The translations under genes and the position numbers were made by a program. Below the pieces are notes generated by a model, which saw only the letters and a list, made by a program, of their open reading frames with translations, ran no database searches and had not been told where the DNA came from. Positions 1 through 33,776 of a stretch of DNA of 33,776 bases are shown in pieces. Source of the stretch: Acidobacteriota bacterium (GTDB lineage Bacteria; Acidobacteriota; CAIWXX01); the NCBI GenBank assembly GCA_016191015.1, contig JACPPM010000008.1, positions 1-33,776 of the forward strand. Direction: 5' to 3'. Positions within the stretch are counted from its first letter, which is position 1, and each line of letters opens with the position of its first letter.

Positions 1-152
1 GCGCAGATGCGACGCTCATCGTGGCACCGAAGAGGTCGAGATTTCTTTCTGTCAAGAGATGCTTGACCTTGTTGACTCGTGCGTGGGACGGCTTTCATAA
101 GCGACCCGAGCACGCCGCGCCCGGCGATTGACCGAGCAGTTCCCGGTTTCTT

Positions 153-177
153 AATTTTCAATTTTGAATTTTGAATT
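153..177. repeat. AT-rich heptamer tandem repeat
   Basis: Three consecutive 7-bp units (AATTTTC, AATTTTG, AATTTTG) followed by a partial AATT form an AT-rich island in otherwise GC-rich DNA. It sits directly before a perfect hairpin and about 75 bp before the kinase start codon. It could bend DNA or act as an upstream element, but nothing in the sequence proves a role. Confidence 0.6.
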
Positions 178-178
178 G

Positions 179-209
179 CCCAAATCCGCGGCTTAGCCGC
201 GGATTTGGG
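179..209. repeat. Perfect 14-bp inverted repeat (hairpin) before the kinase gene
   Basis: The arms CCCAAATCCGCGGC (179-192) and GCCGCGGATTTGGG (196-209) are perfectly complementary around a TTA loop. No T-run follows on either strand, so it is not a canonical intrinsic terminator. It lies 41 bp before the ATG at 251 and could be a 5'-UTR structure, a transcript barrier from an upstream gene or a dispersed palindromic repeat. A weak promoter-like pair (TTGACT at 72-77, CATAAG at 96-101, 18-bp spacer) lies upstream, which would place the hairpin in the leader. Confidence 0.6.
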
Positions 210-250
210 AGTGGCCGCGCCTATTGCGGGCGGGGCGCGTGCGAGGTAAC

Positions 251-2950
251 ATGAGCCCAAACGTTGAGGGCATCATCGTGAAGAAGGACGACCCTGGTGT
301 CGACCCGAATGCGTCAGGCGATCTGGAAAGCGAGGAGTCGGGTACCATTGACTCTACGGACGTCTTGAAGACCGGCGGCGCGCTGGCGTGGGGACTGGGT
401 GCGGACGATCCCGACAGATCCACATTCCCAGAGAATGCATGGCCGCCGGGCCATCGGATTGGGCGTCTGACGATAGACTCGCTCCTCGGCACGGGCGGCA
501 TGGGGGAGGTCTACCGCGGCAAAGATGAGAAGCTCGGCCGGTCCGTGGCCGTTAAGAGACTGCGGCCGGACTGGCGCCGGATTTCGGGGGGCAGCCGGGA
601 GAGGATGCTGCGCGAGGCGCAAATTCTCTCTCAACTGCAACACCCTGGCATCTGCCAGATCTACGACCTGATCGAGAGCGATGACGCCGATGTGATCGTG
701 ATGGAGCTCGTGCGGGGCGAGACGCTCTCGGCCGCACGACCACACTTCTCTCAGCAGCAGATGCTGGTTGTCGCCGAGAAGATCGCCGACGCCGTGGCCG
801 CTGCCCATCGCCATGGAGTGATTCACCGGGATTTGAAGCCGGACAATGTGATGGTGACGCCCGAGGGGGAGGTGAAGGTCCTGGACTTCGGCGTGGCGTT
901 TTCGCTGTCAGAGCGAGCCCCGGTCATGTCCGAAGGGGGAGCCCCCGCCGAGATGGAGGCGCCGGATGGTCAGACCGGCATCGTATGGGGGGGACGGTTG
1001 ACTTCGCGCGGGATGGTCATCGGCACGCCGAGGTACATGAGTCCGGAGCAGCTCGCCGGCAGGGACTTGACGACGGCGAGCGACATCTACGCCATGGGGA
1101 TTGTGCTCCAGGAGCTCTTTACCGGGAAGTCCGCGTACAGCGATGTCGACATGTCCTCACTCCTGGGGTACGTCTCTCGAGCGGAATCGGTGAGCCCCAC
1201 GGGGCTGGACGCTGACTTGGCCCGCCTCCTGGGACAGATGAAACACGCGGAGCCGGAGGCGCGGCCGACCGCGGAGCAGGTTGTGGCGCGGCTCCGGAAG
1301 CTTCGTGGCAGGCCGGCGCGGCGCCGGTTCTTCGCCGCGGCGGCCGTAGCCTCAGCGGCACTGGTCGTCGCGACAGCGCTGGTTTCCATGAGACTCGGGC
1401 GGGAAACACCGTTGATCGCAGCCGGTCACCGCGGACGCGTCGTGTTGCTTCCGTTCGAGAACCAGACAGGCGAGACACAGCTTGCCTGGATATCGGGCGG
1501 TCTGCGCGACATGGTCGCGCAGACACTGGATGGCGTCGAGGGAATTCAGGTCGTCCCTCCGGAAAATGTGGACCGCCTCGTGACCGCGGCCGACGGTACC
1601 CGGACAGTGCGTGACGATCAAGCCCTCCAGCGTCTCGTGTCAGATCTCGGCGCCGAAGTTCTTGTAAGCACGGTTGTTCGCAAGGAAGAAGGTCTCTATG
1701 TTCTGGACTCAGGAATCATCACGAGCCGAGGCAAGGCAGGGAAGCGGATCATTCGCCAGCAGGAGATCACGAAAGCCGCCTCCGAGCTCGCGGACCGTCT
1801 CGTTAGAAGGTTGGTGCCGGCCGTCGCCTACTCAGGCCTGGAGGACCGGTTCTCGGACGACCCTACGGCCAATCGTCTCTACGCGATGGGGCTCGACACA
1901 TATCGGAGAGAAGGTGCTGAGCCTGCCAGTGAGCTGTTGCGATCCGCCCTGCGAGTCGACCCGCAGCTTCATTGGGCACGGGTCATGTTGGGCGAGCTCG
2001 CCGAGCGGCTCAGCTCCTGGGACGAAGCCAAGCGATACTTGGAGGAGGCCCAGGCGCACGCCCGGAAGACCGGAGATAGGCAGATGGCTGCCGCATGCCT
2101 GAGCCGCCTGGCGCGACTGTCCATCCATCGCAACGAGTTCGAGGAGGCCGAGCGGCTGGCGCGGGAAGCGCTGCAGATGGCACGCGAGAATGTGGATCGC
2201 GAGCGCCAGACCGAGGCGCTCACGCAGCTCGGCGATGTGGCCCGGAAGCGGGAGAAGTGGAAAGACGCCGAGGGTTACTACACTCAGGCTCTCGGTATCA
2301 GGAGGGAGCTTGGAGACCAGATCGGCGTGGCGCGGGCCATGCACAACGTCGGCGTCGCGATGTCCTTGCAGAGCGGTCGTGAGGGGGAAGCTGTGCGCGC
2401 TCTCGAGGAATCCCTCGACCTCAAGCGAAAACTCGGGATGAGTGCCTTCGAAGCGATGACGCTCAACTCCCTGGCCGTCATCGCGGTGGATAGCGGAGAA
2501 CACGACAGGGCGGAGCAGTTGTACCAGCAGGTGCTGGCCAGCTACAGGAAACAGAAGGATCTCAGCGCGATCAGCCAAACGCTCGGCAACCTCGGCGTGC
2601 TCGAGCAGAACCGCGGGCACACCAGATCCGCGGTGGCGTATTTGGAAGAATCCTGCAAGTTAGCTACGGAGATCGGCGATCAGGATTCACTCACGCTGAG
2701 CGCATTCAACCTGGCCTACCTGCTCGGCCAGCTGGGGAAGCTGAGCGAGGCCGAGCACTACCTCGAGATCGCCGACACGCGTTACAGCCTGGCGTGGGAG
2801 ACCGTCGCCATCAAGGCACGGCTGGCATGGCTGCGAGGGGATGTCAAGGGCGCTCGCGCCCACGTGGCCCAGGCCAAGAGCATGGCCGGAGAGCAATGGT
2901 CGCCTGACCTCGACAATGAAATTGTCGGGCCGAACCTCCCGCTGATCTGA
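251..2950 (+). CDS. Membrane-anchored Ser/Thr protein kinase with TolB-like and TPR domains
   Basis: Hanks-type kinase predicted to transfer phosphate from ATP to Ser/Thr of protein substrates, anchored in the inner membrane. The 899-residue form starts at the ATG at 251, chosen over an in-frame TTG at 224 because GAGG at 243-246 is well spaced before it. Visible features: an acidic N-terminal tail (1-65), glycine loop GTGGMGEV (80-87), Lys102, catalytic HRDLKPDN (192-199), DFG (212-214), a long activation segment ending in MSPEQ near 263-267, and an Ala/Val-rich membrane segment (about 360-380). The outer part has a TolB/FlgO-like region (about 394-515, with VVLLPFENQTGE) and then TPR-type helical repeats to the end. 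A convergent ECF sigma gene lies 109 bp downstream. The layout matches the kinase at 10994-13624. Substrate and signal are not visible. Confidence 0.93.
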   Translation: MSPNVEGIIVKKDDPGVDPNASGDLESEESGTIDSTDVLKTGGALAWGLGADDPDRSTFPENAWPPGHRIGRLTIDSLLGTGGMGEVYRGKDEKLGRSVAVKRLRPDWRRISGGSRERMLREAQILSQLQHPGICQIYDLIESDDADVIVMELVRGETLSAARPHFSQQQMLVVAEKIADAVAAAHRHGVIHRDLKPDNVMVTPEGEVKVLDFGVAFSLSERAPVMSEGGAPAEMEAPDGQTGIVWGGRLTSRGMVIGTPRYMSPEQLAGRDLTTASDIYAMGIVLQELFTGKSAYSDVDMSSLLGYVSRAESVSPTGLDADLARLLGQMKHAEPEARPTAEQVVARLRKLRGRPARRRFFAAAAVASAALVVATALVSMRLGRETPLIAAGHRGRVVLLPFENQTGETQLAWISGGLRDMVAQTLDGVEGIQVVPPENVDRLVTAADGTRTVRDDQALQRLVSDLGAEVLVSTVVRKEEGLYVLDSGIITSRGKAGKRIIRQQEITKAASELADRLVRRLVPAVAYSGLEDRFSDDPTANRLYAMGLDTYRREGAEPASELLRSALRVDPQLHWARVMLGELAERLSSWDEAKRYLEEAQAHARKTGDRQMAAACLSRLARLSIHRNEFEEAERLAREALQMARENVDRERQTEALTQLGDVARKREKWKDAEGYYTQALGIRRELGDQIGVARAMHNVGVAMSLQSGREGEAVRALEESLDLKRKLGMSAFEAMTLNSLAVIAVDSGEHDRAEQLYQQVLASYRKQKDLSAISQTLGNLGVLEQNRGHTRSAVAYLEESCKLATEIGDQDSLTLSAFNLAYLLGQLGKLSEAEHYLEIADTRYSLAWETVAIKARLAWLRGDVKGARAHVAQAKSMAGEQWSPDLDNEIVGPNLPLI

Positions 2951-3059
2951 GGTTCCTACTCTACGCCGACAGAAGCGGTAGAAGAGGTGACCACGGAGAA
3001 ACGGAGGTGGGCCTCAGCTTCGCATCACTCACCGCTTCGCGTAGCCCAGGGCACCGGCT

Positions 3060-3620
3060 CTACGAAGCGCTCAATTCGCGCCGGAGCATCTCACGCGCCC
3101 TGCGCCAGTCGCGTTCGACCGTCCGCGGCGAGACAGCGAGCACCTCGGCCGTCTCTTCCTCCGAGAGCCCGGCGAAATAACGGCACTCGACTACACGGAC
3201 AAGTCGCGGGTCGAGGTCCGCGAGACGGATCAGCGCTTGATCGATCGCGAGGACCGTTTCCGCGTGGCGGCGGACCGCCTGGTGTGCCTCATCCAGCACA
3301 ACTCGCTCCAACGCGCCTCCGCGCTTCTGCCGCAGCCGGGAGCGGGCGCGATCCACAAGGATCTGCCGCATGACCCGCGCTGCCAGCGCGAAAAAGTGTC
3401 CCCGGCCCTCGGCGTGCCATCTGTCCTTTCCAGCCAGCTTGATGTAAACCTCATGGACCAAATCGGCGCTACTCATCGTCTTGCTCCCGATCCGCCTGAG
3501 TTGCCGGCCCGCAAGGTGCCGCAGCTCGCCGTAGACCAGCTCGAAGAGGCCGTCCATCGCGGCGCGGTCCCCCTGTGCGTAAGCGGACAGCAGCTCCGTC
3601 ACTTTTCCTTTCGGGGTCAT
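3060..3620 (-). CDS. ECF-family RNA polymerase sigma factor (TIGR02999-like)
   Basis: A 186-residue sigma factor that would direct RNA polymerase to a specific promoter set. Region 2 covers about residues 20-95, with DLVHEVYIKL (53-62) and the ALAARVMRQILVDRAR helix. Region 4 covers about 128-183, with a helix-turn-helix in LSEEETAEVLAVSPRTVERD. The size and the YGELRHLAGRQL motif resemble the TIGR02999 group of ECF sigmas, which in Acidobacteriota and Planctomycetes often lie beside Ser/Thr kinases. That is family knowledge, not proof here. The ATG follows a GGAGG with 5-nt spacing. No anti-sigma gene is adjacent, so kinase-linked control is plausible. The neighbouring genes on the same strand are secreted propeller proteins. 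Confidence 0.93.
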   Translation of the reverse strand: MTPKGKVTELLSAYAQGDRAAMDGLFELVYGELRHLAGRQLRRIGSKTMSSADLVHEVYIKLAGKDRWHAEGRGHFFALAARVMRQILVDRARSRLRQKRGGALERVVLDEAHQAVRRHAETVLAIDQALIRLADLDPRLVRVVECRYFAGLSEEETAEVLAVSPRTVERDWRRAREMLRRELSAS

Positions 3621-3708
3621 CGCTGCCTCCGCTGTGCTCCCGACGATCTGATGCCGCGCCAGGTTACCTCATGGTCTGCCCACGATCCCCCACCCAAGCC
3701 CGAGCCTG

Positions 3709-3737
3709 ATCATGCTCTGAACGCACCCGGAGGTCAA
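3709..3737 (-). promoter_or_regulatory. Candidate sigma-70 promoter for the ECF sigma gene
   Basis: On the minus strand, TTGACC (3732-3737) is followed by a 17-bp spacer and CATGAT (3709-3714). These are 5/6 and 4/6 matches to the consensus hexamers. The site lies about 90 bp before the sigma-factor ATG, in a 212-bp gap that otherwise shows no gene. It was found by eye only. Confidence 0.35.
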
Positions 3738-3832
3738 ATGTCGAGAACATCAACTGCATGTGAGCTCCTATCGAGCGCAGCGCGGGTCAGCGCTCGAATG
3801 CTACCGCGCCGTCTCTCATGCCCCAGCGGGGT

Positions 3833-5506
3833 TCACAACTTGCCGCTGACCGTATTGTTGAGCTCGTCTCCCTCGCCGATCGTATTATCCTCATCGATGA
3901 CGGCCACGAGGTACTTGTGTTGGGCGCCCCTGGTCGCGCTCAGGTTGATCGTGGAGACTGCGCCGGCCGAAAGAGACGCTACGGTGGCGGTCTTCACGAG
4001 TGTGTCCCCGCTGCCGGGAGTGGATCCCTTGGAAAGGTACACTTTTACGACAAACGTACCGGCACTCGCCCCGCCCACCTCCGCGCAGCCCAGGGTCGCG
4101 GTCACCTTCGTGCCCGTCACCTTCAGATTCCACCACGCGCCCGTGAGATCGGGTAGATCGGACGATGGGCAGACCAAAATGCTCTTTGCCTTCGAATTCA
4201 GGATGCGGTTCGGCGCAGTCTTCCCGGTCGCAGAGGTGTCAGAGACTGTCGATTGTATCGTTGATCTTGTGGCGCGCGAATTCGATATCACGGCCTTCGA
4301 GCGTTGGACGATCGTCCCGCAGCTCGAGTCGATCTCGCCCGAGCCATCGAGCTTCACGGCGAAGCCGTTGGGCGTCCCCTCCCCAAAGGTGTCCGTGTAC
4401 CCCGCCGCGATGTAGCCACCATCGCTCGTCTGTTGCACTGCATGGAACCATTCCGTCCCGACTCCACCGTAGGTTCTCTGCCATGAGATCTTGCCGGATG
4501 TGCCCAGCTTCAGACACCAGCCAGACCTGCCCCCATCTCCGAAAGAGACGGTGTACCCCGCCACTACGAAGCCCCCATCGCTCGTCTGCTGAACAGATTC
4601 GACCGAATCGAGGTCGCTGCCACCATAGGTTTTCTGCCAAGTCGGCTTCCCGGCGCTGTCGAGCTTCAGGCACCAGGCATCTTGTAGGCCGGCGCCGAAA
4701 GACTCGGTCCGCCCCGCCAGGATGTACCCGCCGTCGCTCGTTTGCTGGACGGAATCGACCGTGTCAAAACTGGTGCCGCCATAGGCATACTGCCATGTGG
4801 GCGAGCCCGAGCTGTCCAGCTTCAGGCACCAGGCATCGAAATTCCCGGCGCCATAACCGTCGGTGTACCCGGCCGCGACATAGCCCCCGTCGCTCGTCTG
4901 CTGGATGGAGTAAAACCAATCAGTCCCGATGCCACCGAAGACCTTCTGCCAGGTGGGGTTGCCTGAGCTGTCCAGCTTCAGGCACCAGCCCTCGTCAAAT
5001 CCGACGGTGGATGAGGACGAGTACCCCGCCACGATGTATCCTCCATCGCTGGTCTGCCGAACTGAGCGAAACACATCGTTGCCACTGCCGCCATAGGTTT
5101 TCTTCCATGAGGGCTTGCCGGAGCTGTCGAGTTTCAGACACCAGCCATCGCCGAACCCGGCACCGGAGGATTCTGTGGACCCGGCGACGATGTAGCCACC
5201 ATCGCTCGTTTGCTGCGCCGAGTAGAGGTAGTCGGCGCCGCTTCCGCCGAACGTCTTCTGCCAGGTGGGGTTGCCTGAGCTGTCCAGCTTCAGACACCAG
5301 CCGTCCATCGACCCGGCGCCAGAAGATATCGTGTTCCCTGCTACGATGTATCCACCATCGCTCGTCGGGTCGACCGAATTGTAGATATCGGTCCCCGCCC
5401 CTCCCGCGGCTCTAGCCCACCCGCGCGCCGCATCGGCCGGTCGATCGGCTGACAGGCACAGGATCAATGAACCAACGACCCTCATCGCTATCGATCGAAC
5501 TTCCAT
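3833..5506 (-). CDS. Secreted seven-bladed repeat protein with CARDB-like C-terminus (paralog 1)
   Basis: A 557-residue exported protein of unknown function. The start at 5506 follows AAGGAGGAAC; a longer in-frame start at 5539 lacks this. A signal peptide covers about residues 1-27 (IAMRVVGSLILCLS, then ADA-A). Residues 30-393 are exactly seven 52-residue repeats with the pattern W-x-K-x-Y/F-GG...QTSDGGYIVAG...F-GAG...DGWCLKLDSSG. Seven such units suggest a closed beta-propeller. After a Ser/Thr-rich linker, residues about 452-557 resemble a CARDB/Ig-like domain with an AVIDEDNTIGEGDELNN ending. Blades 1-6 carry a Cys in WCLKL; blade 7 has FAVKL. A close paralog lies at 6257-7936 and an ECF sigma gene follows downstream. 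Adhesion or surface binding is possible, but no ligand or enzyme motif is visible. Confidence 0.9.
   Translation of the reverse strand: MEVRSIAMRVVGSLILCLSADRPADAARGWARAAGGAGTDIYNSVDPTSDGGYIVAGNTISSGAGSMDGWCLKLDSSGNPTWQKTFGGSGADYLYSAQQTSDGGYIVAGSTESSGAGFGDGWCLKLDSSGKPSWKKTYGGSGNDVFRSVRQTSDGGYIVAGYSSSSTVGFDEGWCLKLDSSGNPTWQKVFGGIGTDWFYSIQQTSDGGYVAAGYTDGYGAGNFDAWCLKLDSSGSPTWQYAYGGTSFDTVDSVQQTSDGGYILAGRTESFGAGLQDAWCLKLDSAGKPTWQKTYGGSDLDSVESVQQTSDGGFVVAGYTVSFGDGGRSGWCLKLGTSGKISWQRTYGGVGTEWFHAVQQTSDGGYIAAGYTDTFGEGTPNGFAVKLDGSGEIDSSCGTIVQRSKAVISNSRATRSTIQSTVSDTSATGKTAPNRILNSKAKSILVCPSSDLPDLTGAWWNLKVTGTKVTATLGCAEVGGASAGTFVVKVYLSKGSTPGSGDTLVKTATVASLSAGAVSTINLSATRGAQHKYLVAVIDEDNTIGEGDELNNTVSGKL
4328..5419 (-). 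repeat. Seven tandem 156-bp blade repeats inside the propeller gene
   Basis: The coding DNA for residues 30-393 consists of seven in-frame 156-bp units with no gaps. The segments for TSDGGYIVAG and CLKLDSSG are the best conserved. Such arrays can gain or lose units by recombination, yet this gene and its paralog both keep seven. Confidence 0.88.
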
Positions 5507-5612
5507 CCGTTCCTCCTTCGGTGCGCCCAGCAGGGCCATCTCCGGGAGCTCTGTCTCGCCTCTTGCATTCTCGCCGGGGGGCCGAACAGCCTGGCGATCT
5601 ATGGTCTGCCCC

Positions 5613-5634
5613 CCTTATGATACGACATTCCCGG
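5613..5634 (-). promoter_or_regulatory. Conserved leader block upstream of propeller paralog 1
   Basis: Reading the minus strand, this block contains CCGGGAATGTCG followed by a CATAAGG end. It closely resembles the block at 8043-8065 upstream of the paralog, and both start 107 nt before their ATG. A second conserved stretch (GGCGAGACAG, then TCCCGG and CCTGC) and the AAGGAGGAAC ribosome site also match, while the sequence between them has diverged. The block could be a promoter, operator or leader element. It has ECF-like GGAA and CGTC words, but their spacing is too short for an ordinary ECF -35/-10 pair. Confidence 0.45.
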
Positions 5635-5651
5635 AAAACACACGCGCGGCA

Positions 5652-6146
5652 CTACTGGCAACCGGCGACCTCGGGGTCCGCGGTCGCAGTCCTGGCACCA
5701 GCGAACTGCACGATTGCTATTCCGCCGGAGCTCGTACGGTTGTCGATAATCCACCATTCGCCGCTGATCGCCTCTCCACTCGCCTCCGCCGTCCCGTGGA
5801 TGGACTGGGAGAAGCCGGTGCTCGCCCCGCACATGTTCGCCACCAATGTAGAGTTTCCAACCAACCCCTCGCCCTCGAAGTCCGGTGTGGGTGTCCATTG
5901 GTCCAGAACTCCCGTGGCGCCGTCTATTTCGATGTTGAGCCGCCCGTCGTCCAGCTGAGTGATCTTCATTGTGGCCGAGGTGCTCACGGGGAGGAGCTTC
6001 TTCGATCTGGCTGCCATGTCGTAGACCAGGCCCCGGATTGTGAGAGACCAGCTGCCCTCGAGGTTCGGAGTGCCCATATCCGCCGACGTGGCGCGCGGAT
6101 AAAGAGTGGCTGCCGCGAGCAGGCATGTTGCGAGGATCTTCTTCAT
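5652..6146 (-). CDS. Small secreted protein of unknown function
   Basis: A 164-residue protein with a clear signal peptide (MKKILATCLLAAATLYPRATSA, cleaved near residue 22). The start at 6146 follows AGAAGGAG; an upstream in-frame extension to 6260 lacks a signal sequence or ribosome site. The mature part alternates hydrophobic and polar residues (LEGSWSLTIRGLVYD, ATMKITQLDDGRLNIEIDGA, IVQFAGARTA), which suggests an all-beta fold, perhaps a small lipocalin-like barrel. It has one Cys in the middle and one two residues from the C-terminus that could pair. It lies between two propeller paralogs on the same strand, 110 bp below one and 145 bp above the other, so joint expression is plausible. 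I do not recognise a named family. Confidence 0.8.
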   Translation of the reverse strand: MKKILATCLLAAATLYPRATSADMGTPNLEGSWSLTIRGLVYDMAARSKKLLPVSTSATMKITQLDDGRLNIEIDGATGVLDQWTPTPDFEGEGLVGNSTLVANMCGASTGFSQSIHGTAEASGEAISGEWWIIDNRTSSGGIAIVQFAGARTATADPEVAGCQ

Positions 6147-6256
6147 CGGTTCTTCTCCTTCTGTTGGTCGGGGCAGCGCCGCGACCGATTCTGAAAGTCT
6201 CATAAGCTGGCGTGGCGCCGGATCCCTGAGCTCGGCCCTGCGCGTCACGGCTGTTG

Positions 6257-7936
6257 TCACAGCTTCCCGATAGCGACGTTGTCGAGCTCGTCGTCCTCGG
6301 CAACCGAATTGTCGGAGTCGATGACTGCCACGATGTACTTGTGCTTGTTTCCTTTCGTCGTCTTCACTTTGAAGCTGGAGCTGCCCCCGGCTGGAAGCGG
6401 TCCGACCGTGATGGTTTCTACGAGCGTGGCCTTCTTGCCGGCGGTCGGCTTTTTTGCAAGGTATACTTTTACCACGAATTGTCCCGCATCCGCCGAGCCG
6501 GCGTCAACGCAGCTGAGCGTCGCCGTGACCCGAGAACCGGTCACCTTCAGATTCGACCATGTGCCGGTGAGGTCGGCGGAGGCGGGCGATGAGGCACAGA
6601 TCAGGGCCATCGTTGCGCTGGAATCGGTGGCACCGCCGCCCGATGGCATGCCGACAACGAATGTGTTCGATTCGATCGCGACGGCAGCGGGGCCGGCAAC
6701 GCCAGAATTCGATATCACCGCCGCAGAGCTCTGGACGAGTGTCCCGCAGCTAGAGTCGATATCGCCGCCGCCGCTGTCCAGCTTCAGACACCAGGCATCC
6801 ATTGATCCGGCGCCGAACGAGGACGATTCCCCGGCCATGATGGAGCCGCCATCGCCTGTCTGCGCGGCAGCCCTGAGCCCGTCGTCGCCGGCGTTGCCGT
6901 AGGTCTTCTGCCACGAGGGGTTGCCTGAGCTGTCGAGTTTCAGGCACCAGCCATCGGATAGGCCCGCGCCGAAGGAATTAGTGACCCCCGTCACGATGTA
7001 GCCGCCATCGCTCGCTTGGGCGACTGACGAAAAGATATCGATGGCGCTGCCACCATAGATCTTCTGCCACGAGGGGTTGCCTGAGGCGTCGAGCTTCAGG
7101 CACCATCCGTCGTATATGCCGGCGCCGAAGGAATGTGTGTATCCGGCGAGGACGTATCCTCCATCCCTCGTCTGCGCGACAGAGAGGCCGACGTCATCGA
7201 GCGCACCGCCATAGGTTTTTTGCCACGCCAGGGAGCCTGAGCCGTCGAGTTTGACGCACCAGACGTCGCGCCCCCCCGCGCCGAAGGACTTGGTGTAGCC
7301 GGCGACCACGCACCCGCCATCGCTCGTTTGCTGGACGGAGACGAACACATCGTCTTCGCCGAGGCCGAAGGTCTTCTGCCACGAGGTATTGCCTGAACCG
7401 TCCAGCCTCAAACACCAGGCATCGGCCGACCCGAACCCGGAAGACATGGTGTATCCCGCGACCACGTATCCGCCATCACTCATCTGGTGGACGCAGCCTA
7501 ACCAGTCAGAGCCGCCGCCACCGTAGGTTTTGCGCCATGTGGTATTACCTGCACTGTCGAGCTTCAGGCACCATCCATCCCCCGCACCGGCCCCGAAGGA
7601 GGACGTGAAGCCCACTGCGATGTACCCACCGTCGCTCGTTTGTCGGACCGAGTTGAAGTAATCTGAGCCGCTGCCGCCGTATGTCTTCTGCCAAACGGGA
7701 TTGCCTGCGCTGTCAAGCTTCACGCACCATGCATCGGCTGACCCTGCGCCAAACGAGTAGGTGAACCCCGCCATGATGCAGCCCCCGTCGCTCGTCTGAT
7801 CGACCGACACCCACATGTCACTCGCGGACCCAATGGCGGCCTTCGCCCACCTGCTCCCCGCCTCGGCCGGTCGATCGGCGGTCACGCACAGAATCATCGT
7901 ACTCCCCACACACATCGCAATTGACCGAAAGTTCAT
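6257..7936 (-). CDS. Secreted seven-bladed repeat protein with CARDB-like C-terminus (paralog 2)
   Basis: A 559-residue paralog of 3833-5506 with the same order: signal peptide (IAMCVGSTMILCVTADRPAEA), seven 52-residue blades (about 30-393), Ser/Ala linker, and a CARDB-like domain ending in KYIVAVIDSDNSVAEDDELDN. The start at 7936 follows AAGGAGGAAC; a longer in-frame start at 8002 lacks a signal peptide. All seven blades keep the Cys in WC(L/V)(K/R)L. The signal peptides, the first Trp at residue 30 and the leader sequences of both genes correspond, so the pair arose by duplication with later divergence. The gene is divergent from the Asp-box protein at 8209. The function is unknown; extracellular binding is an inference from the propeller-like architecture. 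Confidence 0.9.
   Translation of the reverse strand: MNFRSIAMCVGSTMILCVTADRPAEAGSRWAKAAIGSASDMWVSVDQTSDGGCIMAGFTYSFGAGSADAWCVKLDSAGNPVWQKTYGGSGSDYFNSVRQTSDGGYIAVGFTSSFGAGAGDGWCLKLDSAGNTTWRKTYGGGGSDWLGCVHQMSDGGYVVAGYTMSSGFGSADAWCLRLDGSGNTSWQKTFGLGEDDVFVSVQQTSDGGCVVAGYTKSFGAGGRDVWCVKLDGSGSLAWQKTYGGALDDVGLSVAQTRDGGYVLAGYTHSFGAGIYDGWCLKLDASGNPSWQKIYGGSAIDIFSSVAQASDGGYIVTGVTNSFGAGLSDGWCLKLDSSGNPSWQKTYGNAGDDGLRAAAQTGDGGSIMAGESSSFGAGSMDAWCLKLDSGGGDIDSSCGTLVQSSAAVISNSGVAGPAAVAIESNTFVVGMPSGGGATDSSATMALICASSPASADLTGTWSNLKVTGSRVTATLSCVDAGSADAGQFVVKVYLAKKPTAGKKATLVETITVGPLPAGGSSSFKVKTTKGNKHKYIVAVIDSDNSVAEDDELDNVAIGKL
6758..7849 (-). repeat. Seven tandem 156-bp blade repeats (paralog 2)
   Basis: Seven uninterrupted 156-bp units encode residues 30-393. 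Blade-to-blade similarity is highest around the codons for SDGGYxxAG and WCLKLDSSGN. Unit number and phase match the array at 4328-5419. Confidence 0.88.
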
Positions 7937-8042
7937 CAGTTCCTCCTTTGTTGCGGCCGGCAGGATCCCCCCGGGATACTGTCTCGCCACCAGTGTGCCC
8001 ACCCTCTGTCCGGGCCCCTCTCGGGTCCCGAGGTCCTACTCA

Positions 8043-8065
8043 CCCTATGGAACGACGTTTCCGGG
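8043..8065 (-). promoter_or_regulatory. Conserved leader block upstream of propeller paralog 2
   Basis: On the minus strand this reads CCCGGAAACGTCG followed by a CATAGGG end, matching the block at 5613-5634 and starting at the same 107-nt distance from the ATG. Here it also contains a partial palindrome, GGAA-acgtcg-TTCC, which would suit a dimeric regulator. It lies in the 272-bp divergent gap before the gene at 8209, so it could affect both directions. Confidence 0.45.
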
Positions 8066-8070
8066 CAAGA

Positions 8071-8088
8071 CCCGACATCAGAGTCGGG
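8071..8088. repeat. Short hairpin in divergent intergenic region
   Basis: CCCGAC (8071-8076) and GTCGGG (8083-8088) form a 6-bp stem with a 6-nt loop. It sits beside the conserved block at 8043-8065, between two divergent secreted-protein genes. It may be an operator half or a chance GC-rich palindrome. Confidence 0.35.
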
Positions 8089-8208
8089 ATTTGCCGAATC
8101 CCTGGGAGTCGTTTGACACGAACAGGCGATCGCGTCAGACTACGGATGAAGATCCTGGGCGGAGGCCGCGGACGCCTTGCGGTCCTGGCTGATTCCAGGA
8201 GGTTTCCC

Positions 8209-10632
8209 ATGAAGAGCCGAATCGGGATTGCCGGCATACTCTTTGTGACCGGCGCGCTGCATGCGGGCGTCAACAGATGGACGTCCAACGGACCGTATGG
8301 CGGACTGTTCGGAGGATTTGCTTTTCATCCGACTGACAGCAATCTGATCTTCGCGACGGGCGGAAACTCCCTTTACCGAAGCACGAATGGGGGTTCAGAC
8401 TGGGAACGCCTCAGTATCGGCGGGGCAGCCGGATTTCCCGGAAATGCCGTTGTCAGGATCCATCCTCGTAACCCTGGCTTGATTCTGGCCGCAAGTTCCA
8501 GCGTTTTCGCGAGCACCGACTATGGTGTGACCTGGCGGGAGATCTTTAGACCCGAATTCGACGATTGGGACGCGTTCTACGACATGGAGTTCGATCCTTC
8601 TGACCCGAAGACCCTCTTCGCGGTCAGCTACCGCAACGGAGTCTTCAAGAGCACGGACACGGGGCAGTCATGGCTCAAGAAGAACAAGGGGCTCACGATC
8701 GAGCCGGTGCCTGGCTTCATTGAGATTCCTCAGATCGAGGTGAGCCCCACTGACGGGAAGACGATTTACGCACTCCTTGCGAGCCGAAAAGCCTACAAGT
8801 CCGTCGATGGAGGGGAGACGTGGCAATATCTCCCCGGGCTCATTCTCGATGAAGAAGAACACGTCCTCGCCATCGACCCGAGCACTCCTCTTGTCATGTA
8901 CGCCGGTGGAGGCGATGGAATTCTGAGGAGCGAGGATGGCGGTCAGAACTGGACCGATCTCGTCTGCGGGTGCCGGCCCTTCAGCCTGGCGATCGACCCC
9001 CGCGAGACGCAGACTCTTTACATCGCTCAATCCACTTCGATGAAGAGCACTGATGGAGGCCGCACCTGGCAGGACATGAACGTTGATCCGAACACAACTG
9101 TCGGAGTCGCCGTCCATCCCAGGAAGCCCAATGTCGTGTTCATTGGCGGGTTTGGGCAGGGGGTGTTCAGGTCCGTGAATCGCGGGAAGACGTGGACCCA
9201 GGTCAACGATGGGCTCGACAATCAGATCGTGGAGCGGCTCGCTGCATCCCCCCCTGACCTGAGACACGTCTACGCGTCGACCGGAAAATTACTCTACGAA
9301 AGTAGTAATGGCGGTACCACCTGGACGCTGGGTGCGCTGTCACAGGCGCCGGATCCGGTCCAATCGGTGCATGACATTCAGGTTCACCCCGAAAACCCCC
9401 GGCGTGTCACCGCCGCTGTGAGCGATCCCGATCGCGCTCCCGTCGCAATCAGTACCGACGCCGGAGAGAGCTGGAAGTTCATCTCGCCTGCTCCGAATCC
9501 AGGTTGGGTACCGAGAATCGCGCTGGATCCCTCCGATGACATGATCATCTATGTCGATGGCCAGTACGATAATGGATCTGAGCTGAGGTGGCGCTTCATG
9601 AAGAGTGTGGATGGAGGAGACACTTGGCAGTATGCGGACCGTGGACTTCCGAACCGGCGAGTCGACGTCGTGACCGTTGATCCGAGCGACGGAGACGTCG
9701 TCTATATTGGAGCCGAAGACGGGAGGATTCTCAAGAGCACCGACGGCGGCTCCAAATGGAAGAGGACCGGCAAGGGACCCCAGGGGGCTGGCCTCACTGA
9801 TATCGCTGTGGACCCGGCCGAACCCGACACTGTGTACGCCTCCCATTTCTCAGGCATCTTCCAGAGCGCCGACGGCGGGAAGTCGTGGAAGCAGCGGGCT
9901 CCATTTGGAGGCGGGTTCGTCACGCCTGACCCCGGCAATCCGCAGACGGTGCTCGCGGGAGGCTGGGGAGGGGTGTACCTCAGCACCGACCGTGGTCTCA
10001 ATTGGAGCCTGTTCGACCCGACCGGCCTGCCCCCCTGCTTCGTCAACGACCTTCTTGTCGATCAGGCCAACCGGGACAGATTCACGATCGCGACTTCCCG
10101 CGGCGTCTTCTCGTACACGCGAAAGACGTCCTCCGGCAGCCCTGTGATCGAGCAGGTCATCCCGGCCGCGGGGAAAGCCGGCGACACCGTGACGATCAAC
10201 GGCAGTGGATATGGACAACTGCAGAGCACGAGCAAGGTTCTTTTCGGCTCATCGGAGGCCGGCACCGCTCAGTCCTGGACCGACACCAGCATCAGGATCG
10301 CCGTTCCTGTTGGTGTGCGCAGCGGGTCGGTGACTGTCGCCGTGGGATCCAAGTCCAGCAATCCGTTCGAGTTTATCGTCCTGCCTGCCGCGGGGAACAT
10401 CGAACCAACATCGGGCCCGGCGGCCGGGGGCACGCGTGTGACCCTCATCGCCCCGTCCAGTGTTACCGGTTCGGGATTCAGTGTGTTCTTCGGATCGGCC
10501 GTTGCAACGGACGTGCGATTCGTCGAGCCCAACATCATCACCTGCACCTCACCCGCCGGCTCGGGAACCATAGAGGTGAGGATCACGACAACTCTGGCAT
10601 CGACGGATGTCGGATCCTTCACCTACCAGTAG
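8209..10632 (+). CDS. Exported Asp-box (VPS10/BNR-like) propeller protein with two TIG-like domains
   Basis: An 807-residue secreted protein. The start at 8209 follows AGGAGG (8197-8202) with 6-nt spacing and begins a signal peptide (MKSRIGIAGILFVTGALHA). The open frame continues upstream to 7921 but crosses the divergent leader. Residues about 20-640 contain many Asp-box turns, such as STNGGSDW, STDTGQSW, SVDGGETW, SEDGGQNW, STDGGRTW, STDGGSKW and SADGGKSW. These alternate with VDPSDGDVVYIG-type strands as in sortilin/VPS10-like and BNR propellers. Two IPT/TIG-like Ig domains follow (about 645-724 and 729-806). The related families include glycosidases and binding proteins, but I see no catalytic set, so binding or a structural role on the cell surface is the safer call. 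It is divergent from propeller paralog 2. Confidence 0.9.
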   Translation: MKSRIGIAGILFVTGALHAGVNRWTSNGPYGGLFGGFAFHPTDSNLIFATGGNSLYRSTNGGSDWERLSIGGAAGFPGNAVVRIHPRNPGLILAASSSVFASTDYGVTWREIFRPEFDDWDAFYDMEFDPSDPKTLFAVSYRNGVFKSTDTGQSWLKKNKGLTIEPVPGFIEIPQIEVSPTDGKTIYALLASRKAYKSVDGGETWQYLPGLILDEEEHVLAIDPSTPLVMYAGGGDGILRSEDGGQNWTDLVCGCRPFSLAIDPRETQTLYIAQSTSMKSTDGGRTWQDMNVDPNTTVGVAVHPRKPNVVFIGGFGQGVFRSVNRGKTWTQVNDGLDNQIVERLAASPPDLRHVYASTGKLLYESSNGGTTWTLGALSQAPDPVQSVHDIQVHPENPRRVTAAVSDPDRAPVAISTDAGESWKFISPAPNPGWVPRIALDPSDDMIIYVDGQYDNGSELRWRFMKSVDGGDTWQYADRGLPNRRVDVVTVDPSDGDVVYIGAEDGRILKSTDGGSKWKRTGKGPQGAGLTDIAVDPAEPDTVYASHFSGIFQSADGGKSWKQRAPFGGGFVTPDPGNPQTVLAGGWGGVYLSTDRGLNWSLFDPTGLPPCFVNDLLVDQANRDRFTIATSRGVFSYTRKTSSGSPVIEQVIPAAGKAGDTVTINGSGYGQLQSTSKVLFGSSEAGTAQSWTDTSIRIAVPVGVRSGSVTVAVGSKSSNPFEFIVLPAAGNIEPTSGPAAGGTRVTLIAPSSVTGSGFSVFFGSAVATDVRFVEPNIITCTSPAGSGTIEVRITTTLASTDVGSFTYQ

Positions 10633-10639
10633 GTCCCCG

Positions 10640-10957
10640 CTACCGCCGGATGATCACCTCGGGGGACGACTCGCCCAGGCAAAAGTCGCGGGCCTCTTCG
10701 GAGTAAGCGGCGTACGGGAAATGACCGGTCTCGGCTCTCTCCGGGATCGTGATGGACGCGGTTCTCCCCGGCGCAACGTCCTTTCGCTCCGTCCCGAATG
10801 CACTCCGATCCGGGAAGAAGATCTGTACGCGCCCGCCGGTCAGGTTGACGAAATGCACGTCCTGGCCGGGGCTCGCCGCAACGTACGCCGGGCGCACCCG
10901 GTAGCCGCTGGCAGTCCTCAGCACGAAAACCTCTGTTGCTTCTCTGTCAGATCCCAT
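10640..10957 (-). CDS. Small cupredoxin-like protein, metal ligands incomplete
   Basis: A 105-residue protein with a beta-rich pattern (VRPAYVAASPGQDVHFVNLTGG, then VAPGRTASITIPERAE, a C93 region and SPEVIIRR) that suggests a cupredoxin fold. His35, His79 and Cys93 are present, but the usual C-x(n)-H-x(n)-M end is not, so type-1 copper binding is doubtful. No signal peptide is visible from the ATG at 10957, which has a GGAAGGAG about 8 nt upstream. The gene ends 7 bp from the convergent Asp-box gene and lies 36 bp downstream of the kinase gene on the same strand, so it may be co-transcribed with that kinase. The fold call is tentative. Confidence 0.7.
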   Translation of the reverse strand: MGSDREATEVFVLRTASGYRVRPAYVAASPGQDVHFVNLTGGRVQIFFPDRSAFGTERKDVAPGRTASITIPERAETGHFPYAAYSEEARDFCLGESSPEVIIRR

Positions 10958-10993
10958 CTCTTCTTTTCTCCTTCCAGTCGACGTGAAGTGTGA

Positions 10994-13624
10994 CTACGGT
11001 TCCCGCACGGTAGCGAATCGCGGGTCTGCGCGGAGTCTCGCCAGATCCGGCTCGTGCTCAACCTCCTCCAACGAGTAGCCGGCGTGGAGCGCCTTGCCGA
11101 GAAGATCGAGCGCCTTCGCGCGATCGCCCAGCATCTCGTACACGGTCGCCGCGCGGAACATCATGTCGGCATCCCCGCGGGCCAACTCGAGCGCCTCCGC
11201 CGCCCGCGCTCGAGCGGCGACTGCATCTCCGAGAACTGCGTGGCAATCGGCCAGACGGATCAGCAACCCGGGATCACTCGGGTTCACCTTCAGCTCGGCC
11301 TCAGCCATCTCCGCCGCACGCCTGTAAGCTGCCGGCGCTTTCTCCCCCTGCCCCGGGGCCAGACGGTATGCCGCGCCGAGGTTCCGCCAGACGCGATAGT
11401 CGCCGTCGTCGATCTCGACGGCGCGCTCGAGTGTCCTCGCGGCCTCCGCGTACCTGCCACGGAAAAACTGGACCGTGGCGAGGCTGGAAGCAGCATCCGC
11501 CGTCGGCATGATGCTGAGAGACCGCTTCAGCATCGCTTCTGCTTCTTCGTTGCGGCCCATCAGGTGATACAGCCCGCCGAGGTTGTTATAGCCGCGGACG
11601 TTGACCGGCGCCAGCTCGATGACCTTGCGAAACTGGGCTTCGGCCTCTGAGTAGCGGGCTTGAATCAGATAGAAAACCCCGAGCTGGTTGTAGCCCGCCC
11701 AGTATGATGGGCGCCACCGGATCGCTTTCAGATATGTCGCCTCGGCCTCTCGGTTTTTGCCCAGGGTCTCATACGCGTACGCCAGCTCCCGCATCGCATC
11801 CGCATTCGCCGGGTCCAGCTCGAGCGCGCGATCGAAGTCCTTCCGCGCGTCCTCGGGATGACCAGTGCCCGCGTGAACGACGCCCAGAGTGACATACACA
11901 GGAGCCAGAAGGTCGTTCAGCTCGACGGCGCGCCGGCAGCTTCGCTGGGCCATCCCCACCGACTCAGGGCTCTTCTCCAGCTCGTATCTCCGCCAGAACG
12001 CCTCCCCGAGCGCGGCGTAGGCGAGCGCGTATCGCGGATCGAGTGACGTTGCCTGCTGAAGGACCTTGATGGCCATGTCCAGACTTTCCTTGTCCTCATA
12101 GTGCTGCAGATAGCCTCGGCCCTTCACGTACAATTCGAAGGCCCCGGCCTCGGTCGTCCCGCCCGCTTCCATGAGGCGTCGAGCATGCGGATCGAGCTCC
12201 AAGGCTAGCATTTGCACGATCTGATCGACGACGCCGTCTTGCAATAACGAGACATCGGTGACCGGAGCGTCGAGAGCGATGGCACGGAGCTGTCGCAAGC
12301 TCAGCGCGTCGACCAGGTTCGCCGTCAGGCGGATTCGATCGTTGACACGCAGCACGCTGCCCGTGATGACGATGGTCACGCCGAAAACCCGGCGCGCCGC
12401 CGCGGCGCTGGCGATGTCCGCCTGCCGCACCTCGCTGGCCGGCACGACCCAGAGCGAGCCGTGAAACTGCTCGAGCTCCGTTAGCTTGCTCGTCAGCACC
12501 TCGACCAGCCCTTCCGAGAATGCGCGGCTTGCCGGGTCATCCCCCGCGCCGGCGAAACTGAGCACGGCGATGTGCTTCTCCTCGGGGACGGCCCGCAGAG
12601 ACAGCCAGTCTGCCACGCGGTGCCGAACGGGTGGCGAGAGGATGGCGAGCAGGATGACCGCAGCCAGAGCGGCGCCGACGGCCAGAAACCGCCGCACGCG
12701 CGATCCGAGCGCGGGCTTCGCCGAGACCATTGGGCCGCCTGCTTCCAGACGATCGGCCACGGCGCGGAGATCACGGGCGAGCTCCTCGCACGACGGATAC
12801 CTGTCCGCGGGGTCCTTCGCAAGGCATCGATTGATCGTGTTCACGAGTAGCTCAGGGCAATCGGGAACCCACTCGCGAACTCGAACGGGGGGCTCATTGC
12901 AAATCGCCCTTGTCGTCTCGATCCAGTTCCCGCGGTCGAAGGCGTTCCGCCCGGTCGTCATTTCGTATAGAAGGGAGCCCAGAGAAAACTGGTCCGAGCG
13001 GTGATCGATCGTGTCGCCCCTCGCCTGTTCCGGAGACATGTACTTCACTGTCCCGACCAAAGCCCCAGGACCGGTCTTCGGCCCGGAGAGATCGTCTCCG
13101 GTGGTCGAGAGATCCTCCTTCACCACGGTCTCAGCCTCGGTGTCGAGGGGAGGAGGACTGAACTTGGCTAGCCCGAAGTCGAGGATCTTCGCGAGTCTGT
13201 CGCCGGAGATCATGATGTTTTCCGGTTTCAGATCACGGTGGACGATGCCGGCGGCGTGGGCCTTGGCGAGACCGTCGGCGATTTGAGCGCCGAGGTCGAG
13301 TGTCCGTCGCAGAGGCAGAGATTGCTTCGACATGATCTCTCTCAGCGTCTGGCCCTGCACGAGCTCCATCACGATGTACGGCTTCCCGTCGGCCTCGCCG
13401 ATGTCGTGGACGGTGATGATGTTCGGGTGGTTGAGGGCGGAAGCCGAGCGGGCTTCGAGCAGGAAACGAGCCAGGCGCTCCGGGTCGGATGTGGACTTCT
13501 CGCCCAGGAACTTGATCGCGACCTCTCGCCGGAGCCGCGTGTCCCTCGCCCGATAGACTTCCCCCATCCCGCCGCCCCCGAGCTTTTGCAGGATCTGGTA
13601 GTGGGCGATCTGCTTGCCGTTCAT
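10994..13624 (-). CDS. Membrane-anchored Ser/Thr protein kinase with TolB-like and TPR domains (second copy)
   Basis: A Hanks-type kinase of 876 residues from the ATG at 13624. An in-frame GTG at 13630 would add two residues, and neither start has a clear ribosome site. From the GTG the landmarks are: loop GGGGMGEV (18-25), Lys40, HRDLKPEN (131-138), DFG (151-153), YMSPEQ (197-202), and a membrane helix near 314-332 (FLAVGAALAAVILLAILS). A TolB/FlgO-like domain covers about 353-480 (HIAVLSFAGAGDDPASRAFSEG), and TPR motifs cover about 500-860 (for example YVTLGVVHAGTGHPEDARKDFDRALELDP). The membrane helix separates the cytoplasmic kinase from a probably periplasmic sensor or scaffold. It shares its architecture with the kinase at 251-2950, though the sequences differ widely. 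The cupredoxin-like gene follows 36 bp downstream. Confidence 0.94.
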   Translation of the reverse strand: MNGKQIAHYQILQKLGGGGMGEVYRARDTRLRREVAIKFLGEKSTSDPERLARFLLEARSASALNHPNIITVHDIGEADGKPYIVMELVQGQTLREIMSKQSLPLRRTLDLGAQIADGLAKAHAAGIVHRDLKPENIMISGDRLAKILDFGLAKFSPPPLDTEAETVVKEDLSTTGDDLSGPKTGPGALVGTVKYMSPEQARGDTIDHRSDQFSLGSLLYEMTTGRNAFDRGNWIETTRAICNEPPVRVREWVPDCPELLVNTINRCLAKDPADRYPSCEELARDLRAVADRLEAGGPMVSAKPALGSRVRRFLAVGAALAAVILLAILSPPVRHRVADWLSLRAVPEEKHIAVLSFAGAGDDPASRAFSEGLVEVLTSKLTELEQFHGSLWVVPASEVRQADIASAAAARRVFGVTIVITGSVLRVNDRIRLTANLVDALSLRQLRAIALDAPVTDVSLLQDGVVDQIVQMLALELDPHARRLMEAGGTTEAGAFELYVKGRGYLQHYEDKESLDMAIKVLQQATSLDPRYALAYAALGEAFWRRYELEKSPESVGMAQRSCRRAVELNDLLAPVYVTLGVVHAGTGHPEDARKDFDRALELDPANADAMRELAYAYETLGKNREAEATYLKAIRWRPSYWAGYNQLGVFYLIQARYSEAEAQFRKVIELAPVNVRGYNNLGGLYHLMGRNEEAEAMLKRSLSIMPTADAASSLATVQFFRGRYAEAARTLERAVEIDDGDYRVWRNLGAAYRLAPGQGEKAPAAYRRAAEMAEAELKVNPSDPGLLIRLADCHAVLGDAVAARARAAEALELARGDADMMFRAATVYEMLGDRAKALDLLGKALHAGYSLEEVEHEPDLARLRADPRFATVREP

Positions 13625-13740
13625 GGCCACTGCGCCGGCGCGAGAACGATCAGACTGCGGTTGAAGATCGCCCTGGGAAGGGAGTAATCATGACTGGAAT
13701 ATGTTTGGTGGGCGGTGAAATGTCAACGGTCCTGTGGGGA

Positions 13741-13964
13741 GCGGCCAGGGCTGCGGCAAGGTCGAGGCGCCGACTCGGGCGAGGCCGTTCCGTGCGAAAC
13801 CGCAGAGGGCGCAGATTTCCGCGCAGATTACGCAGATTCTTCCAGCATTCAACCGACGAGCAACTTGCTCCTCACTCTCGGGTCGGCGCGAAGCAATCGG
13901 CGACATCTGCGAGTCAATCTGTGAAATCTGCGGTTTCCGGGACTTTGCCGCAGCCTTGGCTCAC
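13741..13964. mobile_element. MITE-like non-coding element with terminal inverted repeats (copy A)
   Basis: The ends GCCAGGGCTGCGGCAAGGTC (13744-13763) and GACTTTGCCGCAGCCTTGGC (13941-13960) are inverted repeats matching at 18 of 20 positions. The interior holds several GCAGATT words on both strands (13801-13840 and 13901-13935) around a core at about 13836-13900, which recurs inverted at 26498-26570. The same architecture recurs at 33561-33776. No transposase is encoded, and short reading frames across it are low-complexity translations of the repeat. The right end overlaps the pyrF stop codon. It fills most of the 336-bp gap between the kinase and pyrF. Confidence 0.65.
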
Positions 13965-14689
13965 GCGACCGGCGGCGGCGTGCTCAACCCGGCGATGATG
14001 TCTTCGAGAGCACGGACGGGATCGGGGGCGTGGGTGATCGGACGACCGATGACCATGTAGTCAACCCCGGCGGCGATCGCGGCAGCGGGCGTCATCGTCC
14101 GCACTTGATCGTCGACGGCCGCCGAGGACGGACGGATGCCGGGTGTCACGACTGTGAACTGGGCTCCGCACGCCTGCCTGACGAGGGCCACCTCGCGAGC
14201 CGATGCCACGACTCCATCGAGTCCCGCGCCTTTGGAGAGAACCGCCAGTCGCGTCACCTGATCGGGGATCGGGCCTGCGATCCCGATCGTCCGGAGCGAG
14301 GTTTCATCGTGACTCGTCAAGATCGTCACAGCCAGCAGAATCGGGGGTCGAAGTCGCTGTTTCTCGCATAGAGATTTCGCAGCCTCGGCGGCTTCGCCGA
14401 GCATCGTCACACCTCCGAGCGCGTGGAAGTTCAGCATGAGCGGTTCGAGGGGCATCAGAGCCTGTGTGGCCTTGGCCACGGTCGTGGGAATGTCGTGGAG
14501 TTTCAGATCAAGGAAGATCTCGGCGCCAGCGTCCCGGATTGTGCGCACAATCTGAGGGCCACCGGATGCATAGAGCTGCATTCCGACCTTGACAGCGCCA
14601 CACCGCGGTCCGAGCAATCGGACCCATTCCAGTGCCTGCGATTCGCTGCTGGTGTCGAGGGCGACGATGAGGCGCTTGTGAGGCTCCAT
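13961..14689 (-). CDS. pyrF: Orotidine 5'-phosphate decarboxylase
   Basis: Converts OMP to UMP and CO2, the last step of de novo pyrimidine synthesis, in the cytoplasm. The 242-residue length fits the short bacterial (type 1) family. Visible active-site residues are Asp12 (ALDT), Lys34 (VKVG) and the catalytic D61-L-K63-L-H-D66 signature, followed by the C-terminal VTPGIRP phosphate loop and GVDYMVIGRPIT. The ATG at 14689 follows a weak purine-rich stretch (GAGAAG). The stop TGA (13961-13963) lies within the conserved end of the repeat element at 13741-13964, so the last residues (PPPVA) may reflect the insertion. The gene is monocistronic in appearance, with a TonB-receptor gene upstream on the same strand. 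Confidence 0.96.
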   Translation of the reverse strand: MEPHKRLIVALDTSSESQALEWVRLLGPRCGAVKVGMQLYASGGPQIVRTIRDAGAEIFLDLKLHDIPTTVAKATQALMPLEPLMLNFHALGGVTMLGEAAEAAKSLCEKQRLRPPILLAVTILTSHDETSLRTIGIAGPIPDQVTRLAVLSKGAGLDGVVASAREVALVRQACGAQFTVVTPGIRPSSAAVDDQVRTMTPAAAIAAGVDYMVIGRPITHAPDPVRALEDIIAGLSTPPPVA

Positions 14690-14720
14690 GTTTCAGAGCT
14701 TCTCGGTAGTAACGCGCCCC

Positions 14721-14772
14721 TGAGGCACCGAGACACCGGGGGCATTCCCCAGCGTGGTGTCCCCGTGCCTCA
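14721..14772. repeat. Long imperfect inverted repeat between the TonB receptor gene and pyrF
   Basis: The arms 14721-14737 and 14756-14772 (TGAGGCAC...GACACC and its complement) pair at 15 of 17 positions. An inner GGGG/CCCC stem closes a short GCATT loop. No T-run follows on the minus strand, so it is at best a Rho-assisted or RNA-stabilising structure for the receptor transcript, or part of a dispersed repeat. Confidence 0.55.
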
Positions 14773-14786
14773 ACCGGTCTCCGCCG

Positions 14787-17561
14787 CTAGAAATGGAAGT
14801 TCACGCCGAACATGATGCGACGGGGCGGCACATAGACGGAGCCGATGTTGAACGAGCTGCTCGTCGCCAGTGTGCTCCCGACGTCATAGAACGCGTCGGC
14901 GTTGAGCAGGTTGAAGACATCCATGAGGAATTCGACGCCGAAATCATCGCCCAGCTTGAACTCCTTCTGGACGCGAATGTCCATCAGGTTGACCGCGGGA
15001 GTTCTGAGGTCGTCCGATCGCGGTGCCAGCATGATTGTCTGAGTCCCCTGATTCAGGGCGTCGACGACTCTGAGTGTCGGTGCCCATGGTCGACCGGTGA
15101 GGTAGTTGTAGTTGGCGGAGAGCATGATCCCGTACGGGAACTGATAGCTGCCCGTGAGCTTGAACATGTACTTCCGGTCGCCCTTGAGGAGTCCGTATGC
15201 GTTGATGAAATCGTTCTTGTCGTCGCCGAATCGGGTCGTGGCGCGCGAGTCTTGCGCGGAGTCGGCCCCGCCTGCGCCGCTGCCCGAGTTCAACCCCTCG
15301 GCTTTCGAGATCGTGAGCGACGCGAGCATCATCCAGTTCCTGGACATGCGCTTGTTGGCCGTCAGCATGAGGCCCTTATAGGTCTCCTTGAACTCGGCAG
15401 GGTTGGTCAGGAGCAGACGGCTGTCCTCCGGGTCGTTCGTCTGGTTGTAAACCGTGATCGTGTGGTCCTGTTGATCCCGCTCGTCAAAATAGGTGTACTG
15501 CACCGGTTCGTATGTGGCGCCGGTGTTGATGAACCCGATCTGGTTACGGGTCTTCTTGTAAATGCCGGTGACACCGATCGCGAAGTCGTTGGTGATGGCG
15601 TAGTCGAGTCCGAGCGAGAACTGATCGGTGTATGGGTTCTTCAGATCGGGATCGACCCCGGCCAACCGTTCGCGTGGATCGTCGATTTCGATCAGGTCGT
15701 CGTATGCATTCGTGTCGGGGTTCCAGGCATAGATGGATGTGGCCGTCCGTCCGGGGCTCAAGTCGTCGATCGCTCCCGTCAAAAGCGCCTGATAGAATCG
15801 CCCGTAGTAGCCACGAACGATGCCGCGTCCCTCCGCGCCGAGCTTGAACGTGGCCCCGATTCTCGGTGACACGGTGTTCCATGTGAAGACGTCGCCGAGT
15901 CCCGTGATCGTCCTGCCGGTCTCACCGCCGAATTTGTCCAGCTCCTTCACGTCCTGGACCGACCCGACGCTATGATCGAATCGTACCCCGAGTGAGAGGT
16001 TGATCGTCTCGTTCACTTTCCAGCTATCATCCACGAACGTGCCGACCGTCCACATGCTCGATGCATAATGGTACGGGGTCTGGTAGTAGGCCAGATACGG
16101 CGCTCCGTCGTAGTCATAGTATTTGGCTCCGCCGGTGAGAGACGAGATGTAGTCGTTGCCGCCCTGCTGGAACTGCACGCCGAACCGGAAATCATGGTCG
16201 CCGGCCAGGAAGTCGTTCGCGTAATGCGATACCTTGCCGCTCACCTGTGTCTTCCAGATGTCGCCGTCGTACCAGTAGAGCGCATTCACGGAGTATTCGC
16301 CGGTCGACAGGTCGTAGTGCCCCGGGGTCGTGTAGTCGCCGCTGTTGAGATCGCCCTTGTCGGTCCCGTAGAAGCCGGCGTACCGCACTTCGAGGAAAGT
16401 CTTGTCACTGAGGATTGATGTCCAAAGGACGCTCGGCGTCGGGTTGTTGCCCTTTTCCGTGAGCGATGCCTCGTTCGGGAGCGAGAAGCTGATCGTGCGC
16501 GGGATGTTGAAGTAGTCGTTGTGCAGCTCGGCCACCACCTTGTTCTTCTCGTTGATCTGTGTTGTCACCTTGAAGAAATACCGGTGGTCGTCCTCCTCCT
16601 TCGGAAACTGCTTGGGTGTGCCCGGCTCCGAGAAGTGCTCGCGCCTCGTCTGGAATCCTGCGAAGAACCAGATCTTGTCCTTCTTGATCGGCCCGCCGAT
16701 CTGGAAGGTGAGGTCGCTGTACTGCGCGCGATTGAAGGGCTGGGGATCGCCGAGGGCGGCGAGCTGCTCCTTGGACAGGTTGTTCCCGGTCAGGCTCTGG
16801 GTCTGGTAGTAGTAGTTGATGTCGCCGCTGAAGTCGTTCCCGCCGCTTTTCGTAACCACGTTGAAAACCGCCCCCTGCACGTTGCCGTATTCCGCGGGCG
16901 CCCCCAAGCCGACAATCTGGATCTCTTCGATGATGTCCGTATTCGGCCAGGGCCATGCAGCTCCGGTGAGAGGCGCGGTCAGGTCGGTGCCGTCGAGCTG
17001 ATAGGCGTTTTCATTCACGTTCGAGCCAAAGGCCGAGGAACGACTGGCCGCGTTATCAAAGCGCATCGTCGATACGCCAGGCGACGACTGTATCAGGTCG
17101 AAGAAGGTGAATCGCGCGATCGGCGTGTTCTCGACGTACTCCGATCCGTAGTTGGTTGATACCCCGGCCTTGGTCGGGTCCACAACGGGTGCCTCGGCCG
17201 TCACCACAACCGACTCCTGCACCGTCGCCAGCTTCATCACATGCAACCCCTCGATCGTCCCGCCGACCGAGACATGCAGCGGTCCGTGCTGGATGGTGGC
17301 GAATCCGTCCAGTGACATTGTGACCATGTACTCGCCGGGCGGGAGAGCCGGAAACCGGAAGAAGCCATCGACGTCTGTGATCCTATCCTGGCTCTTCGAT
17401 ATCAGCGCCGGGCTGGTGACGACAACCGTCACACCTGGAAGGACCGCGCCCGTCTCGTCCTTCACCGTGCCGACGATGCTCCCGGTAAGAATCTGAGCGG
17501 AAACGACCGTGCCGAACGAAAGCAGCAGCAGCAGAGAAAGTGCTACCAGAGTCCTGTTCAT
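14787..17561 (-). CDS. TonB-dependent outer-membrane receptor with carboxypeptidase-regulatory N-terminus
   Basis: A 924-residue outer-membrane protein of the Oar-like TonB-receptor type, expected to take up a large ligand using energy from TonB. The start at 17561 follows AGGAGGAACC; an upstream in-frame Met at 17594 lacks a signal peptide. It has a signal peptide (1-22, ending VVSA), a carboxypeptidase-regulatory-like Ig domain (about 24-105, GTVKDETGAVLPGVTV and GFFRFPALPPGEY), a plug (about 115-235, with VVVTAEAPVV and NAYQLDGTDL) and a long beta-barrel. It ends in Phe (GVNFHF), the usual outer-membrane assembly signal. The ligand cannot be read from the sequence; no siderophore or glycan genes adjoin it. 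A good sigma-70 promoter lies at 17606-17635. Confidence 0.94.
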   Translation of the reverse strand: MNRTLVALSLLLLLSFGTVVSAQILTGSIVGTVKDETGAVLPGVTVVVTSPALISKSQDRITDVDGFFRFPALPPGEYMVTMSLDGFATIQHGPLHVSVGGTIEGLHVMKLATVQESVVVTAEAPVVDPTKAGVSTNYGSEYVENTPIARFTFFDLIQSSPGVSTMRFDNAASRSSAFGSNVNENAYQLDGTDLTAPLTGAAWPWPNTDIIEEIQIVGLGAPAEYGNVQGAVFNVVTKSGGNDFSGDINYYYQTQSLTGNNLSKEQLAALGDPQPFNRAQYSDLTFQIGGPIKKDKIWFFAGFQTRREHFSEPGTPKQFPKEEDDHRYFFKVTTQINEKNKVVAELHNDYFNIPRTISFSLPNEASLTEKGNNPTPSVLWTSILSDKTFLEVRYAGFYGTDKGDLNSGDYTTPGHYDLSTGEYSVNALYWYDGDIWKTQVSGKVSHYANDFLAGDHDFRFGVQFQQGGNDYISSLTGGAKYYDYDGAPYLAYYQTPYHYASSMWTVGTFVDDSWKVNETINLSLGVRFDHSVGSVQDVKELDKFGGETGRTITGLGDVFTWNTVSPRIGATFKLGAEGRGIVRGYYGRFYQALLTGAIDDLSPGRTATSIYAWNPDTNAYDDLIEIDDPRERLAGVDPDLKNPYTDQFSLGLDYAITNDFAIGVTGIYKKTRNQIGFINTGATYEPVQYTYFDERDQQDHTITVYNQTNDPEDSRLLLTNPAEFKETYKGLMLTANKRMSRNWMMLASLTISKAEGLNSGSGAGGADSAQDSRATTRFGDDKNDFINAYGLLKGDRKYMFKLTGSYQFPYGIMLSANYNYLTGRPWAPTLRVVDALNQGTQTIMLAPRSDDLRTPAVNLMDIRVQKEFKLGDDFGVEFLMDVFNLLNADAFYDVGSTLATSSSFNIGSVYVPPRRIMFGVNFHF

Positions 17562-17605
17562 GGTTCCTCCTGGCGACATGCCGATTTTGCCCACCTGTGC
17601 CTATC

Positions 17606-17635
17606 ATTACATGCCGAGTCCGCCGGAGGTGTCAA
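17606..17635 (-). promoter_or_regulatory. Sigma-70 promoter for the TonB-receptor gene
   Basis: Minus-strand TTGACA (17630-17635, 6/6) is followed by an 18-bp spacer and TGTAAT (17606-17611, 5/6). Transcription would start near 17599, giving a leader of about 38 nt that contains the AGGAGG ribosome site. Confidence 0.6.
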
Positions 17636-17728
17636 GCGATTTTTCCCGAGTCCCGTCGCTCCGACGCGAGGGCGGGGGCGGTGACAGAATGCCGGTGGAG
17701 CATTCCTTGGGGGCAGCTGCCCTGCGCG

Positions 17729-17750
17729 CTTTGACGCAGCCTTGGGTCAC
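17729..17750. repeat. Solo end of the MITE-like element (copy D)
   Basis: CTTTGACGCAGCCTTGGGTC and the adjoining AC match the right end of copy A (ACTTTGCCGCAGCCTTGGCTC) at nearly every position. No convincing partner end or GCAGATT interior is visible nearby, so this looks like a lone remnant. It lies in the 441-bp gap (17562-18002) between the receptor and the response regulator. Besides this and the promoter at 17606-17635, that gap holds only a doubtful short reading frame at 17929-18000. Confidence 0.5.
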
Positions 17751-17928
17751 TTGACGCGCCTGGCGACTCGCAGCAACCTCTGCCTTGCCTTCAGGTGTGC
17801 CAGCCCAAACTCTCGTTGCTGCTCTTTGCTTTCATGCATTTGCCATATTCGCCCGACTCATTCCGGTACCGACCACCGATCTAAAGCTCTTGGCATGTTG
17901 TTTGCTCAAAGTGGCCGAGGAACAGGCA

Positions 17929-18000
17929 ATGCGCACTCAGATCGACATCGGCACCACGCTTCACAGTCCCATGCCCCCAACATGCCGGATAGCAGTTTGA
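17929..18000 (+). other. Possible 23-residue leader peptide reading frame
   Basis: An ATG at 17929 with GAGGAA about 8 nt upstream opens a 23-codon frame whose TGA (17998-18000) ends 2 bp before the likely ATG of the response-regulator gene. That gene has no ribosome site of its own, so translational coupling is possible. The peptide has no recognisable motif and could be a chance frame. Confidence 0.25.
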
Positions 18001-18002
18001 GG

Positions 18003-18446
18003 ATGAGCTGCTCGCGGCTCCCCGTCGACTATGGCCTCCTCCGGTGCCAGCGGTCAGTCAAGAAAACGGTCCTGGTTGTCGAGGACGAGAAACTCATTCG
18101 CTGGAGCCTCGCCCAGAACCTCGCGCTCTGGGGATACGAACCCATGGAGGCCGGGGACGTGGCATCGGCGGCGGAATCTGCCCTCGGGCGGCTGCCGGAT
18201 CTTGTCCTCCTGGATCTCCGCCTGCCGGATGGGAACGGAATCGAGTTGCTGCGGAAGCTCAGGTCCGAGCATCCCTCGATACGGGTGATCATGATGACGG
18301 CGCACGGCTCCCCAGAGGACGCACTCGCCGCCATGCACTCGGGCGCCCTCCGCTTCCTCCTGAAGCCGATCAACATGGAGGAGCTGCGGGGAATCGTCCG
18401 CGACGCGCTCGAGTCTGTCGATTCGGGACCGCAGCGCGAACACTAG
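18003..18446 (+). CDS. Stand-alone response-regulator receiver domain protein
   Basis: A 147-residue protein made of one CheY-like receiver domain. VVEDEKLIRW gives the acidic pair E27/D28, DLVLLDLRLPDGNG gives the phospho-acceptor Asp71, MMTAHGS gives Thr99, and FLLKPI gives Lys121. The sequence is closest in style to NtrC-family receivers, yet it ends 20 residues after the domain with no AAA+ or DNA-binding part, and I see no such remnant downstream. The start is uncertain: the frame is open from 17742. The ATG at 18003 gives a 19-residue tail before the domain; another ATG at 17982 is possible. No histidine kinase gene lies in the window. It may pass phosphate to, or modulate, a partner encoded elsewhere. 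Confidence 0.82.
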   Translation: MSCSRLPVDYGLLRCQRSVKKTVLVVEDEKLIRWSLAQNLALWGYEPMEAGDVASAAESALGRLPDLVLLDLRLPDGNGIELLRKLRSEHPSIRVIMMTAHGSPEDALAAMHSGALRFLLKPINMEELRGIVRDALESVDSGPQREH

Positions 18447-18540
18447 CCTGGCGTCCAGGCCATTCTGCTTCATCGAGAAGACAGGTGGGTCATCGAGACC
18501 CGGGAGATGAGGAGCCGTTCCCGGCCCGGCGACGTCCCTT

Positions 18541-18960
18541 CTACTCGCTGAACCGGAGCGACGCGATCAGGGCGGCGCCTCCCAGCATCTTGATGCCGGC
18601 CGCTATCTTCTGATTCAGAGGATCGCCGAGGTAAATTCTCTTCAAGACCTCCAGACACTGCTCAGGCGAGAGATAGTAGGTCACGCCGTAGATCAGGATG
18701 CCCAGCGATACGACGAACCAGAAGCCGCGGATCCGCAGATACCAGCAAAAGGTCATGAGCAAGGCGCCGGCGGCGAGGACGAAGATGCCCAGCTTTTGCA
18801 CCAGGCTGTAGTCCTGATGCATGGCGCCCACACGCATCTGCGTCACGTAATCCTGCATGAGGCTCGGCAAAAGGAGCTCTCGCGCGCCGGCTGCGAGGAG
18901 GGACAGCCCGAGGAGCAACATGATGATGCCGGCGATCACAACCCGGGTGCCTCGTGTCAT
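18541..18960 (-). CDS. Small integral membrane protein, unknown function
   Basis: A 139-residue protein with about four predicted membrane segments: VVIAGIIMLLLGLSLLAAG (7-27), LGIFVLAAGALLMTF (56-74), FWFVVSLGILIYGVTYYL (79-97) and a weaker one near 118-135. The central hydrophilic part (35-55) and the loop SPEQCLEVLKRIYLGDP lack known motifs. The start at 18960 is preferred over 18987 because a -10-like TATAGT ends 7 nt before it, which would make the mRNA leaderless. It is convergent with the response regulator and divergent from no close partner. I cannot assign a family. Confidence 0.75.
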   Translation of the reverse strand: MTRGTRVVIAGIIMLLLGLSLLAAGARELLLPSLMQDYVTQMRVGAMHQDYSLVQKLGIFVLAAGALLMTFCWYLRIRGFWFVVSLGILIYGVTYYLSPEQCLEVLKRIYLGDPLNQKIAAGIKMLGGAALIASLRFSE

Positions 18961-18967
18961 GGCCTGC

Positions 18968-18995
18968 ACTATACCATAACAGGCCATGCTGCCAG
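18968..18995 (-). promoter_or_regulatory. Promoter giving a likely leaderless mRNA (membrane protein gene)
   Basis: On the minus strand CTGGCA (18990-18995, 4/6) and TATAGT (18968-18973, 5/6) are 16 bp apart. The -10 ends 7 nt before the ATG at 18960, so transcription should start at or next to the start codon. No Shine-Dalgarno sequence is present. Confidence 0.45.
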
Positions 18996-19108
18996 ACAGT
19001 GACCGCGGTCACATGAATCCGTCGGTCGGAACGAACGTCCCGGCACAAACGGGCATCGCGACAACGAGCGCGTGGAGGAGGCTCTCTGCGGCCCTGAACA
19101 CCCCTGAA

Positions 19109-19693
19109 TTAGCTTCCCGCTCGATGGCTTTTCGAAATCAGCCCCGCCCCACTCCTGCTTCGATACAATGTGTGTGCGGCGATGTACGATGCCACGCGCT
19201 CACCGCAATCACGGCGGACGGAGCCGCCCTGTGCAAGTTTCGCGCGAATCTCGGTGCTGCTGAGCGGGGAGAGAAACGGGCCTGTGCCACCTGCCCCCGG
19301 TCGTGGAATGACCACGATCCTGGCGAGTCTGCGGATGCGGTCGAACGAGAGCCAGGTCCTTGTCTCGCTCATCGCGTCGGCGCCGACGACCAGTGAAAAC
19401 CGGGTCGAGGGGTTACCTCTCGCCAACAATTCGAGCGTCCGGATCGTGCGACTGATCCCGCCGATGCGTCGTTCGGTGTCGAGGACCTTCACACGCGAAA
19501 GGCCGTGGGTCATGAGACTGCACATCTCGAGACGGTGTTTGAACGGAGCGAGGCGCTTGCCGAAGGCGTGCCGATAGACGGGCACAACCCAGACCTCATC
19601 AAATGCCTTCGCGAGCAGGTAGCGGCAGATCTTCCGATGCCCCGAATGGGGTGGGTTGAAGCTGCCGCCAAAAACCGCCACCCTCCGCTTCAT
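19109..19693 (-). CDS. nadD: Nicotinate-nucleotide adenylyltransferase
   Basis: Transfers AMP from ATP to nicotinate mononucleotide in NAD synthesis. The 194-residue protein begins with the nucleotidyltransferase signature GGSFNPPHSGH (9-19, His16 and His19). It also has the substrate-loop WVVPVYRHAF, the LVVGADAM motif and a C-terminal SSTEIRAKL, the family's second ATP-binding signature. The length is normal for NadD. There is no clear ribosome site; TATGAT at 19705-19710 (minus strand) lies only 11 nt before the ATG at 19693, so the leader is probably very short. The dimethylargininase gene starts divergently 121 bp away. Confidence 0.94.
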   Translation of the reverse strand: MKRRVAVFGGSFNPPHSGHRKICRYLLAKAFDEVWVVPVYRHAFGKRLAPFKHRLEMCSLMTHGLSRVKVLDTERRIGGISRTIRTLELLARGNPSTRFSLVVGADAMSETRTWLSFDRIRRLARIVVIPRPGAGGTGPFLSPLSSTEIRAKLAQGGSVRRDCGERVASYIAAHTLYRSRSGAGLISKSHRAGS

Positions 19694-19802
19694 GTTGCAG
19701 CGTGATCATATCGGAAGATGCCGATCCTCCCCAACATCTCTACCTCGGGCTCTGTCTGCATGCCGGTCGGGAAGATCCGGCTCGGTGTCTCATTCGATCG
19801 AA

Positions 19803-19808
19803 TATAAT
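19803..19808 (+). promoter_or_regulatory. Perfect -10 hexamer, 6 nt before the dimethylargininase ATG
   Basis: TATAAT (6/6) is separated from the ATG at 19815 by only GCGCGG. With the usual 6-7 nt distance, the transcript would begin on the A of the start codon. No good -35 hexamer is visible at 16-18 bp, and no ribosome site precedes the ATG. Confidence 0.5.
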
Positions 19809-19814
19809 GCGCGG

Positions 19815-20657
19815 ATGACCGCACGCGAGGGTCGGCGCTCCCGTCACTCATCTCCCTCCGGGTCCTTTGCGCTCGCCCGCAGTGTCCTCGTACGCGGTGT
19901 CCCTGCGAGTCTGGCGATCTGCGTACGATCTCGGCCGGATTTGGAAATCGATGTGGATCGTGCGCGGACTCAGCACGCCGCTTACGTGGGGACTCTGGCG
20001 GAGCTGGGGGTCGATGTTCATCAGCTCCCATCCGACGAAGCTTGCCCGGACTGCTGCTTTGTCGAGGACACGGCGGTGGTCATTGGCGCGATCGCAGTCC
20101 TCACCTGTCCCGGCGCCGTTTCGCGAAGGGCCGAAGTGGAAGGCGTCGCAAGCTCCTTGCGGCGGTGGTGTACGATTTATCCGATGCACCTGCCGGCGAC
20201 GCTCGACGGCGGAGACGTCCTGCGCGCCGGTGATAATCTGTTTGTGGGGCTCTCCGGGCGTACCAACGACGAGGGTGCCGCGTTTCTCGAAAAAGCGGCT
20301 GCCACCGAAGGAGTGGTGACCACAACCGTGAAAGTCCGCGGTGGCCTGCACCTCAAATCATCATGCAGCCTGGTCGCCCCGGCTACCATGGTCTATCTGG
20401 ACAGCGCGATCGATCCCGCGCCGTTCCGCGACGCCGGGCTCCGATGCATCCCGGTATCCGAGCAGTACGGCGCGAACGCTTTGCTCGTCGGTGACGCGGT
20501 CCTCGTTTCCAGTGCAGCCCCCCGGACTGCAGAGATGTTGGCGGGCGCCGAGGGCATCGATGTGCGACTGGTGGACGTGACTGAGCTCCACAAGGCGGAC
20601 GGTGCCCTGACTTGTCTCTCGATCAGGATTCCGGGTCCCGGGTGCTGGTGCGCGTGA
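19815..20657 (+). CDS. Dimethylargininase-like amidinohydrolase (DDAH family)
   Basis: A 280-residue enzyme of the arginine-deiminase/DDAH fold, expected to hydrolyse N-omega-methylated arginine to citrulline and a methylamine; arginine or another guanidino compound is possible. Signature pieces are CFVEDTAVV (81-89, acidic substrate contacts), TLDGGDVL (129-136), GLSGRTNDEGA (145-155), GLHLKSSCS with His179, EQYGANALLVGDAVLV, and DVTELHKADGALTCLSI with the nucleophile Cys267. All catalytic positions expected for DDAH are present. The start at 19815 is set by the -10 just upstream and by where homologs usually begin (ARSVLVRG at about 21). The 3' end overlaps the convergent glycosyltransferase gene by 35 bp. 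An unusually Cys-rich tail (GPGCWCA) ends the protein. Confidence 0.88.
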   Translation: MTAREGRRSRHSSPSGSFALARSVLVRGVPASLAICVRSRPDLEIDVDRARTQHAAYVGTLAELGVDVHQLPSDEACPDCCFVEDTAVVIGAIAVLTCPGAVSRRAEVEGVASSLRRWCTIYPMHLPATLDGGDVLRAGDNLFVGLSGRTNDEGAAFLEKAAATEGVVTTTVKVRGGLHLKSSCSLVAPATMVYLDSAIDPAPFRDAGLRCIPVSEQYGANALLVGDAVLVSSAAPRTAEMLAGAEGIDVRLVDVTELHKADGALTCLSIRIPGPGCWCA

Positions 20658-21927
20658 GCTCCGACGAGAGGTCCGCTGCGGCACGCCTGCGGCGGAGGAT
20701 GGATTCCGCGGCGAGCACCGCGACAAACGGAACAAACTCCAGAAGCTTGAGGACGCCGGATTCGACCCATTGTTCATAGGGCCCCTGCACGATGAGCGGG
20801 TGATACGAGAGAACGATCGTTCCGGTGAGGACGAGCCAGCTCAGGCGCATTCTCATGACCAGAAATGGCACGACCCACATCAGGCGCCATGGATCAAGTT
20901 GAGGAGAGAGGAGGAGGAACCAGGACAGACCGAACATGATCTGGTCTTCGATGCGCCACGGTCGCGTCGCAGCCCAGAGAGTTGCAACGGCTACGGCTGC
21001 TCCGCAGATGAGTTTCGCCGTCTGCAGGTCTCCCACGACGAGGTGTGCAAGAGCGAAGACGGAGTCATTGAATCGCCAGATTGACGCATAGGTACGGAGG
21101 GACTCGAAGAGGCCCGAACCCGGCCGGATGTAGATGGCCATGAGCAGAAGCGGGAGGGGGAAAATCCACAACCACTGCCGTCTCGGCGTGCGGGTGAGGA
21201 AGAACGGGGCGAAGAGCAGGGGGAAGAGCTTCGTCATGAAGGATGCGGAGAGCCAGATGAGGGCCTGCCCCGCCTCATTTGACTTCCCTGACCTTGCCCG
21301 TATAATGGTGGCCGTGCCGAGGAGGAGAAAGAAGATGGCGATTGGGTCACAGTGCCCGCTCGACGATATCTCGAAGAGCACCAGCGGGTGCCAGGCATAG
21401 ACGATCGCATGGATCCGGCTTTCTCCACGCATTTCGAGTAACTTCCCGAGCATGAAGAGGCACAGGAGGTCGAAAAGCGTCATCGCCGCTTTCAGCGCGA
21501 TGGGTTCGGGCATTGCGGCGGCTGCCGCGAGGAAGCCGACTTGAGCCAGCGGGGGGTAGATGGTGGGGATGTCCCTGTTGTTGATCAGGGGCCAGGACTC
21601 ATCCCGGTATGCAGCGATTTCGGGGGAATTGGGTGCGAAGGAGTATGGGTTTATGCCGAGTGTTTGCAGGCGCCCGTCCCAGACATATCTATAAACGTCG
21701 TCTGACAGGAAAGGAGGAAACAGAAGGAGAGAGACCCGGAAGCTGACGGCGAAGGCGATGATGAGCCACCAGCCGCCGCGACGCACCCGACCGGCCGCGT
21801 AGACCGAGATGCAGAAAAGCGCGAAGGTCGCGAGGTAGATTGCGGGAAAGTGGGCGAGGGGGGAGCGGACGGCGAGCAGAATCAGAGCCTGGATCGTCAG
21901 ACCGAGGGCACACAGCAGAGCGCGCAT
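20623..21927 (-). CDS. Polytopic GT-C type glycosyltransferase (mannosyltransferase-like)
   Basis: A 434-residue membrane protein with about ten or more hydrophobic helices, expected to transfer a sugar from a polyprenyl-phosphate donor on the outer face of the inner membrane. The first long loop carries the GT-C acidic signature F-L-S-D76-D77-V-Y-R-Y-V-W-D-G-R (73-86), followed by GINPYSFAP and PTIYPPLAQ, as in polyprenol-phosphate-mannose-dependent enzymes. Donor and acceptor cannot be read. The start at 21927 is preferred over a Met at 22017 that would run into the divergent gene; TAGCAT lies 8 nt upstream and there is no ribosome site. It is divergent from a GT2 enzyme 58 bp away, so both may serve one envelope glycan. 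Confidence 0.85.
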   Translation of the reverse strand: MRALLCALGLTIQALILLAVRSPLAHFPAIYLATFALFCISVYAAGRVRRGGWWLIIAFAVSFRVSLLLFPPFLSDDVYRYVWDGRLQTLGINPYSFAPNSPEIAAYRDESWPLINNRDIPTIYPPLAQVGFLAAAAAMPEPIALKAAMTLFDLLCLFMLGKLLEMRGESRIHAIVYAWHPLVLFEISSSGHCDPIAIFFLLLGTATIIRARSGKSNEAGQALIWLSASFMTKLFPLLFAPFFLTRTPRRQWLWIFPLPLLLMAIYIRPGSGLFESLRTYASIWRFNDSVFALAHLVVGDLQTAKLICGAAVAVATLWAATRPWRIEDQIMFGLSWFLLLSPQLDPWRLMWVVPFLVMRMRLSWLVLTGTIVLSYHPLIVQGPYEQWVESGVLKLLEFVPFVAVLAAESILRRRRAAADLSSELTRTSTRDPES

Positions 21928-21935
21928 GAGCGCTG

Positions 21936-21964
21936 ATGCTACAAGGCCTGCGGCCGGGCGACAA
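21936..21964 (-). promoter_or_regulatory. Candidate promoter, leaderless type, for the GT-C gene
   Basis: Minus-strand TTGTCG (21959-21964, 4/6) and TAGCAT (21936-21941, 4/6) are 17 bp apart. The -10 ends 8 nt before the ATG at 21927. The match is modest; it is listed because nearby genes show the same geometry. Confidence 0.3.
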
Positions 21965-21985
21965 CCCTTCGTTTCACGAGGAGAC

Positions 21986-23476
21986 ATGAGCGGAGCCCAA
22001 CTGACCGTCCTCATCATTTATTTTTCGGTCCTCATCGTCATGGCGATCTACGGATTGCACCGCTATCATCTCGTGTACCTCTACACCCGTTACAAGAACA
22101 ACGTGCCGAAGCCCAAGGGCGAGTTCGAGGTGCTTCCACGGATCACCGTGCAACTGCCCCTTTATAACGAAATGCACGTCGTGTCGCGACTGATCGACGC
22201 CACATGCGGCATGGACTACCCGAAGGATAAGCTGGAGATCCAGGTCCTGGACGACTCGACCGACGAGACCAGCGCTCTCGCCTCCATCCTTGTCGACAGG
22301 TACAAGCAGCAGGGGTTCGACATCCGTTACTTCCACAGGACCGATCGTGAAGGCTTCAAAGCCGGTGCGCTGCACGAGGGCATGAAGCGGTCGACCTCGG
22401 ACTACATCGCCATCTTCGACGCCGACTTCGTCCCGCCCCCGGGGCTTCTCCGGACGATGATTCACCACTTCACCGATCCGCAGGTCGGAATGGTGCAGTC
22501 GCGGTGGGGGCACATCAACCGAGACTACTCGATGCTCACCCAGATCCAGTCGATCATGCTCGACGGGCACTTCGTGATCGAACACGCCGCGCGCAATCGA
22601 TCGGGCCGCTACTTCAATTTCAACGGCACCGCCGGAATCTGGCGCAGGAGAGCGATCGTGGAGGGCGGCGGCTGGCAACACGACACACTCACCGAAGACC
22701 TCGACCTCAGCTATCGCGCGCAGATGCGCGGCTGGAAATTCGTTTTCCTGCTGGACCTGGTTTCCCCGGCCGAGCTGCCTCCGGAGATGAACGCCTTCAA
22801 GAGCCAGCAGCACCGATGGGCCAAGGGGTCCATCCAGACGATGAAGAAGATCCTCCCGAGGGTCTGGAAGGCCGACGTTCCGATGCGGGTGAAGGTCGAG
22901 GCGTTCTTCCACCTGTCGGCCAACATAGCCTACCTTCTGATGATCCCGCTCTCGATCCTGATGTTCCCCTCGATGGTCATCCGCTACAACCTTGGCTGGT
23001 ACGACCTCCTGCTCATCGACTTCCCGCTCTTTGCGGCGGCGACGTTGTCGGTCTCGACTTTCTACGTGGTCTGCCAGAAAGAGGTTTACGCGAACTGGCC
23101 GTCACGGCTCAGGTACCTGCCGCCGTTGATGTGGCTCGGCGTGGGGCTCTGCATCAACAACTCGAAGGCAGTCCTCGAGGCGCTCTTCAATCACCAGACG
23201 CCGTTCGCGCGCACTCCAAAATACGGAATCGAAACTGCCAACGACCAGTGGAAAGGGAAGAAGTACTCCGGGAAGCAGGACTGGCAACCGTACATCGAGC
23301 TGCTCTTCGGGCTCTACTTCAGCTTCGCCGTCTTCTTCGCTCTCACGACGGGACTCTATCCGATTCTCCCCTTCCTGCTCCTGTTCCAGATCGGGTTCCT
23401 CTACACGGCCTCGCTTTCATTGATCCAGAGGAAAGAAGAGGACGTGCCCGTCCTGCATATGCCAAATGCTGACTAG
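21986..23476 (+). CDS. Cellulose-synthase-like family 2 membrane glycosyltransferase
   Basis: A 496-residue processive-type GT2 enzyme that would polymerise or add sugars from an NDP-sugar at the inner membrane. It has one N-terminal helix (6-22), a GT-A catalytic domain and four to five C-terminal helices. Catalytic motifs: QLPLYNE (56-62), DDSTDET (D89/D90), D145-A-D147 (metal binding), TED (237-239, catalytic base) and QQHRW (274-278), the QxxRW signature of cellulose, chitin and glucomannan synthases. No PilZ domain follows, so direct c-di-GMP control is unlikely. The start at 21986 has GAGGAG just upstream; a longer start at 21926 overlaps the divergent gene. The product is uncertain; glucomannan-like or other beta-glycan is possible. 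Confidence 0.92.
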   Translation: MSGAQLTVLIIYFSVLIVMAIYGLHRYHLVYLYTRYKNNVPKPKGEFEVLPRITVQLPLYNEMHVVSRLIDATCGMDYPKDKLEIQVLDDSTDETSALASILVDRYKQQGFDIRYFHRTDREGFKAGALHEGMKRSTSDYIAIFDADFVPPPGLLRTMIHHFTDPQVGMVQSRWGHINRDYSMLTQIQSIMLDGHFVIEHAARNRSGRYFNFNGTAGIWRRRAIVEGGGWQHDTLTEDLDLSYRAQMRGWKFVFLLDLVSPAELPPEMNAFKSQQHRWAKGSIQTMKKILPRVWKADVPMRVKVEAFFHLSANIAYLLMIPLSILMFPSMVIRYNLGWYDLLLIDFPLFAAATLSVSTFYVVCQKEVYANWPSRLRYLPPLMWLGVGLCINNSKAVLEALFNHQTPFARTPKYGIETANDQWKGKKYSGKQDWQPYIELLFGLYFSFAVFFALTTGLYPILPFLLLFQIGFLYTASLSLIQRKEEDVPVLHMPNAD

Positions 23477-23510
23477 TTCTTGGTCCCGGGTCCAAAGTCT
23501 CACGTTCCCG

Positions 23511-23528
23511 GCAGAGATTCGACTCTGC
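23511..23528. repeat. Small hairpin before the transketolase genes
   Basis: GCAGAG (23511-23516) and CTCTGC (23523-23528) form a perfect 6-bp stem with a 6-nt loop directly before the GAGG ribosome site (23529-23532). It could tune translation of the first transketolase gene or be a chance palindrome. Confidence 0.35.
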
Positions 23529-23541
23529 GAGGTCGACCACA

Positions 23542-24351
23542 ATGGCTGATGAAAAATTGAAGGAGATGGCCCGCGAGATTCGCAGGCACGTCATCCGCAT
23601 GACGGGCGAGGCCGGCTCGGGGCATCCCGGCGGCAGCCTGTCGATGGCGGAGCTTCTGGCGGCGCTGTACTTCGGCGGCGTCTTGAGGCACGATCCGTCG
23701 AATCCGAGCTGGCGGGATCGGGACCGGCTCATCCTGAGCAAAGGGCATGGATGCCCGGCGCTCTACGCGGCGCTGGCAGAGGCGGGCTACATCTCGCGGG
23801 ACGTGCTGCCGACCTTCCGAAAAATCGGCAGCCCGCTCCAGGGGCACCCCGACCGCCGCTTCCTGCCGGTCCTCGAAGCATCCACGGGTTCACTGGGCCA
23901 AGGGCTCTCGATCGGCATCGGGATGGCGCTCGCGGCCCGCTTAGACGATCGCCCGTATCGCACGTTCGTCATCCTGGGTGACGGCGAGATCGATGAGGGG
24001 CAGATCTGGGAGGCGGCGGCATTTGCGAGCTTCCACAAGCTGGGCAACCTGGTCGCCATCGTGGACTGCAACAAGATTCAGCTCGACGGGTTCGTCAAAG
24101 AAATTCTCGACATGGATCCGCTCGCCGACAAGTGGCGCGCCTTCGGATGGGAGACGCGCGAGATCGACGGGCACGACTACGGGCAGATACTAGGTGCCAT
24201 GACAAACCCCGCTCCACAGGGCAAGCCGCTGGCTATCATCGCACACACAATCAAGGGCAAGGGAGTCTCGTTCATGGAGAACAACCCGGAATTCCATGGT
24301 GTTGCGCCCACCGCGGATGAGGTCGTGAAGGCGCTTGCGGAGCTCGCCTGA
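23542..24351 (+). CDS. Transketolase, N-terminal (thiamine-diphosphate-binding) subunit
   Basis: A 269-residue protein equal to the first third of a full transketolase, which moves two-carbon ketol units between sugar phosphates in the pentose-phosphate pathway. It shows SGHPGG (His28), KGHG (His69), GHPD (101-104), the cofactor motif GDGEIDEGQ (146-154) extending to N177, and HTIKGKGV near the end. The split form with a separate C-terminal subunit is common in several bacterial phyla and archaea. The ATG at 23542 has GAGG 9 nt upstream. The stop overlaps the ATG of the next gene, so translation of the two subunits is coupled and they should form a heteromer. Confidence 0.94.
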   Translation: MADEKLKEMAREIRRHVIRMTGEAGSGHPGGSLSMAELLAALYFGGVLRHDPSNPSWRDRDRLILSKGHGCPALYAALAEAGYISRDVLPTFRKIGSPLQGHPDRRFLPVLEASTGSLGQGLSIGIGMALAARLDDRPYRTFVILGDGEIDEGQIWEAAAFASFHKLGNLVAIVDCNKIQLDGFVKEILDMDPLADKWRAFGWETREIDGHDYGQILGAMTNPAPQGKPLAIIAHTIKGKGVSFMENNPEFHGVAPTADEVVKALAELA

Positions 24352-25328
24352 TGATGAAGCACGAACTTGCGATGGGAATGGCCACGCGCGACGCGTACGG
24401 CAAGGAGCTTGTGGCGCTCGGCAAGCAGGATCCGAACGTGGTCGTGCTCGACGCGGACCTTTCGAAATCCACAAAAACGGCGCTCTTCGGCAAGGCGTTC
24501 CCGCAGCGATTCTTCAACGTCGGCATCTGTGAAGCCAACATGGTGTCGATGGCCGCCGGTCTCGCGCTCAGCGGCAAGATCCCCTTCATCAGCAGTTTTG
24601 CAGTCTTTCTGATGGCCAAGGGGTTCGATCAGCTCCGGATGGGCATCGCCTATCCCCACACCAACGTGAAGGTCGTGGTCTCGCACGGAGGGATCAGCAT
24701 CGGCGAGGATGGCCCTTCGCAGCAGTCGATCGAGGACATCGCGCTGGCCTGCTCGCTGCCCGGCTTCATCGTGAATGTGCCGGCCGACGAGGTCGCGATG
24801 CGCGCCCTCCTGCGGGCCGCTCATTCCCACGTCGGGCCCGTGTTCATGCGGGCAGGACGTCCGAAGACTCCCATCATCTATCGCGAGGGAGAGAAGTTCG
24901 AGCTCGGCAAGGGCAAGGTGCTGACCCACGGCGACGATCTCGCGATCGTCACATACGGCGGGCTCGTGGCTGAGGCGATCCGGGCCGCTGAGAGGCTCGA
25001 GCGCGAGAGCTCGATCCGCACGACCGTCATCGACATGCACACGATCAAGCCGATCGACGGCGATCTCCTCCGCGAAACCGCCGCCCGCACTGCTGCCGTG
25101 CTCGTGGCCGAGGAGGCCCTCGCCGATGGCGGCCTCGCAAGCGCCGTGGCGCGCTGGCTCGGCGAGAATCTGCCCACGCCGATGGCGATCGTCTCGATCC
25201 CGGACACTTACGCCGAAAGCGCCACCCCGGCGCAGCTCTACGAGAAATACGGTCTCTCAGCCCCGAGCCTCGTCGAAGCGGCAAGGAAACTCGTCGCGCG
25301 CAAAGTCCGCAACGGCGCCATCGCGTAG
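24351..25328 (+). CDS. Transketolase, C-terminal (pyrimidine-binding) subunit
   Basis: A 325-residue partner of the preceding gene. It carries the middle domain with the catalytic Glu61 (GICEANM, which activates the thiazolium) and SHGGISIGEDG (His112), then a C-terminal domain with VIDMHTIKPID and the VLVAEEALADGG segment. At the position of the family's usual THQ/SHQ histidine this protein has Gln124 (GPSQQS), and EEH-x-x-x-GG of most split enzymes reads EEALADGG. These changes may alter substrate handling. The ATG at 24351 overlaps the upstream stop; a second ATG follows at 24354. Apart from these changes the fold elements are complete. Confidence 0.92.
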   Translation: MMKHELAMGMATRDAYGKELVALGKQDPNVVVLDADLSKSTKTALFGKAFPQRFFNVGICEANMVSMAAGLALSGKIPFISSFAVFLMAKGFDQLRMGIAYPHTNVKVVVSHGGISIGEDGPSQQSIEDIALACSLPGFIVNVPADEVAMRALLRAAHSHVGPVFMRAGRPKTPIIYREGEKFELGKGKVLTHGDDLAIVTYGGLVAEAIRAAERLERESSIRTTVIDMHTIKPIDGDLLRETAARTAAVLVAEEALADGGLASAVARWLGENLPTPMAIVSIPDTYAESATPAQLYEKYGLSAPSLVEAARKLVARKVRNGAIA

Positions 25329-25381
25329 CTCATTCCCACAGATCTCTGCCGCTGGCAGCCTGCGCGATGGGCGTCGCCAGC

Positions 25382-26407
25382 TCACCTGAAAGCGGCGGCG
25401 CGGTCGCACTCCATGGCGGTGTGGAGAATCAGACGTGTCGTTTCGACGAAGAAATCGGGCTGTAGACGCTCAAATGTGTCCCCTGGCTCGTGCATGTCCT
25501 CGTGGTCCGCGACGCCGAAATAGAGGAACGGGATGCCGTGATCATGAAAGGGGCCGTGGTCGGAGAGGTTGACCCAGTTCTCGACGAGTCCGGCTCGCCA
25601 CATCGGACGGTCGTGACCCCAGAGAACCTGCACGGAGCTGCGTGATGCAAGCGGCTCAACCAGCGCTTTCAACGTCGGACTCTGATATGTGCCGCAGACA
25701 TAGATCTGGTTCTCGTCATTGCGGCTCACCATGTCGAGGTTGATCTCGAGTGCGATCTGCTCGGGTTTCACCGGCGGGTCGTCGAAGAACGCATACGATC
25801 CGCGCAGTCCTTTTTCCTCGGCGTCGAACGCAGCGACCAGGAGCGAGTGTTCGGGCTGGTGCTGGCTGAAGTAGGTCGCGGTGGCCAGGATCGCCGCCAC
25901 ACCTGAGGCGTTGTCGTCCGCCCCTGGATGGAGCTTCCCGTTCTTCACGCCCAGGTGATCATAGTGCGCACTGAGAACAATCCAGCTATCTCGATACGTC
26001 TCTCCGGGCAGATATCCTATGAGGTTCGTCGCATCCGGGTAGGCTTGCTTGAAGGGTCTGGAGGGGAGCAGTAGACCTTTGAGGCTGTGCCGCACGAATG
26101 AGAACCGCTGCCGATATCCATCCGCGAATGTTCGCAGTCCAATCTCTTCGAATCGATGGGCGATGTACTCCTGCGCCTTATGGCTCCCGAGGGTGCCGGT
26201 CAAACGCCCTTCAAGGGAGGGGTCGGAGAGATGCTGTGCGTCCGCCAGCAGACGCGAGCGATCCACGCTCACATCCAGATTGGACGCGGCGAGGGGTTGG
26301 GTGGCCGTTTCGATGACTCGATGCTTCTCGAGTTGGGTCGCCACGAGGAGATAGGCGAGGACGACGAGCAGGAAACCACGAATCGACCATTTGAGGCGTA
26401 TGCTCAT
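25382..26407 (-). CDS. M28-family zinc aminopeptidase-like protein, membrane-anchored or exported
   Basis: A 341-residue co-catalytic metallopeptidase expected to remove N-terminal amino acids from peptides outside the cytoplasm. An N-terminal hydrophobic stretch (10-23, GFLLVVLAYLLVAT) is a signal anchor or an uncleaved signal. The metal and catalytic set is complete: His148 and Asp150 (SAHYDHLG), Asp164 (GADDNASG), Glu197/Glu198 (DAEEKGL), Asp225 (INLDMVSR) and His306 (DMHEPGDTFE). A substrate preference cannot be given. The ATG at 26407 has no clear ribosome site; TATGCT lies 14 nt upstream on the minus strand. The gene is convergent with the transketolase pair. Between it and the zinc-ribbon gene is an element remnant. 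Confidence 0.9.
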   Translation of the reverse strand: MSIRLKWSIRGFLLVVLAYLLVATQLEKHRVIETATQPLAASNLDVSVDRSRLLADAQHLSDPSLEGRLTGTLGSHKAQEYIAHRFEEIGLRTFADGYRQRFSFVRHSLKGLLLPSRPFKQAYPDATNLIGYLPGETYRDSWIVLSAHYDHLGVKNGKLHPGADDNASGVAAILATATYFSQHQPEHSLLVAAFDAEEKGLRGSYAFFDDPPVKPEQIALEINLDMVSRNDENQIYVCGTYQSPTLKALVEPLASRSSVQVLWGHDRPMWRAGLVENWVNLSDHGPFHDHGIPFLYFGVADHEDMHEPGDTFERLQPDFFVETTRLILHTAMECDRAAAFR

Positions 26408-26464
26408 CTGTGCCCGCCACTAGCATATCATGCCGAGCCGCATGCGGAGGCCTGCGCCAGCCGC

Positions 26465-26583
26465 CGAACTCTGCCGCAAGGCGCCTGGGACCCGCAGATC
26501 TCACAGATGGCTTCGCGCCGACCTGAGAGTCAGGAGAATGTTCCTCGACGGTTGAATGTGGGACCAATCTCCCTGGCTGAGCC
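26465..26583. mobile_element. Internally deleted, inverted copy of the MITE-like element (copy B)
   Basis: Read on the plus strand, this segment matches the reverse complement of copy A. An end-like CTGCCGCAAGGCGCC is followed by CCCGCAGATCTCACAGAT. Then comes a core of about 61 bp (from GCTTCGCGCCGACC to the AATCT near 26570) that agrees with copy A at about 51 positions. Copy A has about 20 extra bp before the core. After AATCT the sequence jumps to CCCTGGC, similar to the opposite end of copy A, so the other half of the interior is deleted. It occupies the 244-bp gap between two minus-strand genes. Confidence 0.55.
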
Positions 26584-26651
26584 AGCGCGTCGCGCGGACG
26601 AGCCTGCGGATCATCCCCTGCCGACCTCGGCGCGGGCACAGGATTCGATCG

Positions 26652-28415
26652 TCACCTTCCGGGGTAGATCTCCTCTTCCCATCCGAGTCTTCGGTCATTG
26701 GAGTAGCAGAAGCGGCCGAGCGCGAAGGAGATGACGAACGAGAAGTAGATGAACACGAGGCTTCCAAAGATCGACCCCACGTACGGGATCAGGGCCGTCA
26801 ACCCGGCATTGGCGACAAGTTGAACCGCGAGAAGAAGTCCGAAAATGAGCAGAAAGATGACGTAGTCCCCGAGGACGCGCCGGATCAGGCGAAAGATGAA
26901 AAAAGGGTTCAGGATCGGCTTGACGACGTCCCAAACGGAGGTGACGGCGAGACCCATCGGGTAGTAGATGAAAGCGAAAACAAAACAGATGATCGATCCG
27001 ACGATGAAGACGATGCCCTTTTCGAGGAAGCTGCTCATCTCGGCTGCGGCGCGGTCGGTCGCTCTCTCCTCGGCGGCTCGCTCCTCGGCCTGTCGTTCCT
27101 CCATCTGTTGCCGCGCCTCGACTGACATGTCCTCCCTCGCACCTCCACCCTGTTGCACCGCCATCTGCTCGACCCACGAGGTGTCCGGCGGCTCCAGCCC
27201 GGTCCCCCCACCCCCCTCTCCACCCTCCGCGGGGATGGTTCCCTCCGGCATCACCTGCGGGATCTCCATGCTCTCCGACCCCGGAATGGGAATCATCTCG
27301 GTCTGCTGAGTCGGCTCCTCCTCCGAAGAGCCGAAGCCCAGGGAGGTAAACCCGTCCGTCTGCCACGCGAGCGCCAGAAACGCCAGCCACGGGAGGAACG
27401 AGATGAAGGTCACCGCCGACGCCCTCATTCCGATTTTCGCCAAATCCATCCAGTCGCTCACGTCCGGCCAGTCGGGGACCGATTCCCGTCCGCGCGCGGC
27501 GGACTTCACAATCCAGATAAGATACGCGAGAACGAAAGCCTTAAATATGTACTTCCCCGCGGGGACAAACATCAGAAGCATCGACTGGGAGAGCCACAAC
27601 ATTGCGCCGTTGATCAGGAGCATGAGCGGTCCCCACCCCTTGAGGGGAGCGGAGAAAAACAGCGGGAGCGACGTGTAGAAGGGGGCAATGTTGACGGATT
27701 TGTCGAGCGGTGTGCAGATGTCATTGCACGCCCTGCACGCCATGTATCTGCTCGCACCCGCCTGCTTGACATCGACGCAGTGGTGGCAGAAGCTCTTCCC
27801 ACACTTGCGACAGCGGTACCCGGCCTCCCACTGCGGGTGATTGGTGCACGGGATCTGCGCTGGGGGGGCGGCGGCGCCCACACCCGACGCCGGCGCTGCC
27901 AACTTCCCAGTTTCTGCTTTCTTCCGGGCCATCATCTCCTTGAGCTCGAACAGCCGCCGGAACTCCGGTACCTGGTTCGCCTCGACCCAACTCTCTTCGC
28001 CGACACGCGTCACCTTGTCGGCCGGGTAAAACCCGCCGTCCCGCACGAGCTTCTTCAGCTCGGCGAAGGTGAACGTATACTCGGCGTAGTCGGGAACGTC
28101 GAGGCGCCACTGAACCTCCTCCGGCGCGGACGGAGCGCCTGCGGGCGGCGGGAGATCGGCCGGCGCTGCCGGCGCCGAATTATCTACGGTCGTAGTAGCA
28201 GGGGGAGGCGCCGGCGGTGCCGCAGGCGGCGTCTGCGGCGTCGGAGGAGTCGGGATCGCTGTCGTCGATCCGTCAGGCTTCAGGACAAACGGCGATTTGC
28301 ATCGAGGACACGCCACCCTGGATCCCTGCGGTGGGATTCTGGAGGAAGGCACCTTGAACTTCGCGTGGCACGACGGGCATGCAATGAGCAGCTTGCTTTC
28401 ATTGGTGGCGTCCAT
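26652..28415 (-). CDS. MJ0042 zinc-ribbon / GYF-like / membrane multidomain protein
   Basis: A 587-residue protein of unknown function with an unusual domain order. Residues 10-45 are an MJ0042-type zinc ribbon (C13/C16, C36/C39). A Pro/Ala-rich linker (55-98) leads to a GYF-2-like module (about 101-152, VQWRLDVPDYAEYTFTFAEL). A second zinc module follows (C190, H193, C202, C205, C210, C213, C227, C230). The rest has about six membrane segments, broken by an acidic/Gly-rich loop and an EERQAEERAAEERAT coiled coil. The membrane part resembles DUF4013-type regions. The ATG at 28415 has GGGAG 7 nt upstream; in-frame starts upstream lack one. MJ0042 proteins occur in delta-proteobacteria and Acidobacteriota, where roles in sensing or membrane organisation are suggested but unproven. 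Confidence 0.85.
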   Translation of the reverse strand: MDATNESKLLIACPSCHAKFKVPSSRIPPQGSRVACPRCKSPFVLKPDGSTTAIPTPPTPQTPPAAPPAPPPATTTVDNSAPAAPADLPPPAGAPSAPEEVQWRLDVPDYAEYTFTFAELKKLVRDGGFYPADKVTRVGEESWVEANQVPEFRRLFELKEMMARKKAETGKLAAPASGVGAAAPPAQIPCTNHPQWEAGYRCRKCGKSFCHHCVDVKQAGASRYMACRACNDICTPLDKSVNIAPFYTSLPLFFSAPLKGWGPLMLLINGAMLWLSQSMLLMFVPAGKYIFKAFVLAYLIWIVKSAARGRESVPDWPDVSDWMDLAKIGMRASAVTFISFLPWLAFLALAWQTDGFTSLGFGSSEEEPTQQTEMIPIPGSESMEIPQVMPEGTIPAEGGEGGGGTGLEPPDTSWVEQMAVQQGGGAREDMSVEARQQMEERQAEERAAEERATDRAAAEMSSFLEKGIVFIVGSIICFVFAFIYYPMGLAVTSVWDVVKPILNPFFIFRLIRRVLGDYVIFLLIFGLLLAVQLVANAGLTALIPYVGSIFGSLVFIYFSFVISFALGRFCYSNDRRLGWEEEIYPGR

Positions 28416-28609
28416 CGGTAGCTCCCTGTGAGATGGTCTCATTATCACATTCCTGCGAGGAGGCCGCAACAGTCATGTGCTGAGTGCTTCCGGACTCCCT
28501 TGGGGTGTGGGGGCGTGGCTGCTTTGAGTCGGGGCACCCTGCCCATACTCGGTTCACGGATAGGGGCAGGCCCGACTCCACCGAGGCGATGTCGTATAGC
28601 GCCTCTGGA

Positions 28610-28713
28610 ATTCGGAGTACGATTCAGCGCAGCGCGTGCCGGTTCCGTCATCCGCCTGCGGCGGATTCCTCAGGATGACTTGACGCGTGTTTCGAGGGGA
28701 CCGTACTCCGAAT
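28610..28713. repeat. Nested inverted repeats upstream of the FadL-type gene
   Basis: An outer perfect 12-bp pair, ATTCGGAGTACG (28610-28621) and CGTACTCCGAAT (28702-28713), encloses two alternative inner stems. One is ATCCGCC-tgc-GGCGGAT (28650-28666); the other is GTCATCC (28647-28653) with GGATGAC (28673-28679). The inner stems share bases and cannot form together. The word ATAGCGCC flanks the structure on both sides as a direct repeat (about 28596-28603 and 28720-28727). The reverse complement of the inner part begins GTCATCCTGAGGAATCC, which resembles dispersed GTCATCCTGAG palindromes of other bacteria. It lies in the 394-bp gap before the FadL gene, which holds no convincing gene. Confidence 0.6.
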
Positions 28714-28736
28714 CTCAGCATAGCGCCTTCTTTGGT

Positions 28737-28766
28737 TTGACTTTGCGCCTGGAGATGGAGTACTAA
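28737..28766 (+). promoter_or_regulatory. Weak promoter candidate for the FadL-SGNH operon
   Basis: TTGACT (28737-28742, 5/6) and TACTAA (28761-28766, 3/6) are 18 bp apart, 44 bp before the start codon. The AGAGGAGG ribosome site at 28795-28802 follows with 7-nt spacing to the ATG. The -10 match is poor. Confidence 0.3.
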
Positions 28767-28809
28767 TGGCGCGTTCTGCCGGTACACAATTCTTAGAGGA
28801 GGCGATTCT

Positions 28810-30102
28810 ATGGCTGGACGCAAGATTCTGTTGGCAGCAGGGCTGTCAGCGGCCTTGCCGGCGCTGGCGGGCGCGGCGGGGTTCGGCATATTCGAGGCGG
28901 GAGCGAAGGCCACGGGCATGAGCGGTGCATTCACCGCGACGGCCGACGATCCGTCGGCGATGTTTTACAACCCTGCCGGGCTGGCTTTCCAGAGCGGAAG
29001 CCGGCTGATGACGGGTGGCACTCTTATCGCGCCCTCGAGCGATTTCAAGGGCGCGAATCCATTCCCCGGATCCTCGGTGTCGGAGTCTCAGGAGAAGAAC
29101 CTGTTCTTCCCGCCGGGAATGTACTACGCGCGCTCCCTGACCGACAAGCTCACCTTCGGCATCGGCGCCTTCACAGACTTCGGGCTCGCAACCGAGTGGT
29201 CCGACCCGAAGACGTATTCGGGGCGGTACCTGTCGACGAAGGCCGAATTGAAATCGATTTCGTTCCAGCCAACGGTTGCGTACAAGCTCAGCGATCAGTT
29301 CGGAGTGGGCGTGGGCATCGAAATGCGTCGCTCTATGGTCAAGCTAGCCCGGCATCAGCCCTTCCTCAACCCGTTCAACAATCAGGTCCTCGACGTGGCC
29401 ACGATTGATATGGAGAGTGACTGGAAGATGGGCGTGGGGTTCTCAGTCGGCGTCCTCGCGAAGCCGAAGGAGAACTGGAGCGTCGGCTTCAGCTACCGGC
29501 ATTCGATCAAGATCGACTACGAGGGCACGGGCACATTCACGCTTAATCCGACCGGCAGTCCCGCCCTCGACGCACTCCTCAAGACCAAGCTCCCCCTCGG
29601 TGAACACCCGATCAGCACATCGATCGAGTACCCGAACATGGCCAGCTTTGGACTCGCCACCACCGCGATTGACAAGTGGACGATCGAGCTGGACGTGAAC
29701 TGGACCGGGTGGAGCACGTTCGATGTCCTCGAGCTGAAGTTCGAAGATTTGAATCTTGTGCAGGAAATCCCGGAGGAGTACGAGGATGTGTTCAATTACC
29801 GCATCGGCGTCGAGCGGAGAATGAGCGAGAAGATGGCGCTGCGCGGTGGCTACATCTTCGATCCTAGTCCGCAGCCGGTCCAGGGCGTCGGCCCGCTTCT
29901 TCCGGATTCCGACCGCCACGGGATCAACATCGGTATCGGCTACACGATGGGCAAGTGGACGCTCGACGTGGCCAATTTGTTCCTCTTCTTCGAGGAGCGA
30001 TCGACCGTCGTGGATGGCGATCCCAAGAACCGCGACGGCTACGATGGCACGTATTCCACGTTCGCTGACCTGCTGAGCTTCTCGCTCAGCCGCAAGTTCT
30101 GA
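28810..30102 (+). CDS. FadL/OmpP1-family outer-membrane transporter
   Basis: A 430-residue outer-membrane beta-barrel expected to pass long-chain fatty acids or other hydrophobic compounds. It has a signal peptide (1-22, ending LAGA), then the N-terminal hatch typical of the family (GFGIFEAGAKATGMSGAF, with NPAGL at 54-58). Alternating strands follow, and the C-terminus ends in Phe (SFSLSRKF). The length fits FadL homologs. An excellent ribosome site (AGAGGAGG) supports the start. The SGNH hydrolase gene follows after 20 bp and shares the terminator at 31455-31492. This suggests that lipids or esters are cleaved outside the inner membrane and their products taken up; that pairing is inference. 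Confidence 0.93.
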   Translation: MAGRKILLAAGLSAALPALAGAAGFGIFEAGAKATGMSGAFTATADDPSAMFYNPAGLAFQSGSRLMTGGTLIAPSSDFKGANPFPGSSVSESQEKNLFFPPGMYYARSLTDKLTFGIGAFTDFGLATEWSDPKTYSGRYLSTKAELKSISFQPTVAYKLSDQFGVGVGIEMRRSMVKLARHQPFLNPFNNQVLDVATIDMESDWKMGVGFSVGVLAKPKENWSVGFSYRHSIKIDYEGTGTFTLNPTGSPALDALLKTKLPLGEHPISTSIEYPNMASFGLATTAIDKWTIELDVNWTGWSTFDVLELKFEDLNLVQEIPEEYEDVFNYRIGVERRMSEKMALRGGYIFDPSPQPVQGVGPLLPDSDRHGINIGIGYTMGKWTLDVANLFLFFEERSTVVDGDPKNRDGYDGTYSTFADLLSFSLSRKF

Positions 30103-30122
30103 TTTCGGCGAGGGAAACCAAT

Positions 30123-31436
30123 ATGAGAAAGAACTCTCTTTCGATCGTCGCCGCGGGGATGGCCGTCGGTCTGATTGCCGGCCAGGCCGTCGCGGTGGAC
30201 ATGTCCCGCTACGTCTCGATCGGCGACAGCCTCACGGCTGGGTACATCTCCGGAGGTTTGGTCGAAACCACGCAGAAGCGTGACTACCCGGCGCTCATCG
30301 CAGCCTCCGGCGGCGCGAGTGCGAACTTCCAGCAGCCGACGATTTCCGAACCAGGCATCCCGCCGATCTACTACCTGAAATCGCTCGTGCCACTGATAAT
30401 CGAACGGAAACCAGGCACCGGCCAGCCTACCAACCTGCAGCTTCCGCGGCCGTACAGCAACCTCGGGGTCCCGGGGGCGATCTCGCTGGACGTTCTGCAG
30501 ACAGTCAGCGACCCTGACAATCCGTACTTCGACCTCGTTCTCCGGGGTCAGGGAACGATGCTGCAACAGGCTGCGGCACTGAACCCGACGTTCCTCAGTG
30601 TCTGGATCGGATCGAACGACATCCTCGGCGCGGCGCTCAGCGGCGTCCCGATCGACGGGGTGACGATGACGCCGATTCCCGCCTTCCAGCAGATCATGGG
30701 GCTGCTCTTCCAGCAGCTCGCCGGCTACAAGGGACGCCTGATCGTGGGCAACGTCCCCGACGTGACCACGATTGCATTCACGACCGCGATTTCGATCTAC
30801 ATCACGAATCCCGCCACGGGCCTACCGGTTCTCATCAACGGGCAGAAGGTGGCGCTGATCGGACCCGGGGGAACACCGCTGGTGCAGGGCAGCTACGTTC
30901 TGCTGACCGCCTCCTCGTACATGCAGCAGGGATATGGCATCCCCGTCGCGCTCGGGGGCAACGGTCAGCCGCTGCCCAACGAGGTCGTCCTGACTCCGGA
31001 TGAGGTGATTGTGATCCGGCAGCACGTGGATGCGTTCAACCAGACTATCGCGAGCCTGGCCGCGCAGCAGGGCATCCCGGTTGTCGACATCAACTCCATT
31101 CTGAAAGGGTACGCCAGCAAGGGTGTCGTCGTCGGTGGTGTCCCGCTGACGATTGCCTTCGTCACCGGCGGCCTCTTCAGCCTCGATGGCGTGCATCCGA
31201 GCGACGTGGGCTACGCGATCATCGCCAACGAGTTCATCTCCAAGATAAACTCGTCGTTCAACTCTTCATTGCCCCTGGTGGATCTGAACCCCTACCTCGG
31301 CATCGCCCGCAAGGCCGATGGAGCGCCGTTCGACTGGAGCTCGACCGGATTCACCGACGAGATGTTCGAGAGCCTCAAGCAGGTCTTCCTCAAGCCCGCG
31401 GCGCGGGAATATCTCGAACGGATGAAGAGCTACTAG
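30123..31436 (+). CDS. Secreted SGNH/GDSL-family hydrolase (esterase/lipase-like)
   Basis: A 437-residue exported esterase-type enzyme. The signal peptide is about 1-24 (GMAVGLIAGQAVA). Block I is SIGDSLTAG with nucleophile Ser36, block II NLGVPG supplies the oxyanion-hole Gly, block III is GSND (163-166), and block V LDGVHPSDVG gives Asp355 and His358. The catalytic set is complete. Compared with a minimal SGNH enzyme (about 200-250 residues) there is a long insertion (about 225-300) between blocks III and V that may form a lid or binding region. The start has AGGGAAACC just upstream. It is the second gene of a two-gene unit with the FadL-type porin. The substrate is unknown; esters of fatty acids are likely. 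Confidence 0.92.
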   Translation: MRKNSLSIVAAGMAVGLIAGQAVAVDMSRYVSIGDSLTAGYISGGLVETTQKRDYPALIAASGGASANFQQPTISEPGIPPIYYLKSLVPLIIERKPGTGQPTNLQLPRPYSNLGVPGAISLDVLQTVSDPDNPYFDLVLRGQGTMLQQAAALNPTFLSVWIGSNDILGAALSGVPIDGVTMTPIPAFQQIMGLLFQQLAGYKGRLIVGNVPDVTTIAFTTAISIYITNPATGLPVLINGQKVALIGPGGTPLVQGSYVLLTASSYMQQGYGIPVALGGNGQPLPNEVVLTPDEVIVIRQHVDAFNQTIASLAAQQGIPVVDINSILKGYASKGVVVGGVPLTIAFVTGGLFSLDGVHPSDVGYAIIANEFISKINSSFNSSLPLVDLNPYLGIARKADGAPFDWSSTGFTDEMFESLKQVFLKPAAREYLERMKSY

Positions 31437-31454
31437 AACCGCATTCAGCCAGGA

Positions 31455-31492
31455 GCGCCGATCCCGCAACCGCGGGTCGGCGCCTTTTTTTT
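31455..31492 (+). terminator. Strong intrinsic terminator after the FadL-SGNH operon
   Basis: The arms 31455-31467 and 31472-31483 (GCGCCGA-t-CCCGC with GCGGG-TCGGCGC) form a 12-bp stem with one bulged T and an AACC loop. A single C and eight consecutive T residues (31485-31492) follow. It begins 19 bp after the SGNH stop codon and works only in the plus direction. Confidence 0.92.
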
Positions 31493-31526
31493 CCGATGGC
31501 CACAGGAGCGAGAAGGCGGAGTCGCG

Positions 31527-32561
31527 CTATCTCGCGTTTTCGCTTGCGTTCCGCTCGCGCCACACTACCGTCATCCACAGCCCCAGCGCCGACAACGGGA
31601 TGACGACCAGCACCAGGGCCTGGGTCGTGGGCCACCCCGCAGCCAGACCGATGGCGAGACCGATTGCGACCGACCCGAATCCCGAGTAGAGCACGGTGAC
31701 CTGCCCGTGACTGAGGCCGCTGACAGCGAGGCGCTGGTAGAGATGCGATCGGTGGCCTTCGAAGATGTTCTCGCCGCGGATGAGTCTTCGGAGCAAGGTG
31801 AATGCGGTGTCGAAGAGGAAAGGCCAAACGAGAAGCGGTCCGATGAGCGCGAGTCGGTGGTGGACTCGACCTGCCATCAAGGGGAGCACAGCCAACGAAA
31901 AACCGAGAAATGCGCTCCCAACGTCGCCCATGAAAATCGATGCCGGCGGCCAGTTATGAACCAGAAATCCCGCGCTTGCCGCGGCAATCAGGGCACCGAT
32001 GGATGTGATCATGGGAAGCCCGCTGATCCAGCCGATGAGGGCCCACGCCATTCCGGCGAGTACGGCTTGCGCGGCTGCGAGCCCATCGATCCCGTCCATA
32101 AAGTTGTAAGCATTGGTCAGCCCTGTGAGCCAGAGGAAGGCTACAGCCGGGACAATCCATGACCAGACCGAATGGCCGGGGCGCATCACCGGCGCCCACT
32201 CCCACGGCTCGATCGCCACAATCACGGCGATGGCCGCCGCACTCTGGACCAGGAAACGAACGAGCCGCGGGGTTGCCCTCAGGTCGTCGAGCAAGCTGAT
32301 CGCGGCGATCGCGATGGCTCCGAGTGTGAACCCAAGCATGAGGTCGAATGGGACGTCTCCACCCCGGCGGGGGTAGAGCAGCCATGAACCCGCCAGAAGT
32401 GTCAGGACGATGGCCAACCCTCCGCCGCGCGGGGTTGGTTTGGCGTGCATCGTGCGTTCGCTCGGGAGGTCGATCACCCGGTGATGCCGTGCCCAATCCC
32501 TGATGATCCTGACCCCAACGTAGGACGCCAGCACCGCAAGCGCACTCGCAAGCAACACCAC
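31527..32561 (-). CDS. MraY/WecA-family polyprenyl-phosphate sugar-1-phosphate transferase
   Basis: A 344-residue polytopic enzyme that transfers a sugar-1-phosphate from a UDP-sugar to undecaprenyl phosphate, starting a surface glycan. About ten membrane helices are visible. Family motifs: LLDDLRATPRLVRF (Asp92/Asp93), TNAYNFMDGIDGLA (149-162, with Asp156 and Asp159), FMGDVGSAFLGF, and the cytoplasmic EGHRSHLYQRL loop. The absence of MraY-specific features and the short final loop favour WecA/TagO-type GlcNAc-1-P transfer over peptidoglycan synthesis, but the substrate is not certain. A GTG start at 32561 is supported by CAGGAGG 7 nt upstream. The cNMP-FHA gene lies upstream on the same strand. 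Confidence 0.93.
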   Translation of the reverse strand: MVLLASALAVLASYVGVRIIRDWARHHRVIDLPSERTMHAKPTPRGGGLAIVLTLLAGSWLLYPRRGGDVPFDLMLGFTLGAIAIAAISLLDDLRATPRLVRFLVQSAAAIAVIVAIEPWEWAPVMRPGHSVWSWIVPAVAFLWLTGLTNAYNFMDGIDGLAAAQAVLAGMAWALIGWISGLPMITSIGALIAAASAGFLVHNWPPASIFMGDVGSAFLGFSLAVLPLMAGRVHHRLALIGPLLVWPFLFDTAFTLLRRLIRGENIFEGHRSHLYQRLAVSGLSHGQVTVLYSGFGSVAIGLAIGLAAGWPTTQALVLVVIPLSALGLWMTVVWRERNASENAR

Positions 32562-32710
32562 TTCTCAGCCTCCTGGCCTCGTCTCGTCGCCCAGGTGCCA
32601 CTTGCGAATCAGAGCCGCGGCCGCGACGGGACGCTCTCGCGACTGTGCGGACGCACCTTCTGCGTTGTCACACCGGTCGCGTTTGACCCTGAACCGTCCG
32701 CCCGCGCACG

Positions 32711-33508
32711 CTATGCCCGCGTCGATGTGGCACTCGGCTCGACTCGGAAGATCATGTGAAGCTGGCAGAGAGTGATGCGATCGCCGTCTTCAAGCGGGTA
32801 GAGGACCCCCTGCTGCGAGATCTTTTCGCCGTTGAGAAAGGTCCCGTTCATCGCACCGATCTCTTCGCTCAAGTAGAAACGGTCCTCCCGGTACGTGATC
32901 CGCGCGTGGCGCCGCGAGATATGGCGGGAGACATCCTCGGCGGAGAGGTCCACCTCGGGTTTGAGACCTGTCACGTGATCCATGCGCCCGACCTGGGTTT
33001 CGGCCTGGAGGATCGGATACGACCGTCCGGAGCCTTCGACCACCAGTGTGGCATGCGGCGCGGCAGCGCTCAGGGGCGGTGGCGGCGTCGGAAGTGACCT
33101 GGGAGCGGGGATGTCTTCGACCCCCGCCAGCGTGTGAGAGAGCGTGGCGAGCTCCTCGATCTTCCTGTTCGCCTCACGAAGCCGTATCGAATACTTGCGC
33201 ATCATGCGGACCGCGATTTCCGGATTGGCCCGTATCATGTCCGCAAACGTCGGAGGATCGATGTTCAAGAGCTCCGTCTCCTCCACCGCCTCGGCGCAGG
33301 CCGAGCGCGGCCGGTGCTCGAACATCGCCATTTCGCCGAAAAAGTCACCTTTTTCGAAGAGTGCGAGATCCACCTGCAGGCCGCCGATGACACGGAAAAT
33401 GCGGACTCGCCCCGAGTGCACAATGTACATGTTCTCGCCCGCGTCGCTTTCGGTGAAAATCCGGTCGCCTCGCTTGTAGCCGACCTTGTATTTCGCGAAA
33501 TCTTTCAT
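32711..33508 (-). CDS. Cyclic-nucleotide-binding domain fused to an FHA domain
   Basis: A 265-residue cytoplasmic protein with two sensory domains. A CRP-like cNMP-binding domain covers about 5-120, with the phosphate-binding cassette FGE (57-59) and Arg68 in EHRPRSACAEA. A Pro-rich linker (135-148) leads to an FHA domain (about 152-262) with the phosphothreonine-binding residues G174-R175, S198 and H201 in RHISRRHARI, and N221-G222-T223. There is no DNA-binding helix-turn-helix, so it is not a CRP-type regulator. FHA domains bind phosphothreonine, so the two kinases in this window are natural candidate partners, though about 20-30 kb away. The start at 33508 has a weak ribosome site. Confidence 0.92.
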   Translation of the reverse strand: MKDFAKYKVGYKRGDRIFTESDAGENMYIVHSGRVRIFRVIGGLQVDLALFEKGDFFGEMAMFEHRPRSACAEAVEETELLNIDPPTFADMIRANPEIAVRMMRKYSIRLREANRKIEELATLSHTLAGVEDIPAPRSLPTPPPPLSAAAPHATLVVEGSGRSYPILQAETQVGRMDHVTGLKPEVDLSAEDVSRHISRRHARITYREDRFYLSEEIGAMNGTFLNGEKISQQGVLYPLEDGDRITLCQLHMIFRVEPSATSTRA

Positions 33509-33560
33509 GGCTCAGTTGTCCAAGAAGAAATTTTCAACGTCCAAAGTCAATCCCTCCCTG

Positions 33561-33776
33561 GTGTACTCCCAGGGGAACGTCAAAGTCGCACCGCGAAGTC
33601 CGGGTGAAGTCGATCGGAGGAAACCGCAGATGACGCAGATTTCCGGAGGGATTGCACAGATGGGATCATGACTCATCGCAGAGCGCTCCTCAAAGCGAAG
33701 TCCACCGGCCTCGAGAACCCATCGGCGGAATCTGCGGTTAGCTCGGTACTTTGACGAGGCCCTGGGTGTACTCCCC
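33561..33776. mobile_element. MITE-like non-coding element with terminal inverted repeats (copy C)
   Basis: GTAC-t-CCCAGGG...CGTCAAAGT (33563-33586) is inverted as ACTTTGACG...CCCTGGG-t-GTAC (33748-33771), matching at 20 of 24 positions. GTGTACTCCC also occurs at both ends in direct orientation (33561-33570 and 33766-33775). The interior has AAACCGCAGATGACGCAGAT (33620-33639) and its inverted partner AATCTGCGGTTA (33729-33740), as in copy A. No gene is visible in 33509-33776. The window ends here, so the right border may extend further. Confidence 0.6.

Follow-up and report, generated by a model that had tools for sequence, protein, structure and literature searches.

Secreted beta-propeller genes beside a kinase-linked ECF sigma factor with an altered sigma2.2 motif in an Acidobacteriota genome

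In the genome studied here, an ECF sigma factor of a class linked to Ser/Thr protein kinases (STPKs) is encoded directly downstream of genes for secreted beta-propellers, and it carries Ala and Asp where its relatives usually have Thr or Ser followed by Ala. The reading favoured here, to which we give a probability of about 0.45, is that a lineage-specific propeller operon stands beside an ECF43-like sigma factor that would no longer need phosphorylation in region sigma2.2, the propellers being its likely targets. The window, that is the whole stretch of DNA that was analysed (33,776 nucleotides), is one entire contig (C66) of a draft genome of 6.43 Mb in 349 contigs. From left to right, it carries the genes of a first kinase (PK1), the ECF sigma factor, propeller 2, a small exported protein, propeller 1, an Asp-box/TIG protein and a second kinase (PK2), followed on the right by pyrF and then by an outer-membrane TonB-like protein. 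The features considered are:

251 to 2950, plus strand: PK1, Ser/Thr kinase with one transmembrane segment and C-terminal TPR (Pfam Pkinase 160 bits, TPR_12)
3060 to 3620, minus strand: ECF sigma factor, TIGR02999/PF07638, with sigma2.2 motif SSAD-LVHE at residues 50-57
3709 to 3737, minus strand: weak sigma70-like promoter candidate 5' of the sigma gene, TTGACC-17-CATGAT
3833 to 5506, minus strand: propeller 2, exported seven-repeat propeller with CARDB (39 bits); reading frame open from 5539
5609 to 5634, minus strand: propeller 2 copy of a block common to both propellers, about 102 bp before the ATG, 19/26 identical
5652 to 6146, minus strand: small exported protein, 164 aa, orphan; likely start ATG at 6146
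6257 to 7936, minus strand: propeller 1, exported seven-blade propeller with CARDB (Pfam); reading frame open from 8002
8039 to 8064, minus strand: propeller 1 copy of the common block, upstream of the gene
8209 to 10632, plus strand: Asp-box/sortilin-like exported propeller with two TIG domains (Pfam Sortilin-Vps10 144.6 bits, TIG 53 bits)
10994 to 13630, minus strand: PK2, Ser/Thr kinase with one transmembrane segment and C-terminal TPR; likely start ATG at 13624
13698 to 13726, minus strand: sigma70-like promoter candidate of PK2, TTGACA-17-CATATT

The gene set, its order and its coordinates agree with those of the earlier note, as does the presence of two kinases of the same layout around the sigma factor and the exported proteins. 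The Sec-like N termini of the latter were recognised by inspection only. PK1 (plus strand) is convergent with the sigma gene (minus strand), from which it is separated by 110 bp. The minus strand is common to the genes of propeller 1, the small protein, propeller 2 and the sigma factor. The Asp-box gene (plus strand) is divergent from propeller 1 and PK2 (minus strand) is convergent with the Asp-box gene. Because gene orientations differ, the locus is not a single operon but comprises four transcription units or more. A single conserved operon or module is ruled out by gene orientation together with its absence from other genomes. Rfam gave no match in the window.

Profile searches place the sigma factor in the kinase-linked ECF class TIGR02999/PF07638 (Sig-70_X6 / Sigma70_ECF), with 198.1 bits for TIGR02999 (cut-off 126.15) and 170.5 bits for PF07638 (cut-off 21.1). 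The label ECF43 is taken from papers only, and the family placement rests on TIGR02999/PF07638, not on the Casas-Pastor profiles. No anti-sigma domain was found by Pfam in ten frames between 224 and 17594, which agrees with the initial description of an ECF sigma factor without a neighbouring anti-sigma. That description also held that no named system has this gene set. For the sigma-kinase half, this is wrong, since ECF43 and five other ECF groups figure as STPK-regulated in the lists of a review (PMC8999054). In the ECF43 pairs EcfP-PknT of Vibrio parahaemolyticus and EcfK-PknS of Xanthomonas citri, as in the window, there is no neighbouring anti-sigma, the sigma family adjoins a Hanks-type kinase and the acidic motif of sigma2.2 is altered. 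The window sigma differs from these pairs in having no co-directional kinase, in having Ala at the acceptor Thr with Asp next to it, and in having exported propellers upstream. According to a paper on these systems, the partner kinase of ECF43 sigma factors phosphorylates a Thr of their sigma2.2 motif (QTTA), thereby supplying the charge that DxxD gives other sigma factors (PMC13147305). By the same account, the phospho-ablative variant EcfK T51A of X. citri still works (PMC13147305), so that other sites can suffice.

The residues of the window sigma were compared over 148 sigma loci, comprising eight from the genome itself, one from a genome of the same family (G001), 60 from the phylum and 79 from named genomes. 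The 60 phylum loci are the best 60 matches outside the genome itself in a longer list (149 genomes); being top matches, they bias the sample to near relatives. The named-genome loci are the best 80 of at least 591, reduced to 79 since one (L233) gave no sigma reading frame, and many of them come from Acidobacteriota records. Among the matches listed, residue 52 is Ser or Thr in 138 of the 148 homologues. The window sigma passes the cut-offs of its family but is one of the 10/148 listed that lack Ser or Thr at this position. Where Thr/Ser and then Ala are usual, it carries A52 and D53, the latter being as in ordinary ECF sigma factors, and it alone (1/148 of the matches listed) combines a residue other than Ser or Thr at 52 with an acidic residue at 53. 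In the linker, residue 108 is Ser or Thr in 84 of the 148 homologues listed and Val in the window sigma; by its position, it would correspond to the linker phosphosite of the paper mentioned above. With A52 and V108, the window sigma would thus be devoid of an acceptor at both places of phosphorylation reported for ECF43. The pairing of A52 with D53 argues against the kinase switch that had been proposed, as far as the sigma2.2 site is concerned. Two serines, S50 and S51, flank the usual acceptor site. Of the idea of a kinase-gated sigma factor, what holds is the nature of the family, in which an STPK takes the place of an anti-sigma; the window protein itself, with its Ala at the acceptor position and its adjacent Asp, does not fit at that site.

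The genome contains 20 PF07638 matches, eight of which are strong (at least 143 bits). In all seven other strong copies, a co-directional kinase starts at the sigma gene or shortly beyond it (at the C110 locus it runs off the contig), and the window sigma is the only one of the eight without a co-directional downstream kinase. Among the 148 loci listed, the kinase is downstream and co-directional in 104, convergent in eight including the window, upstream and co-directional in nine and upstream and opposed in three; 16 have no kinase within 1 kb and eight lie at a contig edge. Contig edges aside, 140 of the listed family sigmas can be assessed, and 124 of them have a kinase within 1 kb. Ser or Thr is missing from position 52 at four of the 104 listed loci that have the kinase downstream and co-directional (L215, L162, L166 and L197), which indicates that loss of the acceptor alone does not imply loss of the kinase. 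A dependence of acceptor loss on kinase position was considered and rejected: among the matches listed, loss occurs in 4/36 loci with any unusual kinase arrangement versus 4/104 with the usual one (p 0.20, not significant), and the lower value for opposed kinases (3/11 versus 4/113 of the matches listed, p 0.015) was obtained post hoc and is uncorrected for relatedness. Separately, two loci with opposed kinases, L267 and L271, have no Ser or Thr at the acceptor position and a Glu at the first position of the motif (ETGV and EPNA); they are possible independent cases of acceptor loss.

The favoured reading can be put in terms of the following steps. The ancestral state would most likely have been a sigma gene followed by its kinase, as in the seven other strong copies of the genome. 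At the window locus, this co-directional kinase is missing, and the acceptor Thr is replaced by Ala, with an Asp next to it at the place where ordinary ECF sigma factors have the last Asp of DxxD/DAED. From this change of two residues in sigma2.2, we infer that binding to the RNA polymerase core would occur without phosphorylation there, the sigma factor being released from its kinase. Its control would then be exerted mainly through its own expression or through other sites (S50/S51). The genes of propeller 1, the small protein and propeller 2, which share the strand of the sigma gene and immediately precede it, would form an operon, and these nearby propellers would be the most plausible targets of the sigma factor. 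PK1 and PK2 would be separate units and may act on other proteins.

A broader evolutionary claim is that a sigma factor from a kinase-gated class would have returned to kinase independence, through the change of two sigma2.2 residues and the loss of the co-directional kinase, and would now serve a secreted-propeller operon. Such a full course of events is better regarded as unlikely. If true, it would provide a natural counterpart of phosphomimetic experiments, and ideas on the origin and reversion of phosphorylation-gated sigma factors could be tested on it. The replacement of the DxxD charge by sigma2.2 phosphorylation has so far been supported by a few engineered or single-species cases, in the parts of the literature at hand. 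A natural member devoid of the acceptor and provided with an Asp, set against the 138 relatives that keep the acceptor among the matches listed, offers a direct comparison.

A first alternative, close to the model of the earlier note, would make PK1 the genuine cognate kinase, only inverted in position; PK1 would phosphorylate the sigma factor at S50, S51 or another site, and the sigma factor would then drive the propellers. Convergent kinases exist at other loci, and six of the seven others among the matches listed keep Ser or Thr at position 52; PK1 could thus be a rearranged true partner. The frequency of a kinase within 1 kb of the family sigmas (124/140 assessable, eight convergent, among the matches listed), the position of S50 and S51 on either side of the usual site, and the propeller neighbour seen at three of the eight own sigma loci would fit this view. 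However, the usual acceptor is lost and an Asp is present. Moreover, PK1 stands on a long branch with no supported place in a tree of 96 kinase domains, and none of its seven relatives, found in five other genomes (E at most 1e-70, search of 148 genomes), has a family sigma nearby in the stretches retrieved, which include short contigs. For these two reasons, the assignment of PK1 to a sigma-linked kinase clade was abandoned, and a role as cognate partner appears rather improbable. Both kinases have intact motifs (GxGGxG, VA(V/I)K, HRDLKPxN, DFG and SPEQ) and one hydrophobic segment each (residues 359-383 in PK1, 311-336 in PK2), with TPR repeats after it. The own-genome kinase nearest to PK2 in the tree is L110. 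As the genome encodes 71 kinases in 6.43 Mb, finding another one within about 12 kb is unremarkable.

The association of propellers with kinases was then considered at the scale of the genome, using 31 propeller genes in 27 clusters, out of about 30 clusters (C228, C290 and C18 were left out). Six of the 27 clusters adjoin an STPK or a sigma-STPK gene, where about 0.8-0.95 would be expected (binomial p about 0.0001-0.0003); the statistic is rough, as it takes 71 kinases and 8 sigmas and assumes a gene number of 4,500-5,600. These clusters are that of the window (C66), C328 and C30, which have a sigma gene, and C332, C121 and C273, which have only a kinase. A propeller adjoins three of the eight own family sigma genes, for about 0.1 expected. 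Sigma-kinase and propeller-kinase adjacencies both exceed chance in this genome. The putative functional link of propellers to kinases or sigma factors is not conserved. Among the matches listed, no propeller lies near the sigma gene at any of the 140 loci of other genomes (G001, 60 phylum loci, 79 named-genome loci). In G001, of the same family, the sigma-kinase pair is without propeller, and a single propeller gene out of five stands divergent to a kinase gene; among the propeller loci retrieved from another seven genomes, none adjoins a kinase. Conservation of the neighbourhood in relatives, by which the earlier note had proposed to judge its module, was therefore not found, be it for propellers near sigma genes (0/140), for the small protein (1/149 genomes) or for sigma genes near the PK1 relatives (0/7). 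The proposed module is partly supported by the recurrence of propellers next to STPK or sigma-STPK genes in 6/27 clusters of this genome and next to three of its eight family sigma genes. A common origin of the propeller-linked sigmas was also considered and is unsupported, the own sigmas being scattered in the tree (7 changes over 8 rows, low support).

In this context, it may be asked whether the arrangement is mostly coincidental, resulting from the large expansion of two kinds of gene, kinases (71) and secreted propellers (31 genes seen), which high-copy dispersed repeats would have shuffled. The lack of conservation in other genomes goes in this direction, as do the dispersed repeats that adjoin both window kinases and the distribution of the propeller-adjacent kinases over different clades of the tree, which argues against one duplicated block. 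The excess of kinase-adjacent clusters (6/27 against about 0.8-0.95) and the occurrence, in the same-family genome, of one propeller divergent from a kinase are not readily accounted for in this way, and chance as the main cause is doubtful. To return to a functional link between propellers and regulators, as in the favoured reading, their repeated adjacency hints at the targets of such sigma factors or kinases in a poorly studied lineage. A literature search found no paper combining beta-propeller, Acidobacteria, sigma factor and protein kinase.

Two other propeller loci deserve mention. At L007 (C332; 2972-5362, minus strand), the protein start presumably resembles that of SBBP-type propellers, and the gene is divergent from another sigma-kinase pair. 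At L065 (C273; 223-15675), the kinase is preceded by an ECF-like gene (2535-3116, recognised by inspection), and two Asp-box proteins and one CARDB protein are encoded in the next 13 kb.

The AlphaFold (AF2) model of propeller 1 (pLDDT 83) shows 28 strands over residues 31-387, corresponding to seven four-stranded blades, and a C-terminal beta domain that coincides with the CARDB match. Propeller 2 shares 57% identity with propeller 1, and the description of two seven-blade proteins is thereby upheld. Like the delta-60 and SBBP-type propellers (TIGR02608; LipL53 family of Leptospira, NF047494), the window propellers have repeats of about 50 residues, are exported and have seven blades. They differ in scoring below the curated cut-offs (for delta-60 TIGR02608, 55.8 bits for propeller 2 and 31.2 bits for the other, cut-off 76.5), in their C-terminal CARDB domain, and in a Cys found in the motif WCLKLD of most blades. 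This Cys is present in both window propellers, and many paralogues have another residue. The best solved structure for propeller 1 is the propeller domain of CylK, which has the same fold, with 29% identity over 362 aligned residues (Z 49.3, rmsd 1.7). Many propeller chains give Z values of about 31-33. CylK catalysis needs Arg105, contributed by an N-terminal Ca-binding domain (PMC8916777). That the propellers would be enzymes of the CylK kind, in a small biosynthetic cluster, can be set aside as very improbable: among solved structures, CylK comes closest both in fold and in sequence (phmmer 1.7e-19), but the window propellers begin at the propeller after a signal-like segment, without the Ca-binding domain that supplies Arg105, and the Pfam matches of the surrounding genes tested give no sign of a biosynthetic cluster.

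For the small exported protein, the beta fold announced earlier was not confirmed, the model being unusable (pLDDT 35.5). No relative was found in the 148 other genomes of the phylum sample (1/149, its own). The longer, correct frame has no NCBIfam match; Pfam also gave none, for a different frame of the stretch. The Asp-box/TIG protein was correctly described, since an Asp-box/sortilin region and two TIG domains were recovered by Pfam; it has many partial paralogues in its own genome. Its NCBIfam match to 'F510_1955 family glycosylhydrolase' (254 bits, above cut-off) arises from nine repeat stretches, and is an annotation name rather than evidence for an enzyme.

Concerning promoters, three sigma70-like sites were found in about 14 kb, for 2.5 expected from shuffles, and the promoter candidates are thus weak. 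A 26-base block with 19/26 matches precedes both window propellers at equal distance. It was not found at other propellers, the window pair being the only one in 820 kb of own-genome loci. As 24% of the coding 26-mers of duplicated propellers reach at least 20/26 identity, the block is no more alike than much duplicated coding DNA; it is a candidate promoter only, and may be a relic of duplication. A promoter common to the propellers was accordingly rejected, and there is no promoter evidence tying the propellers to the window sigma.

Two families of dispersed elements are represented in the window. Positions 13745-13960, just upstream of PK2, hold an element of about 216 bp, the ends of which are inverted (GGCTGCGGCAA / TTGCCGCAGCC). 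Forty copies were scored, the window's included, out of 381 first-look candidates, with 96-100% identity, and the element is absent from the nine other genomes searched, that of the same family included; it has the appearance of a MITE-like family with a very high copy number. A second element, of about 210 bp, occupies positions 1-212 and has a 31-base near-palindrome at 179-209. Its 40 scored copies in the genome, the window's included, are 82-100% identical, and many of them are located at contig ends. The C328 contig, which carries another propeller-sigma-kinase locus, also begins with this element.
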